Source: Paramagnetospirillum caucaseum (lineage in GTDB: Bacteria > Pseudomonadota > Alphaproteobacteria > Rhodospirillales > Magnetospirillaceae). From it: DNA of 64,000 nt. The notes beneath the pieces are model-generated. The model was not told the origin of the DNA, did not search any database, and saw only the letters and a program-made list of their open reading frames with translations. The translations under genes and the position numbers were made by a program. Below are positions 1 through 64,000 of the stretch, one piece after another. Every line of letters starts with the position of its first letter. Position 1 is the stretch's first letter. The stretch lies in the NCBI RefSeq assembly GCF_000342045.1, contig NZ_AONQ01000008.1, forward strand, positions 1 to 64,000. Reading direction: 5' to 3'.

Positions 1-75
1 GGTGGAGCCGAGCGGGATCGAACCGCTGACCTCCTCATTGCGAACGAGGCGCTCTCCCAACTGAGCTACGGCCCC
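1..75 (-). tRNA. tRNA-Ala (anticodon CGC)
   Basis: On the minus strand the sequence folds as a cloverleaf: acceptor stem GGGGCCG/CGGCTCC (one G-U pair), D arm GCTC...GAGC, anticodon stem CCTCG/TGAGG with loop TTCGCAA, and a T arm containing GGTTCGATCC. The loop places CGC at positions 34-36, which reads GCG (Ala). The discriminator A and the CC of the CCA end fall at positions 3 to 1, so the final A lies just outside the window. It is the only tRNA I see here. Confidence 0.93.
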
Positions 76-123
76 GAAAAGGGAAGCGCGATAATGTTCA
101 AACCACCCCGCTCTGTCAAGCGG

Positions 124-1134
124 CTACCAGCGCATCTGGCCGCCCAGGGGTTTCGATTTCTGCGCGCCGCGCCGGGTGATCAGGACCCAGTCGTTGAATT
201 GCATGTAGCGGGGCGCCAGGAACTGGTAGATGTCCCTGATCTTGTTGGTGTTGTCGTCCGAGCGGACCACGAACACCGTCTTCCAGATCTGGATGAAATC
301 CTCCCAGGGCAGCAGGCGGCAGTGCAGCGCGTCACGCACCTGGCGGATATAGCCGATCTGGTTGTCGATGTTCTTCAGCATGGCCAGGATTTCGCCGGTC
401 TGGGCGTCCACCTGGTCGAAATAATCCTGGAAGACCTTCAGCGCCCGCTGGGACAGGCGGGCCACCTGGTCGGTGGTGTCGATCATCGAGCGGTCGGCGC
501 TGTAGATGCGGCGCAGGCCCTGAATCTTCTCGTCGATCTTCTGCACTTCGCCGAAGGTGTCGCGCAGCGCCTCGATATAGGCCAGTTCCCGGGCCAGGGT
601 CTCGATGTAGCGCACCACCTCGTCACGGTTGCCGCGCCCCAGGCCCAATTCCTCGGCCGCCTCGGTGAAGGCTAGCTGGACGTTCTTCTTGACCTGGGGG
701 TCATCGGCCACCTGGGCCAGTTCCGAGACGTTGCTGATGACGTGCTCGTTTCCCGTCAGCCAGGTGACCAGCTGCATGGTCAGGCGCTGGTAGGCGATGC
801 GGCGGTGGCGGTCCTGGGGCTCCCACGAGGCCTCGCGGGTGGTGACCTCCTTGGGCAGCCGGTCGCCGGGGCGCAGGCCGCGCACGAACTGCAGCCCCTC
901 GGCCACCTTGTCGAGCATCTTGAAATCGTGGTGGTCTTCCTTCATGCCGAATTCGCGCTTGATGCCGTCGAAGGACAGAACGGCTTCGTTGGTGGCGAGT
1001 TTCAGCACGGCCACCGGCTCGCCCGAATCGGTCAGGCGGAAATAGAGATCCTCGAAGGACGTGAAGAACTTGTGCTCGAAGGAGATTTCTCCCTCGATCT
1101 CGCTGGACGCCTTGCCCTTGCCTTCATCAGCCAT
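124..1134 (-). CDS. conserved hypothetical protein, 336 aa
   Basis: I do not recognise a named family. The protein is soluble, acidic at its N-terminus and mostly helical by composition. Residues 150-270 are rich in charged and Leu/Ile positions and could form coiled coil or helical bundle. There is no signal peptide and no membrane segment. The ATG at 1134 is preceded by a purine-rich GGGGTGAGCG, which supports this start. It lies immediately beside tRNA-Ala and about 110 bp downstream of ubiV on the same strand, so co-transcription with the ubi operon cannot be excluded, but nothing in the sequence links it to quinone synthesis. Codon use and GC look native. Confidence 0.8.
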   Translation of the reverse strand: MADEGKGKASSEIEGEISFEHKFFTSFEDLYFRLTDSGEPVAVLKLATNEAVLSFDGIKREFGMKEDHHDFKMLDKVAEGLQFVRGLRPGDRLPKEVTTREASWEPQDRHRRIAYQRLTMQLVTWLTGNEHVISNVSELAQVADDPQVKKNVQLAFTEAAEELGLGRGNRDEVVRYIETLARELAYIEALRDTFGEVQKIDEKIQGLRRIYSADRSMIDTTDQVARLSQRALKVFQDYFDQVDAQTGEILAMLKNIDNQIGYIRQVRDALHCRLLPWEDFIQIWKTVFVVRSDDNTNKIRDIYQFLAPRYMQFNDWVLITRRGAQKSKPLGGQMRW

Positions 1135-1244
1135 GTATGTCGCTCACCCCAAGCGGCGCCCCCCCAAGGCTACGCCACCATCCCGAAAGCCAAACCTGCG
1201 GCCAAACCAGTATGCCGGGCCACGAGCCCGTGAACAAGAGGCGG

Positions 1245-2141
1245 TCAATCTCCTGCTTCGATGAACAGGTGACCGGGGCGGCCATGGATGTAGCCGTTGG
1301 CGAATTCCGCTCCCGGGCAGAGGGTCGCCAGCCGGTCCTCTGCCTCCTCCACCCCGGCCTTGCCGGCCAGCACGGCGCGGAACAGGGCGGCCACCGCCAC
1401 CATGTCGAAGGTCTGCGGCCACAGGCGGAAGCGCCCGATGCCGCGCGCCGCCAGCCCGGCCACGTCGCCCAGCAGGTCCATGGCGTGATAGGACATGGTC
1501 TGGGTGCCGTTGACCGCCAGGAAGGGCACCTCGTCCAGGGTTTCCACCGCCATGCCGTCGGGGTCGTCGGCGCAGACGTACTGGCAGCCGTCCTTGGACA
1601 GGTTGCGGGCCCGGGCGGCGTAGCAGCGTGCCGAGATGGCCAGCGGCAGCCGGCCGAAGGCCTGGATCTCCACCTCCATGGGGGTGGAGGCGGCCAGGGC
1701 GGCCACCGCGTCGGCGGACAGTTCGGCCGGCAGGCAGACCCGGACGGCGCCCATGGAACGCAGGGTGGCCAGGGTGCCTTCGTTGTAGACGTTGAGCAGC
1801 GGCCCGGCCACGAAGGGTCGGCCCTGCATCAGGGCGGCCACCGAGATGTCGTTGGCCTCGACCATGATGCCGTCGCTCTGGGCCAGATCGCGGGCCTGGG
1901 CCATCTCGCGGTCGCTCATGATCAGGGCCAGGGAGGACAGCACCACTTCCTTGCCGGCGGCGGCCAGGCGTTCCACGATCTCGGGGATGAAGGGCTCGAA
2001 GAAGGGCGTGCGCTTGGAGCACACCACCTCGCCCACATGGACGCTGTCGACGCAGGATTCGTCGGCCATGCGGAAATAGAAGTCGCGGAGCGTCTCCGGC
2101 TTCCAGTTGAACAGGACCGGGCCGAGGGTAAGTTTAGTCAT
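1245..2141 (-). CDS. ubiV: O2-independent ubiquinone hydroxylation protein UbiV (U32 peptidase-like)
   Basis: UbiV forms a complex with UbiU that hydroxylates the quinone ring without O2, using a non-oxygen donor (known for the E. coli proteins). This 298-aa protein has the U32 fold signature and four Cys at 41, 173, 186 and 190. The last three keep the 13- and 4-residue spacing of the E. coli 4Fe-4S ligands as I recall them. The CSKRTPF motif at 41-47 is typical. The ATG at 2141 is chosen because GAGGGAC sits just upstream on the minus strand; a longer in-frame extension upstream reads through a repeat and has no ribosome site. It is the last gene of ubiT-ubiU-ubiV. Confidence 0.93.
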   Translation of the reverse strand: MTKLTLGPVLFNWKPETLRDFYFRMADESCVDSVHVGEVVCSKRTPFFEPFIPEIVERLAAAGKEVVLSSLALIMSDREMAQARDLAQSDGIMVEANDISVAALMQGRPFVAGPLLNVYNEGTLATLRSMGAVRVCLPAELSADAVAALAASTPMEVEIQAFGRLPLAISARCYAARARNLSKDGCQYVCADDPDGMAVETLDEVPFLAVNGTQTMSYHAMDLLGDVAGLAARGIGRFRLWPQTFDMVAVAALFRAVLAGKAGVEEAEDRLATLCPGAEFANGYIHGRPGHLFIEAGD

Positions 2142-2149
2142 TGGATTGT

Positions 2150-2264
2150 CCCTCAATCGCCGGGCGCCCGCCTCCGCGGGCATGGCTTTCCTCCGCGGCT
2201 GCTCCCTCGCCCAGGCTCGGGGCCGCTCCGGGGCGCTCAATGCGCCCGCGTTCGCTATGCTCGC
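2150..2264 (-). repeat. intergenic hairpin-rich repeat, copy A (ubiU-ubiV gap)
   Basis: This 115-bp gap shares a recognisable core with 14336-14455: TGTCCCTCA, two variable bases, CGCCGGGCG, a hairpin, then TGGCT and CCTCCGC. In this copy the hairpin arms are GCCCGC/GCGGGC (about 2168-2183). In the other copy the arms differ but still pair. It lies between two co-directional operon genes, so it may tune expression or stability of the ubiV message. Part of it stays open in the ubiV frame, but no ribosome site supports translation. Confidence 0.5.
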
Positions 2265-3272
2265 TCATCGCCAGGCTTTCTCGTAGGCGCCGGTGGTCTG
2301 CTTGCCGCCTTCGGTGATCCGGTCGAGATCGATGTCGGGCAGGGGCTTGCCGGCCATCACCGCGTCCACGCCGGCGCGGAAGGCCTGGACCACGGCGGCC
2401 ACATAGGCGCGGCCGCGCTGGCGGCCCTCGATCTTGAAGGCGGTGACTCCGGCCTTGACCAGGTCGGGCAGCATGGAGAGCGTATTGAGCGAGGTGGGCT
2501 CCTCGAACAGGTAGCTGGCCTTGTCCTTGGCGATGAAGCGGCCCTTGCACAAGGTGGGATAGCCGGCCGGCTCGTCGTGGGCGAACTTGTTGATGGTGAA
2601 GCCGCCCAGCTCCGAGGTGATGCCCTGGGACGTCTCGGTGTAGCGGACCTCGCCGGCCGGCGAGCACACGCCGTTCATGTTGGGCGACTGGCCGGTGGCG
2701 TAGGACGACAGGGCGCAACGCCCCTCGGCCATGACGCACAGCCCGCCGAACACGAAGACCTCGGTCTCCACCGGCGCGATGCGGGCGTTGACGGCGGCGA
2801 TCTCTTGGACCGTCAGCACGCGGGGCAGCACCACCCGGCGCACTCCGAAGCGCTCGGCGTAGAAGCGGATGGCGTCGGGGTTCGAGGCGGCGGCCTGCAC
2901 CGAGAGATGCAGGCGCAGCTCGGGATGGGCGCGGTGGGCGTGCTCGATCAGGCCGATATCGGCCAGGATGGCGGCGTCGGCCTTGAGTTTGGCGGCGTCG
3001 GCCACCGCCTGGTGCCAGATTTCCGGCTGACCGGCGCGGGGGAAGGTGTTGATGGCCACCAGCACCTTGGCGCCCCGCTCGTGGGCATAGGCAATGCCCT
3101 CGGCCAGTTCCTTGCGGTTGAAGTTGAGGCCGGGGAAATTCCGCGCATTGGTCTCGTCGCGGAAGCCCACATAGACGCAATCGGCGCCGGCATCCACGGC
3201 GCTGCGCAACGCCGCCGGGGTTCCGGCCGGGCAGACCAGCTCGGGACGGTTGGGGGAGGCGACCGACGCCAT
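2265..3272 (-). CDS. ubiU: O2-independent ubiquinone hydroxylation protein UbiU (U32 peptidase-like)
   Basis: UbiU is the partner of UbiV in anaerobic ring hydroxylation. The protein has 335 aa. Its Cys residues at 179, 186, 203 and 242 have gaps of 7, 17 and 39 residues. As I recall, that matches the E. coli UbiU cluster ligands (169, 176, 193, 232) with a constant offset of ten, so the 4Fe-4S site looks intact. The LVCPAGTPA start (residues 12-20) and the YVGFRDETNARNF segment are typical of the family. The start codon overlaps the ubiT stop (TGATG), implying translational coupling. Related YhbU/U32 peptidases lack this exact Cys spacing, so the assignment is firm. Confidence 0.95.
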   Translation of the reverse strand: MASVASPNRPELVCPAGTPAALRSAVDAGADCVYVGFRDETNARNFPGLNFNRKELAEGIAYAHERGAKVLVAINTFPRAGQPEIWHQAVADAAKLKADAAILADIGLIEHAHRAHPELRLHLSVQAAASNPDAIRFYAERFGVRRVVLPRVLTVQEIAAVNARIAPVETEVFVFGGLCVMAEGRCALSSYATGQSPNMNGVCSPAGEVRYTETSQGITSELGGFTINKFAHDEPAGYPTLCKGRFIAKDKASYLFEEPTSLNTLSMLPDLVKAGVTAFKIEGRQRGRAYVAAVVQAFRAGVDAVMAGKPLPDIDLDRITEGGKQTTGAYEKAWR

Positions 3273-3952
3273 CAGGCCACGCCTCCGCGCCGGGCCGCCT
3301 TGCGCAATTGCTTCAACTCCCCCTCCAGTTGGGCGATACGCGCCCCCTGGTTGGCGGAATCCTTGACCGCCGGGGCGATGATGGCGGCGCGGAGCGTCTC
3401 GAAATCCTCGCGCATCCGGCCCACCAGGCCGATCACCGCGCCGGCCAGACCGCGGAACGGCCGGGCCAGCGGCCCCAGTTCCTGGGCCATGTCCTCGATC
3501 AGGTCGATGCCGGCGCCGTCGATGGCGTTCCTGAGCGCCACCACCACCTCGGTATCGCCCTCGATCACCAGGCGGCGCGAGAAGAACAGGGCGTCGCCGT
3601 CCACCTTGCCTTCGGCGAGCGCGATCAGCATCTCCAGCGGGCCGTGGATGGTGGCGGCCACCTCGCCGGGCTCGATGGAGCGGCGCACGGTCAGACGCGG
3701 GTCTTCGGGGTTGGGCTCCAGCAGGATGACGAAGGGCAGGTCGACCGGATCGATGCACACCGCCTTGTCGGCGTAATCGGCCATGCGCTCCAGGATGTCG
3801 GGGTGGCGGCGGCGCACCACCTTCAGCATGGCGTCGAACAGCGGCTGCAGCGCCGCCGGGCGCAATGGCTTCAGGGCCATGCCCAGCAGCAGCACCGGCG
3901 AGAACGGCGGCGTTACCGGCGTGGTCCCGGTTCTGGCGTGTGCTTGCGTCAT
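3272..3952 (-). CDS. ubiT: SCP2-domain ubiquinone biosynthesis accessory factor UbiT
   Basis: UbiT is an SCP2 lipid-binding protein thought to present hydrophobic quinone intermediates to UbiU/UbiV when oxygen is absent; it parallels UbiJ of the aerobic pathway. This 226-aa protein has an SCP2-like core over roughly residues 45-150, with a typical PGEVAATIHG stretch that precedes the lipid pocket helices, and a charged C-terminal coiled tail (about 195-215). The ATG at 3952 is preceded by GAAAGAGGGC about ten bases upstream; a longer frame from 4009 would start inside the regulatory box and is rejected. It heads the operon and directly follows the FNR-type site at 4009-4022. Confidence 0.9.
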   Translation of the reverse strand: MTQAHARTGTTPVTPPFSPVLLLGMALKPLRPAALQPLFDAMLKVVRRRHPDILERMADYADKAVCIDPVDLPFVILLEPNPEDPRLTVRRSIEPGEVAATIHGPLEMLIALAEGKVDGDALFFSRRLVIEGDTEVVVALRNAIDGAGIDLIEDMAQELGPLARPFRGLAGAVIGLVGRMREDFETLRAAIIAPAVKDSANQGARIAQLEGELKQLRKAARRGGVA

Positions 3953-3979
3953 GACGTGCGGCCCTCTTTCAAGACAGGC

Positions 3980-4022
3980 ATTCTGCCGAGCGGTGATAGC
4001 CCCGCTCATTGACCGCCGTCAA
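3980..4022 (-). promoter_or_regulatory. FNR/FixK-type promoter of ubiTUV
   Basis: Positions 4009-4022 read TTGACCGCCGTCAA, a perfect TTGAC-N4-GTCAA dyad matching the FNR-family pattern TTGAT-N4-ATCAA. On the minus strand a CAGAAT hexamer (3985-3980) gives a predicted start near 3973, so the dyad centre falls at about -42, the class II activator position. The predicted leader to the ubiT ATG is about 22 nt. Anaerobic FNR control of ubiUV is known in E. coli; here it is inferred from the site alone. Confidence 0.7.
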
Positions 4023-4133
4023 GCAAACGACACGAGGAGCCGCCCAGTCGGAAGGATTAAGCTCCAGTAGGGCTTGGCAGAGGCCCGCGCCCTGGCTAAC
4101 CTCAGAAAGACCTGCACACGGGGGATTGTCCGG

Positions 4134-5120
4134 ATGAACATCGATGTCGATCTGAGCCCCATCACCGCGCTCATCATCGACGATTCGCGCTATGCCCGCT
4201 CGTTCATCAAGACGGCGCTGCAATCCTTCGGCATCAAGACCATCCTCGAGGCGGGGGACGGCCCCTCCGGCCTGGAGATCCTGGGCCGGCAGCCGATCCA
4301 GCTGGTCATCGTCGATCACGACATGGCGCCCATGGACGGCATCGACTTCACCCGCTTCGTGCGGGCCGGCGACATGGTGGCCTGCGACGACGTGGCGATC
4401 ATCATGATGAGCGCCGAATCCGCCACCGAGGTGGTGTTCCAGGCCAGGGGCGCCGGGGTGAACGAATTCCTGGTCAAGCCCATGTCCACGGATTCCCTGT
4501 TCCGCCGCATCAGGAACGCCCTGGTCAATCCCAAGGCCTTCGTGCGCACCCCCGGTTTCAAGGGCCCCGACCGCCGGCTGCTGTCGCGTCCACCGCCCGG
4601 CGTGGCCGATCGCCGGGTGGCGCCGCCTTTGCCCAAGCCGCTGCCCCTGGTGGTGCCGGCGGGCGCCGCCGCCGCCGCCCGTCCCACCGCCGCTCCCCAT
4701 GCCCCCGTCGTCCAGGCGCCCAAGCCCGCCCAGGAACGCACCGGGCGCAAGAAGTTCCATGCCGGCCAGATCATCTTCAGCGAGGGCGATGCCGGCGACA
4801 TGGCCTATGTGGTGGAAAGCGGCAAGGTCACCATCTTCAAGACGGTGAACGGCCAGAAGGTCACCCTGGGCCAGATCGGCCCCAACGGCGTGTTCGGCGA
4901 GATGGCGCTGATCGACAACGAGCCGCGCATGGCCTCGGCCATGGCCGCCGAGGATGCCGTCTGCCTGGTGATTCCCATGGCGGCGCTGAAATCCCAGATC
5001 GGCAAGACGCCCGACCTGGTGATCCTGGTGCTGGAAACCCTGCTCTACGACATCCGCAAGATGGGCCGCGAACTGGGCCAGGTGCGCGCCACCCTGGAAA
5101 AGAAGCGGGCGGGGAAGTAG
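4134..5120 (+). CDS. response regulator with cyclic-nucleotide-binding domain
   Basis: This 328-aa protein has an N-terminal receiver domain (about 10-130) with acidic residues D16/D17, phospho-acceptor D61, the MMSAES switch and the conserved Lys of FLVKP. An Ala/Pro-rich linker (about 145-210) follows, then a Crp-like cNMP-binding domain (about 215-310) with the phosphate-cassette pattern FGEMALIDNEPRMASA. There is no HTH or enzymatic output, so it probably signals by protein contact. The ATG at 4134 is chosen over an earlier frame opening at 4074 because GGGGGATTG precedes it. It is divergent from ubiT; the FNR box lies between the two genes, about 110 bp from this start. Confidence 0.88.
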   Translation: MNIDVDLSPITALIIDDSRYARSFIKTALQSFGIKTILEAGDGPSGLEILGRQPIQLVIVDHDMAPMDGIDFTRFVRAGDMVACDDVAIIMMSAESATEVVFQARGAGVNEFLVKPMSTDSLFRRIRNALVNPKAFVRTPGFKGPDRRLLSRPPPGVADRRVAPPLPKPLPLVVPAGAAAAARPTAAPHAPVVQAPKPAQERTGRKKFHAGQIIFSEGDAGDMAYVVESGKVTIFKTVNGQKVTLGQIGPNGVFGEMALIDNEPRMASAMAAEDAVCLVIPMAALKSQIGKTPDLVILVLETLLYDIRKMGRELGQVRATLEKKRAGK

Positions 5121-5127
5121 GCCGTTA

Positions 5128-5183
5128 TGCGGCCGGGACGGCCGCGCTCCGACACACCATGGAGCGCGGGCATCCTGCCCGCT
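5128..5183 (+). repeat. REP-like multi-hairpin element, copy 1
   Basis: Three consecutive stems: GCGGCC/GGCCGC (5130-5146), CGCTCC/GGAGCG (5146-5167) and GCGGGC-ATCCT-GCCCGC (5167-5183). The same architecture and nearly the same bases recur at 10351-10413 and 60857-60917. It lies between two convergent stop codons and touches the end of the J-domain gene, so it could act as a bidirectional terminator or mRNA stabiliser. Confidence 0.8.
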
Positions 5184-5184
5184 G

Positions 5185-6693
5185 TCAATCGTCCGCCGCG
5201 AAGCGGTCGGCAGGCAGCGGCTGCGGCTGCACCGGGTCGTCGGAGGCGGGCGACAGGGAAATCTCGGCGATGTGGGTCAGCGAGCGGATGGTTCCCGCCG
5301 AAAGGTACTTGAAGGTCAGCGTCACCGGCAGCACCGAGGTCTGCATCTCCTCGATGAAGATGCCGCAGCCGCGCGAATAGCGGGACCCGGTGGCGAATTC
5401 GATGCGGTAGACGCCCTCGGGGATGCCGCCGATGCCGATGTGATAGGTGGCCGGCACGTAGAAGGCGGTGACCGTGTTGCCGGCCATGGTCTTCAGCTTG
5501 ACCACTCCGTCGCGGCGGCCCTCGTTGTGGACCAGCAGCCGGTGGTCGCCGCTGACCCGGCGGGTGAGGATCTCGCCGGCGCTGGGCGGGGCGCCCCGGT
5601 TCTCCGCGCACCATTGCGCCTTGAAGCGTCCGCCCGATCCGGCATAGAGCGAGCGGGTCTCGACGAAGCCGTCGATGCCCGACGGCGTGCGCACCTTGAC
5701 CCATTCCGGATCGGCGGGGTCGGCGGTGACCTCGACGGTGGTGAAGCGGTCCAGCAGGGTCAGCACCGGCGCGCCGGCCAGCGGCGCCATGCGCACCTTG
5801 AGGTTGTCCACCGCCACGTGGCGGATTTCGCCGCTCCTGGCCGGCAGCATGGCGATGGGCGCGGCGGCGGTGGCGACCGGCTGGTCCCAGGGTTTGGCGG
5901 CGATCAGGGCGAACACCCCGATGGTGACCGGCAGGGCCAGCAGCGGCAAGGCTTGCGCCAGGAACACGCCGCCGCCCAGGCGCCAGCGGGTTTTGAGCCG
6001 GCGGGTGTCGGAGACGTCGCGGGTGGCGTGCAGCAGGTCCTCGACCCGGGCGCAATCGTCGGGCTGGCGGGCGAAGCGTCCGGCCTGCAGCGCCAGGGAG
6101 CGGGCCAGCTCCAATTCGCCGCGCCCCAGGAAGGCGCGGCCCTGGCGGATCAGCAGCCGGGCGTTCTCGTGGCGCGGCTTGGAGCCGCCCAGCAGGTTGT
6201 GGACCAAGGCCAGAGGCGCGAGCAGCAGGCCGGGCAGCGACCACCAGCCCCAGGCCCAGGTGGCGGTCGAGGCGCGGACGGCGGCGCGGTCGGCGCAGAC
6301 CCGGCAAAAAATGCCCTCCACCGTGCCGGTTTTTGCCCATACCAGGAACGAGCGGACCCAGTGGTAGACCACGTAGCGGGGCTGGGCGGTCAGCGCCCCG
6401 CAGCCGCCGCAGGCGATGGGGGCGCCGGCCACCACCTCGTCGTCGTCATGGGTGGATTCCTGGCCGAACGTGTCGTATTCGGCGCGCCGCACCACGTCCT
6501 TGAGGACGCCATAGGCCTCGATAACCCGTTGAAATTCCTCGCGCGCCCGCTTCGATGCGTTACGGTCGGGGTGCACTTTCTTGACGCGCGAGCGGTAGGC
6601 GCTCTTGATGGCGCCCGAATCCGCCCCCGGGGCGAGGCCGAGGATCGCGTAATAGCCTTTGGGGTCGCGCGCGATGGTGTTCATGCCGGTCAT
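5185..6693 (-). CDS. J-domain (DnaJ-like) membrane protein with SH3-like region
   Basis: The 502-aa protein opens with a J domain (about 12-75) carrying the HPD motif (VHPDRN), which stimulates DnaK-type ATPases. A Cys pair CGGCG and a later CRVC (about 90-130) could bind zinc. Hydrophobic segments follow at about 140-170 and 240-265. The C-terminal half contains a bacterial SH3-like stretch (about 290-350) and a beta-rich region with no family I recognise. The ATG at 6693 has only a weak ribosome site; an ATG at 6684 is equally possible. It is downstream of the flagellar run on the same strand but not obviously a flagellar protein. Client and location are unknown; the membrane anchor is predicted from composition. 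Confidence 0.75.
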   Translation of the reverse strand: MTGMNTIARDPKGYYAILGLAPGADSGAIKSAYRSRVKKVHPDRNASKRAREEFQRVIEAYGVLKDVVRRAEYDTFGQESTHDDDEVVAGAPIACGGCGALTAQPRYVVYHWVRSFLVWAKTGTVEGIFCRVCADRAAVRASTATWAWGWWSLPGLLLAPLALVHNLLGGSKPRHENARLLIRQGRAFLGRGELELARSLALQAGRFARQPDDCARVEDLLHATRDVSDTRRLKTRWRLGGGVFLAQALPLLALPVTIGVFALIAAKPWDQPVATAAAPIAMLPARSGEIRHVAVDNLKVRMAPLAGAPVLTLLDRFTTVEVTADPADPEWVKVRTPSGIDGFVETRSLYAGSGGRFKAQWCAENRGAPPSAGEILTRRVSGDHRLLVHNEGRRDGVVKLKTMAGNTVTAFYVPATYHIGIGGIPEGVYRIEFATGSRYSRGCGIFIEEMQTSVLPVTLTFKYLSAGTIRSLTHIAEISLSPASDDPVQPQPLPADRFAADD

Positions 6694-6766
6694 GGAAGCT
6701 GCGTTGCCGGAATCTTCAAGCAAAGCCTATGCCATCGGTCAGGGGAGTGGAACGGGAGCGCAGGGA

Positions 6767-8524
6767 TCATACCACGATTTGCGTTGCCGGCGCCGCACTG
6801 GTCGGCAGCAGATCGACGAAAGACCGTCCCGCCTGGAACGAGACCAGCCCCGTGATGCCGGTCAGCTGACCGCATTCGGCGAAGATGCCGGCGATGTCGC
6901 GGCACATGGCGGCGGGCAACGGCTCGGCGGTGCGCACGATCAGGTCGAAGCGCTTGGTATCCTTCTGGACCAGCCCGTCCAGCTGGATGCGGCCCAGCGC
7001 GCTCATGCGCACGTCGAGGATGAAGCGCTGTTCGCTTCCCTTCTTGCCGCCCCCCTCGTCCTCCGGCGGGCGGTGGACGTAGAGATTGATGGGGTCGATA
7101 TTGGCGCCGTGGGCGAAGGGCAGGGTGATGGATTGCCAGTCGCCGCGCCCCATGGGCCGGGCGGCGTCGTCGGCGAGGTCGAGGAATTCCTTCTTCAGCC
7201 GCTCGGCCAGATCCTTGCGCCCGGCCTTTTCCAGTCCGCGGGTCACCGGCTCGCTCAGCAGCTGGCGGGCATCGCCGGCCCGCACCGCCCCGCTGAACAT
7301 GGACATGGCGGCGGCCAGGCGGGGGCCGGCCTGGGGAATCATCCGCATCAGCTGTTCGGCCGCCTGGCGGTCGGAGCCGAGCAGGACGTCGACCGCCTGA
7401 TCCAGGCTGGGCCAGCCGCCGGGGGTCAGGCCCGGGGCTGGAGCGGGGGCGGGGGCCATGGGCGGCGGCGGCAGCGGCCGGTCGATCACCTCCAGCCGGA
7501 CCATGCTCCCCACCGGCAGGGGGGTGGCCACGTTGAGCGACAGCATGCCGGCCGGGCTCTGCACCAGGGCGGCGCCGCCGGCCGGCTGGGCCACCACCAC
7601 GCCGGGCAGGGTGACGTTGGGCGGCTGGGGCGTGGCGACGGACGGCGGGGACGGAGCGCCGGCCAGGGAGGGCGGCGGCACCGCCGCTGCCGGCTGCGTC
7701 GTTCCGGGAACATGGGGTGCGGCGGGCATGGGCGGTGTTCCCACGCCGGGGGCGGCCGGGCCGGGGGCTTGCGCCATGGGACCCTGAGCCGCCTGGGCGG
7801 GCTGCGCCGTGGCGGTGGGAATGGGCTGGCCGCCGCTGATGGCGTTCTGGCCGGGCGGGGCCATGGCGGCGATGCGTACGGTCAGGCGGGTGCCGGGGAC
7901 GAGGTTGGTCAGCGCCGCGGGCAGCGGCTCGGCCATCTCCAGGCCCGGCCGCCCGGCATCGGGCGGCAGCATCACCGCTCCCGGCGGGCCGGAACGGATG
8001 ACCGTCGCGGTCAGGCCCAGCGGTCCCGCCGCCAGTCCGGGCGAGGTCACCACCGGCGCGCCGGCCGGGCCGGGCTGGGCGAGGGGAAGCTGGGCGGTAT
8101 TGGGCTTGGCCCCGGACCCGAGCAGCCCGGCAAGGTCGGGCAGGCCGGGCAGCCCGGTCTGCGGCGGTGGCAGCGGCAGGCCGCCGGTGGGGCGGCCGTT
8201 GATGGACAGCAGCTTGAAGGCGGGCAGGCCGTTCTGTTGGATGTATTGCATGGCCAACTGGGCACCGTCGGGGGGCAGCGGCTGGCCGGGGGGCAGGCGC
8301 AGCGACAGGCTGGCGCCGTCGGCGGTCATCACCCGCACCACACCTCGGCCATCGGGTCCCTTGCCCTCCGAAGCCGCCATGGTGGCGGCCAGCACGGCGC
8401 CGGCCTGCAGTTTGGCCAGAGCCTCGGCGGCGGCCTTGTCGGCCACCACGCTCAGCACCGGCGGCGCGCTCGCCTGGGGAGGCGGAGCGACCGGCGGCGG
8501 GGCCGGCGGGATGGCCGAGCACAT
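6767..8524 (-). CDS. Pro/Ala-rich protein, possibly FliK-like, at the end of the flhFG operon
   Basis: The 585-aa protein starts four bases after flhG. Residues 1-330 are low complexity, dominated by Pro, Ala and Gly, as in the disordered N-terminus of hook-length rulers. A folded C-terminus (about 345-585) contains the segment RFILDVRMSALGRIQLDGL, reminiscent of the LxxLGxVxVxL core of the FliK C-terminal domain. A true FliK is present separately at 21384-23150, so this is either a FliK relative or an unrelated flagella-linked protein. Its place behind flhG implies co-transcription and perhaps a role in polar flagellar assembly. I give no gene symbol because the similarity is weak and by eye only. 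Confidence 0.72.
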   Translation of the reverse strand: MCSAIPPAPPPVAPPPQASAPPVLSVVADKAAAEALAKLQAGAVLAATMAASEGKGPDGRGVVRVMTADGASLSLRLPPGQPLPPDGAQLAMQYIQQNGLPAFKLLSINGRPTGGLPLPPPQTGLPGLPDLAGLLGSGAKPNTAQLPLAQPGPAGAPVVTSPGLAAGPLGLTATVIRSGPPGAVMLPPDAGRPGLEMAEPLPAALTNLVPGTRLTVRIAAMAPPGQNAISGGQPIPTATAQPAQAAQGPMAQAPGPAAPGVGTPPMPAAPHVPGTTQPAAAVPPPSLAGAPSPPSVATPQPPNVTLPGVVVAQPAGGAALVQSPAGMLSLNVATPLPVGSMVRLEVIDRPLPPPPMAPAPAPAPGLTPGGWPSLDQAVDVLLGSDRQAAEQLMRMIPQAGPRLAAAMSMFSGAVRAGDARQLLSEPVTRGLEKAGRKDLAERLKKEFLDLADDAARPMGRGDWQSITLPFAHGANIDPINLYVHRPPEDEGGGKKGSEQRFILDVRMSALGRIQLDGLVQKDTKRFDLIVRTAEPLPAAMCRDIAGIFAECGQLTGITGLVSFQAGRSFVDLLPTSAAPATQIVV

Positions 8525-8528
8525 GACG

Positions 8529-9326
8529 TTATCGCGAGCGGATCAGGCGCTCGACGATGGCCTCGACGTCGGCGGCGGCCTCGGCGTTGGGCGAGCGCAT
8601 CATGATCGGCGTCTGGTTGCGGATGGCTTCCCGCACCTTCAGGTCACGGCGGATGACCCCGGCCAGCGGCGGCGAAATCTTCAGGAAGCCCTCGCAGGCC
8701 TTGAGCAGGGTGTTGTAGATGCGCTCGCCCTCGCGCGTCGAATTGGCCATGTTGACCACGATGCGCATGTCGGTGCCGGGGCGCTCCATGTGGGTGACCT
8801 TGATGAAGGCGTAGGCGTCGGTCAGCGAGGTGGGCTCGTCGGTGGTCACCACCATGATGATGCCGGCCTGCTGCGAGAAGTTGCGGGTGGTCTTCTCGAC
8901 GCCGGCCCCCAGGTCGACCACCACCCGGTCGTAATTGCCGGCCAGCAGCACCAGATCGTCGCCCAGCATCTGCAGCCGCGACAGCGGGATGTTGGCCAGG
9001 GTGCCGCTGCCCGAGCGCCCGGCGATGATGTCGAAGCCGCCCTCGGGGAAGCGGGTCAGCGCCTGGTTCAGCGTCATGCGCCCGGCCACCACGCTGCCCA
9101 GGTCGGTCTTGGGCATCAGGCCCAGCTGGATGTCCACGTTGGCCAGCCCCAGGTCGCCGTCGAACAGCATCACCTTTTGTCCGGCCCGCGCCAGGGCGTG
9201 GGACAGGGTGATGGAGAACCAGGTCTTGCCGACGCCGCCCTTGCCGGACGCCACCGCGACGATGTTGCGCCCCTTGGCCCGGAGCGTCGGGCGGGGGGCC
9301 AGGGTGGGAACTTCCATCGTGGTCAT
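8529..9326 (-). CDS. flhG: flagellar number/placement ATPase FlhG (MinD/ParA family)
   Basis: FlhG (FleN, YlxH) is a MinD-like ATPase that restrains flagellar number by acting on FlhF and, in some bacteria, on the sigma-54 master regulator. This 265-aa protein has the deviant Walker A GKGGVGKTW near residues 29-37, the LFDGDLGLANVD box (about 54-65) and a switch II VVDLGAGV. The ATG at 9326 overlaps the flhF stop (ATGA), so the two are translationally coupled; an internal ATG at 9317 is an alternative. Length is normal for the family. It should act at the cytoplasmic face of the pole, consistent with polar flagella. Confidence 0.93.
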   Translation of the reverse strand: MTTMEVPTLAPRPTLRAKGRNIVAVASGKGGVGKTWFSITLSHALARAGQKVMLFDGDLGLANVDIQLGLMPKTDLGSVVAGRMTLNQALTRFPEGGFDIIAGRSGSGTLANIPLSRLQMLGDDLVLLAGNYDRVVVDLGAGVEKTTRNFSQQAGIIMVVTTDEPTSLTDAYAFIKVTHMERPGTDMRIVVNMANSTREGERIYNTLLKACEGFLKISPPLAGVIRRDLKVREAIRNQTPIMMRSPNAEAAADVEAIVERLIRSR

Positions 9327-10324
9327 GATGCGGATGCCTCGGTCCAGAAGGTTTGGTCTTTGGGTTCGGCTTCGGCGGCTTGCGGCATGATCAGCCGGGC
9401 CAGCGCGATTGCCGAGATGGGCGAGATGCCCGACGCCACGTGCGGGCTGGCGGAAACGTCGCAGAAGGCCATCTGCCCGCCCTCGGCGGCGGCCAGGATG
9501 GCGCCCAGGCGCCGCGTGGTGTCCAGGCGCGACGCGAACAGCCGCGTGGCGCCGATGGCGGCGAAGGCCTCGCCGATCTCGGCGGCCTCCTCCGGGTCGC
9601 CGCCGGCGGCCATCACCAGGACGGGCTCGACGTCGGCGGCCTCGATCAGTGCCTGCAGGTAGTCCATGTCGCTCTGCTTGAAGGGATTGAGGCCGGGCGA
9701 ATCGATCACCACCAGATCGAAGTTCCCGTTCATGCTTTCCACCGCCCGGGCCAGGGATTCCGGCCCCCGCGCCCGCACCAGGTCGATCTCCAGGATCGAG
9801 GTGAAGGCGGCCAACTGCTCGACGGCTCCGGCCCGGATGTTGTCGCAGGTGACGACGCCCACCTGCCATTGCTTGAGCACCGAGCGGGCCGCCAGCTTGG
9901 CCACGGCGATGGACTTGCCCGAGCCGTTGGGCCCCACCAGCATGAAGGGGCGCGGGGCCCCGTGCTCGGGCAGATGGGCGAAGGTGAAGCCGGCTTCCAG
10001 CGCGGCGGCGCAGGCCAGCGGCGGCTGGGTCAGGCCCGAGGTGTGGGCGGCGTTGACCAGCCGGTCGGACAGCCGCGCCGGCACGCCGTGATCGGCCAGG
10101 GCCTTCCTCACCGCTTCCGAGACCTCGGAACCGCCGGTGGCTTCCTCCAGCATGGAGGCCACCGCCAGGTCGGCATCGACGGATTCCAGGGCGGCGGTGA
10201 TGCGCACTCCCTTGGAGCCGGCGGCGCGTTGGGTCGAGACGATGATGGCGTCGTCGCCCAGTTCCTGGCGCACCAGCTCCATGGCTTCGGTCATGGTCGG
10301 CGCGGTGAAGGATTTGAGCCTCAT
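9323..10324 (-). CDS. flhF: flagellar biosynthesis SRP-like GTPase FlhF
   Basis: FlhF is a signal-recognition-particle-type GTPase that marks the site of polar flagellum assembly. The 333-aa protein has a short N-terminal region beginning MRLKSF (typical of FlhF), then an NG domain with P-loop GPNGSGKS (about residues 131-138), VVTCDNIRAGA in place of the usual DTYRxGA box, and a DSPG motif where most family members have DTAG. The altered P-loop and DSPG are worth noting because they could change nucleotide turnover. The N-terminal B domain is shorter than in many homologues. It precedes and overlaps flhG. A REP-like repeat separates it from flhA. Confidence 0.92.
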   Translation of the reverse strand: MRLKSFTAPTMTEAMELVRQELGDDAIIVSTQRAAGSKGVRITAALESVDADLAVASMLEEATGGSEVSEAVRKALADHGVPARLSDRLVNAAHTSGLTQPPLACAAALEAGFTFAHLPEHGAPRPFMLVGPNGSGKSIAVAKLAARSVLKQWQVGVVTCDNIRAGAVEQLAAFTSILEIDLVRARGPESLARAVESMNGNFDLVVIDSPGLNPFKQSDMDYLQALIEAADVEPVLVMAAGGDPEEAAEIGEAFAAIGATRLFASRLDTTRRLGAILAAAEGGQMAFCDVSASPHVASGISPISAIALARLIMPQAAEAEPKDQTFWTEASAS

Positions 10325-10350
10325 GCGTCACCCCCGTCCATGGCGCGGGA

Positions 10351-10413
10351 ATGCGGCCGGGACGGCCGCGCTCCCGGAGAGGCCCTCCTTCGGAGCGCGG
10401 GCATCCTGCCCGC
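10351..10413 (+). repeat. REP-like multi-hairpin element, copy 2
   Basis: Same three-stem design as 5128-5183: GCGGCC/GGCCGC, CGCTCC/GGAGCG around a longer spacer, then GCGGGC-ATCCT-GCCCGC. It sits between flhA and flhF, which are co-directional, so here it would be inside or between flagellar transcripts and could separate their expression. Confidence 0.8.
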
Positions 10414-10439
10414 ATGACGGCGGTTGCGGCCTGTTCTCA

Positions 10440-12551
10440 TCAAATCTGCCCCAGTGTCTTGATGCGGGCCTTGGGATGGATTTCCGACTGGCTCATCACC
10501 ACGGTCATGGGCCGGAAGCGCTCGACGATGGAGCGGACATAGGGCCGGACCATGGGGCTGGTCAGCAGGATGGGGGTCTCGCCCTGCATGGCGAAGCGCT
10601 CGAAGGTCTGGCGGGTGCGGCTGATGAAGTCCTGCAGCTGCGAGGGCGCCATGGAGATCTGTTTTTCCTCGCCGCTGCCCACCAGGGATTCGGCAAAGGC
10701 CTGTTCCCATTCCGGCGACAGGGTGACGAGCGGGATGAAGCCCTGCGGCCCGGTGTTGTTGTCGGAGATCTGCCGGGCCAAGCGGGCGCGCACATGCTCG
10801 GTGATCATGGTGACGTTGCGGGTATGGCCGCAGGCCTCGGCGATGCCTTCCAGGATGGTGGGCAGGTCGCGGATGGAGATGCGCTCGCCCAGCAGGTTCT
10901 GCAGCACCCGCTGCAGGCCGCCGATGGTCATCTGGCTGGGGATCAGCTCGGCGATCAGCTTCTGGTGCTCCTTGTCCAGCTCGTCCAGCAGCTTCTGGGT
11001 CTCGGCATGGGACAACAGCTCGCTCATGTTGTCCTTGATCACCTCGGTCAGGTGGGTGGTGATCACGGTGGGCGGGTCCACCACGGTATAGCCGCGGAAC
11101 AGCGCCTCCTCCCGGTTGGTGGGGTCGATCCACATGGCCGGCAGGCCGAAGGTGGGTTCGCGGGTCTTCTCGCCCGGCAGGGTGATGTCCTCGCCCCTGG
11201 GGTCCATGATCAGCAGGGCGGCGGGGCGCAGATCGCCGCGTCCGGCCTCCACCTCCTTGACGTGGATGACGTAGGTGTTGGCCGGCAGCTGCATGTTGTC
11301 CTGGATGCGCACCGACGGCATGACGAAGCCCATCTCGGTGGCGATGGCGCGGCGCAAGCTCTTGATCTGGTCGGTGAGGCGCTGGCCCTTGGGCGTGTTG
11401 ATCAGCTGCAGCAGGCCGTAGCCCAGTTCCAGGCGCACATGGTCGATCTTCAGCGCGGTGGAGATGGGTTCCTCGGGCACCGGGGCCTGCTGCATGGCCT
11501 CGGCCGCTTCCGCCTGCTGGGCCTGCTCGGCCTTGGCGCGCTGGTTGCGGTCCAGCAGGTAGGCCGAGGCCCCCATGCCGATGCCCAGCAGGGCGAAGGG
11601 AATGAACGGCATGTTGGGCACCAGCGACATCAGGCCCATCAGCGCGCCGGCCATGCCCACGGCGCGGGGATAGCCGGCCAGCTGGGTGAACAGGGCGCGG
11701 TCGACGGCTTCCTGCACGCCGGCCTTGGTCACCAGCATGCCGGCCGACACCGAGACGATCAGGGCCGGAACCTGGGTGACCAGGCCGTCGCCCACCGTCA
11801 GCTTGGTATAGAACTCGGCCGCCTGGCTGAAGGTCAGCCCCTGCTGCGCCATGCCGATGATCATGCCGCCGATGACGTTGATGGCGGTGATCATCAGGCC
11901 GGCCACCGCATCGCCGCGCACGAACTTGGACGCGCCGTCCATGGCGCCGAAGAACGAGGATTCACCCTCCAGCTCGGCGCGGCGCTTCCGGGCCGTGGGC
12001 TCGTCGCACAGGCCGGCCGACAGATCGGCGTCGATGGCCATCTGCTTGCCGGGCATGGCGTCCAGGGTGAAACGCGCCGCCACTTCGGCGATGCGGGTCG
12101 AGCCCTTGGTGATGACCACGAAATTGACGATCACCAGGATGGCGAAGACGATGATGCCGATGACGAAGCTGCCGCTCATGATGAAGCTGGCGAAGGCGGC
12201 GATCACCTGTCCGGCGCCTTCGACGCCTTCGTGGCCGTGGGACAGGATCAGGCGGGTCGAGGCCAGATTGAGCGCCAGGCGGATCAGGGTGGTGATCAGC
12301 AGCACCGTCGGGAACGAACTGAACTGCAGCGGCTTCTCGATGAAGATGGCCACCATCAGGATCAGCACGGAGATGGTCAGCGACAGCGCCAGGCCGATGT
12401 CGAGCAGCCACGGCGGCAACGGCAGGATCAGCACCATCAGGATGACGATGATGCCGAACGCCAGTCCCACGTCGCCGCGCCGGGCCGACGCGGCGAACCG
12501 GTTCAGGATCTCCCTGCCTACGTTTGCGCCCTGTGCCTGTCCTTCAGCCAT
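10440..12551 (-). CDS. flhA: flagellar type III export gate protein FlhA
   Basis: FlhA forms the cytoplasmic ring and the proton-coupled gate of the flagellar export apparatus. The 703-aa length matches the family (about 690-700). Residues 30-340 hold about eight hydrophobic segments and include the conserved FHIPEP-family loop with RIAEVAARFTLDAMPGKQMA. Residues 360-703 form the cytoplasmic domain that docks export substrates and chaperones. The start ATG lies 13 bp after the flbD stop, so flbD-flhA are one unit. No frameshift or missing segment is seen. Confidence 0.97.
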   Translation of the reverse strand: MAEGQAQGANVGREILNRFAASARRGDVGLAFGIIVILMVLILPLPPWLLDIGLALSLTISVLILMVAIFIEKPLQFSSFPTVLLITTLIRLALNLASTRLILSHGHEGVEGAGQVIAAFASFIMSGSFVIGIIVFAILVIVNFVVITKGSTRIAEVAARFTLDAMPGKQMAIDADLSAGLCDEPTARKRRAELEGESSFFGAMDGASKFVRGDAVAGLMITAINVIGGMIIGMAQQGLTFSQAAEFYTKLTVGDGLVTQVPALIVSVSAGMLVTKAGVQEAVDRALFTQLAGYPRAVGMAGALMGLMSLVPNMPFIPFALLGIGMGASAYLLDRNQRAKAEQAQQAEAAEAMQQAPVPEEPISTALKIDHVRLELGYGLLQLINTPKGQRLTDQIKSLRRAIATEMGFVMPSVRIQDNMQLPANTYVIHVKEVEAGRGDLRPAALLIMDPRGEDITLPGEKTREPTFGLPAMWIDPTNREEALFRGYTVVDPPTVITTHLTEVIKDNMSELLSHAETQKLLDELDKEHQKLIAELIPSQMTIGGLQRVLQNLLGERISIRDLPTILEGIAEACGHTRNVTMITEHVRARLARQISDNNTGPQGFIPLVTLSPEWEQAFAESLVGSGEEKQISMAPSQLQDFISRTRQTFERFAMQGETPILLTSPMVRPYVRSIVERFRPMTVVMSQSEIHPKARIKTLGQI

Positions 12552-12564
12552 GATTCATCACGGG

Positions 12565-13941
<1,377 letters not shown>

Positions 13942-13966
13942 GTCGTCCCTCTCCCGCTAGAGCGCG

Positions 13967-14296
13967 TTACGCCCGGTCGGTCTTGATGATTTCGGTCATG
14001 GTCACGCCCAGGCGGTCCTCGACGACGACCACCTCGCCGCGCGCCACCAGGCGGTTGTTGACGTAGATGTCGATGGCCTCGCCGACCTTGCGGTCCAGCT
14101 CGACCACAGCGCCGCGCCCCAGCTTCAGCAACTGGTTGACCTGCATGGTGGCCTTGCCCAGCACCGCCGAGACCTGCACCGGAATGTCGTAGACGGCCTC
14201 GAGGTCGCGGGCCGACCGCGGCATGTCCGGAACATCGCCGCGCCCCTGGGGCTCGTCGCCATCCGCCTTGAAGTCATTGAGTTCGAAATCGGGCAT
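13967..14296 (-). CDS. fliN: flagellar motor switch protein FliN
   Basis: FliN forms part of the C ring that switches rotation sense and helps export. The 109-aa protein has an acidic N-terminal tail (1-30) followed by the SpoA/FliMN domain with VYDIPVQVSAVLGKATM and LVARGEVVVVEDRLGVTMTEI, both typical. GGAGGACGCG precedes the ATG at 14296; an upstream TTG four codons earlier is less likely. Its operon partner downstream is flbD. Confidence 0.95.
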   Translation of the reverse strand: MPDFELNDFKADGDEPQGRGDVPDMPRSARDLEAVYDIPVQVSAVLGKATMQVNQLLKLGRGAVVELDRKVGEAIDIYVNNRLVARGEVVVVEDRLGVTMTEIIKTDRA

Positions 14297-14310
14297 CGCG
14301 TCCTCCAAGT

Positions 14311-14325
14311 CCGGCCACGGGCCGG
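14311..14325 (-). promoter_or_regulatory. leader hairpin next to the fliN ribosome site
   Basis: CCGGCC-ACG-GGCCGG forms a six-bp stem only a few bases upstream of the GGAGG that serves fliN on the minus strand. An A/T-rich tract lies on its far side. It could influence fliN translation. Read on the plus strand it would look like a terminator with a T run, but there is no plus-strand gene to end. Confidence 0.4.
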
Positions 14326-14335
14326 AAATTTTCTT

Positions 14336-14455
14336 TTTGTCCCTCAGGCGCCGGGCGGGCGCGTTCCGCGCCCTTGGCTCCTCCGCTTACGCTCCGGCTC
14401 GCTCAACGCTCGCGCGCGTCGGCTTCGCCTCGCTCGGAACCGGTTCCACCATACA
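14336..14455 (-). repeat. intergenic hairpin-rich repeat, copy B (fliH-fliN gap)
   Basis: This copy shares the TGTCCCTCA, CGCCGGGCG, TGGCT and CCTCCGC blocks with 2150-2264. Its hairpin is GGGCGCG-TTC-CGCGCCC (14357-14373), while copy A pairs GCCCGC with GCGGGC: the arms changed together. The rest of the gap is GC-rich and shows no gene. It breaks the fliF-fliG-fliH run from fliN-flbD-flhA. Confidence 0.5.
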
Positions 14456-14459
14456 GCCT

Positions 14460-15137
14460 TCATTCCTCCGGGCGGTGTTCGGGCGGCGCCAGGGCCCGGT
14501 TCACCGCCGTCTCGATATCGGCGATCAGGCGGGTCTGATCGCGTTCCGCACCTCCGTCGGTCCATTCCACCCGGCAATCGCCGATGGCCACCCGGGCGTC
14601 GGCCTGGACCACCACGCGGCCCTCGAAGCCGTGCTCGATGGCCGATTGCTCCAGGCGCTCGCGCAGGGGATCGACCAGCGAGGAATCCACCCGGACGATG
14701 ATGCGCGGCTCGTCCAGCACGTGGCCCAGGCATTCCTGCACGGTGCGGACGACCTCCTCGAAGGCGTTCTGTTCGCAGGCGGCGGGCAGCACCTTCTTCA
14801 GCACCGCCAGGGCCACCCTGGCGGCGACCCGCTGGTTGTCGTCGTTGGCGTCGGCCTGGGCGGCGTCCAGCATGGCGAGCGCGTTGGACACCCGCTCCAG
14901 CGAGGCGGCCAGCAGGGCCTGCTGGGTTTCGTTGGCCTCGGCCATGCCGTTGCGGTGGCCTTCCTCGTAGGCCGCCTCGCGCACCACCTGGAGATCCTCT
15001 TCGGTGAAGGTGGGCGGCGGCGGCGGCTCGGGTTCGGGCTCGGCCTGGTAGCTGTCCTCGGCCTGCTCGGCCGTCTTCGGCCGCGTGGCGGGCGGCGGGC
15101 CGAAATCCAGGTCGAACATGTACTTCTGATAAGCCAT
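14460..15137 (-). CDS. fliH: flagellar export ATPase regulator FliH
   Basis: FliH is the peripheral stalk and negative regulator of the export ATPase FliI. The 225-aa protein has an acidic Pro/Glu-rich N-terminal segment (about 20-45, including a run of Pro), a helical middle with AAYEEGHRNGMAEA typical of FliH/YscL, and a C-terminal domain ending near residue 215. The ATG at 15137 is three bases past the fliG stop. FliI is not in this window, so its gene lies elsewhere. Confidence 0.88.
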   Translation of the reverse strand: MAYQKYMFDLDFGPPPATRPKTAEQAEDSYQAEPEPEPPPPPTFTEEDLQVVREAAYEEGHRNGMAEANETQQALLAASLERVSNALAMLDAAQADANDDNQRVAARVALAVLKKVLPAACEQNAFEEVVRTVQECLGHVLDEPRIIVRVDSSLVDPLRERLEQSAIEHGFEGRVVVQADARVAIGDCRVEWTDGGAERDQTRLIADIETAVNRALAPPEHRPEE

Positions 15138-15140
15138 GGC

Positions 15141-16160
15141 TTAGTACACCAGCTCGTCTTCTTCGCGGCCCTCGGAGATGACGATCTGTCCCGATGCCGC
15201 CAGTTCCTTGGCCATGACCACGATGGCGGCCTGGGCCTGATCCACGTCCCTGAGGCGGACCGGGCCCAGGGCCTCCATGTCCTCGCGCAGCATCTTGCCG
15301 GCGCGCTCGGACATGTTCTTGAAGAACAGTTCCTTGACGGCGTCGGCGCCGCCCTTCAGCGCGATGGCCAGCTTGTCCTTCTCCACCGAGCGCAGCAGCA
15401 CCTGGATGCCGGCGGCGTCGATGCGGGTGAGGTCGTCGAAGGTGAACATCAGCGCCTTGATCTTTTCCGCGCTTTCGCGGTTGCGCTCCTCCAGGGCCGA
15501 CATGAAGCGGTTTTCGGTGTTGCGGTCCAGGTTGTTGAAGATGTCGGCCATCAGTTCGTGGGAATCCCGGCGCTGGGTACGGGCCAGGTTGGTCATGAAC
15601 TCGGTCCGGAGCGTCTTTTCCACGCCGTCCAGCACTTCCTTCTGCACCGCCTCCATGCGCAGCATGCGCATGATGACTTCCATGGCGAAGTTCTCGGGCA
15701 GGATGGCCAGCACGCGCGACGCGTGGTCGGGCTTGATCTTGGCCAGCACCACGGCCACGGTCTGCGGATATTCGTTCTTCAGGTAGTTGGCCAGCACCTG
15801 CTCGGACACGTTGCCCAGCTTGTCCCACATGGTACGGCCGGCGGGACCGCGGATTTCCTCCATGATGGAGTTGACGCGGTCCTTGTCCAGGCTCTTCATC
15901 AGCAGGCGTTCAGTGGTGTCGAACGAGCCGGTCAGCGAGCCGGTGGACGACAGGGCGTCGGCGAATTCGACGAAGACGCGCTCCACCAGGTTGGACGACA
16001 CGGTGCCAAGGCTGGCCATGATCTGGGACAGTTCCTTGATCTCGTCGTCGCCCAGCATGCCGAACAGCTTGGACGAGTGCTCCTCGTTCAAGGACAGCAT
16101 GAACATGGCGGCCTTCTGGGGGCCGGTGAGGCTGCGGTAGTCTTCCTTGACGCGTGCCAT
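15141..16160 (-). CDS. fliG: flagellar motor switch protein FliG
   Basis: FliG is the C-ring subunit that contacts the stator and generates torque. The 339-aa length is normal. The C-terminal domain contains the charged torque helix ([20 protein letters not shown], about 275-295) with alternating Lys, Asp and Glu. The middle domain carries the EHPQT-like [13 protein letters not shown] segment. The N-terminal domain binds the FliF C-terminus, whose gene is immediately upstream. No deletion or lost charged residue is apparent. Confidence 0.97.
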
Positions 16161-16172
16161 GGCGGTTCCCTA

Positions 16173-17834
16173 TCAGCTTTCCTGGTAGAGCCAGTTGCGG
16201 ATGATGGACAGAGCCTCTTCCGGGTGCTTCTCGACGATTTCGCCGATCTTGCGGATCGAGGAGGCCTTGACGCGGCCCTCCACCTTGTCGATGTCGATGA
16301 GTTCGTCGGCGATGACCTCTTCCTCGCCGCCCAGGGGCGCCGGCATGGCGGCACCGCTGGGGCCGGTGAGCTGCGGCAGGGCGCCGCCCTCGGCGGTCAG
16401 CAGGCGGCGGCCGTCGGGGCCGACCTGGCCCTGCATGGACTCGATGGCCCGGCTGATCAGCGGGCGCAGCACCAGCAGCAGGAACAGAATGGCCACCACG
16501 GAGAGGCCCAGGTTCGACGCCACCTTCTCGATGAAGTCGCGGCGCATGCCGAAGATGAACTCGCCGGGCTCCTCGGCCATGTCCAGCTCCTCGCCCTTGT
16601 AGAAGGGCATGGAGGCGACCTTGACCTGGTCGTCGCGGTCCTTGGTGAAGCCGATGGCCGACTTGACCAGGGCCTCGATCTGGGTGAGTTCCTCGGGCGT
16701 CCGCTCGCGGTAGGTGGTCTGCTTGCCGTCCGAGGATTTCTCGCGCACGCCGTCGACGATGACGGCGGCCGAGACCTTGCGGATCTCACCCATCTCGCGG
16801 ACCGTGTTCCTGGTTTTGCGCGAGATCTCGTAGTTCACCGTTTCCTGGTTCTTGTTGATTTTGGTCGAGGTGCGGATGTTGCCCGATGAACTGGCGTTGG
16901 GATCGGGCAGGTTCTGCTGCACGGTGACCGGGGTGGGCTCGGCGTCCTGGCTCTGCTCGCCCTCGTTGACGGTGACCTGGGAGCGGACCACCTTGGTCTC
17001 GGGATCGAAGGTCTCCTCGGTGGTGACCGCATGGCTCATGTCCATGTCCACCGTGACCTCGGCGCGTACGCGGCCCGGGCCGAGCGAGCGCTCCAGCAGG
17101 TCCTCGATGGTCTTGACCAGCTTGACCTCGGTCCGGACCTTCATCTCCTCGGCGGTCTGGGCCTGGAACTCCTTGGAGTTCTCGAAGCCCTTGGCCAGCA
17201 GGGTGCCCTTGTCGTCGACGATGGAGATGCGCGACGGCTTCATCTTGGGGACGGCGGCGGCGATCAGGTGCTGGATGGCCGAGGTCTGGCCCTTGTCCAG
17301 GCGCTGGGCGCCGTTCATCTTGATGATCACCGAGGCGGACGGCTCCTGGGTGTCGCGGGAGAACGCCTCGCGCTTGGGCAGCACCAGATGGACGCGGGCC
17401 GCCTTGACCTTGTCGATGGAGCGGATGGTCTTGGACAGCTCGCCTTCCAGGGCGCGGATCATGGTGATGTTCTGCTGGAAGCTGGTGGAGCCCAGGGCGT
17501 CCTGCTTGTCGAACAGCTCGTAGCCGGCCATGCGGCCGCCGGCGGGCAGCGCCTGCTCGGCCATGCGCACGCGCAGGTCCAGCTTGCGGTCCTTGGGCAC
17601 CCAGACCTCGGTGCCGTCCTTCCGGAGTTCGTAGGGGATCTTGTCGGCGGTCAGCTTCTCGATGATCTGCTTGGAATCGCCCAGGTCGAGATCGCCGTAG
17701 AGCAACTCCATCTGCGGCGCGGCGACGCGGCTCATCAGATAGATGAAGAAGCCCAGGATGCTGACACCGACGCCAGCGATGGCGGCCAGCCGCATGGGTC
17801 CCAGGCCGCGCAGCATCTGCAGGAATGCGTTCAC
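16173..17834 (-). CDS. fliF: flagellar MS-ring protein FliF
   Basis: FliF builds the MS ring in the inner membrane, the first part of the basal body. The protein has two membrane segments (about residues 15-38 and near 425-450) flanking a large periplasmic region with YscJ/FliF ring-building motifs, and a C-terminal tail that binds FliG. I chose the GTG at 17834 (553 aa) because GATGGAG sits six bases upstream; an ATG at 17858 would add eight residues and has a poorer ribosome site. It heads fliF-fliG-fliH and is preceded by a 210-bp gap with a strong dyad. Confidence 0.94.
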   Translation of the reverse strand: MNAFLQMLRGLGPMRLAAIAGVGVSILGFFIYLMSRVAAPQMELLYGDLDLGDSKQIIEKLTADKIPYELRKDGTEVWVPKDRKLDLRVRMAEQALPAGGRMAGYELFDKQDALGSTSFQQNITMIRALEGELSKTIRSIDKVKAARVHLVLPKREAFSRDTQEPSASVIIKMNGAQRLDKGQTSAIQHLIAAAVPKMKPSRISIVDDKGTLLAKGFENSKEFQAQTAEEMKVRTEVKLVKTIEDLLERSLGPGRVRAEVTVDMDMSHAVTTEETFDPETKVVRSQVTVNEGEQSQDAEPTPVTVQQNLPDPNASSSGNIRTSTKINKNQETVNYEISRKTRNTVREMGEIRKVSAAVIVDGVREKSSDGKQTTYRERTPEELTQIEALVKSAIGFTKDRDDQVKVASMPFYKGEELDMAEEPGEFIFGMRRDFIEKVASNLGLSVVAILFLLLVLRPLISRAIESMQGQVGPDGRRLLTAEGGALPQLTGPSGAAMPAPLGGEEEVIADELIDIDKVEGRVKASSIRKIGEIVEKHPEEALSIIRNWLYQES

Positions 17835-17925
17835 GTCGTCTCCATCGCGTGCACGCATGCGCCGCCGGCCGGCACACACGTCCAGATGACAGACTAAGGT
17901 CGTGGCGCTGAAGAGATGGTTAACG

Positions 17926-17944
17926 CCCGGCAATTTTTGCCGGG
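17926..17944 (-). promoter_or_regulatory. 19-bp dyad upstream of fliF, possible FlbD (ftr-like) site
   Basis: CCCGGCAA-TTT-TTGCCGGG is a perfect dyad with 8-bp arms, about 90 bp upstream of the fliF start. It resembles the GC-rich CGGCAA/TTGCCG dyads that FlbD binds in Caulobacter, as I remember them. I could not find a matching -24/-12 element beside it, so it may instead act as a repressor site or a simple hairpin. Confidence 0.4.
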
Positions 17945-17992
17945 TCGGGTTTTGCCGTAGTTTGGATGCCTCCCGACGGTCCGCCTGGAATC

Positions 17993-18020
17993 AATCCGGC
18001 GGCCTTCTGGCCGCCGGATT
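17993..18020 (-). terminator. terminator-like hairpin after flgE
   Basis: AATCCGGCGGCC-TTCT-GGCCGCCGGATT is a perfect 12-bp stem with a four-base loop, 25 bp after the flgE stop. No T run follows on the minus strand, so it may be a weak terminator or a 3'-end stabiliser dividing flgE from fliF. Confidence 0.6.
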
Positions 18021-18044
18021 CCGTCAGGAAGCGGGATGGGGTGC

Positions 18045-20543
18045 CTACCGCTTGATCTGCACCAGTTCGTCCAGCATCTGGTCGGCGGTGGTGATGATCT
18101 TGGCCGCCGCCGAGTAGGCGCGCTGGGTGACGATCATGGTGGTGAACTCCGAGCCGATGTCGACGGTCGAGGCTTCCAGCGAGGCCGACTGCACCGAGCC
18201 GGCGCCGGCGTTGTTGGCGACGCGCAGGGTGTAGGAGCCCGAGGTGTTGGTCTCGATCCAGGAATTGCCGGTCAGCGATTCCAGGCCGTTGGGGTTGGTG
18301 AAGGTGGCCACCGGGATCTGGAACACCGGGCGGCGGACGCCGTTGTCGAACAGGGCGGTGACCACGCCGTCGGTACCCACCGACACGCCCGAGAAGTTGC
18401 CGAACTTGGCGCCGTTCTGGGTCAGATAGGCCAGCTGGTAGGTGCCGCCCAGCTGGGTCATGCCGTCGGCCTGCGAGGTGTTGCCCACGAACCAGTCGAT
18501 GCGCTGGTCGGCGCCGGTGCCGTTGGGCACCAGGGTCATGGATTGCGCGCCGTTGGTCCAGTTGACCGCCATCTTGGAGACGTTGACCTCCTTGGGGGTG
18601 CCGTCGCCGTTGAAGGTGATGGCCGGGTCGGTGACGGTGATGGCGTTCAGAGTGAACTCGCCGTCCACGTTGTCCAGCGAGGGAATGGACGAGGTCCAGT
18701 TGCGGGTCTGCGACTGGGCCAGGGTCGATTCCATGTCGGTGCAGTTGAAGCTCATGGTCGAGGCGCCCTGCTGCTGGATGACCTCCACCGTCGAGCCGTT
18801 GGCGCGGAACAGCGGGATGGTCGAGCCCAGGGAGATCACGTCGGCGGCCAGGGCGGCATTGGTGCTGCTGTCCCAGTTGCGCGGGTTGCGCAGCGCCTGG
18901 GCCACCAGGGTGGCGACGTCCGAGCCCGAGGTGTAGGTGGTGTTGTTGAGGTTGATGACGACTTCCTTGCCGGCCACCGGGGTGATGGTGCCGGTGGTGT
19001 CGAAGTACACGTTCAGGGTTTCGCCGCCGACGGTGATGGCGAAGGTCTTTTCGTTGAGCGACGAAATGTCGGCGGCCGAGGAGGCGACGAAGTCGAGGCG
19101 GGCCTGGCTGGCATAGACCAGCGAGGGGGTCGAGCCGTCCAGGATGTCCATGGAGGCGGCGCCCGAGGGCGGGTTGACGCCGCGCTGCTCCTGGTAGGGG
19201 GCGGTCGAGGTGGTGATGTAGTCGGCCGGGGTCAGCGTCAGCACCGTGGTGGCGCCGTTGGCGACGGCGGTGATCCGGTAATAGCCGGTATTGGTCGTGG
19301 TGCTGTCCGAGTTGCTGACCTTGATGTAGTCGTCGACCGCGTAGGTGTTGGTGGCCAGTTCGCCCAGGTCCAGTTCCTGGGTGGCGGCGGTGAAGCTCGG
19401 ATTGGTGCTGTAGGTCTTGGTGCTGCCGCCGATGACCACGGTCGCCGAAGCCACCGGGATGTCGTCGGTGACGGCGGGCGTGGTGGCGACCGTGCCGCTG
19501 ACGTACCAGTCGCCGTTATTGGTGCTGGCGGTGCCCGAGGCGCCGGAGACGTTGAGGACCGAGCCGATGGGGATGTCCGCGGTGGTCAGGGTGCCGGCCG
19601 GCATGGCGATGGCGCCGGTGCCGGCGAAATAGCCGAGATCGGTGGTGTTGGCGGCGATCAGGGTGGTGACGCCCTGGCTGGTGTTGCCGTCGGCGCCGCC
19701 ATAGAGCTTGAGGGCGGCGGTGTCGTTCTGCTTGACGTCGGTCAGCGTGGTGGAGACCGAGAAGAAGTTGCTCTTGGTTTCCACGTCCCACTGGTTCGAA
19801 TTGGTCTTCGTCCAGTTGACGTTGAAATTATGGGTGTCGCCCAGGCTGTCGTAGATCAGCACGCTGGTCTGGTGATAGCCCGACGAGGAGGTGCTGGCCG
19901 GGTTGTAGATGGTGTCGCCCGACGGCAGGTTGGCGCCCATCTTGATCTGAGTGGTCTGGTCGGCGGTGCCGCCGATGGTCTTCAGATTGAGGGACTTCAC
20001 TTCCTGTGGGTTGATAATGTTCTGGTTGACGTAGTGGAAGGTGCCGTCGTCCTGCTTGTACGCCTTCATGTAGGTGTTGCCGTCGACGGTCAGTTCGGTC
20101 GGCTTGGCCAGGACGTTGTTGTTGGTCGGCTGCAGCGGCCAGCCCTGGACGTAGAAGCCGGACACGTTCTGCAGATAGCCTTCCTTGTCCACCTTGAACG
20201 ACCCGGCGCGGGTGTAGGCGAACATGCCGTTGCCGGAGGTGGCCGAGTCGGGGTCGGTGTTGACCACGAACATGCCCTGGCCCGACAGGGCGAGGTCGGT
20301 GGAGTTGGTGGTGGCCTGCAGCAGGCCCTGGTTGTCGATGGCGGCCCTGGGCTTGGACTGGACGCCGCCCGGCGAGTAGGTGGTCAGGGAGACCTGCTTG
20401 GTCACCAGGGTCTGGAAGTTGACCTTGGCTCCCTTGTAGCCGGTGGTGTTCACGTTGGTGATGTTGTCCGAAATGGCTCCCATGGCGCTCGACTGAGAGG
20501 CCAGGCCGGAGACACCCGAGAACAATGCGCCGTACAAGCTCAT
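18045..20543 (-). CDS. flgE: flagellar hook protein FlgE (extra-large)
   Basis: FlgE polymerises into the hook that joins filament to rod. The N-terminus (MSLYGALFSGVSGL, then SDNITNVNTTGYKG) and C-terminus (the region of QRAYSAAAKIITTADQML) are the conserved D0 helices. At 832 aa it is about twice the enteric protein (about 400 aa); the extra length lies in the middle, rich in Thr, Ser, Ala and Asp, and would form additional outer domains. AGGAGGATATC precedes the ATG. It follows flgD by 22 bp. Flagellin-type alternatives are excluded by the FlgE-specific N-terminal motif. Confidence 0.96.
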   Translation of the reverse strand: MSLYGALFSGVSGLASQSSAMGAISDNITNVNTTGYKGAKVNFQTLVTKQVSLTTYSPGGVQSKPRAAIDNQGLLQATTNSTDLALSGQGMFVVNTDPDSATSGNGMFAYTRAGSFKVDKEGYLQNVSGFYVQGWPLQPTNNNVLAKPTELTVDGNTYMKAYKQDDGTFHYVNQNIINPQEVKSLNLKTIGGTADQTTQIKMGANLPSGDTIYNPASTSSSGYHQTSVLIYDSLGDTHNFNVNWTKTNSNQWDVETKSNFFSVSTTLTDVKQNDTAALKLYGGADGNTSQGVTTLIAANTTDLGYFAGTGAIAMPAGTLTTADIPIGSVLNVSGASGTASTNNGDWYVSGTVATTPAVTDDIPVASATVVIGGSTKTYSTNPSFTAATQELDLGELATNTYAVDDYIKVSNSDSTTTNTGYYRITAVANGATTVLTLTPADYITTSTAPYQEQRGVNPPSGAASMDILDGSTPSLVYASQARLDFVASSAADISSLNEKTFAITVGGETLNVYFDTTGTITPVAGKEVVINLNNTTYTSGSDVATLVAQALRNPRNWDSSTNAALAADVISLGSTIPLFRANGSTVEVIQQQGASTMSFNCTDMESTLAQSQTRNWTSSIPSLDNVDGEFTLNAITVTDPAITFNGDGTPKEVNVSKMAVNWTNGAQSMTLVPNGTGADQRIDWFVGNTSQADGMTQLGGTYQLAYLTQNGAKFGNFSGVSVGTDGVVTALFDNGVRRPVFQIPVATFTNPNGLESLTGNSWIETNTSGSYTLRVANNAGAGSVQSASLEASTVDIGSEFTTMIVTQRAYSAAAKIITTADQMLDELVQIKR

Positions 20544-20565
20544 GATATCCTCCTGATCCTAATTC

Positions 20566-21372
20566 CTACTGGCTGCTCGAGCCGGTGTTGTTCGCAGCGG
20601 CCTGAAGCGCCTGGAGCTGTGCCAGCGCGGCCTGGTATTGGGCATTGGCGGCGGCCACCTGGGCCGAGTTGACGCCAGCCGTGTTGTCGTTGACGCTGAC
20701 CACCTTATCCATGGTCAGCGTGATGTCGTTGCCCTTGGTCCCGGCGCCCATCACCAGCTGGCTGCCGTTGGTGGCGTCGTTGGTGACCTTGGTGATCCGC
20801 CCGAAGGTGGTGCTTGTGGCGGTGATGGCCGAGCCGTCGGCGGCGGTGGCCACCACGGAGATGGAATAGCGGCCGTCGCCCAGCTGGGTGCCCGACGAGT
20901 CCTTGCCGTTCCAGGACATCTCGTGGCGGCCCGACGAGGTCTCGCCGGTGGCGGTATTGACCAGGGTGCCCGACGAGTCCTTGATCTGGATCTTCACGTC
21001 GCGGGCTTCCTTGGGCAGGGTGTAGGACAGCGAGGCCGCCCCGTCCTGCAGCGGCAGGTCGGTGCCCGCCACCTCGACGGTCTGGCCGAGATAGCTGATG
21101 CCCTGCGATGTCTGGGACGTCTGCTGCAGCTTGATCAGCTTTTCCAGGTTGGAATTGGCGTTGATCTGCTGTTCGACGCTGGAGAACTGGACCAACTGGT
21201 TGGTGAACTGGGTCGAGTCCATGGGCGACAGCGGGTCCTGATGCTTCAGCTGGGTGGTCAGCATGGTCAGGAACGTGTTGAAGTTGCTGCCCAAGGTCGC
21301 CTTGCCGGCGGATGATCCGGTGCCGGTGCTGGCGGCATTGGCTGCTGCGGCTGCGTTGTCGACGGTGGTCAT
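20566..21372 (-). CDS. flgD: flagellar hook assembly cap protein FlgD
   Basis: FlgD is the hook cap scaffold on which FlgE polymerises. The 268-aa protein has the N-terminal export region, the typical FLTMLTTQLKHQDPLSPMDS segment near residues 34-53, then FnIII/Tudor-like domains, where SSGRHEMSWNGKDSSGTQLGDG matches the FlgD pattern. The C-terminal 40 residues are Ala/Gln-rich helix, which is unusual and perhaps disordered. GTAGGAGCAGG precedes the ATG. It lies between fliK and flgE. Confidence 0.95.
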   Translation of the reverse strand: MTTVDNAAAAANAASTGTGSSAGKATLGSNFNTFLTMLTTQLKHQDPLSPMDSTQFTNQLVQFSSVEQQINANSNLEKLIKLQQTSQTSQGISYLGQTVEVAGTDLPLQDGAASLSYTLPKEARDVKIQIKDSSGTLVNTATGETSSGRHEMSWNGKDSSGTQLGDGRYSISVVATAADGSAITATSTTFGRITKVTNDATNGSQLVMGAGTKGNDITLTMDKVVSVNDNTAGVNSAQVAAANAQYQAALAQLQALQAAANNTGSSSQ

Positions 21373-21383
21373 GGGACCTGCTC

Positions 21384-23150
21384 CTACACCGAGATGTCGA
21401 CGCCGGAGCGTCCGCCGAGGCCGCGTTGGCGGGCGGATTGCGCCGCGCCGGCACCGGCCAGCTGGGCCTCCTCGCCGCCGTCGCCGCCACGGTTGCGGCC
21501 GCGGCGCGAACGGGCGTTGTTGTTGCCGCGGTCGGCGTTCTGCTGTTGCTCGCCACCCTTCAGGCTGAAGGTGGTGGCGGTACCGTCGGGCTTGAGGCCC
21601 GAATCCTCCAGGGCCTTTTCCAGGCCCTTGGCGTCCTTCTGCAGCATGGCCAGGGTCTCGGGCTTGTCGGCGGTGACGGTGGCCGAGACGCGGCCGTCGG
21701 CGCTGACCTCCAGCTTGATCTCGATCTTGCCCAGCTCATGGGGCTTCAACTGGATCTTGATGGTGTCGGCGCCGTCTTTGACCTGCTTGCTGATCTGGAC
21801 GGAGACCTGCTCCATCACCTGGGCCTGCAGCTGGGTACGGGGCGTCCGGGCGGCGGAATGGGCGGCCTGGCCGGCCGAGGCCTTGTCGGCGGCCTGGGTG
21901 GACCCCACCCCGGCCAGACCGGCGACGGTGCGCTGCTCGGGAGCGGCGTCGTCGGCGACGTTGGCTTCCATCTGGGCGGCCAGCATGGCGGTGAAGGGCC
22001 GCACCTCGGCTTCGGCGGCCGGGTTGGCGCCGGTATCCTGGCTCAGGGCGGCGGTGGCCTGCTGCACGGCGGCGCCGCCATTCTTGTCCGAGGCGAAGCC
22101 CTGTCCCGCCTGCGGGTTCGGGCCGGCATCCTGGGCGGCGGCGCCCTGGGCGGCGAGGTCGATCAGGGACAGCGCCTCGACCACCGTGGCGGTATTCTGG
22201 GCGGCGGTGGGGCCGGCATCGGTGGTCCTGGTCTGGACCTTGATGTCCAGGTGGACGTTGGAGCCGGACAGCATGGCGGCCAGGTCGCGGGCCTGCTCGT
22301 CGGCCAGGTCGCCCATCTGCTCGGCGCCGGTGGCCTCGGTGGCGGCCTTGTGCTCGCCGACCTTGGAAATCATCTGGTTGACCAGTTCGGTGGCGGCATC
22401 CAGGGCGTCGTCCAGGTCGCCGTCCAGAACCTCGTTGACCAGGCGGTTCTCCAGGTCGGAGATGCGCTGGCGGTCGGCGGCGGACAGGCCGGCCATGGGG
22501 TCGTCCTCGCCCTTGGCCTCGTCGGCGCCGGTCAGCTGGGCCCGCACGGTCTGGGCCAGGGCGTTGAGATCCAGGGTGGGAGCGTCGCCGGAGGTATCGA
22601 CCTGGACGATCTGCACGGTCTCGGTGATGGTCACGTCGATGGCCACCACGATCTCTTCGTCGTCCTGGGCCTTGGTCTCGAGCGGGGCCTGAACGGTGTC
22701 GTCGTCGTGGGCCGAGGCATCCTCGTCCGAGGCATCGGCATCGGCGGTCTGGACGGTGGCGGTGTCGTCGTCGGCCTTGACCGGAGCCGGGGCGGCCTCG
22801 GCGTCGTCGCCCTTGCGGGCGTTGGCGGCACCGGCGACGGCGGCGCGGGGCTTGTCGGCCTTGGCGGCGCCGCGGGCCTCCTTGGGCGCCGGCGGGGCTT
22901 CCTCGCGGGCTTCCTGGCGGCTGTCCACCTTCACTTCCATGTGCAGGCGGGTGATGTGCTCGGACAGGACCTTGTCGCCGGAGATCAGGCCGTTCAGATT
23001 GCCCGTCTTGCCGGAAAAGCGCTGGGTGCTCTGCTGCAGCACCGACAGGAAGGCGGCTTCCGCCGACAGGGCGGAGGGCTGCTTGTCCTGGCTGACCGCA
23101 GTCATGTTGGCTTCAGGTACCACACGCTTGTCGATGGATTGCACGGTCAT
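21384..23150 (-). CDS. fliK: flagellar hook-length control protein FliK
   Basis: FliK measures hook length and switches export specificity. The 588-aa protein has a long Ala/Asp/Glu-rich, likely disordered ruler region (about 60-420) and a folded C-terminal domain (about 440-545) with the hallmark IQLKPHELGKIEIKLEV followed by VTADKPETLAMLQ. A charged Asn/Arg/Gly tail ends the protein. The ATG at 23150 has GGGGACAAGACC upstream; a longer frame opening at 23198 has no support. It is the first gene of the minus-strand fliK-flgD-flgE unit and lies 54 bp downstream of a sigma-54 promoter candidate. Confidence 0.93.
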   Translation of the reverse strand: MTVQSIDKRVVPEANMTAVSQDKQPSALSAEAAFLSVLQQSTQRFSGKTGNLNGLISGDKVLSEHITRLHMEVKVDSRQEAREEAPPAPKEARGAAKADKPRAAVAGAANARKGDDAEAAPAPVKADDDTATVQTADADASDEDASAHDDDTVQAPLETKAQDDEEIVVAIDVTITETVQIVQVDTSGDAPTLDLNALAQTVRAQLTGADEAKGEDDPMAGLSAADRQRISDLENRLVNEVLDGDLDDALDAATELVNQMISKVGEHKAATEATGAEQMGDLADEQARDLAAMLSGSNVHLDIKVQTRTTDAGPTAAQNTATVVEALSLIDLAAQGAAAQDAGPNPQAGQGFASDKNGGAAVQQATAALSQDTGANPAAEAEVRPFTAMLAAQMEANVADDAAPEQRTVAGLAGVGSTQAADKASAGQAAHSAARTPRTQLQAQVMEQVSVQISKQVKDGADTIKIQLKPHELGKIEIKLEVSADGRVSATVTADKPETLAMLQKDAKGLEKALEDSGLKPDGTATTFSLKGGEQQQNADRGNNNARSRRGRNRGGDGGEEAQLAGAGAAQSARQRGLGGRSGVDISV

Positions 23151-23203
23151 GGTCTTGTCCCCGCGGAATTGGGCTGGCGAACGGTCTGTCGCGACCATTC
23201 CTC

Positions 23204-23220
23204 AGCAAGCGGCGGGCCAA
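23204..23220 (-). promoter_or_regulatory. sigma-54 (RpoN) promoter upstream of fliK
   Basis: On the minus strand the bases read TTGGCCCGCCGCTTGCT, against the consensus YTGGCACG-N4-TTGCW: GG and GC are exactly ten bases apart and only one position of the core differs. It lies about 54 bp upstream of the fliK ATG. Together with FlbD in the same cluster this predicts sigma-54 control of fliK-flgD-flgE. Confidence 0.72.
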
Positions 23221-23344
23221 GTCGTGCCGTCTCGGATAACTTGTTGTTTTTGCTGTATTCTATGCCTTGCCCCTGACGGCCGGGACGAAGGGCGGGGGCG
23301 GCCGGACGGAAAAAAATGCCGGGTGCGGGGAAAAGGCTGCCGGT

Positions 23345-23605
23345 TCAGTAGGGAGGGGCGTCGTCCTCATCGTCCTTGGCGAGGCTCATGATCCCCACCC
23401 CCATGGCCACCGAACCGAAGGTGACGAACAGGCCGCCGAACAGCAGGAGCAGCACCGGGGCGGGATTGGGGGAATCCATGGCCATGGTGCGGATGTGGCC
23501 GAGATCGGTGGCCAGCACCAGCCCGCCGAAGGTCGCCCCGGCGGCCAGGCCGTAGCACAGGTGCTGGGCCAGGAATTTCAGCGGCTCGCGTTCCCTGGGC
23601 GTCAT
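23345..23605 (-). CDS. small two-TM membrane protein, unknown
   Basis: The 86-aa protein has two hydrophobic helices, about residues 15-38 and 48-72, and a short acidic C-terminal tail (DDEDDAPPY). I know no family for it. The ATG at 23605 follows GAGGGGTGA at good spacing; a GTG three codons earlier overlaps the preceding stop and is also possible. It is coupled to the MoaB/CinA-like gene upstream. The stretch 23221-23344 before fliK holds nothing further that I can support. Confidence 0.65.
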   Translation of the reverse strand: MTPREREPLKFLAQHLCYGLAAGATFGGLVLATDLGHIRTMAMDSPNPAPVLLLLFGGLFVTFGSVAMGVGIMSLAKDDEDDAPPY

Positions 23606-23610
23606 GGCGG

Positions 23611-24345
23611 TCACCCCTCGGCGACGGCGGCGCCCAGTTCGGCCGCCAGGGCGCGGGTTTCGCTCATGACGCTGTCCAGGCGCCCGGGATCGGTGCCGCG
23701 TGCCACGATGGTGACCAGCGAACGGCCGTCGGTGAACGAGGGATAGGAGCCCACGTCCACCTCGGGGTGGCGGTCCTGGATGCGGCCCAGGCCCTCGGCC
23801 AGGTCGCCTTCCCGCACCGTCAGGGTGACGGAGCGCGAGACCTGGGGCGGCCCCTCGGCCAGGGTGTGGCGGATGCCTTCGAACATGGCGCGCAGGATGG
23901 CGGGAATGCCGGCCATGACGAAGACATTGCCCAGGCGGAAGCCCGGCGCCTGGCTGATGGGGTTGTCCACCAGTTCGGCGCCGGCCGGAATTTCGGCCAT
24001 CTTGAGGCGGGCGGCGTTCAGCTCGCCTTCGCCGTAGCGGTTTTGCAGGCGGCGGACGGCTTCCGGGTCGCGCTCCAGCGCCACGCCGAAGGCCTTGGCC
24101 ACCGCCGCCGAGGTGATGTCGTCGTGGGTGGGGCCGATGCCGCCGCTGGTGAAGACGTAGGTGTGGGACGAGCGGAGCGCGTCCAGGGCGGCGACGATGG
24201 CCGCCTGATCATCGCGGACGATGCGCACTTCCGAAAGCGTGACGCCGCGCGCCGCTAGTTCCTTGCCCAGAAAGGCGACGTTGGCATCCTGGGTGCGTCC
24301 CGACAGGATCTCGTTGCCGATCACCAGGATCGCCGCGTTGGCCAT
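23611..24345 (-). CDS. MoaB/Mog-domain protein, CinA N-terminal-like
   Basis: The 244-aa protein has the molybdopterin-binding fold of MoaB/MogA and of the N-terminal half of CinA: LVIGNEILSGRTQDAN near residues 7-22 and FTSGGIGPTHDDIT near 65-78, which is the MPT/nucleotide site. It lacks the C-terminal CinA amidase domain, so NMN deamidase activity is not expected. Such stand-alone proteins are common in alphaproteobacteria and their substrate is unclear. It is followed by the small membrane protein and preceded by the GNAT-Nudix gene, 28 bp away. Confidence 0.88.
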   Translation of the reverse strand: MANAAILVIGNEILSGRTQDANVAFLGKELAARGVTLSEVRIVRDDQAAIVAALDALRSSHTYVFTSGGIGPTHDDITSAAVAKAFGVALERDPEAVRRLQNRYGEGELNAARLKMAEIPAGAELVDNPISQAPGFRLGNVFVMAGIPAILRAMFEGIRHTLAEGPPQVSRSVTLTVREGDLAEGLGRIQDRHPEVDVGSYPSFTDGRSLVTIVARGTDPGRLDSVMSETRALAAELGAAVAEG

Positions 24346-24372
24346 GACCGTCTCCCATATCAGGGAAGTGTA

Positions 24373-25356
24373 TTATACCCATTCCCGCAGGATGGCGACC
24401 AGCGGGATGTCGGCGGGCGGCATGGGCAGGTCGCCCAGGCGGGCGGCGCGCACCCAGCGCAGTTCCTGCCCTTCGCGGGCGCTGGGGTTGCCCTTCCACA
24501 CCCGCACCAGATAGAGTGGCATCAGCAGGTGGAAGGTGTCGTAGTCGTGGGAGGCGAAGGCGACCGGGGCGAGGCAGCTTTCCCGCACGTCGATGCCCAA
24601 CTCCTCCTCCAGCTCGCGCACCAGGGCGGATTCGGGCGTCTCGCCCTCGTGGATCTTGCCGCCGGGGAACTCCCACAGGCCGGCCATGGTCTTGCCGGCG
24701 GGCCGCGACGCCATCAGCACGCGGCCGTCGCCGTCCACCAGGGCGGCGGCCACCACCAGCAGGGTGGGACGCAAGCCGCGGGCCATCAGCCATTCGCCCT
24801 TGCGCAGTTCGAAGACCGGGGCGACCACGCTGTCGCCCCGTGCCGGCATGGGGCAGGTATCGACCCTGAGAAAGGTAAGGCCGAGCTTTTCCAGCACCCG
24901 CTTTGAGGCGAGATTGTCGGGGTGGTAAGACGCCCATGCCCGCTCGAAGCCCAGGGTATCGAACAGGTGGCGGATCAGGCGATGGCCCGCCTCGGTGGCG
25001 TAGCCCTGGCCCCAGAAATCCTTGCCGATCCAGTAGCCCAGTTCCGGCGCGCCGTCCCGTTCCAGCCCGAAGCCCATCACGCCGACCAGCACGCCGTCGG
25101 TGGTGCGTTCCATGGCCAGGGCGACGCCCTTGCCCTCGATGCGGCGGATTTCCTGGTCCGCGACGAAGGCCTTGGCATCGTCCAGGCTGTAGGGATGGGG
25201 AATGGCGGCGGTCAGCCGCACCACGTCCCAGTCGCCGAGCAGCGCCGCCAGGGCGTCGAGGTCCTTGTCCGCGACCGGACGCAGGCGCAACCGGGCGGTG
25301 AGCAGCGGATGCCCTGCCCAGACCGTGCCCGGTTCCCGGCAACCCCGCTCCGCCAT
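24373..25356 (-). CDS. fused GNAT acetyltransferase - Nudix (MutT-type) hydrolase
   Basis: The 327-aa protein joins two enzymes. Residues about 18-175 are a RimJ/RimL-type GNAT domain (LTARLRLRP, then GYWIGKDFWGQGYATEA, the acetyl-CoA binding segment). Residues about 198-327 are a Nudix domain with a complete box: GKIHEGE, seven residues, then REL-EEELGI, as in the 8-oxo-dGTP phosphatase MutT. The fusion suggests nucleotide-pool sanitation linked to a small acetyltransferase, a combination seen in some alphaproteobacteria. GGAGAAAG precedes the ATG. It lies 18 bp after argJ in the transcription direction. Confidence 0.92.
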   Translation of the reverse strand: MAERGCREPGTVWAGHPLLTARLRLRPVADKDLDALAALLGDWDVVRLTAAIPHPYSLDDAKAFVADQEIRRIEGKGVALAMERTTDGVLVGVMGFGLERDGAPELGYWIGKDFWGQGYATEAGHRLIRHLFDTLGFERAWASYHPDNLASKRVLEKLGLTFLRVDTCPMPARGDSVVAPVFELRKGEWLMARGLRPTLLVVAAALVDGDGRVLMASRPAGKTMAGLWEFPGGKIHEGETPESALVRELEEELGIDVRESCLAPVAFASHDYDTFHLLMPLYLVRVWKGNPSAREGQELRWVRAARLGDLPMPPADIPLVAILREWV

Positions 25357-25374
25357 GGCGCTTTCTCCGTTCCG

Positions 25375-26607
25375 TCAGGTGCGATAGGACCCGTTGATGT
25401 CGATATAGGCGTGGGTCAGGTCGCAAGTATAGACGGTCGCCTTGCCCTTGCCCACGCCGACGTCCACCTCCATGACGATGTCCTGGCCCTTGAAGTGGGC
25501 GGCCACCGGCGCCTCGTCGTAGCCGTGGGCCATCTCGCCCCGGTCGGCCACCAGCACGCCGCCCATGCGGATGGACAGCTTGTCGCGGTTGGCCTTCTCG
25601 CCCGCCTTGCCCACCGCGGCCACCACCCGGCCCCAATTGGCGTCCTCGCCGGCGATGGCGGTCTTGACCAGGGGGGAATTGGCGATGGACATGCCGATGG
25701 TCCGCGCCGCCCGCTTGCCCGCCGCGCCGCTCACATGGATGGTGACGAACTTGGTGGCGCCCTCGCCGTCCCTGACCACCTGCAGCGCCAGGTCGAGCAG
25801 CAGGTCGAACAGTTTGGCCTTGAAATCGGCCAGGCGCTTGTCCTTGGCGTCCTTGACCACCGTGTTGCCGGCTCTTCCCGTGGCGAACAGCATCAGGGTG
25901 TCGCTGGTCGAGGTGTCGGAATCCACGGTGATGGCATTGAACGAGCGGTCGACGCCCTTGGACAGAAGCTCCTGCAGCACCCCGGACGGCAAGGCGGCGT
26001 CGGTGAAGACGTAGGACAGCATGGTCGCCATGTCGGGCGCGATCATGCCGGCGCCCTTGGCGATGCCGTTGATGATCACCTGGGTGCCGTCGATCACCGC
26101 AATGCGGGTGGCGCCCTTGGGATAGGTGTCGGTGGTCATGATGGCCTGGGCGGCCTCCAGCCAGTTGCCGGGCTGGAGCTTGGCGCGCACGTCGGCCAGG
26201 GCGGCGGTGATCTTCTCGTCGGGCAGGCGGACGCCGATGGTGCCGGTCGAGGCGATGTAGACCTCGGACTCCTTGCAGCCCACCAGCCTGGCGGTGGAGT
26301 CCACCGTGCGGCGCACCGAGGCGACGCCCACCGAGCCGGTGAAGGCGTTGGCGTTGCCGGAATTGACCACCAGGGCGCGGGCCGAGCCCTTGGCCACGGC
26401 CTCGCGGCACCATTCCACCGGCGCCGAGGCCGTCAGCGAGCGGGTGAACACGCCGGCGGCACTGGTGCCCTTGTCCATCTCGACCATCAGCAGGTCGGTG
26501 CGCCCGGCATAGCGGACGCCGCAGGCATGGCTGGCCAGCCGGATGCCGGCGATGACGGGCATGTCGGGGAAGCCCTTGGGGGCGAGGGGGGAGATGGCGG
26601 TGCTCAT
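25375..26607 (-). CDS. argJ: bifunctional ornithine/glutamate N-acetyltransferase ArgJ
   Basis: ArgJ transfers the acetyl group from N-acetylornithine to glutamate (and may use acetyl-CoA), recycling acetyl in arginine synthesis. The 410-aa precursor self-cleaves between Ala194 and Thr195 in the GMIAPDMATML motif; Thr195 becomes the nucleophile. The start at 26607 (ATG) is chosen over a GTG at 26628; neither has a strong ribosome site. It lies downstream of the parvulin gene, with a terminator hairpin between them, so argJ probably has its own promoter in the short gap. Confidence 0.96.
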   Translation of the reverse strand: MSTAISPLAPKGFPDMPVIAGIRLASHACGVRYAGRTDLLMVEMDKGTSAAGVFTRSLTASAPVEWCREAVAKGSARALVVNSGNANAFTGSVGVASVRRTVDSTARLVGCKESEVYIASTGTIGVRLPDEKITAALADVRAKLQPGNWLEAAQAIMTTDTYPKGATRIAVIDGTQVIINGIAKGAGMIAPDMATMLSYVFTDAALPSGVLQELLSKGVDRSFNAITVDSDTSTSDTLMLFATGRAGNTVVKDAKDKRLADFKAKLFDLLLDLALQVVRDGEGATKFVTIHVSGAAGKRAARTIGMSIANSPLVKTAIAGEDANWGRVVAAVGKAGEKANRDKLSIRMGGVLVADRGEMAHGYDEAPVAAHFKGQDIVMEVDVGVGKGKATVYTCDLTHAYIDINGSYRT

Positions 26608-26637
26608 GGCGGGGATTTCCGTGCTCACAGGGTAGAA

Positions 26638-26664
26638 GGCCCGGCCGCTTTCGCTGGCCGGGCC
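26638..26664 (-). terminator. terminator hairpin after the parvulin gene
   Basis: GGCCCGGCC/GGCCGGGCC pairs over nine bases around GCTTTCGCT, which can extend inward to a GAAA tetraloop on the minus strand. It follows the parvulin stop by 12 bases and is followed by TTCT, a short T-rich end. Confidence 0.7.
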
Positions 26665-26675
26665 CGTTCAGGCTT

Positions 26676-27497
26676 TTACTTCTTGGCCGCTTCCAGCGGC
26701 GTGCCGTCGGGCTTGAACCGCTTGATCTTGGCCTTCTCGCGCAGGTCGACCACCATCTTTTCCTGGATTTCCTCGGCGATCTGGCGGGCGATGACCGGCT
26801 TGGCCTGGTCGAACGGCGGGATGGAGGCCATCCGCTTGTCCTCGACCTTGATGACGTGATAGCCGAACTGGCTCTTCACCGGGGTCTTGGACACCTCGCC
26901 GGGGCGCATGGCGAAGGCGGCGGCGGAGAATTCCGGCACCATGGCGTCCTTGACGAAATAGCCGAGGTCGCCGCCCATGGCGCCCGAGCCCTTGTCGGTG
27001 GAGCGGCTCTTGGCCAGCTCGCCGAAATCCGAACCGCGGTTCAGGTCGGCGACGATCGAGCGGGCGCCTTCCTCGGTTTCCGCCAGGATGTGGCGGGCGC
27101 GCACTTCTTCCTGCGGCACGAAGTTCTTCACCGCCACGTCGTAACGGGCCTTGATGGCCTCGTCGTTGACGGCGCCGCGCACCTTCTTCTGCATCAGGGC
27201 CTGGGCCATCAGCTGGATTTCGACTCGCTTCATGGCCGCCTTGACGTCGGGATCGGCGTCCATCTTTTCCTTCTTGGCCAGCTCGTAGACCAGCTGGTTG
27301 TTGATGGCGACCTCAAGCACAGCCTCGTAGGGGGCCTGGGGACCCATCTGGCGGCCGTATTCGGCCAGCGCCGACATCTTGATGTCGGAGCCGTTGACGT
27401 TGGCGACAACGGTGTCGGCGGCAAAAGCCGGGCTGGCGGCCAGCCCGGCCGCCAGGGAAAGGGCGAGCATGGGGCGGCGCGCGAACAGCATCTTCAT
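26676..27497 (-). CDS. periplasmic parvulin-type peptidyl-prolyl isomerase
   Basis: The 273-aa protein has a signal peptide (about 1-27, ending AFA-AD) and a SurA/PrsA-like helical N-domain. The parvulin PpiC domain (about 130-225) shows ARHIL, SDFGELAKSRSTDKGSGAMGG and FGYHVIKVED. It should assist folding of exported proteins in the periplasm. Length is nearer to PpiC/PrsA-type than to SurA (about 430 aa). AAGGAATG precedes the ATG. Its 5' leader contains a GGGCGCC/GGCGCCC hairpin (27528-27545). Divergent from gap. Confidence 0.92.
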   Translation of the reverse strand: MKMLFARRPMLALSLAAGLAASPAFAADTVVANVNGSDIKMSALAEYGRQMGPQAPYEAVLEVAINNQLVYELAKKEKMDADPDVKAAMKRVEIQLMAQALMQKKVRGAVNDEAIKARYDVAVKNFVPQEEVRARHILAETEEGARSIVADLNRGSDFGELAKSRSTDKGSGAMGGDLGYFVKDAMVPEFSAAAFAMRPGEVSKTPVKSQFGYHVIKVEDKRMASIPPFDQAKPVIARQIAEEIQEKMVVDLREKAKIKRFKPDGTPLEAAKK

Positions 27498-28804
<1,307 letters not shown>

Positions 28805-28822
28805 GCCGCTTCGCTCCGGTTC

Positions 28823-28847
28823 GGGCGGAAGGGTTTGCCTTCCGCCC
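28823..28847 (+). terminator. hairpin between gap and pgk
   Basis: GGGCGGAAGG-GTTTG-CCTTCCGCCC is a perfect ten-bp stem, 18 bp after the gap stop. There is no T run, so it is probably a partial terminator or a 3' stabiliser giving gap and pgk different mRNA levels. Confidence 0.6.
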
Positions 28848-28875
28848 GTCACCTTCAAGACATAAGGACGCTTCC

Positions 28876-30123
28876 ATGTTCCGGACCATCGACAAGCTCG
28901 ACGTCAAGGGCAAGCGGGTGCTGGTGCGCGCCGACCTCAACGTGCCGGCCAAGGACGGCAAGGTCACCGATACCACCCGGATCGACCGCTCGGCCGCCAC
29001 GCTGATCCAGCTGGCCGCCAAGGGCGCCAGGGTCATCGTGCTGACCCATTTCGGCCGCCCCAAGGGGCGCGAGGACAAGTACTCGCAGAAGCTGCTGGTC
29101 GAGCCGCTGGCGCGCGCGGTGGGCAAGACCGTGGCCTGGGCCGACGACTGCATCGGGCCGGAAGCGGAAAAGCTGATCGCCGCCATGAAGGACGGCGACA
29201 TCGCCCTGCTGGAAAACGTCCGCTTCCATCCCGAGGAAGAGAAGAACGACCCCGCCTTCGCCAAGGCCCTGGCCGCCCTGGGTGATTTCTACATCAACGA
29301 CGCCTTCTCCACCGCCCATCGGGCGCATGCCTCCACCGAGGGTCTGGCGCACCTGCTGCCCGCCGCCGCCGGCCGCCTGATGCAGGCCGAGCTGGAAGCG
29401 CTGGGCAAGGCGCTGGAAATGCCGGAGAAGCCGGTGGCCGCCATCGTCGGCGGCGCCAAGGTCTCCACCAAGCTGGATCTGCTGGGCAATCTGGTGGCCA
29501 AGGTGGACTACCTGATCATCGGCGGCGGCATGGCCAACACCTTCCTGTTCGCCCAGGGAAAGCAGGTGGGCAAGAGCCTGTGCGAGAAGGATCTGGCCGG
29601 CACCGCCCGCGAGATCATCAAGAAGGCCGAGGCGGCCAAGTGCCGCATCATCCTTCCCACCGACGTCGTGGTGGCCGGCGAGTTCGCCGAGAACGCCGCC
29701 AATGCCGTGGTCGGCGTCGACGCGGTGCCCGAGGACAAGATGATCCTCGACGCCGGTCCGGCTTCGGCCGAGGCGGTGGCCCGGCTGCTGGAAGGCTGCA
29801 AGACTCTGGTGTGGAACGGCCCGCTGGGCGCCTTCGAGATCGCCCCCTTCGACAAGGCCACCAACGCCGTGGCCCAGGCGGCCGCCGCGCTGACCGCCAA
29901 GGGCGGGCTGCTGACCGTGGGCGGCGGCGGCGATACCGTCTCGGCCCTGGCCAAGGCGGGGGTCGAGGACAAGTTCTCCTACATCTCCACGGCGGGCGGC
30001 GCCTTCCTGGAATGGCTGGAGGGCAAGGAGCTGCCCGGCGTGGCCGCCCTGCACGTCCAGCCCGATCAGGTGCGCGGCAGTGGCTGCGGCTGCGGCGCCG
30101 GCGGCGTCGGCGGCTGCGGCTGA
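28876..30123 (+). CDS. pgk: phosphoglycerate kinase with Gly/Cys-rich C-terminal tail
   Basis: Pgk converts 1,3-bisphosphoglycerate and ADP to 3-phosphoglycerate and ATP. The body is standard: RADLNVP, the substrate motif [19 protein letters not shown] and the C-terminal GGGDT nucleotide site. After the usual end near VAALHV (about residue 393) there is an extra tail in which the last 15 residues are almost only Gly, Ala and Cys (CGCGAGG, then GGCG). The total of 415 aa is some 15-20 longer than usual. The tail is encoded without frameshift. Its Cys residues might bind metal or be modified; no function is known to me. Confidence 0.97.
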
Positions 30124-30137
30124 GTCTTCAGGTCACT

Positions 30138-30186
30138 CCCCGAACCGTCTTCGTCGCAACGCGAAGGGAGTTCGGGGCATCGCCCC
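30138..30186 (+). terminator. hairpin pair between pgk and cobM
   Basis: The first stem is CCCCGAAC/GTTCGGGG (30138-30145 with 30170-30177), with an inner CTTCG/CGAAG. It overlaps a second hairpin GGGG-CATCG-CCCC (30174-30186). They lie 15 bp after the pgk stop and before the cobM ribosome site, and likely weaken read-through. The sequence is repeat-like in style. Confidence 0.55.
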
Positions 30187-30232
30187 GACTGGGCTCGGGC
30201 GAGGGCCCGATCCATTCGAGGATATTGATTTC

Positions 30233-30994
30233 ATGACCGTCCATTTCATCGGCGCCGGACCGGGCGCCCCCGACCTGATCACCGTGCGGGGGCTGAACCT
30301 GATCCGCCGTTGCCCGGTGGTGCTGTACGCCGGTTCGCTGGTGCCCGCCGAGATCGTCGCCGAGGCCATGTCCGACGCCCGGGTGGTCGATACCGCGCCG
30401 CTCAACCTGGATGAGATCATCGCCGAGATGGAGATGGCTCATAAGCTCGGCGTGCAGGTGGCCCGCATCCATTCCGGCGATCCCTCCCTCTACGGCGCCA
30501 TCGCCGAGCAGATGCGCCGCCTGGACGCTCTGGGCATCGCCTATGACGTGACCCCCGGGGTTCCCGCCTTCGCGGCCGCCGCCGCCGCGCTCGCCACCGA
30601 GTTGACCCTGCCCGACGTCAGCCAGACGGTGATCCTGACCCGGACCTCGGTGCGTTCGTCTTCCATGCCCAATAATGAGGATCTGGCGACGCTGGGCAAA
30701 AGTGGTGCGACGCTGGCCATCCACCTGTCGGTGAGCAACCTGGCCCATGTGGTCAAGGAATTGTCGCCGCTCTACGGCGGGGATTGCCCGGTGGTGGTGG
30801 CCTTCCGGGTGGGCTGGCCGGACCAGAGCTTCATCCGGGGAACCCTGGCCGACATTCGCGACTCGGTGAAGGCGGCGGGGCTGACCCGCACCGCCCTGAT
30901 CCTGGTGGGCCGCGTGCTGGGCGGGGCCGAGTTCACCGATTCACGGCTCTATGCCGAGGACCATACCCACGTGCTGCGTCCGGCCAAGGGGTGA
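30233..30994 (+). CDS. cobM: precorrin-4 C11-methyltransferase CobM
   Basis: CobM methylates precorrin-4 at C-11 using S-adenosylmethionine, in the aerobic cobalamin pathway (CbiF is the anaerobic equivalent). The 253-aa protein has the SAM-methylase signatures VHFIGAGPGAPDLIT at the N-terminus, YAGSLVP and HSGDPSLYGA in the middle. The ATG at 30233 has GAGG about eleven bases upstream. It is followed by cobA after 37 bp; cobB lies two genes further, making a broken cob cluster. Confidence 0.93.
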   Translation: MTVHFIGAGPGAPDLITVRGLNLIRRCPVVLYAGSLVPAEIVAEAMSDARVVDTAPLNLDEIIAEMEMAHKLGVQVARIHSGDPSLYGAIAEQMRRLDALGIAYDVTPGVPAFAAAAAALATELTLPDVSQTVILTRTSVRSSSMPNNEDLATLGKSGATLAIHLSVSNLAHVVKELSPLYGGDCPVVVAFRVGWPDQSFIRGTLADIRDSVKAAGLTRTALILVGRVLGGAEFTDSRLYAEDHTHVLRPAKG

Positions 30995-31031
30995 GACTCC
31001 CGCCGCGCAAAGCCTTATAGTACGGGCCGCC

Positions 31032-31811
31032 ATGCTCGACCTGCCCTTCGATCTCCCCGCTTTCGCCCCCGGTTCCGTCTGGCTGGCCGGTGCCGGTCCC
31101 GGTGATCCCGGCCTGCTGACCCTGCTGGCGCTGCATGGGCTGCGCGGTGCCGAGCATGTGGTGCACGACGCCCTGGTCGATGGCCGTATCCTTGCCCTGA
31201 TCCCGGCCGGCGTGGCGGTGGAATCCATGGGCAAGCGCGGCGGCGCGGCCTCGGCGCGGCAAGCCGATATCACGGCGCGGCTGATCGAACTGGCACGGGC
31301 GGGCAAGAAGGTGCTGCGCCTCAAGGGCGGCGATCCCTTCGTCTTCGGGCGCGGGCCGGAGGAGGCCCTGGCCCTGGCGGCGGCCGGGGTGCCGTTCCGC
31401 ATCGTGCCGGGCATCACGGCGGGAATCGGCGGGCTGGCCTATGCCGGCATTCCGGTGACCGCCAAGGAAACCAATTCGGCGGTGGCCTTTGTCACCGGCC
31501 ACGGACCCGACGGCGAGATGCCCGACGAATTCGATTGGGATGCCCTGGCGCGCGGCGCGCCGGTGCTGGTGTTCTACATGGGGCTGAAGCATCTGGACCG
31601 CCTGACCTCGCGCCTGATGGCGGCGGGGCGCCGGGCGGACGAGGCGGTGGCCGTGGTCTGCGACGCCGCCACCCCGCGTCAGGCGGTGCTGGAAACCACC
31701 CTGGCCGAAGCCGCCGGCGCGGTCGAGCGGGCCGGGCTGAAGCCGCCGGCCCTGCTGGTGGTCGGCCCGGTGGTCGCCTTGCGCCGCCAGCTGGATTGGT
31801 GGATGCCGTGA
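31032..31811 (+). CDS. cobA: uroporphyrinogen-III C-methyltransferase CobA
   Basis: CobA (SUMT) methylates uroporphyrinogen III at C2 and C7 to give precorrin-2, the branch point to cobalamin and siroheme. The 259-aa protein has VWLAGAGPGDPGLLTL, VHDALV, then KGGDPFVFGRG and the PGITAGIGGLAYAGIPVT block. It is a single domain, without CysG oxidase/ferrochelatase parts. The ATG at 31032 is chosen for its family-typical N-terminus. The stop overlaps the GTG of the next gene, implying coupling. Confidence 0.94.
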   Translation: MLDLPFDLPAFAPGSVWLAGAGPGDPGLLTLLALHGLRGAEHVVHDALVDGRILALIPAGVAVESMGKRGGAASARQADITARLIELARAGKKVLRLKGGDPFVFGRGPEEALALAAAGVPFRIVPGITAGIGGLAYAGIPVTAKETNSAVAFVTGHGPDGEMPDEFDWDALARGAPVLVFYMGLKHLDRLTSRLMAAGRRADEAVAVVCDAATPRQAVLETTLAEAAGAVERAGLKPPALLVVGPVVALRRQLDWWMP

Positions 31812-32566
31812 TCGAGGCGCTGACCGGTCTGGCCCATGCCGGCATCGGTATCTGCCGCGCCGGCATCGACGGGCGCGAAAACCTGATCCTCGGGCTGTTC
31901 GTCACCGGTCTGGTGGGCAGCCTGACCCATTGCGCCGGTATGTGCGGCCCTTTCGCCCTGTCGCAATGCGCGGCGCGGCTGGAGGCCATTCCCCTGGGCC
32001 GCATGACCGAGATGCGGCGGCTGGCGGGAGCGGCGCTGCTGCCCTATCATCTGGGCCGCGCCACCACCTACGGGGTGCTGGGGGCGGCGGCGGCCACCTT
32101 CGGCGGCATCCTGGGCGGGGCGGGATCGTTCCGCCTGCTGGCCGCCCTGCTGCTGGGCGTCGCGGCCCTGCTGCTGCTGGCCATGGCCTTGCCCGGAGTC
32201 AAGGCGCTGGCCGGCGGGGGCGGCGAAAGTGGCTGGGCGCGGGCGGTGGGACGCATGGCCGGACCATTGTTCGCGCGGCCCTTCGGGCTGCGCGGCTGGG
32301 CGCTGGGCGTCATGCTGGGGTTCATCCCCTGCGGCCTGCTCTATGCCGCCCTGGCGGCGGCGGCGGCGGGCGGCAACCCGGTGGCCGGCGCCTTCGGCAT
32401 GCTGGCCTTCTGGGCGGGCACGGTGCCCATGCTGGTGCTGGTGGCGGCGGTGGGGCAGGCGGCCTTGTCCCATTGGCGCGGACCGTTGCTGCGGGCGGCG
32501 CCCGCCTTGTTGGTTCTGAACGCGGGGATGCTGGGCTTCATGGCCTGGCAGCTTCTCGCCTCCTGA
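31808..32566 (+). CDS. TauE/SafE-family (COG2836-type) membrane protein
   Basis: The 252-aa protein has about six hydrophobic helices and the SLTHCAGMCGPF motif near residue 40, typical of the COG2836 branch of sulfite exporter-like proteins that accompany cbb3 oxidase or copper genes. The first helix has a conserved Cys pair (C-xxx-C) that could bind copper. The GTG at 31808 overlaps the cobA stop; GGTGGATG lies upstream. The following gene is a SCO-type copper chaperone, which supports a role in copper handling or oxidase assembly rather than sulfite export. Confidence 0.82.
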   Translation: MIEALTGLAHAGIGICRAGIDGRENLILGLFVTGLVGSLTHCAGMCGPFALSQCAARLEAIPLGRMTEMRRLAGAALLPYHLGRATTYGVLGAAAATFGGILGGAGSFRLLAALLLGVAALLLLAMALPGVKALAGGGGESGWARAVGRMAGPLFARPFGLRGWALGVMLGFIPCGLLYAALAAAAAGGNPVAGAFGMLAFWAGTVPMLVLVAAVGQAALSHWRGPLLRAAPALLVLNAGMLGFMAWQLLAS

Positions 32567-32582
32567 ATGCGGAGAGAGCGGT

Positions 32583-33185
32583 ATGAAGTTTTCGCGTAGC
32601 CTGCTGGCCCTGATGGTGGTGATCGTTGTCGCCCTGGTGGTGGTCGGTGTCCGCCTGGTGATCTGGAGCGGCCAGAATTCCGAAGGCGCCAAGGCGGTTC
32701 CCGCCATCGGCGGCCCCTTCCAGCTGACCGACCATAACGGCAAATCGGTCAGCGACCGCGATTACCGCAATCGCTACATGCTGGTCTTCTTCGGCTACAC
32801 CTTCTGCCCCGACGTCTGCCCGACCACCCTGTCGACGGTGACGGCGACCCTGGAGAAGCTGGGCCCCGGCTACGCCAGGAAGGTGGTGCCCATCTTCGTC
32901 ACCATCGATCCCGAGCGCGATACCGTGGCGGTGATGAAGGAATATGTCGGCGCCTTCTCCCCCGACATCGTCGGCCTGACCGGCACGCCGGACGAGGTGG
33001 CCAAGGTGGCCAAGGAGTTCAAGGTCTACGCCGCCAAGGTCAAGGGCGACCGGCCGGAGCACTACACGGTGGACCACTCGGCCATCCTGTACCTGATGGG
33101 GCCCGACGGCCGGTTCGTCGCCCATTTCACCCACGGTATCTCGGTGGATGATCTGGTGGCGGGGCTGAAGAAACATATTGGCTAA
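32583..33185 (+). CDS. SCO1/SenC/PrrC-type copper chaperone
   Basis: SCO proteins deliver copper to, or reduce thiols at, the CuA site of terminal oxidases. The 200-aa protein has one N-terminal anchor (about 8-28), a thioredoxin-like fold with CPDVC (CxxxC) and the ligand His in VDHSAI. No separate signal peptide is needed; the bulk lies in the periplasm. GGAGAGAG precedes the ATG. It follows the TauE/SafE gene by 16 bp and overlaps cobB. Confidence 0.94.
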   Translation: MKFSRSLLALMVVIVVALVVVGVRLVIWSGQNSEGAKAVPAIGGPFQLTDHNGKSVSDRDYRNRYMLVFFGYTFCPDVCPTTLSTVTATLEKLGPGYARKVVPIFVTIDPERDTVAVMKEYVGAFSPDIVGLTGTPDEVAKVAKEFKVYAAKVKGDRPEHYTVDHSAILYLMGPDGRFVAHFTHGISVDDLVAGLKKHIG

Positions 33186-34503
33186 AGGCCTGATCATCGC
33201 CGCTCCCGCCTCGGGGAGCGGCAAGACCACCCTGACCCTGGGCCTGCTGCGCCTGCTGACCCGCAGAGGCATGGCGGTGGGCTCGGCCAAGGTGGGGCCG
33301 GACTACATCGATCCCGCCTTCCACGCGAGCGCCTCGGGGCGGCCCTGCTACAACCTGGATTCCTGGGCCATGCGCGCAGAGACCCTGGGCGCCCTGGCGG
33401 CCAGGGCGGCGGACGGGGCCGACCTGCTGGTCTGCGAGGGCGTCATGGGCCTGTTCGACGGCGCCTTCGTGCCGGCGGGGCAGCCGGACGGCAGCACCGC
33501 CGATCTGGCCGCCGCCACCGGCTGGCCGGTGGTGCTGGTCATCGACGGGCGCGGCATGACCGGCTCGGCGGCGGCGGTGCTGGCCGGCTTCGCCCATCTC
33601 AGGCCCGAGGTGCGCATCCGGGGCGTGATCTTCAACCGGGTGATGGGGGCGAAGCACAAGGCGGCCATCGCGGCGGCCTGCGCCATCTCCTGCCCGGAGA
33701 TCAGGCTGCTGGGCTTCCTGCCGCCGTCCGCCGGGCTGGAGACCCCGTCCCGCCATCTGGGGCTGGTCCAGGCCGCCGAGCGCGCCGATCTCCAGGCCTT
33801 CCTCGACGGCGCCGCCGCCCTGGCGGCCGAGCATCTGGACGTGGACGGGCTGGTGGGCCTGGCCGGACCCTCGCGCCTGGGCGGGGGAGAGGGGGGCATT
33901 CCCGTCCCCCCCCTGGGCCAGCGCATCGCCGTGGCCCGCGACACCGCCTTCGCCTTCGCCTATCCCGCCATGCTGGAAGGCTGGCGCGCCGCCGGGGTCG
34001 ATCTGTCGTTCTTCTCCCCCCTGGCCGGCCAGGGGCCCATGGAGACCGCCGACGCCGTCTATCTGCCGGGCGGCTATCCCGAGCTGCATGCCGGCCCGCT
34101 GGCGGGCAATGCCGCCTTCCTGGACGGCCTGCGCGCCGCCGCCGCCCGCGGGGCGGTGCTCTACGGCGAATGCGGCGGCTACATGGTGCTGGGACGCGGC
34201 ATGGAGGACGCGGACGGAACCCGTCACGCCATGGCCGGGCTGCTGGGGCTGGAGACCTCGTTCGCCCGGCGGAAGCTGCACCTGGGCTATCGCCGCGCCA
34301 CCCTGGCCGCCGCTGGGCCGCTGGGCGGGGCGGGCGCCGCCTTTCGCGGCCATGAATTCCACTACGCCTCCATCCTGGCCGAGCAGGGGGCGCCGCTGTT
34401 CGCCGTCGCCGATGCGCCGGGGGCGGCGCTGGGCGGCGCCGGGCTGGTGGCGGGCCGGGTGATGGGCTCCTTCGTCCATCTGATCGACGCCGCTGCTCCT
34501 TGA
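33178..34503 (+). CDS. cobB: cobyrinate a,c-diamide synthase CobB
   Basis: CobB amidates hydrogenobyrinic (or cobyrinic) acid at the a and c side chains with glutamine and ATP. The 441-aa protein has an N-terminal dethiobiotin-synthase-like domain (LIIAAPASGSGKTTLTLGLL P-loop) and a C-terminal class I glutaminase with the nucleophile Cys in YGECGGYMVLG. The start is a TTG at 33178 overlapping the SCO stop, without a clear ribosome site, so translation may rely on coupling. It ends about 140 bp before phaZ. Confidence 0.92.
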   Translation: MAKGLIIAAPASGSGKTTLTLGLLRLLTRRGMAVGSAKVGPDYIDPAFHASASGRPCYNLDSWAMRAETLGALAARAADGADLLVCEGVMGLFDGAFVPAGQPDGSTADLAAATGWPVVLVIDGRGMTGSAAAVLAGFAHLRPEVRIRGVIFNRVMGAKHKAAIAAACAISCPEIRLLGFLPPSAGLETPSRHLGLVQAAERADLQAFLDGAAALAAEHLDVDGLVGLAGPSRLGGGEGGIPVPPLGQRIAVARDTAFAFAYPAMLEGWRAAGVDLSFFSPLAGQGPMETADAVYLPGGYPELHAGPLAGNAAFLDGLRAAAARGAVLYGECGGYMVLGRGMEDADGTRHAMAGLLGLETSFARRKLHLGYRRATLAAAGPLGGAGAAFRGHEFHYASILAEQGAPLFAVADAPGAALGGAGLVAGRVMGSFVHLIDAAAP

Positions 34504-34527
34504 ACTTGCTGCGGCGCAGCATAAAAT
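34500..34527 (+). promoter_or_regulatory. phaZ promoter with PhaR-like operator
   Basis: TTGAAC (34500-34505) and TAAAAT (34522-34527) are 16 bases apart, a plausible sigma-70 promoter. The spacer is filled by the dyad TGCTGC-GGC-GCAGCA (34507-34521), which contains CTGC-N3-GCAG, the motif described for the PHB regulator PhaR in Rhodobacter/Paracoccus. The site starts right at the cobB stop. The leader to the phaZ ATG would be about 112 nt. Confidence 0.6.
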
Positions 34528-34645
34528 GATTCCAGGGTCAAGGCGAAATAGGCAGCCGAGTACCGAATAATTTTATTGCGAGGAGTGGCGTCAAGCTGTA
34601 ACAAAAGAACAAGCCACCGTTCCAACCAGCCTGGGATTGACGGAC

Positions 34646-35872
34646 ATGCTCTATCACCTGCACGAAATGCAGCACCACGCTTTCGCCCCCATGCGCCTGC
34701 TGGCCGAGGCCATGCAGTCGGTGTACAGCCACCCCTGGGTGCCCATGGCCTATACCAAGTTCGGCCGCACGGTGGCGGCGACGGCGGAGCTGGTGGAGCG
34801 CACCACGAGGCGCTACCCCAAGCCGCCCTTCAACCTGCCCACCACCACGGTGGACGGCGAGACGGTGAACGTGGTCGAGCAGGTGGTCCACGAGACCCCG
34901 TTCTGCAACCTGCTGCACTTCAAGCGCGGCGTCGAGGGGCGCAACGACCCCAAGGTTCTGCTGCTGGCCCCCATGTCCGGGCACTTCGCCACCCTGCTGC
35001 GCGGCACGGTGGAGACCATGCTGCACGAGCACGACGTCTATATCACCGACTGGATCGACGCCCGCAACGTGCCGCTGGCCCAGGGCGACTTCACCCTGGA
35101 CGATTATATCGACATGCTGGTGGAGTTCATGGAGGTCCTGGGGCCGGACACCCACATCATGGCGGTGTGCCAGCCGTCGGTGCCCATGCTGGCGGCGGTG
35201 TCGCTGATGGCCGCCGCGGGCAATCCCAACCAGCCGCGCTCCATGCTGATGATGGGCGGGCCCATCGACACCCGCATCAATCCCACCAAGGTCAACGAGG
35301 TGGCCACCCACAAGCCCCATTCGTGGTTCGAGCGCACGGTGATCCACTCGGTGCCCATGAACTATCCCGGCCACGGCCGCAAGGTCTATCCCGGCTTCCT
35401 GCAGCTGCACGGCTTCATGAGCATGAACCTGGAGCGCCACGTGGGCGAGCACGTCAAGCTGTTCCAGAACATGGTCAAGGGCGACGGCGATTCCGCCGCC
35501 CAGCACCGCGAGTTCTACGACGAGTACCTGTCGGTGATGGACCTGCCGGCCGGCTACTACCTGGAGACCATCCGCAAGGTGTTCCAGGAGCACCACCTGC
35601 CGCGCGGCATCATGGTGTCCCGGGGCCGCAAGGTCGATCCCGCCGCCATCCGCCACACCGCCCTGATGACCATCGAGGGCGAGAAGGACGACATCACCGG
35701 CGTCGGCCAGACCAAGGCGGCCCACGACCTGTGCGTCAATCTGGCGCCCGAGAAGCAGCGCTACCACCTGCAGCCCAAGGTGGGCCATTATGGCGTCTTC
35801 AACGGCCGCCGCTGGCGTGAAGAGGTCTATCCCAATGTCTCCGAGTTCATCCGCCAACACGACCGGGGATAA
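34646..35872 (+). CDS. phaZ: intracellular poly(3-hydroxybutyrate) depolymerase PhaZ
   Basis: PhaZ hydrolyses intracellular PHB granules. The 408-aa protein has the PHB depolymerase/alpha-beta hydrolase fold with the nucleophile region VCQPSV: Cys175 replaces the usual lipase-box Ser, as in the granule-bound PhaZ of Ralstonia. The N-terminus ([17 protein letters not shown]) is typical of the family; Magnetospirillum ApdA is a related protein. The ATG at 34646 is preferred to a TTG at 34637. The putative PhaR box in its promoter couples expression to PHB state. Confidence 0.93.
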
Positions 35873-35873
35873 G

Positions 35874-36317
35874 GTGACAGAGGAGGGTCCGCCGTTCTGG
35901 CGGACCACGCCCTTGTCGGCCATGACCCGCGCACAGTGGGAATCGCTCTGCGACGGCTGCGGCCGCTGCTGCCTGCACAAGCTCGAGGACGCCGATACCG
36001 GCGAGGTCCACTACACCAACGTGGCCTGCCGGCTGCTCAACCTGCACACCTGCGGCTGCAAGAATTATGCGAAGCGCTGGGATTCGGTGCCGGACTGCGT
36101 CGAACTGAGCCCGGTGGTGCTGCCCACCCTCAAATGGCTGCCGTCAACCTGCGCCTACCGGGTGCTCTCCGAAGGCAAGGTGCTGCAATGGTGGCATCCG
36201 CTGGTGTCCGGCGACTCCGAAACGGTGCACCGGGCCGGCATCTCGGTGCGCGGCAAGGTCATCGCCGAATCCCGCGCCGACCTGCTGGACTACCACGTGG
36301 TCACCTGGCCGGAATAG
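35874..36317 (+). CDS. YcgN/YkgJ-family cysteine-cluster protein
   Basis: The 147-aa protein matches UPF0260 (YcgN): [18 protein letters not shown], then [17 protein letters not shown] and [13 protein letters not shown]. Eight or more conserved Cys suggest a metal or Fe-S site; the function is unknown. The GTG at 35874 begins directly after the phaZ stop with GGGGAT upstream, so it is co-transcribed with phaZ. E. coli YcgN has 153 aa, so length is normal. It converges on gshA with a hairpin between. Confidence 0.88.
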
Positions 36318-36326
36318 GGGCGGGAT

Positions 36327-36343
36327 GCGGCCATCCCGGCCGC
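36327..36343 (+). repeat. half copy of the REP-like element
   Basis: GCGGCC-ATCCC-GGCCGC reproduces the first hairpin of the repeats at 5128, 10351 and 60857, without the other two stems. It lies between the convergent stops of the YcgN-like gene and gshA, the same context as copies 1 and 3. Confidence 0.6.
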
Positions 36344-36347
36344 GTCT

Positions 36348-37715
36348 TCAGTAGGCGTATTCCTTGAAGATCGGATCGATGCAGCCCCGCCAGCGGGTGG
36401 CGTAGGCCTCCAGCATGTCCTCGGCGGCGGTCTTGCCGTTCCTCGCCACCGCCTCGATGGGATCGAGGTAGATGCTCTCGTCGCGTCCCGAATCGTTGAG
36501 CCGCGCGCGCGCCTTCAGGCCGGCGGAGGCGAGGGCCAGCACGTCCAGCGCCACTTCGCGCACGCTGCGCCCGCCGATGGTGGCGGCCAGTCCCTGGGCG
36601 GGGACGGCGGCGCGCAGGGCCTCGCGCTCCTCGGGCCCCCAGCCCTTGACCAGTTCCCAGGCCTGATCCAGGGCCGCGTCGTCATAGAGCAGGCCCGTCC
36701 ACAGGGCGGGCAGGGCGCATAGCCGCCGCCACGGTCCGGCATCGGCGCCGCGCATCTCCAGGAACTTCTTCAACCGCACGTCGGGGAAGGCGGTGGTCAG
36801 GTGGTCGGCCCAGTCGCCCATGGTGGGCAGCTCGCCGGGAAAGGCCGGCAGCCTGCCGGCCATGAAATCGCGGAAGCTCTGGCCCGCCGCGTCGATGTAC
36901 TTGCCGTCGCGGTAGACGAAGTACATGGGCACGTCCAGCATCCAGTCCACATAGCGCTCGAAGCCCATGCCGTCGTCGAAGGCGAAGGCCAAGCCGCCGG
37001 TGCGGTGGCGGTCGGTGTCGGTCCACACGTCGCCGCGCGCCGAGATGAAGCCCGACGGCTTGCCGTCCACGAAGGGCGAGGCGGCGAACAGGGCGGTGGC
37101 GACGGGCTGCAGCGCCAGGGAAACGCGCAGCTTCTTCACCATGTCGGCTTCCGAGGCGAAGTCCAGGTTCACCTGCACGGTACAGGTGCGCAGCATCATG
37201 TCCAGGCCCTTGGTTCCCACCTCGGGCATGTAGCGGCGCATGATGGCGTAGCGGCCCTTGGGCATCCACGGCGTGTCGTCCTTGCTCCATTTGGGCTGGA
37301 AGCCGACCCCCATGAATCCGATGCCCAGGCCCTGGGCGACGTGCTTGACCTGCGCCAGGTGGTGGGTGACCTCGGCGGCGGTCTGGTGGATGGTTTCCAG
37401 CAGGCCGCCGGACAGTTCCAGCTGGCCGCCCGGCTCCAGGCTGATGGCGGCGCCGCAGGAATCGTGCAGCGCGATGACGTTGCCGCCCTCGAACACCGGC
37501 TCCCAGCCCAGGCCGACCAGCCCGTCCAGCATGGCCTTGATGCCACGCTCGCCGCCATAGGGCAGCGGCTTGAAATCGTCGAGGGAGAAACCGAACTTTT
37601 CATGCTCGGTGCCGATACGCCAGGCATCCTTCGGCTTGCACCCGGATTCCAGGTACTCGACCAGCTGATGCTTGCCGGCGATGGGTTCGCCGCTGGGCTT
37701 GGCGGGTGCGGACAT
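36348..37715 (-). CDS. gshA: glutamate-cysteine ligase (plant/alphaproteobacterial type)
   Basis: The enzyme joins glutamate and cysteine with ATP, the first step to glutathione. The 455-aa protein belongs to the GCS2/plant-type family: [12 protein letters not shown] near residues 32-43, [28 protein letters not shown], then [11 protein letters not shown]-type segment. The ATG at 37715 has no strong ribosome site; an upstream extension to 37802 is unsupported. It is divergent from panD across 163 bp. Homologues such as EgtA are shorter and less similar. Confidence 0.92.
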
Positions 37716-37878
37716 GGGCGGGATTATCCTACTGAACAACTCGGAGCCCCAGCAAACGACAGGGCGCATGAGGGCGTCAAGCGCCGAATCCGCGCCCCTC
37801 ACCGCAATAAGGTGTTGCGGAAGGGGGCCCGGTACGTTTAGGTCACTGCACTATGCTGCAAGTTTGTTCCGGTGTCCC

Positions 37879-38421
37879 ATGATGAAGATCATTCGCGCGA
37901 AGCTGCACGGCATTCGCGTTACCAATGCCGACCTCAATTACCACGGCTCGATCACGCTCGACCCCGAGCAGTGCGAGATGGCCGGCATCTACCCCATGGA
38001 ATTCGTCGATATCTGGAACAAGAACTCGGCGGCCCGCATCTCCACCTACGTCATCTTCGGCGAGCCCGGCTCGCGCTGCTGCGTGCTGAACGGCGCCGCG
38101 GCGCGCACCTGCCAGAAGGGCGACGAGCTGATCATCGCGGCGTCCGCCGACATCGCCGGGCCGGAGAAGCTGTACGAGATCAAGCCGCGCATCCTGACCT
38201 TCCTGCCCGACAACCACGTGGATCAGGTGCTGTACTACGACGTGTTCCAGAGCGAGAGGCGGCCCTACGACTTCCGCATCGTCGATGCCGACAAGCACAC
38301 CATCGAGAGCTGCCACACCTGGCCCAACGTGGACATCACCAAGGTCAGGGACGGTCTGGCCGCCAAGGGCTGGTCCGAGGCCGAGATCGACGCCTTCATC
38401 GCGTCGCATTTCTCGCTGTAG
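37879..38421 (+). CDS. panD: aspartate 1-decarboxylase PanD with C-terminal extension
   Basis: PanD decarboxylates aspartate to beta-alanine for pantothenate. It is made as an inactive chain that cleaves at Gly-Ser to form pyruvoyl; here the site is YHGS with Gly23-Ser24. Substrate residues Lys8, His10 and the IWN and STYVI segments match the family. Residues 1-120 align with the usual 125-aa enzyme, but the protein is 180 aa: about 60 extra residues follow, including [10 protein letters not shown] and a helix-like end. The extra part is of unknown role. An ATG at 37882 is an alternative start. queC follows after two bases. Confidence 0.88.
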
Positions 38422-38423
38422 CC

Positions 38424-39107
38424 ATGCGGCCGGCCGTCGTCCTGCTGTCCGGCGGTCTAGATTCCGCCACGGTGCTGGCCATCGCCAAGGCCGAGGGCTT
38501 CGCGCCCGCCGCCTTGACCTTCCGCTACGGCCAGCGCCACGCGGTGGAGATCCGGGCGGCCGAGCGGGTGGCGGCGGCCATGGGGATCGCCGACCACCGC
38601 ATCGCCGACATCGATCTGCGGGTGTTCGGCGGTTCGGCGCTGACGTCGGACATCGCGGTGCCCAAAGGTAATCTGGACGAGGCCATTCCGGCCGGCATTC
38701 CGGTGACCTACGTGCCGGCCCGCAACACCATCATGCTGTCCTTCGCCCTGGCCTTCGCCGAGGTGATCGGCGCCGCCGACATCTTTGTCGGCGTCAACGC
38801 CGTGGATTATTCCGGCTATCCCGATTGCCGTCCCGACTACATCGGGGCCTTCGAGGCCATGGCCAACCTGGCCACCAAGGCGGCGGTGGAGGGCACCAGA
38901 TTGCGGCTGCACACCCCGCTGATCGATCTCAGCAAGGCCGACATCATCCGGCGCGGCCTGGGCCTCGGCGTCGATTATTCCATCACCTCGACCTGCTACG
39001 ACCCCGATCCCGGGGGAAGGGCTTGCGGCCATTGCGATTCCTGCCGCCTGCGCCTCAAGGGCTTCGCCGAGGCCGGACTGGCCGATCCGGCGGAGTATTC
39101 CCCGTGA
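38424..39107 (+). CDS. queC: 7-cyano-7-deazaguanine synthase QueC
   Basis: QueC converts 7-carboxy-7-deazaguanine to preQ0 with ammonia and ATP, in queuosine tRNA modification. The 227-aa protein has the PP-loop [10 protein letters not shown] and a C-terminal zinc site with CxxCxxC (RACGHCDSC). Length is usual. The ATG follows the panD stop by two bases. Other queuosine genes (queD, queE) are not in the window. Confidence 0.96.
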
Positions 39108-39838
39108 TCCGGGCGGCGCTCAGCCTCCTCGTCCTGCTGGCCTGGCCGGTGACGGGACCGGCCGGTGCCGCCGATATTCACATGATCTCGCAGATCCAGG
39201 GCGACCATCTCAGCGTGCGCGGCTTCGAGGTGGTGCGCGAGGCCTATCGTCGCATCGGCTTGCAGGCGGTGGCCGACATCCGTCCCAACGAGCGCGGCAT
39301 CGTCTCGGCCGACAGCGGCGACACCGACGGCGACACCATGCGCATGGCCGGGCTGGAAGCCCGCTATCCCAATCTGGTGCGGGTGCCCGAGCCGGTGCTG
39401 AGCTTCGATACCGTCGCCTTCACCGCCGGGATGAGATTCGAGGTCAGGGGCTGGGAGAGCCTGCGCCCCTATTCCATCTGCGTGGTGCGCGGCTTCAAGC
39501 TGGGCGAGAACGGCACCGAGGGCATGAACCGCGAGCTGGTCTCCACCAACGAGGCGTCGCTGCGCATGGTCAAGGCCGGGCATTGCCAGATGACGCTGCT
39601 GGGCGATGCGGTCTGGCTGCTGATCGACGAGCTGAAGCTGGGGCCGCTCCGGGCGCTGGAGACGCCGGTGGCGGTCACCCCGCTTTACCACTACGTCAAC
39701 ATCCGCCACGCCCACCTGGCCCCCAGGCTGGCCGAAGCCCTGAAGGCCATGCGCCAGGACGGAGCCGTCGATTCCATCCTGGCCGCCGACCGCGCCGTCA
39801 TCCGGGCGGCCCGCGAGCGGAACTCGGTCAGGGACTGA
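39104..39838 (+). CDS. periplasmic substrate-binding-like protein
   Basis: The 244-aa protein starts with a GTG overlapping the queC stop. It has a signal peptide (about 1-23, cleavage near AGA-AD) and a periplasmic binding protein type 2 fold reminiscent of SBP_bac_3 proteins: [21 protein letters not shown] and a late YHYVNIRH. No transporter genes are nearby, so it may be a sensor-like or orphan protein. The ligand is unknown. Its 3' end overlaps asnB by 11 bases (convergent). Confidence 0.8.
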
Positions 39839-41744
39839 CCGTCTCCAGCCACGCCTGGAACATCAGGGCGTGCCACATCTCGTTCTGCCAGTTCTTGGCG
39901 CCCGAGCGGTGCTCGCTCCAGCAGCGGGCGACCAGGCCGGCATCGAGCCAGCCCTGGCGGCGCAGCCTGTCCTCGGACAGCAGGTCGTCGGCCCAGCCGC
40001 GCAACGGGCCGCTCAGCCAGCGGCGCAGCGGCACCTCGAACCCCATCTTGGGGCGGTCCACCAGGGCGCGCGGCACATGGCGGTAGAGCACCCGGCGCAG
40101 CACCGCCTTGCCCACCTCGCCCTCGATCTTCAAGGGCGCGGGCAGGCTCCAGGCGAATTGGGCGATGCCGGGCGCCAGGAAGGGCAGGCGGGCCTCCAGC
40201 GAGGCGCCCATGGTGGCGCGGTCGGTCTTGACGCACAGATCGTCGGGCAGGTAGCCGCCGGCATCCAGCAGCATGGTGGCCAGGCCATCGTCGCTCACCC
40301 GCGGCGTGGGGGCGGTGAACAGGCTGTCGGCGCGGCCGGCGCCCAGGACCGGGCCGGGCATGCCGCGCCAGCGGGAATAATGCAGGCCCAGCAGCTCGGC
40401 CAGCGAGGCGGCCTCCAGCCGCTCGGCCTCGCGCCCCAGGCGGTAGCCGGGATGGCTGCGGCGTCTGACGATTCCCCCGGCCAGGGCGGCGAGGCCCTCC
40501 GCCGGTCCGGCCAGCAGGCGGGCGGCCCGGGCGCCGGCGCTCTTCAGGCCGCCGGGCAGGCCTTGCAGTCGCAGCCAGTCCTTCGGTATGGAGCGGTAGA
40601 TGCCGTAGCCGCCGAACAGCTCGTCGGCGCCGTCGCCCGACAGGGCGACCGTCACGCTCCGGCGCGTCACCTGAGCCAGCAGGGCGGTGGGCAGGGCGGC
40701 GGCGTCGGCGAAGGGCTCGTCGTAGAGGACGGGCAGGCGCGGCACCATGGCCAGGGCCTCGGAATCGCCGATCCGCACCTCGGTGTGAATGGTGCCCAGA
40801 TTGTCGGCGACGGCGCGGGCGTGGGGGCTTTCGTCCAGTCCCGACTGGTCGAAGCCGATGGTGAAGGAATGGACCGGTCCGGCCGACAATTGCCGCATCA
40901 GGGCGGCGGTGATGGAGGAATCGACGCCGCCCGACAGGAAGACCCCCACCGGCACGTCGGCCTGCATGCGCAAGCCGACCGACTGGCGCAGCAAGTCCTC
41001 CAGCCGGTCGGCGGCCTGCCCGGCATCGCCGGTGAAGGTGTTCTCCAGGCGGACGGCGCTGTCGGCGGCCGACCAGTAGGCCTTGGCCGCGATCTGCCCG
41101 CCGCTCACCCGCATCAGGTGGCCGGGCTCCAGCTTGAAGATGCCGGGATGGATGGTGTGGGGCGCCGGAATCCAGCCGAGACGCATGTAAAGCCCCAGGG
41201 CGTCGCGGTCGATGCCGCCCTCCCAGGCGGGATGGGCGGCCAGCGCCTTGAGTTCCGAGCCGAACAGCAGGCTGCCGCCGGCCCTGCCCCAATAGAGCGG
41301 CTTTTCGCCGAAGCGGTCGCGGGCCAGGGTCAGGGCCCGGTCCCGCTGGTCCCACAGGGCAAGCGCGAACATGCCGTCGCATTCGGCCAGCGCCGCCTCC
41401 ACCCCCCAGGCGGCGACCGCCTCCAGCAGCACTTCCGTGTCGGAATGGCCGCGCCAGGCGATGCCGTCGCCCAGCCGGGCCTTCAGGTCGCCGTGGTTGT
41501 AGATCTCGCCGTTGAAGCTGATCACCCAGCGCCCGTCGTGCGACGTCATGGGCTGGTGGCCCTGGGGCGACAGGTCGAGGATGGCCAGGCGGCGGAAACC
41601 CAGCGCCACCCCGGCCGCGTCGTCCACCCAGGCGCCGTCGTCGTCGGGGCCGCGATGGAGAAGGGTGGCGGCCATGGCGCGCACCACCGTTTCCCGCTCG
41701 GGAGTGGCCTGGGTCAGGTCGAGGAAGCCGGCGAAGCCGCACAT
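39828..41744 (-). CDS. asnB: asparagine synthase, glutamine-hydrolysing
   Basis: AsnB makes asparagine from aspartate, glutamine and ATP. The 638-aa protein keeps the N-terminal nucleophile Cys2 (MCGFAGF), the glutaminase site FNGEIYNH, and the synthetase PP-loop FLSGGVDSS with a GDGADELFGGY segment. Family members of this size are common in bacteria and some amidate surface sugars. The immediate neighbour downstream in transcription is the convergent binding protein; upstream is the TPR-methyltransferase, 32 bp away, probably co-transcribed. Confidence 0.92.
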   Translation of the reverse strand: MCGFAGFLDLTQATPERETVVRAMAATLLHRGPDDDGAWVDDAAGVALGFRRLAILDLSPQGHQPMTSHDGRWVISFNGEIYNHGDLKARLGDGIAWRGHSDTEVLLEAVAAWGVEAALAECDGMFALALWDQRDRALTLARDRFGEKPLYWGRAGGSLLFGSELKALAAHPAWEGGIDRDALGLYMRLGWIPAPHTIHPGIFKLEPGHLMRVSGGQIAAKAYWSAADSAVRLENTFTGDAGQAADRLEDLLRQSVGLRMQADVPVGVFLSGGVDSSITAALMRQLSAGPVHSFTIGFDQSGLDESPHARAVADNLGTIHTEVRIGDSEALAMVPRLPVLYDEPFADAAALPTALLAQVTRRSVTVALSGDGADELFGGYGIYRSIPKDWLRLQGLPGGLKSAGARAARLLAGPAEGLAALAGGIVRRRSHPGYRLGREAERLEAASLAELLGLHYSRWRGMPGPVLGAGRADSLFTAPTPRVSDDGLATMLLDAGGYLPDDLCVKTDRATMGASLEARLPFLAPGIAQFAWSLPAPLKIEGEVGKAVLRRVLYRHVPRALVDRPKMGFEVPLRRWLSGPLRGWADDLLSEDRLRRQGWLDAGLVARCWSEHRSGAKNWQNEMWHALMFQAWLETVSP

Positions 41745-41776
41745 GCGGAGTCAATCCAGATGGAACCGCCGGGACC

Positions 41777-43396
41777 TTATCCCTTGCGCAGCACCACCAC
41801 AAGGCCGGGCACGTCCTCGCCCGCCTCCTGGCGGGTGGAGGCCTGTTCCATGGCGGCGATGGCGAAGCCGTGGCTGGCGGCCACCGCCTCGACGTAGCCG
41901 GGGGCATGGGCATAGCGGTTCTTGGCGCCCAGGAGGTAGGAGGCGCAATCCTCGGCCCGCTCCACCGTGAAGGCGAACACGCCGCCGGGTTTCAGCGCCC
42001 GGGCGGCGGCGGCCATGATCTCCTCCAGGTCGCCGAAATAGACCAGCACGTCGGCGGCCGCCACCAGGTCGTAGGTCTCGGAGCGGTCCTTGAGGCTGGC
42101 GACCAGCTCCCCCACCTCCAGCCGGTCGTACAGCCCGCGGCTGCGGGCCTTGTCCACCATGGCGCCCGACAGGTCGATGCCGTCCAGGCGGGCGGCCAGG
42201 GGGCGCAGCACCGGCGCGGCCAGCCCGGTGCCGCAGCCGGCGTCCAGCACGTCCAGGTCTTGACGGCGCTCCAGGGTCTTGTCCAGGGCCTGGGCCAGCA
42301 AGGCTGGGGCGCGATAGGCCAGCTTGTCCACCAGGGCGGCATCGAACTTGTCGGCGTAATCGTCGAACAGCTGGCGCACATAGGCGTCTGGGGCGCGGCT
42401 GGGGGCGTCTCCGGCCCCGGCCTGGGTCAGGCCGAGGGCGGCGCCGTGGCGATCCTCGGGGTCCAGTTCCAGGCAGCGGCGGAAATGTTTGGCGGCCCGC
42501 TCTTTCTGGCCGAGGGCGAGGCGGGCCTCGGCCAGACAGTAATGGGCGTTCACCGAATCGGGGCTGGCGGTGACCGCCCGTTCGAAGGCGGCGGCGGCGG
42601 CCTCGGGCATCCCCAGGCCCCGGCGGATCAGCCCCAGTTCCAGCCAGCCGGACGGATCGCGGGAATTGAGCTTGGTGGCCCGTTCCGCATGGACGCGGGC
42701 GTCGTCCAGGCGGCCCAGGCCGCGCAAGGCGGCGGCCAGATTGGCCCTGGTGCCGGCATGGTCGCGGCGCAAATCCACCGCGCCCGACAGCACCGCCACC
42801 GCCCGCTCGTTCCGGCCCAGGGCGCGCAGCACCAGCCCGTAATTGTTCAGCGCCACCGCCCAGTCGGGGCGCAGCTCCAGGGCGCGCTCCAGCATGCCGG
42901 CGGCCTCGGCGTTCTCGCCGTCCTGGTGCAGCAGGGCGCCCAGGGTACACAGGGCCTCGGCGTGACGGGGGTCGGCGGCCACCGCCCGGCGGGCATGGTC
43001 CAGCGCCTCGGCCTTGTTGCGCCCCAGCCGGCCCAGCAGGTCGGCCAGCCGGGCATTGGCCTCGGCATGATTGGGTTCGCGGCCCAGGATGGCGCGGTAG
43101 TGCAGGATGGCGCTGTTGACATTGTCCAGGGCCTCCAGGGCGCGGCCCAGGGCCAGGCGCGGCACCGGTTGGCTGGGGTCGGCGGCCACCGCCTGGGTCA
43201 GGTGTTCCACCGCCCGCTTGGCTTGACCCTGCCCCAGGGCGATCAGGCCCAGCAGGTAATGGGCGCCGCCGAAATCCGGCCGTGCCTCGACGATGGTGCG
43301 GGCCAGCCGCCGGGCCTCGGCGGCATTGCCGTCGTCCCAGGCCTGCATGGCGCGGCCGAACGCCTCACCGATATTCAGCGGATTACCCGTGTTCAT
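41777..43396 (-). CDS. TPR-repeat protein with SAM-dependent methyltransferase domain
   Basis: The 539-aa protein has about ten TPR repeats over residues 15-330 (for example ALNNYGLVLRALGRNERAVA) and a class I methyltransferase domain (about 350-535) with motif I VLDAGCGTGLAAPVL and a downstream DLVAAADVLVYFGDL. The substrate is unknown; related fusions act on surface polysaccharide or proteins. GGGAGAAAACC supports the ATG at 43396. It lies divergent from the Rrf2 gene. Confidence 0.9.
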   Translation of the reverse strand: MNTGNPLNIGEAFGRAMQAWDDGNAAEARRLARTIVEARPDFGGAHYLLGLIALGQGQAKRAVEHLTQAVAADPSQPVPRLALGRALEALDNVNSAILHYRAILGREPNHAEANARLADLLGRLGRNKAEALDHARRAVAADPRHAEALCTLGALLHQDGENAEAAGMLERALELRPDWAVALNNYGLVLRALGRNERAVAVLSGAVDLRRDHAGTRANLAAALRGLGRLDDARVHAERATKLNSRDPSGWLELGLIRRGLGMPEAAAAAFERAVTASPDSVNAHYCLAEARLALGQKERAAKHFRRCLELDPEDRHGAALGLTQAGAGDAPSRAPDAYVRQLFDDYADKFDAALVDKLAYRAPALLAQALDKTLERRQDLDVLDAGCGTGLAAPVLRPLAARLDGIDLSGAMVDKARSRGLYDRLEVGELVASLKDRSETYDLVAAADVLVYFGDLEEIMAAAARALKPGGVFAFTVERAEDCASYLLGAKNRYAHAPGYVEAVAASHGFAIAAMEQASTRQEAGEDVPGLVVVLRKG

Positions 43397-43472
43397 GGTT
43401 TTCTCCCTGTCCCCAGAATAGGCCGCCCCGGCCAAAGCGAGCAACGCGGGAAACCGGGGGCGGGTTTTCCTG

Positions 43473-43501
43473 TTGCGAATAGAAACTGTATCTGTTACAT
43501 A
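43473..43501 (+). promoter_or_regulatory. promoter and operator of the Rrf2 gene
   Basis: TTGCGA (43473-43478) and TACATA (43496-43501) are 17 bases apart. The operator core GTATCTGTTAC (43488-43498) lies between them. Its reverse complement GTAACAGATAC recurs at 43959-43969 ahead of the flavodoxin gene. The predicted start falls at the ATG itself (43508) and there is no ribosome site, so the message may be leaderless. Confidence 0.65.
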
Positions 43502-43507
43502 TTTCCC

Positions 43508-43930
43508 ATGGCCAGAAACTGCCGCTTCGCCGTTGCCGTCCACATCACCGCCCTGCTCGCCACCATGGAGGGGCAGCCGTGCACGTCGGAATGGATCGCC
43601 GGTTCGGTCAATACCAATCCGGTGGTGGTGCGCCGGCTGCTGTCGGCCCTGGCCAAGGCCGGGCTGGTCCGTTCGACGCGGGGCAGCGCCGGCGGGTCGG
43701 TGCTGGCCCGGCCGGCGGACAGGATTTCCCTGCTCGACATCCATCGGGCGGTGGACGAGGACGAGGAGCCGGCCCTGCACAACCAGCCGCCCAACCCGGC
43801 CTGTCCCGTGGGGCGCAACATCCAGTCGGTGCTGGTCCGGGTGATGGAGCGGGCCGACGCCGCCCGCGACGCGGTCCTTTCCACCACCCTGTTGTCGGAA
43901 GTGGTGGGAGCCCTGAAGGTCGAGGGGTAG
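43508..43930 (+). CDS. Rrf2-family transcriptional regulator
   Basis: The 140-aa protein has an N-terminal winged helix (about 5-65, with FAVAVHITALL and STRGSAGGSVLARPA) typical of Rrf2 factors such as YwnA. The region where IscR/NsrR carry three clustered Cys has only one (ACPVG, near residue 99), so an Fe-S cluster is unlikely; redox sensing by Cys is possible. The start ATG at 43508 coincides with the predicted transcription start. The gene and the next flavodoxin share an inverted operator core, suggesting autorepression and control of the flavodoxin. Confidence 0.9.
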   Translation: MARNCRFAVAVHITALLATMEGQPCTSEWIAGSVNTNPVVVRRLLSALAKAGLVRSTRGSAGGSVLARPADRISLLDIHRAVDEDEEPALHNQPPNPACPVGRNIQSVLVRVMERADAARDAVLSTTLLSEVVGALKVEG

Positions 43931-43958
43931 CCCTCTTTTTTTGCGGATAAACGTAACG

Positions 43959-43969
43959 GTAACAGATAC
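43959..43969 (+). promoter_or_regulatory. flavodoxin operator, mate of the Rrf2 operator
   Basis: GTAACAGATAC at 43959-43969 is the exact reverse complement of the operator core in the Rrf2 promoter; with neighbouring bases it forms GGTA-N5-TACC. A TTGCGG element (43941-43946) lies upstream, as in the Rrf2 promoter, and the ribosome site AAGGAGAA follows. Confidence 0.6.
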
Positions 43970-43990
43970 CATTACATCAAGGAGAACAGC

Positions 43991-44554
43991 ATGACTTCCA
44001 TCGCCATCGTCTTTCATTCCGGCTACGGCCACACCCGGGCGGTCGCCGAGGCCGTGGCCCAGGGGGCGGCCCAGGTGGCCGGCGCCCAGGTTCACCTGAT
44101 TCCGGCCGACGAGGCCGAGGCCAAGGCCGCCCTGCTGGACGGCGCCGACGCCATCGTCTTCGGCTCGCCCACCTACATGGGCTCGGTCTCGGCCAAGTTC
44201 AAAGAGTTCATGGAATGGAGCTCCAAGACCTGGTACGGCCGGGGCTGGCAGGACAAGGTGGCGGCGGGCTTCACCGTCTCGGCCAGCCAGAGCGGCGACA
44301 AGCTGAACGCCCTGATCCAGCTGTCGGTCTTCGCCGCCCAGCACGGCATGGTGTGGGTGGGCCTCGACCTGCTGCCCGGCAACAACAGTTCCAAGGGCAG
44401 CGTCGAGGATCTCAACCGGCTGGGCAGCTTCCTCGGCGCCATGGCCCAGGCCAATTCCGACCAGGGACCGGAAGGCGTCACCGCGGCCGACAGGAAGACC
44501 GCCGCCCATCTGGGCAAGCGGGTCGCCGAGGCGGCGGCGCGGTGGAAGAAATAG
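43991..44554 (+). CDS. flavodoxin / WrbA-like NAD(P)H:quinone reductase family protein
   Basis: The 187-aa protein has the FMN-phosphate loop HSGYGHTRAVAEAV (residues 9-22) and the FGSPTYMGSVSAKFKEF segment that flanks the isoalloxazine ring, as in WrbA. It probably reduces quinones by two electrons to avoid semiquinone stress. AAGGAGAACAGC precedes the ATG. Its expression appears to be governed by the adjacent Rrf2 factor. Confidence 0.88.
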   Translation: MTSIAIVFHSGYGHTRAVAEAVAQGAAQVAGAQVHLIPADEAEAKAALLDGADAIVFGSPTYMGSVSAKFKEFMEWSSKTWYGRGWQDKVAAGFTVSASQSGDKLNALIQLSVFAAQHGMVWVGLDLLPGNNSSKGSVEDLNRLGSFLGAMAQANSDQGPEGVTAADRKTAAHLGKRVAEAAARWKK

Positions 44555-44564
44555 GGTGAACGGT

Positions 44565-44586
44565 GGGGGCGGCTCCGGCCGCCTCC
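44565..44586 (+). terminator. terminator-like hairpin after the flavodoxin gene
   Basis: GGGGGCGGC-TCCG-GCCGCCTCC pairs over nine bases (one G-T) around a TCCG tetraloop, ten bases after the stop. It is not followed by a T run, so strength is uncertain. Confidence 0.5.
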
Positions 44587-44651
44587 ATTCCCCGGCTCTC
44601 AGGGTTTCAGTGTATTGACTGGAGTCCTATCCGCTTCTTACCCTGCGCCCC

Positions 44652-46820
44652 ATGGGGATCAGGGACGCCGCCATCACCTGGTGCGGCGAGTTCCGTTCGC
44701 GTGAACTCGAGGGCACCTTCATCGAATCGTCCCGGCAGCGGCTGCGGGACGGGGCCTATCTCTGCATGCTGGCCACCGGCCTGACCAGCCTGTCCTTCGT
44801 CCCCCTCGACATGATGACCTTGGACGGCGACCGGCTGGCGTTCTTCCTGACCGTGCGGCTGGCCATCGCCACCGTGCTGGCCATCGGGCTGTCCGCCCTG
44901 GCGCGGGCCGCCACCGCCCGCATGGTCATCGCCGTCACCCACCTGCAGCTCTACGCCTTCTTCTGCCTCAACGCCCTGGTCTTCGCCCATCCGCTGCTCG
45001 ACCGCCACGGCGGCATGTTCTTTCCGCTGATCGCCATGTCCATGTTCATGTTCCTGCCGGGCTCGTTCCGGCGGGTGGCGCTGCTGTGCGCCGTCGCCCC
45101 CCTGCTCAGCCTGGTGGCCTGGGCCGAGCTGCGCGCGGTGCCGGAAAGCTCCGCCGACATGGCGATCATCGCCCTGATGACCGTGGTGGCCTATCTGGTC
45201 GGCGCCACCGCCCGCATCCAGCTCAAGCGCATGGGGCGCAGCCAGTTCCTGCTGGTCGAGGGCGAGCGGCGGGCGCGGGTCACCCTGCTGGAGGCCAAGG
45301 AGGCGGCCGAGGCCGGCACCCGGGCCAAGAGCGAATTCCTGGCGGTGATGAGCCACGAGATCCGCACCCCCATGAACGGCATCCTCGGCATGGTGCGCCT
45401 TCTGCTCGACCGGCCCCTGGAATCCGAGGACCGCGACCGGCTGGAGATGGTCCACCATTCCGCCGAGCTGCTGCTGGGCATCCTGGACAACATCCTCGAC
45501 CTGTCCAAGGTGGAGGCCGGGCGGATGGAGTTCGAGCGGGCCGCCTTCAGTCCGGCCCGCGTGGTCGCCGGCATCCAGACCCTGCTGTCGGCCCGCGCCC
45601 GCGAGAAGGGGCTGGAACTGTCCCACGTCATCGCCTCCGGCGTGCCCGAATGGGTGGAGGGCGACGGCGGCCGCCTGCGCCAGATCCTGCTCAATCTGGC
45701 GGGCAACGCGCTGAAATTCACCGATGCCGGCCATGTGCTGATCCGCGCCGGGCTGGCCGGCGACGGATCGGGCCGCCTGGAATTCTCGGTGACCGACACC
45801 GGCATCGGCCTGGGCGAGGCCGAGATCAAGCGGCTGTTCCACGCCTTCGCCCAGGCGGATTCCTCCATTACCCGGCGGTTCGGCGGCACCGGGCTGGGGC
45901 TGGCCATCTGCCGCCGGCTGGTGGAGGCTCAGGACGGCGAGATCGGGGTGGAAAGCCGCCCCGGCATCGGCAGCCGCTTCTGGTTCCGCCTGGACCTGCC
46001 CGCCACCGCGGCCCCCGCCCTCGGCGCGGTGGACGCCCAGGGCGGCGCGGTGCTGCCGCCGCTGTCGGTGCTGCTGGCCGAGGACAACGCCATCAACCAG
46101 AAGGTGGCGCTGGGGTTCCTGACCAAGGCCTCCCACCGGGTCAGCGTGGCGGCCAACGGCGCCGAGGCGCTGGAGATGGCGCGGGACGGCGGCTTCGACG
46201 TGGTGCTGATGGACATGCAGATGCCGGTGATGGACGGGCTGGAGGCGGCGTCGCGCATCCGGGCGCTACCCGCCCCGGCCGGCATGGTGCCGATCGTCGC
46301 GCTGACCGCCAATGCCATGCGCGGCGACGCCGAGCGCTGCCGCGAGGCCGGCATGAACGCCCACGTGGCCAAGCCGGTGGACCCCGACATCCTGTTCCAG
46401 GTCATCGCTGACGTGCTGGCCGGCCGGCCGGTGGAGGCGGCGGCGGCGCCCCTGGTGGCGGGAACCGCGCCCTTCACCGAGCTGGCCGCCCATCTGGGCC
46501 CCGAGGGCATGGCCGGCCTGATCGCCACCTTCCTCACCCAGGCCGAGGAGGCCTGCCGCATCCTGGCCGGGGAGACCGGCGACCTGCTGCGCCTGCACAT
46601 GGCGGCCCACGACCTCAAGAGCATGGCCGGGGCGGCCGGCTGCGGGCCGCTGGCCGATCTCGCCGCCGCCATCGAGGCCGCCGCCCGCGACGGCCATGCC
46701 GAGGAGGTGCGCCGGCGCGTCCAGCCCCTGGACCAGGTGTGGTCGGCGACCCGCGCCGCGATGGTCCAGCGCTTCGGCGCGCCTCAGGAATTGTCGGAAA
46801 GCACCGTTCCCGCCAGATAG
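44652..46820 (+). CDS. hybrid histidine kinase with receiver and Hpt domains
   Basis: The 722-aa protein has a membrane N-terminus (about 35-200, five or six helices), a short coiled segment, HisKA with His235 in SHEIRTPMNG, an HATPase domain (NALKFTD, GTGLGLAI), a receiver domain with D521 (VVLMDMQMPVMDG), and a C-terminal Hpt domain with His653 (AAHDLKSMAG). It can thus run a full internal phosphorelay; its output partner is not obvious. The 3' end overlaps folC by 37 bases (convergent). The input signal is unknown. Confidence 0.95.
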   Translation: MGIRDAAITWCGEFRSRELEGTFIESSRQRLRDGAYLCMLATGLTSLSFVPLDMMTLDGDRLAFFLTVRLAIATVLAIGLSALARAATARMVIAVTHLQLYAFFCLNALVFAHPLLDRHGGMFFPLIAMSMFMFLPGSFRRVALLCAVAPLLSLVAWAELRAVPESSADMAIIALMTVVAYLVGATARIQLKRMGRSQFLLVEGERRARVTLLEAKEAAEAGTRAKSEFLAVMSHEIRTPMNGILGMVRLLLDRPLESEDRDRLEMVHHSAELLLGILDNILDLSKVEAGRMEFERAAFSPARVVAGIQTLLSARAREKGLELSHVIASGVPEWVEGDGGRLRQILLNLAGNALKFTDAGHVLIRAGLAGDGSGRLEFSVTDTGIGLGEAEIKRLFHAFAQADSSITRRFGGTGLGLAICRRLVEAQDGEIGVESRPGIGSRFWFRLDLPATAAPALGAVDAQGGAVLPPLSVLLAEDNAINQKVALGFLTKASHRVSVAANGAEALEMARDGGFDVVLMDMQMPVMDGLEAASRIRALPAPAGMVPIVALTANAMRGDAERCREAGMNAHVAKPVDPDILFQVIADVLAGRPVEAAAAPLVAGTAPFTELAAHLGPEGMAGLIATFLTQAEEACRILAGETGDLLRLHMAAHDLKSMAGAAGCGPLADLAAAIEAAARDGHAEEVRRRVQPLDQVWSATRAAMVQRFGAPQELSESTVPAR

Positions 46821-48088
46821 AGCGAGCCGCAGATCAGGATGCGGGCCGGGCCGGGACCGGAGGCGACGAGGTCGCCGATGGCCGCCGCCACCGAGGCGGC
46901 GGGGCTGGCGTCCAGGCAGAAATGCCGGGTCGCCGCCTTCGCCCCGTCCTCGGCCGACAGCGTCGCCGCCTCGCCGGGGATCGCCACGGCGCGCAAGGCG
47001 TGGAAGCGGGGCGCCAGGGGCTCGAGATAGCCGTCCACATCCTTGGTCGACAGGATGCCGAACACCGCCATCAGCGGCTTGTCCCGCCATGCGCGGGCGT
47101 GCTGGGCGATGGCCTCGGCGGCATGGGGGTTGTGGCCGCCGTCCAGCCACAGCTCCCAGCCCGCGGGCAGCAGATCGACCAGCGGCCCCCGGGACAGGCG
47201 CTGCAGCCGGGCCGGCCACTCCACCGCGCGGATGCCGGGGCCCAGCGCGCCTTGGGGGAAATCGGGGAAGGCCGGGACCGGCGCGGTGCGGCTGAGGCGT
47301 TCGACGCAGGCCAGGGCCAGGGCGGTGTTGCGGTACTGGAAGGCGCCGGCCAGGCTTGGGGCGGGCAGGCTCCATTCCACCGACGGGCCGCGATAGACCA
47401 GCCCGCCATCCGGGGCGGTGCGGGCGAAGAAGTGCTCGCCCTCCCTGATCAGCGGCACGCCCAGTTCGCTGCTGCGCGCCTCCAGCACCTTGGCCGCCTT
47501 GCGTCCCTGCCGGGTGACCACGCAGGCGATACCGCGCTTCATGATGCCGGCCTTCTCGGCGGCGATGGCCTCGATGCGGCCGCCCAGGAAGCTCTCGTGG
47601 TCCATGGCGATGGGGGTGATGACGGTCAGCGCCGGCCGCTCCACCACATTGGTGGCGTCCAGCCGCCCGCCCAGCCCGGTCTCCAGGATGCACAATTCGG
47701 CGGGCTGTCTTGCGAAGGCCAGGAAGGCCGCCGCCGTGGTGATCTCGAAGAAGGTGATGGGGGCGTCGCCGTTGGCCGCCTCCACCTCCTCCAGCAGGGC
47801 CAGCAGTTCCGGGTCGGTGGGCAGGCGGCCGGCGATGCGGATGCGTTCGGCGAAGCGCACCAGATGGGGCGAGGTGTAGACGTGGACCCGCATCCCCGCC
47901 GCCTCGAACAGGGCGCGCAAGGTCGCCACCGTCGAGCCCTTGCCGTTGGTCCCCGCCACGTGGATCACCGGCGGCAGCCGCTCCTGGGGATTGCCGAGCG
48001 CGTCCAGCAGCCGCAGGACGCGGTCCAGGGACAGGTCGATGACCTTGGGGTGCAGCCGGGTCAGGCGGTCGAGAATGCTGTCGATCAT
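46784..48088 (-). CDS. folC: bifunctional folylpolyglutamate/dihydrofolate synthase FolC
   Basis: FolC makes dihydrofolate from dihydropteroate and glutamate and adds further glutamates. The 434-aa protein has the P-loop VAGTNGKGST, the TSPHL motif, ETGLGGRLDATN and the C-terminal DGGHNPHA. The ATG at 48088 lacks a strong ribosome site; a longer extension to 48217 overlaps the upstream kinase and is unlikely. In most alphaproteobacteria folC follows accD; here a kinase gene stands between them. Confidence 0.95.
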   Translation of the reverse strand: MIDSILDRLTRLHPKVIDLSLDRVLRLLDALGNPQERLPPVIHVAGTNGKGSTVATLRALFEAAGMRVHVYTSPHLVRFAERIRIAGRLPTDPELLALLEEVEAANGDAPITFFEITTAAAFLAFARQPAELCILETGLGGRLDATNVVERPALTVITPIAMDHESFLGGRIEAIAAEKAGIMKRGIACVVTRQGRKAAKVLEARSSELGVPLIREGEHFFARTAPDGGLVYRGPSVEWSLPAPSLAGAFQYRNTALALACVERLSRTAPVPAFPDFPQGALGPGIRAVEWPARLQRLSRGPLVDLLPAGWELWLDGGHNPHAAEAIAQHARAWRDKPLMAVFGILSTKDVDGYLEPLAPRFHALRAVAIPGEAATLSAEDGAKAATRHFCLDASPAASVAAAIGDLVASGPGPARILICGSLYLAGTVLSDNS

Positions 48089-48104
48089 GGCTTGCCGAAA
48101 GGGG

Positions 48105-49985
48105 TCAGGCGCGATCCGGCAGGGTGAAGCTGAAGGTGCTGCCCTGGCCGGGGACCGACACCACCCGGATGCGGCCGCCGTGACGTTCCACGATCTTGCG
48201 GCAGATGGCAAGGCCAATCCCGGTGCCTTCGTAGTGGTGCAGGGAATGCAGGCGCTGGAACACCACGAAGATCTTGTCCCAGTAATCCTCCTCGATGCCG
48301 ATGCCGTTGTCGGCCACCGAGAATTCCCAGCAATCGGGAAGACGGGCCGCCGTCACGCGGATTTCCGGCTTGCGGTCGGGATGGCGGAACTTGATGGCGT
48401 TGCCGATCAGGTGCTGCAGCAGAACCCGCAATTGCCCGGGATCGGCGTTGATCACCGGCAGGGACTCCTGGACGACCGCCGCCCCGGCCTCGCCGATCCG
48501 GGGTCGCAGGCCGTCCAGCGCCTGGGCAAGGATGGTGGAGGCGTCTACCGGCGGGAACGAGGCATCCGCCCGGTCGATCAGGGTGTATTCCAGCAGCCCG
48601 GCCAATTGAGCCCGCATGCGATGCGCCCCTTCCACCGCGTAGGTGATGTACTGGTCGGCGTCCTCGCCCAACTTGTCGCCGTAGCGCAATTGCAGCAATT
48701 GCAGGAAACTGGCGATGGTCCGCGCCGGTTCCTGCAGGTCGTGGGCGGCGACGGCGGTGACCATCTCCAGGTCGTAATGGGCGCGGCGCAGCTTTTCCTC
48801 GGCGGACTTGCGGCCGGTGATGTCGCGGCTGACGCCGACCATGCCCAGCAGGCTTCCCCGGTGGTCGTGGATCGGCGCCTTGACGGTCTCCAGCAGGACC
48901 CGCCGCCCGTCGGGATAGTCGATCCATTCCTCGTTGCTGGTGGGCCGCCCGGCGGCCATGGCCTCGCGGTCCTTGCTCCGGTAGAACTCGGCGATTTCGG
49001 GGGGGACGAACTCGTCGTCGGTCCTGCCGATCATTCCGGCCTCGGGCCGGCCGCAATAGGCGGCGAAGGCCCGGTTGTAGCCGAGATAGCGCGATTGCGG
49101 GTCCTTGAAGAAGATCAGGTCCGGCACCGAATCCATCAGGGTGCGCAGCAGGGCCTGCTCCTTGGCCAGGGCGTCATAGGGGGTCTGGACGCCCGAGACG
49201 AACAATGCGTTGTAGATCAGCAGGTAGGCCAGCGCCTTGCCCACATGGCCGGCCAGATTGAAGACGTCGCCCACCTCGCCGTAAAGGGTGAGCAGCAGGC
49301 CCGACAGGGCCAGAATCCAGGCGGCCACCGCCATCTTCAGGTCGTTGCGGTCCCCGGTCCGGCGGAATTCCAGGGTCAGGAGGCTGGAGGCAGCCACATA
49401 GGCCAGGGCCAGGGTGTACTCGGCGTTCACCTTGAAGGGGGTCAGGCCGCTGCCGGGGATGAAGGTCCGCGGGAACCATTCCGGGTGGAACAGCCCGGCG
49501 GTGACCAGCAGCATGGTCAGCAGCCCGATTCCGGCAAGCCACCAGCGCCGCCTCGCGCCGCTCCATTGGTGTTCGGGGGCGGCCACGGCCAGGATCAGGC
49601 CGACCGCCATGGCCAGCCGCCCTAAAAGCCAGAGATTGATGGTCTTTTCCGTGTCGCTGGGGGCTCCCAGATCCGGCATGCCCGGATAGGACAGGGTGTG
49701 GAAGATGTCGATGGTTCCGGCCACCAGGGCGGCCAGCCCCAGAATCAGATTTCGCTGGCTCTGATCGGCCCGGTGCGCCGTCCAGCCCAGTGAGAACACC
49801 ATCAGCGACACCGCGATGGAGATCATCTCGAGAATGGAGTGGACCGGCAGATAGGACGCGGGGTCGTCGAAGACCCGGCCCGGCGGCACGGCCTGCACCG
49901 CCACGCCGCACAGCCCCGCCGCCACCAGCAGCGACAGCGGCGGCAGGACCAGCGGCAGGATGCTTTTCTCGACTCGGCTCACCAC
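48105..49985 (-). CDS. MASE3-like membrane PAS histidine kinase
   Basis: The 626-aa protein has an N-terminal seven- or eight-helix membrane region (about 8-275) resembling MASE3, a PAS domain (about 285-400, with DLIFFKDPQSRYLGYNRAF), HisKA with His415 in AAHDLQEPARTI and an HATPase domain (GNAIKFRHP, GTGIGLAI). No receiver is attached. The start is a GTG at 49985 with GAGG upstream. A strong terminator hairpin lies between it and accD, so it is transcribed separately. It is one of the genes that separate accD from folC. Confidence 0.92.
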   Translation of the reverse strand: MVSRVEKSILPLVLPPLSLLVAAGLCGVAVQAVPPGRVFDDPASYLPVHSILEMISIAVSLMVFSLGWTAHRADQSQRNLILGLAALVAGTIDIFHTLSYPGMPDLGAPSDTEKTINLWLLGRLAMAVGLILAVAAPEHQWSGARRRWWLAGIGLLTMLLVTAGLFHPEWFPRTFIPGSGLTPFKVNAEYTLALAYVAASSLLTLEFRRTGDRNDLKMAVAAWILALSGLLLTLYGEVGDVFNLAGHVGKALAYLLIYNALFVSGVQTPYDALAKEQALLRTLMDSVPDLIFFKDPQSRYLGYNRAFAAYCGRPEAGMIGRTDDEFVPPEIAEFYRSKDREAMAAGRPTSNEEWIDYPDGRRVLLETVKAPIHDHRGSLLGMVGVSRDITGRKSAEEKLRRAHYDLEMVTAVAAHDLQEPARTIASFLQLLQLRYGDKLGEDADQYITYAVEGAHRMRAQLAGLLEYTLIDRADASFPPVDASTILAQALDGLRPRIGEAGAAVVQESLPVINADPGQLRVLLQHLIGNAIKFRHPDRKPEIRVTAARLPDCWEFSVADNGIGIEEDYWDKIFVVFQRLHSLHHYEGTGIGLAICRKIVERHGGRIRVVSVPGQGSTFSFTLPDRA

Positions 49986-50016
49986 GGAAGACCTCGCACC
50001 CTACCCCATAAACGAC

Positions 50017-50043
50017 AATACCGAGGCCCAGGGCCTCGGTATT
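50017..50043 (-). terminator. 27-bp perfect palindrome, terminator after accD
   Basis: AATACCGAGGCCC-A-GGGCCTCGGTATT: 13-bp arms around a single A (in practice a loop of a few bases). On the minus strand it is followed by GTCGTTTATG. It lies about 58 bp beyond the accD stop and 32 bp before the kinase start, separating the trpBA-accD transcript from the kinase. Confidence 0.8.
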
Positions 50044-50100
50044 ACCATTGACGTAGTATAGTGTGTCTTTCGGAGGATTTCCAGCCCGCAGGAGGCCGGG

Positions 50101-51027
50101 TCAGTCCTGATCGGCGGAATCGGGCGTATCGATGGGCAGCGCCACCAGATCGCCCGCCGCGCCGCGGTTCTTCAGCAGGGACAGGATGCGGATCATGGTG
50201 GCGCGCAGGTCGCGGCGCGGCACCACCATGTCGACCATGCCGTGCTCCAGCAGGTATTCCGCCTTCTGGAAACCCTCGGGCAGCTTCTCGCGGATGGTGC
50301 TCTCGATGACGCGGGCGCCGGCGAAGCCGATCACCGCGCCGGGCTCGGCGATGGCGATGTCGCCCAGCATGGCGAAGCTGGCCGAGACGCCGCCGGTGGT
50401 GGGGTCGGTCAGCAGCACGATATAGGGCAGCCGCTTCTCCTTGACCTTGTCCACCGCCACGGTGGTCCGCGCCATCTGCATCAGCGACAGGATGCCTTCC
50501 TGCATGCGGGCGCCGCCCGAGGCGGGAATGACGATCAGCGGCGCATCCTGCAGCACGGCCAGTTCGGCCGCCGCCACGATGCCCTCGCCCACGGCGATGC
50601 CCATGGAGCCGCCCTGGAAGTCGAAGTTGAAGCAGGCCGCCACCACGTTCATGCCGCCCATGCGGCCGTGGGCCACCACGATGGCGTCCACCTCGCCGGT
50701 CTTGGATCGGGTGTCCTTGAGGCGGTCGGAGTAGCGCTTCTGGTCCTTGAACTTCAGGGGATCGTCGGGAACCTTGGGCAGCTCGATGCGCTGGAACTGG
50801 CCGTCATCGAACAGCATGCCCAGGCGCTTCTTGACCGAAAGCCGCATATGGTGGCCGCAATGCTGGCAGACGTTCAGCGCCTTCTCCAGATCGCGGTGGA
50901 AGATCATGTGGCCGCAGCCCGGGCATTTGTGCCACAGGTTGTCCGGCACTTCCTTGGGCGCGACAAGTCCGACCAGGCGCTCCTTGAGCGAGCGGCGGGT
51001 CTCGTTGAGGTTGGTCAGCCAATTCAT
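50101..51027 (-). CDS. accD: acetyl-CoA carboxylase carboxyltransferase subunit beta AccD
   Basis: AccD with AccA transfers the carboxyl from biotin to acetyl-CoA, forming malonyl-CoA. The 308-aa protein has the four-Cys zinc ribbon (CPGCG, then CQHCG) near residues 35-57 and the carboxyltransferase domain with GVSASFAMLGD and the GFAGARVIE segment. It follows trpA by 12 bp, the usual alphaproteobacterial order trpF-trpB-trpA-accD-folC, though trpF and folC have been separated here. Confidence 0.97.
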   Translation of the reverse strand: MNWLTNLNETRRSLKERLVGLVAPKEVPDNLWHKCPGCGHMIFHRDLEKALNVCQHCGHHMRLSVKKRLGMLFDDGQFQRIELPKVPDDPLKFKDQKRYSDRLKDTRSKTGEVDAIVVAHGRMGGMNVVAACFNFDFQGGSMGIAVGEGIVAAAELAVLQDAPLIVIPASGGARMQEGILSLMQMARTTVAVDKVKEKRLPYIVLLTDPTTGGVSASFAMLGDIAIAEPGAVIGFAGARVIESTIREKLPEGFQKAEYLLEHGMVDMVVPRRDLRATMIRILSLLKNRGAAGDLVALPIDTPDSADQD

Positions 51028-51039
51028 GGAAAAATGCTC

Positions 51040-51849
51040 CTACTTCCTGGCGCCACGCACGCCCTCGGCCAGGTCCTTGACCAGGGCCAGCGGGGCGGAG
51101 ACGGCGCCGGGCTTGCCGATGTTGGCGGCCAGGACCGAGACGATGGCCGAGCCCACCACGGCGCCGTCGGCGATTCGGGCGATTTCGGCCGCCTGGGCGG
51201 GGGTCTTGATGCCGAAGCCGACGCAGACCGGCAGGCCGGTGTGGCGGCGGATGCGGGCGACCGCCTCGTCGACGGCCGATTGCGCCGCCGACGCGGTGCC
51301 GGTGATGCCAGCGATGGACACGTAGTAGACGAAGCCCGAGGCGTTGGCCAGGACCACCGGCAGGCGGGAATCGTCGCTGGTCGGCGTGGTCAGCACGATG
51401 AAGTCGATGCCGGCGGCGCGCAGATGGGGCACTAACTCGTCGGCCTCTTCCGGCGGCAGGTCGACGATGATCAGCCCGTCCACTCCGGCCCGGGCGGCGT
51501 CGGCGGCGAACTTTTCCGGTCCCCAGGCATAGACGGGATTGTAGTAGCCCATCAGGATGACCGGCGTTTCGGCGTCGGTCTTGCGGAAGGCCGCCACCAT
51601 CTCCAGGGTCTGTCTCAGCGAACCGCCGGCCTTCAAGGCCCGGCCCGCCGCCAGTTCGATTACCGGCCCGTCGGCCATGGGATCGGTGAAGGGCATGCCC
51701 AGCTCGATGATGTCGGCGCCGGCCGCCGGCATGCCGTCGAGCAGGGCCTGGCTGGTGGCGCGGTCGGGATCGCCGGCGGTGATGAAGGTCACCAGGGCGG
51801 CGCGGTTCTCGGCCTTGAGCTTTTCGAAGCGCTTGGCGATGCGGGACAT
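51040..51849 (-). CDS. trpA: tryptophan synthase alpha subunit TrpA
   Basis: TrpA cleaves indole-3-glycerol phosphate to indole and passes it to TrpB through a tunnel. The 269-aa protein has the catalytic Glu in [14 protein letters not shown] (near residue 52) and the Asp in [13 protein letters not shown]. The start overlaps the trpB stop (TGATG), ensuring coupling. No abnormality is seen. Confidence 0.98.
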
Positions 51850-53072
51850 CAGACCAGCCCTCCCAGATGTTCGTCGCCCAGGGCCTTGGCGATGGTGCTG
51901 ACGTCCTTGTCGCCGCGCCCCGACAGGTTGACCACCATCAGGTGGTCCTTGGGCAGCTTAGGGGCGATCTTGGCGGCGTGGGCGATGGCGTGGCTGGATT
52001 CCAGCGCCGGGATGATGCCTTCCAGGCGGGTGCATTGCTGGAAGGCGGCCACCGCCTCGTCGTCGGTGACCGAGACGTATTCGACGCGGCCCGCCTCGTG
52101 CAGCCAGGAATGCTCCGGCCCGATGCCGGGATAGTCCAGGCCGGCCGAGATGGAATGGGCCTCGGCGATCTGGCCGTCGGCATCCTGCAGCAGATAGGTG
52201 CGGTTGCCGTGCAGCACGCCGGGCTTGCCGCCGGTCAGGCTGGCGGCGTGCAGCTTGTCCAGGCCGTGGCCGGCCGCCTCGACGCCGATGATGCGCACCG
52301 ACTTGTCGTCGAGGAAGGGATGGAACAGCCCCATGGCGTTGGAGCCGCCGCCGATGCAGGCGACCAGGGAATCGGGCAGGCGGCCTTCCTGGGCCATGAT
52401 CTGGCCGCGCACCTCGTCCCCGATCACCGACTGGAAGTCGCGGACCATGGCGGGATAGGGGTGCGGGCCGGCCACCGTGCCGATCAGGTAATAGGTGTCG
52501 GCGACGTTGGACACCCAATCCCTGAGCGCGTCGTTCATGGCGTCCTTCAGGGTCGCCGCCCCGGCGGTCACCGGCTTGACCTCGGCGCCCAGCAGCTTCA
52601 TGCGGTAGACGTTGGGCATCTGCCGCTCGATGTCGGTGGCGCCCATGTAGATGACGCATTGCATGCCGAACAGGGCACAGACCGTGGCGGTGGCCACGCC
52701 GTGCTGGCCGGCTCCGGTCTCGGCGATGATGCGCTGCTTGCCCATGCGCCGGGCCAGCAGGATTTGGCCGATGCAGTTGTTGATCTTGTGGGCGCCGGTG
52801 TGGTTGAGGTCTTCCCTTTTCAGGAACACCTTGGCGCCGCCGAACGCCTCGGTCAGCCGCCTTGCGAAGTAGAGCGGGTTGGGGCGGCCCACATACTGGG
52901 CCAGCAACGAGCGGAACTCGGCCTGGAAGGCGGGATCGGCCTTGGCGGCCCCATAGGCCTGCTCGACCTGGAGGATGAGCGGCATCAGGGTCTCGGCGAC
53001 GTAGCGGCCGCCGAAGATGCCGAAATGGCCACGCTCGTCGGGACCGGCGCGGTAGGTGTTCAGGCTTTGCAT
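51849..53072 (-). CDS. trpB: tryptophan synthase beta subunit TrpB
   Basis: TrpB condenses indole with serine using PLP. The 407-aa protein has the PLP Lys in [16 protein letters not shown], the AETGAGQHG loop and GGGSNAMG for phosphate binding. Its N-terminus begins [10 protein letters not shown]. Upstream, on the same strand, is the EAL-CBS-GGDEF gene with a hairpin between them, so trpB has probably acquired its own promoter after losing trpF from its upstream side. Confidence 0.98.
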
Positions 53073-53089
53073 CTGTATCCAAGACCCCG

Positions 53090-53128
53090 GGGGCGGAAAG
53101 GCGCCAATAAAGCAGAAAGCGCCGCCCC
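53090..53128 (-). terminator. hairpin between the EAL-GGDEF gene and trpB
   Basis: GGGGCGG (53090-53096) pairs with CCGCCCC (53122-53128) around an AT-richer loop with further GGCGCC/GCGCC potential. It follows the EAL-GGDEF stop by about 30 bp and precedes trpB by 18 bp. It could be a terminator for the former or a leader structure for trpB. Confidence 0.5.
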
Positions 53129-53159
53129 TGAGGAGAGATTTTGTGGGGGAGAAGTTTTC

Positions 53160-54917
53160 TCAACCCTCCGGCCGGACCACGCACAGATGGCCGGCGGCCT
53201 GCTTGGCCGCCTTCTTGTGGGCGGCCAGCAGGCGCGACACTTCGTCGGAGGAGCCGGCGGCCCGGCCCGGGGCCAGGTGCACGGCGACGCAGCTCACCGT
53301 CATCAGGGGAAAGCGCGCCGTATGGCCCAGGCGGTCCTGGCCGACCATATGGCCCAGGCGCCGCGTCTCGTCGTCGTAGAAGCTTTCCACGTCGCGGGCG
53401 AAATCGGCGATCAGCCGGCGGCAGGTGTCCTCGGCGTTCTCCGCCGCCGCTCCCCGGAAGCCGGCGAAGAAATCGTCGCCGCCGATATGCCCGGCGAAGC
53501 CGCCCGCCGCCGTCATGGCCTTGGCCAGCAGGTCGCCGAACAGCAGGATGGCGCGGTCGCCGAGGCGGAATCCGTACTTGTCGTTGAACGGCTTGAAATT
53601 GTCGAAATCGAAATAGGCCAGCAGATAGCTGCCGTCCCTGTCCTCCATGGCCTCGCAGACCCAGGACAGGATGACGGCGTTGCCGGGCAGCCGGGTCAGC
53701 GGGTTCTGGTCGCGCGCCGTGGCCAGATTCTTGTCGTTGATGACGCGCAGCAGGGAATCCGCCGACAGGAAGCCCACATAGCGCATGTCGTTGACGATCA
53801 GGATGCCTTCCGACCGCTCCACCGCCGAATAGGCTTCCAGGATCTGCTCGGCCCTGGCGCCCATGTCGGCCATCGGGCAGCGGACGATGAAATCCTTGAG
53901 CGAGCGGCCGTAGCTCTTGTTGGCGATCAGTTCCTTGCCGAAGGGGGAATAGGTGTAGTCCTTCAGTTCCTGGTCCCGCACGATCCCCACCGGCGCGCCC
54001 GATCCGTCCACCACCGGGAAGAAGGTTGCCGACTTGTCGGTGCGGAAGCGTTCGAACACCCGCTCCATGGGGGTGTCCAGCCCCAGCGGCTCGGGCCGCG
54101 CGATCTGGTCGGCGATGATGCGCTGGTCCGAGGCGCCGGCCCGGCGGTCCAGGCGGGCCAGCCGTTCGATCTCGGGGTAATGGGGCCGCAGCCCGGCCCA
54201 CTCGGTGGTCGGGCGGCTCACCAGCCAGCCCTGGACCATGTCGCAGCCGATCTCCTTGCAGACGCGGAATTCCCGCTCGGTCTCCACCCCTTCGGCCACC
54301 ACGATGGCGCCCAGCAGGTGGGCGATGGTGACGATATGGGCCAGGAACACCTTCTTCTTGGAATCGGCGGCGATGTCGGCCACGAAAAAGCGGTCGATCT
54401 TCAGGTAGTCGGGTTCCGAGTAGTACAGCAGCTGCAGCCCGGAAAAGCCGGTGCCGAAATCGTCGATGGCCAGCCGGAAGCCCTGGCGCTTGAAATGGCG
54501 GAAGGTGGCGACGGCGTCCAGGCCGGGCTCCAGCGGGTGGCGCTCGGAAATCTCTAACACCACCGAGGATTCGGGCAGGCCGTGGCGCTCCAGGATGGCC
54601 CGCGTCCGCCGCGCCGGGTCGCCCTCGAGCCCCAGGACACGGTTGTCGATGTTGAGGAACAGCTTGGCCCGGGGGTGGTGGGGCAGGGTGGCGAAGGCGG
54701 CCACCGCCTTTTCGCGCAGGGCCAGCTCCACCTCGGCCAGATGGCCGCCGGCATGGCAGCGATCGAAGAAGTCCTGGATGGAGGCGTAGCCCGCCGCCTC
54801 GGTGCCCCGCAGCAGCGCCTCGTAGCCGTGGCAGGCGCCGGAATGGATGCCGACCACCGGCTGGAGGGCGATGGTCAGGCGGTCGAGGATATTGGGGCCC
54901 AGGGTGTGGGGCGGCAT
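53160..54917 (-). CDS. EAL - CBS - degenerate GGDEF c-di-GMP protein
   Basis: The 585-aa protein starts with an EAL domain (about 10-250) whose key residues are all present: E33 (YEALLRG), N89, E122, D152/D153, K173, E209 and E212, so phosphodiesterase activity is expected. Residues about 265-395 form a CBS pair that may sense nucleotides. The C-terminal domain is GGDEF-like but reads GGDDF (479-483) and is probably non-catalytic or GTP-binding only. GGAGCGATCGGA precedes the ATG. It stands where trpF would be expected upstream of trpB. Confidence 0.93.
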   Translation of the reverse strand: MPPHTLGPNILDRLTIALQPVVGIHSGACHGYEALLRGTEAAGYASIQDFFDRCHAGGHLAEVELALREKAVAAFATLPHHPRAKLFLNIDNRVLGLEGDPARRTRAILERHGLPESSVVLEISERHPLEPGLDAVATFRHFKRQGFRLAIDDFGTGFSGLQLLYYSEPDYLKIDRFFVADIAADSKKKVFLAHIVTIAHLLGAIVVAEGVETEREFRVCKEIGCDMVQGWLVSRPTTEWAGLRPHYPEIERLARLDRRAGASDQRIIADQIARPEPLGLDTPMERVFERFRTDKSATFFPVVDGSGAPVGIVRDQELKDYTYSPFGKELIANKSYGRSLKDFIVRCPMADMGARAEQILEAYSAVERSEGILIVNDMRYVGFLSADSLLRVINDKNLATARDQNPLTRLPGNAVILSWVCEAMEDRDGSYLLAYFDFDNFKPFNDKYGFRLGDRAILLFGDLLAKAMTAAGGFAGHIGGDDFFAGFRGAAAENAEDTCRRLIADFARDVESFYDDETRRLGHMVGQDRLGHTARFPLMTVSCVAVHLAPGRAAGSSDEVSRLLAAHKKAAKQAAGHLCVVRPEG

Positions 54918-55108
54918 TCCGATCGCTCCGGCCGGTCATCCCGGTACGGATTCATCCGCCGAAGCCGGGGCGGGGTCAACGCCCGGATGGGGGGCGGAAG
55001 GCAAATTCACGCGCCTGTCACACGCCCGGATTTCATCGCTGCCATAAACCAGATTTAAACGAAAGACATACGAAGTTACACGAAGCATGTTGAATCGTTA
55101 TTACTCGA

Positions 55109-55128
55109 TTGATATTAATTTGTATCAA
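55109..55128 (+). promoter_or_regulatory. dyad upstream of the aerotaxis pair
   Basis: TTGATA-N8-TATCAA is an inverted repeat in an AT-rich stretch (about 55030-55150), 40 bp upstream of the PAS-protein ATG. It differs from an FNR box (N4), so the binding protein is unknown; it could also be chance in AT-rich DNA. Confidence 0.35.
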
Positions 55129-55167
55129 AGGGCTAATATGCCTATGTCATTGGGATGGTAGAGTCGA

Positions 55168-55692
55168 ATGAGCAGCAAGACCATTCAACCCTCGGGTAGG
55201 GAGCGGGCCTTCGCCGAGGATGAGATCATCGTCAGCAAGACCGACATCAAGGGGCGCCTCACCTATGTGAACGACGTGTTCATGTCGGTGTCGGGCTTCA
55301 CCGAGCCCGAGCTGATCGGCCAGCCGCACAGCCTGATCCGCCATCCCGACATGCCACGCTGCGTCTTCAAGCTCCTGTGGGACACCATCGCGTCCGGCAA
55401 GGAGCTGTTCGCCTATGTGGTGAATCTGGCCAAGAACGGCGATCATTACTGGGTTCTCGCCCACGTCACCCCGGATTTCGGCCCCGACGGCCAGATCGTC
55501 GGCTATCACTCCAACCGCCGCGTGCCGAGCCGCGCGGCGCTGGCCAAGGTTGTGCCCCTGTATCAGAGCCTGCTGAAGATCGAGGCCGCGAGCCCCGACC
55601 GCAAGCAGGGGATGGAGACGGCGTTCACCGCCCTCGTCGACCAGTTGAAGCGCGAAGGAAAGCCCTATGCAGAATTTGTCCTCGGTCTCTAA
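55168..55692 (+). CDS. Aer-type PAS sensor protein, separate from its transducer
   Basis: The 174-aa protein is almost only a PAS domain (about 15-125) of the Aer FAD-binding type: LIRHPDMPRCVFKLLW carries the RHPDMP motif and the Trp, and KNGDHYWVLAHV matches Aer. In E. coli Aer, PAS, anchor and signalling domain form one chain; here they are separate. There is no membrane segment. A short helical C-terminus (about 125-174) may contact the partner. Its 3' end overlaps the MCP start by 26 bases, implying coupling. Oxygen or redox sensing is inferred. Confidence 0.9.
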   Translation: MSSKTIQPSGRERAFAEDEIIVSKTDIKGRLTYVNDVFMSVSGFTEPELIGQPHSLIRHPDMPRCVFKLLWDTIASGKELFAYVVNLAKNGDHYWVLAHVTPDFGPDGQIVGYHSNRRVPSRAALAKVVPLYQSLLKIEAASPDRKQGMETAFTALVDQLKREGKPYAEFVLGL

Positions 55693-56965
55693 GGCCCTGC
55701 GCGCGTGCCAGATCACCTTCGGGCTGGCTCTCGCCCTGGCCGTCGTCGCCTTGCTGCTGCAGAACTGGGTGGCGGCGGGTTTCGCCCTGGCCCTGGCGGT
55801 GCCGGCCTGGCTGCCCATCGGCTACCTCAACCGCGCCAACGCCAGCATCGAGAAGGCGGTGAAGGTCTGCCAGGGGGCCGCCGCCGGCAATCTCGGCGAG
55901 CGCATCATGGATATCCGGGGGGGCGGCAACCTGGCCGTCATGCTGCGTTCCATCAACCGGCTGCTCGACCTGACCGAGGCCTATTGCCGCGAGTCCCAGG
56001 CGGCCATGGAGCACGCCAACCAGCGCCAGTACTTCCGCAAGATCATCCCCACCGGCCTGCGCGGTGATTTCGCCCGCTATGCCGGCGTGATCAATTCCTC
56101 CCTCGACCTGATGAAGCAGCGCGACGCCGAGGCGCTGGACTTCGCCGAGCAGAAGGTGCGCGTCCTGGTGCAGGAGGTGTCGTCGGCCTCGACCCAGCTG
56201 CGGCAGAGTTCGGACCGGCTGATGAACAACGCCACCCAGACCGTGCACCAGGCCATGACCTCGGCCGCCGCCGCCGAGGAGGCCTCGGTCAACGTCCAGT
56301 CGGTGGCCGGCGCCGCCGAGGAGCTGGCCGCCTCGTTCGGCGAGATCAACATGCAGACCACGCGGGCCACCGCCATCTCGTCCGAGGCCATGGTCACCGC
56401 CCAGCGCACCGACGAGACCGTGCAGGACCTCGGCCATGCCGCCGAGAAGATCGGCTCGGTGCTGTCGCTGATCCAGGACATCGCGTCCCAGACCAACCTG
56501 CTGGCCCTCAACGCCACCATCGAGGCGGCCCGCGCCGGCGAGGCCGGAAAAGGGTTCGCGGTCGTCGCCAACGAGGTCAAGACCCTGGCCAACCAGACGG
56601 CGCGGGCCACCGAGGAGATCTCGGCCCATGTCAGCCAGATCCAGCTGGCCTCCCAGGGCGCCGCCGTGGCCATCCGCGAGATCGCCCAGATCGTCGGCAC
56701 CATCCAGGAGACCTCCACCGCCGTGGCCGGCGCGGTGGAGGAGCAGAACGCGGTGACCATGGAGATCTCGCGCAATGTCCAGGAGGCCGCCACCGGCACC
56801 GCCTCGGTGTCGGAAGCGGTGGCCTATGTGAAGGACACCGCCGAGACCACCGACCAGGAGGCCCGCGACATCTCCGCCGCCGCCGCCAGCCTGGCCCACC
56901 GCGCCGACGACCTGGAGGCCCAGATCAACGGCTTCATCGCCAAGATCAAGGGCCAGGCCGCCTGA
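55667..56965 (+). CDS. methyl-accepting chemotaxis protein (transducer of a split aerotaxis receptor)
   Basis: The 432-aa protein has an N-terminal hydrophobic hairpin (about 13-52), no periplasmic ligand domain, and a signalling domain whose tip contains IASQTNLLALNATIEAARAGE and GFAVVANEVKTLA. It would dimerise, bind CheA/CheW and control the flagellar switch. It begins inside the end of the PAS gene. The lack of its own sensor domain and the coupling suggest that the two polypeptides make up an Aer-like receptor. A long perfect hairpin follows. Confidence 0.93.
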   Translation: MQNLSSVSKALRACQITFGLALALAVVALLLQNWVAAGFALALAVPAWLPIGYLNRANASIEKAVKVCQGAAAGNLGERIMDIRGGGNLAVMLRSINRLLDLTEAYCRESQAAMEHANQRQYFRKIIPTGLRGDFARYAGVINSSLDLMKQRDAEALDFAEQKVRVLVQEVSSASTQLRQSSDRLMNNATQTVHQAMTSAAAAEEASVNVQSVAGAAEELAASFGEINMQTTRATAISSEAMVTAQRTDETVQDLGHAAEKIGSVLSLIQDIASQTNLLALNATIEAARAGEAGKGFAVVANEVKTLANQTARATEEISAHVSQIQLASQGAAVAIREIAQIVGTIQETSTAVAGAVEEQNAVTMEISRNVQEAATGTASVSEAVAYVKDTAETTDQEARDISAAAASLAHRADDLEAQINGFIAKIKGQAA

Positions 56966-56977
56966 GATTGTTTCCCC

Positions 56978-57011
56978 GTTGCGGCATTCCCATGTGTGGG
57001 AATGCCGCAAC
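56978..57011 (+). promoter_or_regulatory. perfect 15-bp hairpin before the CDGSH gene
   Basis: GTTGCGGCATTCCCA-TGTG-TGGGAATGCCGCAAC: a 15-bp perfect stem with a four-base loop between the MCP stop and the AGGAGG (57013-57018) of the CDGSH gene. It lacks a T run. It may terminate the MCP message, be an RNase site, or shield the ribosome site. Confidence 0.65.
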
Positions 57012-57025
57012 CAGGAGGCAATCCC

Positions 57026-57265
57026 ATGACCGAACCCGTCATCGCCCAGAAGGCGCCCTATCCCGTCGCGGTCGAGGCGGGCAAGACCTATCACTGGTGC
57101 GCCTGCGGCCGCTCCCAGGCGCAGCCCTTCTGCGACGGCAGCCACAAGGGCACCGGGCTGGCCCCCGTCGCCCATACCCCGGACAAGGCGGGCACCCTTT
57201 ATTTCTGCGGCTGCAAGGCGACGAAGAAGCCGCCGCTGTGCGACGGCAGCCACAAAACTCTGTGA
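57026..57265 (+). CDS. double CDGSH iron-sulfur protein
   Basis: The 79-aa protein has two CDGSH units: CACGRSQAQPFCDGSH and CGCKATKKPPLCDGSH. Each provides three Cys and one His for a 2Fe-2S cluster (mitoNEET family). Bacterial members of this two-unit type are cytoplasmic and of uncertain redox role. AGGAGG sits eight bases before the ATG at 57026. It follows the aerotaxis genes after a strong hairpin. Confidence 0.92.
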   Translation: MTEPVIAQKAPYPVAVEAGKTYHWCACGRSQAQPFCDGSHKGTGLAPVAHTPDKAGTLYFCGCKATKKPPLCDGSHKTL

Positions 57266-57323
57266 TCCCTTGCCCGCAACCCGTCATCGGGGTAAACCGG
57301 GGGACGGCAATGGCGGGGTTTCC

Positions 57324-58316
57324 ATGAACAGAATCGGTGTGATCGGCGGAGGGGCCTGGGGAACGGCGTTGGCGCTCACCGCCCGCCGGGCCGGCCGCGA
57401 CGTGGTGCTGTGGGCCCGCGAGCCGGGCGTGGTCGCGGCCATCAACGCCAACCACGCCAATCCCGATTTCCTGCCGGGCGTCGCCCTCGATCCGGGCTTG
57501 CGCGCCACCGGCGATCTGGCCGAGGCGGCGGATGCCGACGCGGTGCTGCTGGTGGCGCCGGCCCAGCATCTGCGCGCCGCCTGCCATGCCCTGGCCCCCC
57601 ACTGGCGGGCCGGGGTGCCCGCCGTGATCTGCGCCAAGGGCATCGAGCTGGCCACCTGCGCCCTGATGCAGGACGCCGTCGCCGCCGCGTTGCCGGACGC
57701 TCCCATCGCCGTGCTGTCCGGCCCCACCTTCGCCGCCGAGGTGGCGCGCGGCCTGCCCACCGCCATCACCCTGGCCTGCGACGACGCCTCCCTGGGCCGC
57801 AGGCTGGTCGAGGCGCTGGGCACCGCCACCTTCCGTCCCTATCTCTCCGACGATCCGATCGGCGCCCAGATCGGCGGCGCGGTGAAGAACGTGCTGGCCA
57901 TCGCCTGCGGCATCGTCGAGGGGCGCGGCCTGGGCGACAACGCCCGCGCCGCCCTGATCACCCGGGGACTGGCCGAGCTGACCCGCCTCGCCATGGCCAA
58001 GGGCGGCCGGCCCGAGACCCTGATGGGCCTGTCCGGCCTGGGCGACCTGATCCTCACCGCCTCGTCCACCCAGTCGCGCAACTACTCGCTGGGCTTCGCC
58101 CTGGGCGAGGGCCGCGCCCTGGCCGACATCCTGGGCGAGCGCCATTCGGTGACCGAGGGCGTCTACAGCGCCGGCGCCGTGGTCGACATGGCCGGGCGTC
58201 TGGGCGTCGAGATGCCCATCTCGGCGGCGGTGGACGCGGTGATCAACAAGGGCCAGAGTCTGGACGAGGCCATCCGCGCCCTGCTGTCGCGCCCGTTCCG
58301 CACCGAAGGATTATAG
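57324..58316 (+). CDS. gpsA: glycerol-3-phosphate dehydrogenase [NAD(P)+] GpsA
   Basis: GpsA reduces dihydroxyacetone phosphate to sn-glycerol-3-phosphate for phospholipid synthesis. The 330-aa protein has the dinucleotide fold GVIGGGAWGTALA, the SGPTFAAEVARGLPTA motif, and the catalytic Lys in GGAVKNVLAIA. The ATG at 57324 gives the standard start MNRIGVIGGG. It precedes the lipoprotein gene by two bases. Confidence 0.97.
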   Translation: MNRIGVIGGGAWGTALALTARRAGRDVVLWAREPGVVAAINANHANPDFLPGVALDPGLRATGDLAEAADADAVLLVAPAQHLRAACHALAPHWRAGVPAVICAKGIELATCALMQDAVAAALPDAPIAVLSGPTFAAEVARGLPTAITLACDDASLGRRLVEALGTATFRPYLSDDPIGAQIGGAVKNVLAIACGIVEGRGLGDNARAALITRGLAELTRLAMAKGGRPETLMGLSGLGDLILTASSTQSRNYSLGFALGEGRALADILGERHSVTEGVYSAGAVVDMAGRLGVEMPISAAVDAVINKGQSLDEAIRALLSRPFRTEGL

Positions 58317-58318
58317 CC

Positions 58319-58810
58319 ATGCGCCGCTCCGCCCTTGCTCTGTGCCTGCTGGCTCTCGGCGGCTGCGCCGAAAATCCCACCGAGGGCCAGTTGTGGGGCG
58401 CCGGGGCCGGAGCCATCGTCGGCGGCGGCATCGGCCGGGCGGCCGCCCTGGGCGCCCCCCATCTGGCCGCCACCTTCACGCCGGTGGGCGCGGTGGCCGG
58501 GGCGGTGGCCGGCAGCATGGTCGGCGGCTGGTTCGATCCCCATCCCAACCGGCTGTGGTCGGCGGCGACCATCGAGGCGGCCGAGACCGGGCAGGAGGCC
58601 CGCTGGGCAGCGCGCGGTCTGGAAGGCGCGGTGGTGCCCCAGGGGGCGGGCTGGACCGATAACGGCGGGCGGGCCTGCCGCCGGCTGGCGCAGTCGGCCC
58701 TGCGGACGGGCGAGACCGGCGGCGGTTATTCCCGCCAGGTGGTGGCCTGCCGGCTGGCGGACGGCACCTGGGAAGTGGTGCTGCCGCCCGAAGATGAGCC
58801 GAAAAGCTAA
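58319..58810 (+). CDS. small lipoprotein with glycine-zipper-like region
   Basis: The 163-aa protein has a lipoprotein signal peptide ending in LGGC (Cys16), so it should be acylated and probably outer-membrane bound. Residues about 27-72 form a Gly/Ala-rich hydrophobic stretch (AGAGAIVGGGIGRA) similar to the 17-kDa antigen type. The C-terminal half (about 110-163) contains two Cys and resembles surface-antigen domains. Function unknown. It is coupled to gpsA by a two-base gap. Confidence 0.78.
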   Translation: MRRSALALCLLALGGCAENPTEGQLWGAGAGAIVGGGIGRAAALGAPHLAATFTPVGAVAGAVAGSMVGGWFDPHPNRLWSAATIEAAETGQEARWAARGLEGAVVPQGAGWTDNGGRACRRLAQSALRTGETGGGYSRQVVACRLADGTWEVVLPPEDEPKS

Positions 58811-58916
58811 AAATCCTTCCTCATCATAGACTTGCCCAATAGACCCGGCTTGACGGGGGCGGGGGGCTTCGGCATGCTGGCCCGCAACCTGGAGCACAAC
58901 CAAGGACGTGAAATCC

Positions 58917-59207
58917 ATGACCAAGTCGGAGCTGATCGCCCGCCTGGCCGAGGCCAACCCCCATCTCTATCAGCGGGATGTGGAGCGCATCGTGACCACC
59001 ATCTTCGACGAGATCGCCTCGGCCCTGGCCCGGGGCGACCGGGTGGAACTGCGCGGCTTCGGCGCCTTCTCGGTGAAGAAGCGCGACCCGCGCACCGGAC
59101 GCAATCCCCGCACCGGCGAGACGGTGTCGGTGGAGGGCAAGGCGGTTCCCTTCTTCAAGACCGGCAAGCAGCTGCGCGAGAAGCTCAACGTCGGCGGCGG
59201 CTCGTGA
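58917..59207 (+). CDS. ihfB: integration host factor subunit beta
   Basis: IHF-beta pairs with IHF-alpha to bend DNA sharply, notably at sigma-54 promoters. The 96-aa protein has the HU/IHF fold: [12 protein letters not shown], then [15 protein letters not shown] and RNPRTGETV, where the Pro intercalates. The ATG at 58917 is preferred to a GTG three codons earlier. It begins the ihfB-lapA-pyrF-trpF run. IHF could assist the sigma-54 promoter of fliK. Confidence 0.97.
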
Positions 59208-59473
59208 GGCTGCTGGCCTGGATAACCGGCCTGCCCCTGGCCGTGCTGGTGGCGGTGTTCGCCGTCGCCAACCGGGCGGAGATTCATTTCGACCTGTGGC
59301 CGTTGCCGTTCGGCGTGGATCTGCCCGGCTATCTGGCGGTGCTGGCCCCGCTGGGCATCGGGCTGGCCGGCGGTTTCCTGCTGGGCTGGGCGTCGGGGCT
59401 GAAGGCCCGCCTGCGCGCCGGTTCGCTGCGCCGCCGGCTGGACGCCGCCGAGAAGACCCAGTCTCAAGCTTGA
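59204..59473 (+). CDS. LapA-family (DUF1049) membrane protein
   Basis: The 89-aa protein has two membrane helices (about 5-25 and 45-68) with [14 protein letters not shown] between them and a basic C-terminal helix. LapA homologues act with LapB in the control of lipopolysaccharide synthesis in E. coli. The GTG overlaps the ihfB stop. lapB is not present in the window. Confidence 0.85.
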
Positions 59474-59485
59474 GGTAGCCTGTCC

Positions 59486-60193
59486 GTGACCAATCCCGTC
59501 TATGTCGCCATCGACACCACCGAGGCCGCCCGCGCCATCTCCCTTGCCGAACGCCTGAAGGGGCAGGTCGGCGGGTTCAAGCTGGGCCTGGAATACTTCA
59601 CCGCCAACGGTCCGGCCGGCATGGAGGCGGTGTCCGGCCTCGGCATGCCGCTGTTTGTCGATCTCAAGCTGCACGACATTCCCAATACCGTGGCCGCCGC
59701 CATGAAGGGCGTGGTGCGCCTGGGCGCCGCCATCACCACCATCCACGCCTCGGGCGGCGGCGCCATGATCCGCGCCGCCGTGGACGCCGCCAATGACGAG
59801 GCTGCCCGCCTGGGAATGGTCCCGCCCGCCGTGGTGGCGGTGACCGTGCTGACCAGCCTGGATCAGGCCGGGGCCGAGCAGGTGGGTTTCGACCGCCCGG
59901 TGCTCGATCAGGTCAAGCGCCTCGCCGCCCTGGCCCAGGAGAGCGGGGCCGCCGGCATCGTCTGTTCACCGCTGGAGGTCGAGGCGGTGCGCGCCCTCTG
60001 CGGTCCCGATTTCAAGCTGGTGATTCCCGGCATCCGCCCCGCCTGGAGCGAGGCCGGCGACCAGAAGCGCTTCCTCACCCCGGCCGAGGCCCGTGCCAAG
60101 GGCGCCGACGTGCTGGTGATCGGGCGGCCCATCACCGGCGCCGCCGACCCGGCCGAGGCCGCCGGGCGGATCAAGGCCGAACTGGGACTTTAA
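59486..60193 (+). CDS. pyrF: orotidine 5'-phosphate decarboxylase PyrF
   Basis: PyrF decarboxylates OMP to UMP. The 235-aa protein has the catalytic FVDLKLHDIPNTV motif and the phosphate-binding segment VIGRPITGA near the end. A GTG start with GAGGT upstream is used. trpF begins four bases after the stop, so the two are co-transcribed. Confidence 0.97.
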   Translation: MTNPVYVAIDTTEAARAISLAERLKGQVGGFKLGLEYFTANGPAGMEAVSGLGMPLFVDLKLHDIPNTVAAAMKGVVRLGAAITTIHASGGGAMIRAAVDAANDEAARLGMVPPAVVAVTVLTSLDQAGAEQVGFDRPVLDQVKRLAALAQESGAAGIVCSPLEVEAVRALCGPDFKLVIPGIRPAWSEAGDQKRFLTPAEARAKGADVLVIGRPITGAADPAEAAGRIKAELGL

Positions 60194-60197
60194 GATC

Positions 60198-60842
60198 ATG
60201 CCGGTCGAGGTCAAGATCTGCGGCATCACCGACGAAGACGCCATGGATGCCGCCATCGAGGCCGGGGCCGATTATGTCGGGCTGGTGTTCTTTCCCAAGA
60301 GCCCGCGCAACGTCACCCCCGACCGCGCCGCCGAACTGGTGGAGTTCACCCCCGGCGACGTGGGCAAGGTCGGGCTGTTCGTCGACCCCGACGATGCCAC
60401 CCTGGACGCGGTGCTGACCCGGGTGCGGCTCGATCTGCTGCAGTTGCACGGGCGCGAGACGCCCGAGCGGGTCGAGGCCATCCGCCTGGAATACGGCCTG
60501 CCGGTGATGAAAATGCTGCCGGTGTCGGAGCCGGCCGACCTGGATGCCGCCGAGCCCTACCTGGCGGTGGCCGACCGCCTGCTGTTCGACGCCAAGCCGC
60601 CCAAGGGCGCATTGCTGCCCGGCGGCAACGCGACGAGCTTCGACTGGTCGATCCTGACGGGACGCAAATGGGGCCTGCCGTGGATGCTGGCCGGCGGCCT
60701 GACGCCTGCCAACGTGGCCGAGGCGGTGCGCATCAGCGGCGCTCTCTGCGTCGACGTCTCGTCGGGGGTGGAAAGCGCGCCGGGCGTCAAGGACGCAGAA
60801 AAAATTCAGGCCTTCATCCGGGCGGCCCGTTCGTCAGGATAG
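60198..60842 (+). CDS. trpF: phosphoribosylanthranilate isomerase TrpF
   Basis: TrpF isomerises phosphoribosylanthranilate in tryptophan synthesis. The 214-aa protein has the catalytic Cys in VKICGIT (residues 5-11), the catalytic Asp in the VGLFVDP region and a C-terminal DVSSGVE phosphate site. Its usual neighbour trpB is not next to it but 7 kb upstream on the other strand. A REP-like element lies just after the stop. Confidence 0.97.
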   Translation: MPVEVKICGITDEDAMDAAIEAGADYVGLVFFPKSPRNVTPDRAAELVEFTPGDVGKVGLFVDPDDATLDAVLTRVRLDLLQLHGRETPERVEAIRLEYGLPVMKMLPVSEPADLDAAEPYLAVADRLLFDAKPPKGALLPGGNATSFDWSILTGRKWGLPWMLAGGLTPANVAEAVRISGALCVDVSSGVESAPGVKDAEKIQAFIRAARSSG

Positions 60843-60856
60843 TTTCTGGCGGATGA

Positions 60857-60917
60857 TACTGCCGAGACGGCCGCGCTCCAGGACGCGCCCGGTCGGGAGC
60901 GCGGGCATCCTGCCCGC
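60857..60917 (+). repeat. REP-like multi-hairpin element, copy 3
   Basis: A variant of the repeat at 5128 and 10351: the first arm is worn (TGCCGAGACGGCCGC), then CGCTCC...GGAGCG and GCGGGC-ATCCT-GCCCGC (ending at 60917) are intact. It lies between the convergent stops of trpF and the PAS-GGDEF gene and overlaps the presumed trpF-trpB rearrangement point. Confidence 0.75.
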
Positions 60918-60919
60918 AT

Positions 60920-61993
60920 TCAAGCCTCCGCCAGTTCCTCCACCCGGTCGGTGCAGACCACCCGGTTGCGGCCCTGGCGCTTGGCGCGGTAGAGGGCCGC
61001 GTCGGCGGCGGCCACCAGGTCGGCGGCGGCATGATCGTCCGAGGGCAGCAGGGCGGCGGCGCCGATGGACAGGGTGACGCATTCGGCGGTCAGGCTGGCG
61101 CCATGGGGCAGGTTCATCGCCTGCACCGCCTCCTGGATGCGGTCGGCCACGTGCAGGGCGCCGTCCAGGTCGGTGTTGGGCATGATCACCGCGAATTCCT
61201 CGCCGCCGTAGCGGGCCGCCAGGTCGGCGGGGCGGAACACCTGCTGGTCCAGGGCGGCGGCCACCGCCTTCAGGCAGGTGTCGCCCTTCTGGTGGCCATA
61301 GGTGTCGTTGTAGAGCTTGAAGTGGTCCACATCGACCAGCAGGATGGCCATGGAGGTGCCTTCCCGCTGGTTGTGCAGCCACTCGGCCTCCAGCTTCTCG
61401 TCGAAGGAGCGGCGGTTGGCCAGTCCGGTCAGCCCGTCCTTGACCGCCAGACTCTGCAGCGCCATCTGCGCCAGCTTCTGCTCGGTCTGGTCGCGCAGCG
61501 TCTCCACCACGGCCAGCAGGTTGCCCTCCTCGTCGTAGATGGGGCCGGCATCCACCGCCAGATAGAGGCGCTTCTTCACCTGGGGCATTACGCACCAGTT
61601 CTCGGCCCTGAGGCCGTGGGCGCAGTCGCTGGGCTCGGTGTGGGTGACGTACAGCTGGTCCATGGTGTCGGGGCAGCCCAGCACCACCAGATCGGCCAGG
61701 CAGTGGCGCTCCTGGTCGTAGAAGGCCCGCCAGTGGTTGGTGGTGCCGATCACCTCGTGGGCGGGAACGCCGGTCAGGCGCTCGCAGGCCTTGTTCCAGA
61801 TGATCACCCGCCGCTCGGCGTTGAGGACGAAAGTGGGAACCACAAGATGCTGCATCAGGCGCACGGCGAAGACGTGCGCGGACTCGGTATTGCGTGAGGT
61901 AGGCACCGCTTCCCCCGTGTGACGTTCACGGCCGGCCGCTTCTGTGGCGGTCCTGGCTACTCCCTTGGATGCAATCATGCATGGAACCGGCAT
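60920..61993 (-). CDS. PAS-GGDEF diguanylate cyclase
   Basis: The 357-aa protein has a PAS-like domain (about 45-170) and a GGDEF domain (about 185-350) with an active GGEEF motif. The inhibitory site RPAD lies five residues before GGEEF, so product inhibition is expected. No membrane segment is seen. The ATG at 61993 has GGTGGAATCAG upstream; an ATG at 61978 is an alternative. It makes c-di-GMP, opposing the EAL protein 6 kb away. Confidence 0.93.
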   Translation of the reverse strand: MPVPCMIASKGVARTATEAAGRERHTGEAVPTSRNTESAHVFAVRLMQHLVVPTFVLNAERRVIIWNKACERLTGVPAHEVIGTTNHWRAFYDQERHCLADLVVLGCPDTMDQLYVTHTEPSDCAHGLRAENWCVMPQVKKRLYLAVDAGPIYDEEGNLLAVVETLRDQTEQKLAQMALQSLAVKDGLTGLANRRSFDEKLEAEWLHNQREGTSMAILLVDVDHFKLYNDTYGHQKGDTCLKAVAAALDQQVFRPADLAARYGGEEFAVIMPNTDLDGALHVADRIQEAVQAMNLPHGASLTAECVTLSIGAAALLPSDDHAAADLVAAADAALYRAKRQGRNRVVCTDRVEELAEA

Positions 61994-62038
61994 CTGATTC
62001 CACCGGTTCCGTCAACTCCGCACTCGATCAGAGCGATT

Positions 62039-63616
62039 TCAATGTCCGCCGCCGCCATCGCCCGCGCTGGGGTGGCGGACCGGCTGCAGCAGCGGCAGCA
62101 GCAGCAGGCCCAGCGCGAAGACCAGACCCATCATCAGCAGCACGTCGCCGAACGCCATGGTCATGGCCTCGCGCCGGGTCAGCTGCGACAGCAGCTTGAG
62201 CGCCGCCCGGTCGGCGCCGCCGTCCAGCAGGGGGGCGAGGCGGGCGGACAGTCCGTCCAGCATGCCGGTGGCGGCGCCGCGCGCCGCGGTCAGGGTTTCC
62301 GACAGGCGCAGCATGTGCAGGTCGAGGCGATGGGTCAGGGCGGTGTTGATGGCGGCCAGCCCGATGGCTCCCCCGAGGTTGCGCATCAGGTTGTAGAGCC
62401 CCGAGGCGTTCTGCACCTTGTCGGGCGGCAGATGGCCGAGCGCCACGGCGTTGATGGGCACGAAACAGAACATCAGCGACAGGCCGCGCACCGCCTGGGG
62501 CAGGAACATCTCCCAATAGCCCCATTCCGAGGTCAGGGCGCTGTTCAGCCACAGGCCGCCGCCGAACAGGGCGAGGCCGAGCCCCAGCATGTGGCGCAGG
62601 TCCATGTGGCGGGCCAGATTGCCGGCCAGCGGCGCCGACAGGGCCTGGAAGGCGCCGGTGACCATCATGGTGACGCCGATCTCCAGCGCCGAATAGCCGC
62701 GCACCCGGCCGAGATAGAGGGGGATGACGTAGACCGAGCCGTAGAGTCCGATGCCGATGATGAAGGAATACAGGCAGCCCACGGCGAAATTGCTGTCGGA
62801 AAAGGCCCGCAGATCCACCACCGGATTGCGCGCCGTCAGCTCGCGCCAGACGAAGCCCATTCCGGCCAGGGCCGAGACCAGGGTGGCCAGTACGATGTGG
62901 CCGCTCTCGAACCAGTCGTCGCCGGGGCCTTCCTCCAGCATGTATTGCAGCGAACCCAGGAACACCGCCACCAGGACGATGCCCGCCATGTCGAAGCCCT
63001 TCAGCATGGAGAGCTGCGGCTTTTCATGCCGTCCGCAGGTGAAGACCAGGGCGGCCACCACCACGCCGGGGACCACGTTGATCAGGAACAGCCAGTGCCA
63101 GCTCCAGGTCTCGGTCAGCCAGCCGCCCAGGCTGGGGCCGATGGTCGGGGCCATGGTGGCCACCAGGCCGATCACCACCGACAGGCCGGCCTGCATGCGC
63201 GGCGGAAAGATGATGTAGGTGATGGCGAACACCGTGGGGATCATGGCCCCGCCCAGAAATCCCTGGACGGCGCGGAAGGCGATCATGGATTCGATGCTCC
63301 ACGACATGGCGCAGGCCGCGCTGGCCACGGTGAAGGTGACGCAGGAGGCGAAGAACAGGTAGCGGGTCGAGACCACCCGGGCCAGCCAGCCCGACAGGGG
63401 GATCATCACCACCTCGGCGATCAGGTACGAGGTCTGGACCCAGCTGATCTCCTCGGCCGAGGCCGAGATGCCCGCCTGGATCTGGGCGATGGAGCTGGCG
63501 ACGATCTGGATGTCGAGGATCGCCATGAACATTCCCACCACCATGGCCAGGAATCCCACCCAGTCGCGGGGGGTGACCACCCGGTCGTGGGGGCTGGGCG
63601 GGGCGGGGATGGTCAC
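62039..63616 (-). CDS. EmrB/QacA-family (DHA2) multidrug efflux transporter
   Basis: The 525-aa protein is a major facilitator with about 14 membrane helices. MFMAILDIQIV in the first helix and GFLGGAMIPTVFAI, then IGPSLGGWLTE (motif C) are typical of EmrB. It would export drugs or toxic lipophiles with proton uptake. The GTG at 63616 overlaps the stop of the EmrA-like gene (GTGA), so both are coupled. EmrA bridges EmrB to an outer-membrane channel, which is not in the window. Confidence 0.93.
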   Translation of the reverse strand: MTIPAPPSPHDRVVTPRDWVGFLAMVVGMFMAILDIQIVASSIAQIQAGISASAEEISWVQTSYLIAEVVMIPLSGWLARVVSTRYLFFASCVTFTVASAACAMSWSIESMIAFRAVQGFLGGAMIPTVFAITYIIFPPRMQAGLSVVIGLVATMAPTIGPSLGGWLTETWSWHWLFLINVVPGVVVAALVFTCGRHEKPQLSMLKGFDMAGIVLVAVFLGSLQYMLEEGPGDDWFESGHIVLATLVSALAGMGFVWRELTARNPVVDLRAFSDSNFAVGCLYSFIIGIGLYGSVYVIPLYLGRVRGYSALEIGVTMMVTGAFQALSAPLAGNLARHMDLRHMLGLGLALFGGGLWLNSALTSEWGYWEMFLPQAVRGLSLMFCFVPINAVALGHLPPDKVQNASGLYNLMRNLGGAIGLAAINTALTHRLDLHMLRLSETLTAARGAATGMLDGLSARLAPLLDGGADRAALKLLSQLTRREAMTMAFGDVLLMMGLVFALGLLLLPLLQPVRHPSAGDGGGGH

Positions 63617-64000
63617 CTTCCGGCATCCCTGGTGTCGACCTTGACCACCACCGACAGGCCGGGCCGCAACTGGCCGGCCAGGGGGTGGCCCTCGTCCACC
63701 CGGATGCGCACCGGGATGCGCTGCACCACCTTGGTGAAGTTGCCGGTGGCGTTCTCGGGGGGCAGCAGGCTGAACTTGGCGCCCGAGGCCGGGGCGAAGC
63801 TGTCCACCCGGCCGCCGATCACCGTGCCGGGGAAGGCGTCGACCCTGATCTCCACCCGGTTGCCGGCCTTCATGCGGCCGATCTGGGTTTCCTTGAAATT
63901 GGCGTCGATCCACACGTCGCCCAGGGGAACCACCGCCAGCAGCGTCTGGCCGGGGCGCACGTACTGGCCGTCGCGCACCGCCCGGTTGCCGATCACTCCG
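63613..64000 (-). CDS. EmrA/HlyD-family membrane fusion protein, partial
   Basis: Only the C-terminal part of the gene is present; the N-terminus lies beyond position 64000. The visible part includes VIGNRAVRDGQYVRPGQTLL and WIDANFKETQI, which are the beta-barrel and lipoyl-adjacent motifs of EmrA. It ends with a basic segment and overlaps emrB by four bases. The first visible codon is not a true start; the frame stays open to the window edge. Confidence 0.88.
   Translation of the reverse strand, partial: GVIGNRAVRDGQYVRPGQTLLAVVPLGDVWIDANFKETQIGRMKAGNRVEIRVDAFPGTVIGGRVDSFAPASGAKFSLLPPENATGNFTKVVQRIPVRIRVDEGHPLAGQLRPGLSVVVKVDTRDAGR

Follow-up and report, generated by a model that had tools for sequence, protein, structure and literature searches.

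A possible nested promoter pair sharing one FNR-type site upstream of ubiTUV in Paramagnetospirillum caucaseum

The window analysed here, a 64,000-nucleotide stretch of the P. caucaseum genome, carries three adjacent minus-strand genes encoding UbiT, an SCP2-domain protein (coding positions 3275-3952, stop codon at 3274-3272; NCBIfam NF047962, 70.7 bits against a cut-off of 46.9; Pfam SCP2), UbiU, a U32 peptidase-like Fe-S protein (2265-3272; NF047963, 518.8 bits, cut-off 440), and UbiV (1245-2141; NF047965, 369.6 bits, cut-off 275). All three products (P0001-P0003) exceed their NCBIfam equivalog cut-offs, which settles their families at the level of sequence and marks the operon as a candidate for oxygen-independent ubiquinone synthesis. 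Alignment with the E. coli K-12 proteins matched the four Fe-S cysteines of UbiU (C179/186/203/242) to C169/176/193/232 and those of UbiV (C41/173/186/190) to C39/180/193/197, bearing out the original prediction that the cysteine spacing of both proteins follows the E. coli clusters. The same prediction called the operon compact, which holds for ubiT and ubiU, where the ubiU ATG at 3272 overlaps the ubiT stop as TGATG, but not for ubiU and ubiV, which lie 123 bp apart. This spacer (window positions 2148-2266) contains pieces of 26-49 bp that recur, 82-97% identical, at several sites elsewhere in the genome, and in some relatives it measures only about 15 bp; a small dispersed repeat therefore seems to have been inserted inside the operon. 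The spacer folded no better than its shuffles (z -0.84), giving no sign of a structured RNA, and a search of the ubiT leader for structured RNA found none. The genome also encodes a UbiH-type oxygen-dependent hydroxylase (L186; TIGR01988, 349.6 bits, cut-off 224.65), so the aerobic route is represented as well, by one enzyme at the least.

Translation of ubiT is assigned to the ATG at 3952, a position supported by conservation in relatives after seven duplicate loci (L001-L005, L008 and L014) were removed from the comparison, and a Shine-Dalgarno-like AAGAGGG lies at 3962-3968 on the minus strand. The start at 4009 of a 245-aa open reading frame is a mechanical call; the same conservation puts the start at 3952. 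On the plus strand, the divergent gene at 4134-5120 encodes a protein with a response-regulator receiver and a cyclic-nucleotide-binding domain (Pfam PF00072 and PF00027 only; no HTH found), and it adjoins ubiT in many loci of the family. It is probably not part of the regulation discussed below. As a regulator it was ruled out by the lack of a DNA-binding domain in Pfam, and a divergent promoter for it at the dyad described next was rejected because no plus-strand -10 element occurs at class II spacing. Several relatives with the dyad gave no tblastn match to this gene upstream of ubiT; two of them, L090 and L095, keep both the dyad and the P1 promoter described below.

The intergenic region contains an exact FNR-type dyad, TTGAC-N4-GTCAA, at 4009-4022 (TTGACCGCCGTCAA; minus-strand reading TTGACGGCGGTCAA), 56 bp upstream of ubiT and just as originally predicted. 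It is the single perfect TTGAY-N4-RTCAA site in the whole window, in which seven sites occur against 1.73 expected when one mismatch is allowed. Across the 4.86-Mb genome, 29 perfect dyads were counted against one for the reversed control pattern. Other dyads precede genes for a COX1-family oxidase, a cytochrome d1 protein and a molybdopterin oxidoreductase (Pfam), which we read as ccoN, nirS and napA; the dyads fit an FNR-type regulon in this organism. One further dyad, at 22178 of contig C29, lies 70 bp before the start of a gene for a CRP-family regulator without a Cys motif (L142), which suggests a regulatory cascade or self-control.

To place the dyad in a comparative frame, we assembled a family set of 55 genomes, of which 51 had a ubiT match and contributed upstream regions, and a second set of 58 ubiT upstream regions from other Alphaproteobacteria with UbiT identity below 55%. 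Within 200 bp upstream of ubiT, the 51 family sequences gave 26 perfect dyads (dinucleotide shuffles: mean 0.04, maximum 1), and a perfect dyad is present in 31 of the 58 others. Many FNR-bearing relatives are without the dyad, a point against the switch proposed below.

Downstream of the dyad, the minus-strand hexamer CAGAAT (3980-3985) forms the putative -10 element of a candidate class II-type promoter, here named P2, with a predicted start at about 3974-3973. Among 35 perfect dyads from the other alphaproteobacterial loci, the only clear -10 peak lies at offset 36 from the first base of the dyad (mean match 3.09 of 6, 11 of 35 by the strict count), an offset that places the dyad centre at -41.5. 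CAGAAT begins 37 bp past that base, which puts the dyad centre near -42 relative to the predicted P2 start. The predicted position of about -42 was thus correct, and the accompanying claim of exact geometry is one base off the ideal spacing. CAGAAT as the sole promoter was rejected as an incomplete account, since another hexamer, at offset 24, is better conserved.

That hexamer belongs to the element which, within the family, is the best conserved of those preceding ubiT, a predicted housekeeping-type promoter (P1, TTGACG-N18-TATCAC, with TATGAC in most relatives) whose -35 hexamer, TTGACG at 4017-4022, is the left half-site of the dyad itself and whose -10 hexamer, TATCAC, lies at 3993-3998, both on the minus strand and separated by 18 bp; the predicted start is at about 3986-3984. 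The exact arrangement TTGAC-N19-TAT[GC]A[CG] was present in 34 of the 51 family upstream regions, in none of 200 rounds of dinucleotide shuffles and in none of the 58 other alphaproteobacterial regions. The 18-bp spacer is kept in all 34 exact sequences, eight of which have an imperfect dyad, and TTGAC is invariant in these 34 anchored sequences, broken palindromes included; in one further locus, L105, the spacer is 17 bp. Information content in the anchored alignment reaches its maximum at TTGAC, stays high through TATGAC and drops directly afterwards, and the G-rich spacer is conserved as well. Family sequences show -10 peaks at two offsets, 24 and 36/37, and those of the other Alphaproteobacteria at one, 36.

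Set against an RpoD consensus, P1 offers TTGACGG and GCTATCAC with a spacer of 18, one consensus A of the -10 element being replaced by C in this genome and by G in the majority of relatives. This fits the Caulobacter RpoD consensus TTGaCgS/GCtANAWC, with its spacing near 17 bp (PMC8144410); for M. gryphiswaldense a promoter consensus of cTTGcc/TATaaT with 11-20 bp between the elements is reported (PMC9549626). A generic sigma-70 scan of 3900-4200 found nothing, but that scan demands T at the last -10 position, where P1 has C. Genome-wide counts showed no enrichment of the pattern (CTTGAC-N17-19-TATNAC, two sites against three for the reversed control), but the TATNAT form, serving as positive control, was just as flat (one against one), which leaves this test without power. 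Only one other exact TTGAC-TATGAC pair at P1 spacing occurs in the genome (L194, 1501-1531), and a SAM_alpha riboswitch (RF00521, 71.2 bits, gathering threshold 36; model start at 1529) located ahead of a Cys/Met-metabolism gene has its first stem, from 1538, 7 nt after the end of that hexamer. Since the aptamer has to be part of the transcript, initiation is expected at the position set by this -10 element. Taken in its own right, L194 (1501-1607 of contig C18) presents a CTTGACG...GCTATGAC promoter directly before the SAM-II (SAM_alpha) riboswitch of a metZ-like gene, and supplies a useful example of a variant -10 element in this genome.

We then asked how the two promoters are distributed relative to the dyad. 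TTGAC together with a TATGAC-like hexamer provided an anchor in 36 family upstream regions; L103, whose hexamer was CTGGCG, was judged spurious and removed, leaving 35 rows, while 15 of the 51 regions have no anchored P1-type arrangement, though most of their genomes contain an FNR-like match. P2 was scored as present when a hexamer at offset 36 or 37 from the dyad start had A at position 2, T at position 6 and at least three matches. By this criterion P2 accompanies 24 of the 26 intact dyads, the exceptions being L090 and L095, and none of the nine broken ones, a comparison for which the Fisher test ignores relatedness; offset pairs without 36 or 37 yielded a P2-like hexamer in at most five of the 26 intact-dyad rows. 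Where the dyad is intact, the P2 hexamers differ from one another in sequence, yet A2 and T6 are retained at class II spacing. On the UbiT tree, with six changes of the dyad and seven of P2, a pairs test found four independent contrasts among supported branches, most of them in agreement and none opposed (p = 0.125, four pairs being too few for this test to reach significance).

A candidate reader of the dyad is encoded in the genome: of 13 CRP-type HTH matches, ten of them over the cut-off, L111 alone combines the N-terminal motif CRNCDIVREIAFC with C127 (C27/C30/C39/C127), and most of the others lack a Cys motif. We assign L111 as the FNR ortholog, although its matches to the NCBIfam FnrL and Fnr models fall below their cut-offs. 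Its cysteines reproduce by offset, shifted by two, the ligand pattern Cys25/28/37/125 given for MgFnr of M. gryphiswaldense (PMC4065386). At E 1e-60, no FNR ortholog was found in three 100% complete genomes of the M. molischianum clade (G004, which is M. molischianum DSM 120, G006 and G015; best matches 25-27% identity). Their ubiT upstream regions (L096, L094 and L093) are exactly the three that carry TTGACTTCCGCCGA: the right half-site is gone, P2 is absent by the criterion above and P1 is intact. The promoter elements, their conservation and this one clade lacking the FNR gene, the half-site and P2 together are read directly from the DNA. The three loci form one clade on the UbiT tree, and the loss therefore counts as one event. 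Genome-wide, the three FNR-less genomes hold 18, 8 and 10 dyads against 3, 1 and 1 for controls (12-33 dyads in the 14 remaining genomes of the genus), which speaks against full collapse of the regulon; as dyads stay above control without FNR, some are presumably used by other members of the CRP/FNR family. Two of these genomes, G004 and G006, encode a CRP-type protein with an N-terminal CxxC and no third cysteine (L180 and L183), perhaps a different redox sensor. Separately, four family genomes without a ubiT match (G019, G022, G027 and G032) also gave no FNR match at E 1e-60; three of them have weaker relatives at 40-48% identity, G027 standing outside that comparison.

The dyad centre lies near -30 relative to the predicted P1 start, so FNR bound there should occlude P1 rather than activate it. 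In the E. coli gal operon, a protein of the CRP family acts through a single site to turn on one start while blocking a second that overlaps it. With the dyad near -30 for P1 and near -42 for P2, we propose a gal-like switch for ubiTUV, in which the one-site logic would be the same while regulator, signal and genes differ. Two overlapping promoters would share a single FNR site: RpoD would use P1 (-35 at 4022-4017, -10 at 3998-3993) for oxygen-independent basal transcription, and P2 (-10 CAGAAT at 3985-3980) would depend on FNR in class II fashion. At low oxygen, [4Fe-4S] FNR would bind the dyad at 4009-4022, cover the P1 -35 element and recruit polymerase to P2, some 12-13 bp downstream of P1. 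The cell would then always hold some UbiTUV and make more of it, or hand over control, once oxygen-dependent hydroxylation fails. We infer RpoD use of P1, FNR binding, P1 occlusion, P2 activation and the oxygen dependence from these sequence features, and put the chances of the switch as a whole, with P1 basal and FNR both occluding P1 and activating P2, at about even. The broader reading, in which an FNR half-site doubling as the RpoD -35 element makes the region a family-specific, oxygen-set selector of start sites and the FNR-less lineage keeps the housekeeping start only, is tentative and falls a little short of that.

A plain class II FNR-activated promoter, in which only P2 matters and TTGAC/TATGAC is conserved for some other reason, would agree with the sole peak at offset 36 in the other Alphaproteobacteria, with the occurrence of P2 alongside intact dyads and with the S. 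granuli ubiT site listed at -40.5 (PMC7713065). It is nonetheless unlikely, as P2 alone leaves unexplained an invariant TTGAC-N18-TATGAC that is kept in eight sequences without a perfect dyad and absent from the other Alphaproteobacteria examined. Conversely, P1 might be the only real promoter, with FNR on the dyad/-35 element acting as a repressor that lowers or limits ubiTUV at low oxygen; P1 is indeed the best conserved element, its dyad centre lies near -30, and repression of nor and nosZ by MgFnr under aerobic conditions has been reported (PMC4065386). The retention of A2 and T6 in P2 hexamers that lie at class II spacing from intact dyads tells against such repression, as do the reported cases, in which FNR or a homolog activates ubiTUV (PMC11707229), and we give this reading little credence.

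The dyad could instead be read by another CRP/FNR-family protein, of the cysteine-free FixK/Dnr type, whose signal would not be oxygen directly. Ten CRP-type HTH proteins over the cut-off, most without a Cys motif, and the continued enrichment of dyads in the FNR-less relatives favour such a reader; yet the clade without FNR is the very one whose ubiT half-site is badly broken, and it has other CRP-type proteins, which makes this decidedly improbable in our view. The conserved G-rich spacer might suggest that the 33-bp block is no RpoD promoter but a composite site at which some additional regulator binds; this seems very improbable indeed, given that the -35 and -10 sequences and their spacing fit RpoD and that the same pair precedes a riboswitch at transcription-start distance.

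FNR control of ubiTUV has been demonstrated in both E. coli and P. aeruginosa, with S. granuli as a suggested further case, and candidate FNR sites precede 1362 of 1566 ubiTUV triplets across Pseudomonadota (PMC11707229). Being already published for Pseudomonadota, the core observation is not new; the reading of ubiTUV as FNR-driven is partly supported, by the FNR-type site, the FNR ortholog, the class II spacing to a -10-like hexamer and this literature, but it had missed P1. The genes, the motif and the predicted positive control are alike in that survey, whose section on FNR sites describes no overlapping RpoD promoter; the names Magnetospirillum and Rhodospirillales are absent from its main text. 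S. granuli is likewise an alphaproteobacterial ubiTUV case with class II geometry, differing in that the account of its ubiT site mentions no nested promoter (PMC7713065). E. coli ubiT has an aerobic, FNR-independent p1 and an FNR-dependent p2, and FNR also activates ubiUV (PMC10470549). The pairing of an FNR-activated promoter with an aerobic FNR-independent one is shared, but in E. coli ubiT and ubiUV are divergent and there are two FNR sites, F2 lying 19 nt downstream of the p1 start, whereas here a single site stands before an operon of three genes, and one half of that site is proposed to be the -35 element of the second promoter; E. coli reaches a similar ubiT logic with separate elements (PMC10470549). 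A non-exhaustive search of the literature on UbiUV, FNR, Magnetospirillum and Phaeospirillum found no description of a nested ubiTUV promoter.

The overlap of P1 with the FNR site is accordingly a variant that goes beyond the known link between FNR and ubiTUV. If the proposed switch is true, it would account for the way in which cells at the boundary between oxic and anoxic zones maintain a constant stock of UbiTUV and adjust it quickly, and it would be a clear case of a regulator site that arose over a housekeeping promoter, for which the FNR-less clade would offer a ready natural control.

Follow-up and report, generated by a model that had tools for sequence, protein, structure and literature searches.

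The window examined here, a stretch of 64,000 nucleotides from Paramagnetospirillum caucaseum, carries two overlapping genes that very probably encode a bipartite energy or aerotaxis receptor of the CetB/CetA type. Two features of the bipartite class are present, namely a small stand-alone PAS protein and an MCP with a membrane hairpin and no sensor (as judged by Pfam, AF2 models and hydropathy). An earlier, sequence-only reading of the locus had proposed that an Aer-type receptor is divided here over two chains, and this holds, with an Aer-like FAD pocket and a hairpin MCP encoded on separate, conserved ORFs. The novelty attached to the two-chain design does not hold, since CetB/CetA bipartite receptors are already established by experiment (PMC2628428, PMC12442639), one of them in a close relative, M. 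gryphiswaldense, and are treated as an established class in a 2026 review (PMC13401364). The window pair is a further member of that family, representing a new paralogue lineage and otherwise ordinary.

The cetB-type gene occupies positions 55168–55692 of the + strand and encodes a stand-alone, FAD-type PAS sensor of 174 aa plus stop. PAS is the sole Pfam domain matched (PAS_3, 7e-11), and among solved structures it is best matched by the E. coli Aer PAS domain (8DIK; phmmer E 2e-31), in which the RHPDMP (residues 58–63 of the window protein) and KNGDHYWV (residues 89–96) strings also occur. Pfam searches of this protein for a signalling domain found none, and its hydropathy profile contains no strongly hydrophobic segment. 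ORFs, motif positions and Pfam thus bear out the original description of a PAS protein with RHPDMP, a characteristic Trp (W71) and KNGDHYWV, and with no signalling domain. The AF2 model, built on a 36-sequence alignment (pLDDT 92.5), superposes on 8DIK at 0.8 Å (TM 0.94 over the target, 44% identity). In the model, three additional helices (122–141, 145–163 and 167–173) follow the PAS core, and the end of the last is encoded within the gene overlap.

In CetB2 of M. gryphiswaldense, FAD is contacted by eight residues: His54, Asn55, Arg58, Phe67, Trp71, Asn86, Val100 and Arg117 (PMC12442639). The window protein keeps seven of them with identical numbering (H54, R58, F67, W71, N86, V100 and R117), while position 55 has, instead of Asn, a Ser, the usual residue there among 104 homologues. 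Six of the eight contacts (H54, R58, F67, W71, N86 and R117) are invariant in 104/104 CetB homologues. Conservation of the FAD residues is seen in both the alignment and the 8DIK superposition. Since the CetB2 contact residues are kept and six are invariant among homologues, FAD binding by the window CetB is very likely.

The adjoining cetA-type gene (55667–56965, + strand) encodes a membrane-hairpin MCP of 432 aa plus stop, in which only MCPsignal exceeds the Pfam cut-off (E 5e-29). Hydropathy, the AF2 model and Pfam reveal no sensor domain. Together with the coordinates, they agree with the initial account of the next gene as an MCP, overlapping by 26 bases, with a membrane hairpin and no sensor. 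The two-helix hairpin spans residues 1–56 (55667–55834, +) with a very short loop at ~31–33; by hydropathy and AF2, the hydrophobic N-terminus consists of helices 6–30 and 34–72 with a short turn between them, the hairpin continuing into a HAMP-like helix in the model. A HAMP-like region, assigned from the AF2 helix pattern, follows at residues 57–160 (55835–56146, +). The MCP signalling hairpin, supported by Pfam, hydropathy and AF2, comprises residues 161–432 (56147–56962, +) and bears the tip motif LLALNATIEAARAGEAGKGF. In the AF2 model, a helix at 88–118 precedes a long signalling hairpin (134–290 and 295–428) that turns at 291–294. The model has a pLDDT of 88, and its long-range geometry is unreliable because pTM is 0.42.

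The pattern of helices (34–72, 88–118 and 134 onwards) and connectors (73–87 and 119–133) in this model suggests that residues 56–150 form two consecutive HAMP-like units. Pfam calls HAMP in 3/28 and HAMP_2 in 1/28 CetA homologues, and neither in the window CetA; NCBIfam aer2_vibrio matches residues 66–423 of the latter. At the HAMP-like region, a profile search matches residues 231–352 of 9trk, a weak, family-level match, and a search of solved structures for a HAMP with the window CetA sequence alone gave no match. The C-terminal arm measures ~19 heptads when counted on the AF2 model, which would fit a 38-heptad receptor, the class predicted for CetA2 (PMC12442639).

The two genes overlap by 26 bases (55667–55692, +), from the MCP ATG at 55667 to the last base of the PAS stop codon at 55692, stop included, with both ORFs on the + strand. 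This segment codes for the end of CetB and for the first residues of CetA (MQNLSSVSK). The CetA start conforms to the consensus MxNLSSxSKAL, and in much of the family CetA opens with M.NLSS.SK. When named genomes were searched, 542 relatives emerged, of which the best 80 were fetched; these, with same-family loci, made up the survey of PAS–MCP pairs that had been put forward as a check. A CetA-like MCP lies directly 3′ of the PAS gene in 151/158 records, which are not all distinct and represent 114 distinct pairs; of the remaining seven, four are near contig ends and three are without a CetA-like MCP. In 59/114 distinct pairs a possible start codon in the CetA frame precedes the end of the CetB stop by 26 bases, and in 30/114 by 23 bases. 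As the sensor-then-MCP arrangement is found again in 114 distinct pairs, it is not due to chance.

The same survey bears on whether the locus is a one-piece Aer gene broken by sequencing error or a recent frameshift. The frames do overlap and jointly hold the Aer domains, and a frameshift joining them had been named as the result that would overturn the two-gene description. Such a break is so improbable as to be negligible, since the identical split recurs across the distinct pairs in many genera, and CetA has its own conserved start motif. Phylogeny of PAS domains leads to the same verdict. An unrooted tree was built from 46 stand-alone PAS proteins, E. coli Aer and the PAS domains of 12 same-family one-piece Aer-like receptors. 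A single branch parts the stand-alone from the Aer-fused domains (SH-aLRT 100, quick method), and Aer-fused forms are present separately in the window genome. Given this division, the CetB/CetA split is old and not a local breakage of an Aer gene; the tree, being unrooted, gives no direction of split or fusion. Assignment to the one-piece Aer class, with PAS and signalling on one polypeptide, is likewise rejected, as two separate ORFs are present and conserved as such.

The bipartite receptor encoded in the window is one of several in its genome. There are 23 matches to the PAS protein, including five CetB-type loci and three close one-piece Aer-like proteins, as well as 47 MCP matches. It had been suggested that the pair may be a main oxygen sensor. 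Such a role is unlikely, as the genome has three Aer-like receptors and four other CetBA-type loci, one of which (contig C67) is the likely orthologue of CetBA2, the dominant pair in experiments.

Correspondence with studied loci was traced through two genomes, G021 and G038, which we take to be M. gryphiswaldense MSR-1 and M. magneticum AMB-1, respectively. The G021 CetB at 3,581,413 carries the signature of CetB2, its Trp being residue 71 when counted from its Met. Its CetA partner shares 43% identity with the CetA that lies amid the G038 magnetochrome genes, as against 42.1% reported for CetA2 versus Amb0994 (PMC12442639). On the basis of this signature and this match, CetBA2 would correspond to C67 (73% CetB and 71% CetA identity with the presumed CetBA2 of G021) and Amb0994 to contig C112, with the window pair separate from both. 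Identity of the window pair with CetBA2 is rejected, given only 64% (CetB) and 40% (CetA) identity to the presumed proteins and the likely orthologue on C67. By these comparisons the window pair is placed in a separate paralogue lineage of the CetBA family. Its orthologue in G038 lies at ~4.416 Mb (89% CetB and 92% CetA identity), and orthologues occur in 7/16 other genomes of the genus, with identities of 76–91% for CetB and 82–92% for CetA. At the G038 locus (L173, G038:C1:4412500-4419000), a gpsA homologue near the pair is matched in three successive segments, which suggests broken frames or errors in the sequence.

Nine magnetochrome-domain matches in the window genome indicate magnetosome genes, in keeping with the magnetotactic type of organism presumed at the outset. 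Two of the seven orthologue-bearing genomes, G044 (79% complete) and G046, have no magnetochrome match, so the window pair is not tied to magnetosomes. These observations also touch on the idea that the pair is a magnetic-field module, as proposed for Amb0995/Amb0994 of AMB-1. The Amb pair is of one family with the window pair and likewise consists of a PAS protein and a hairpin MCP; unlike the window pair, it sits among magnetosome genes (PMC12442639; PMC6056624). Identity to the Amb-type pair is 52% for the window CetA (to the Amb0994-type protein) and 61% for the window CetB, and magnetosome genes are present in the organism. Against this, the likely Amb0994 orthologue of the window genome is an MCP on C112 (98.9% identity) and not at the window locus, the window pair has its own orthologue in G038 as well as in the two genomes without magnetochrome matches, and no bipartite MCP with a magnetic role was found in M. 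gryphiswaldense (PMC12442639). A magnetic function of this kind is thus most improbable, and orthology with Amb0994/0995 is rejected, the window lineage being separate in the trees. On C112 itself (L183, G000:C112:7146-7674), the Amb0994/0995-type CetB gene is split over two frames in mid-PAS, after RHPEMPR, next to an intact CetA, and this could be either genuine decay or an error of the draft assembly. C116 holds the Amb0994/0995-type pair in a second, intact copy.

Returning to the CetB/CetA-type receptor of the window, evidence on the fidelity of its partners comes from their inheritance. CetB and CetA distances over 104 pairs are correlated (Mantel r 0.82, permutation p 0.0005), partly reflecting shared species history, and CetB and CetA trees of 37 pairs recover largely the same clades. 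Gene adjacency and co-inheritance are therefore seen in the layout survey, distances and trees alike. Because distances correlate and clades match, CetB and CetA appear to be inherited as a unit, which argues against a freely shared sensor. An exchange of sensors between paralogues was suspected, since the window CetA is 58–66% but the window CetB just 57–61% identical to those of the L035/L095/L133/L146/L148 group; it was rejected, as the CetB tree likewise joins the window clade to this group (support 85).

It had further been proposed that a detachable sensor could be shared among MCPs. In a reading of this kind, one CetB would act on several MCPs, or the window CetA would receive many inputs from several CetBs. 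Several closely related CetBs in one genome and an orphan CetB5 in M. gryphiswaldense (PMC12442639) are compatible with such sharing. Nearly every CetB, nonetheless, adjoins its own downstream CetA with agreeing trees, and in M. gryphiswaldense loss of cetB2 or cetA2 is not compensated by other paralogues, other CetBs do not replace CetB2, and the polar position of CetB2 is lost without CetA2 (PMC12442639). A shared sensor is accordingly an improbable reading. A long shot is the related notion that, within one magnetospirillum cell, the several CetB paralogues and the CetA receptors swap partners, so that output would be set by the proportions in which interchangeable redox sensors of different potential are present. 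Given the conserved 23/26-base overlap and the agreement of the trees, partner fidelity and a fixed stoichiometry lend themselves to testing.

A few loci depart from the usual pairing. At L170 (G021:C1:1979500-1984500), the gene downstream of CetB appears to encode a classical MCP with a long periplasmic region in place of a hairpin CetA, and the L170 CetB may be the orphan CetB5 (PMC12442639). At L172 (G021:C1:2747000-2752000), a CetB with an N-terminus nearly identical to that of the L168 CetB has a diverged C-terminus and no MCP, possibly through partial duplication or an assembly artefact. CetB-like genes also occur at L031, L051, L061, L062, L074, L079, L081 and L096, on contigs labelled as Planctomycetota or members thereof, most with a downstream MCP, reflecting transfer or mis-binning.

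Upstream of cetB, three ACGAA repeats spaced 10–11 bp apart (55059–55084, +) constitute the sole match to this pattern in the genome. Repeats 1 and 2 are conserved in several orthologues, and the element is a possible regulator site. An inverted repeat, TTGATA-N8-TATCAA, lies at 55109–55128 just upstream of cetB, and its left arm alone is well conserved in orthologues. Adjoining cetB is a divergent gene on the minus strand (53160–54917) for an EAL/GGDEF-like (c-di-GMP) protein, a neighbour kept at several orthologous loci and not found beside the pair in G038.

As a bipartite receptor, the window pair would operate through a cytoplasmic CetB that binds FAD and tracks the redox state of the respiratory chain, and a CetA that lacks its own sensor and is anchored in the membrane by its two-helix hairpin. 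CetB would dock onto CetA, probably at the HAMP-like region, and a change in flavin redox state would alter the CetA signalling hairpin, and with it the activity of CheA and the reversals of swimming. Translational coupling probably links production of the two proteins from the overlapping genes and would favour a ratio of one CetB to each CetA. FAD binding, docking, coupling and the direction of response are inferred for the window pair, which is expected to work as CetBA2 does. Dosage tuning, a possibility that had also been raised for the pair, fits the finding that CetBA2 dosage alters oxygen preference (PMC12442639). Redox tuning, response sign or ligand could differ, since the pair is a diverged paralogue with a CetA just 40% identical to the presumed CetA2. 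The pair may also contribute little alone, given that most single MCP deletions in M. gryphiswaldense, including those of other bipartite pairs, only slightly changed swim halos (PMC12442639).

Among known systems, E. coli Aer (8DIK; full length 31cj) shares with the window pair its PAS fold, FAD pocket, hairpin anchor and MCP signalling hairpin; it differs in being a single chain, and stand-alone CetB PAS domains sit on a separate branch. CetB/CetA of Campylobacter jejuni is alike, by description, in that the Aer domains are split over a PAS protein and a hairpin MCP. There, by the locus numbers, cetB follows cetA. This bipartite receptor was described in 2008; cetB and cetA are co-transcribed, and upstream of cetA is Cj1191c, a paralogue of CetB (PMC2628428). 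In the window the sensor gene comes first. The most informative comparison is with CetB2/CetA2 of M. gryphiswaldense (2025), in which CetB2 binds FAD (midpoint potential −274 mV vs Ag/AgCl) and interacts with CetA2, and which drives an oxygen-repellent response and sets the upper oxygen threshold (PMC12442639). Like it, the window pair has a hairpin MCP and a stand-alone FAD-PAS protein with the FAD residues numbered alike, and its genes overlap in the same order; it differs as a separate paralogue. The loci corresponding to CetBA2 and Amb0994/0995 are thereby sorted out, and the window pair brings a further paralogue lineage to the bipartite receptors by which magnetotactic bacteria set their oxygen preference.
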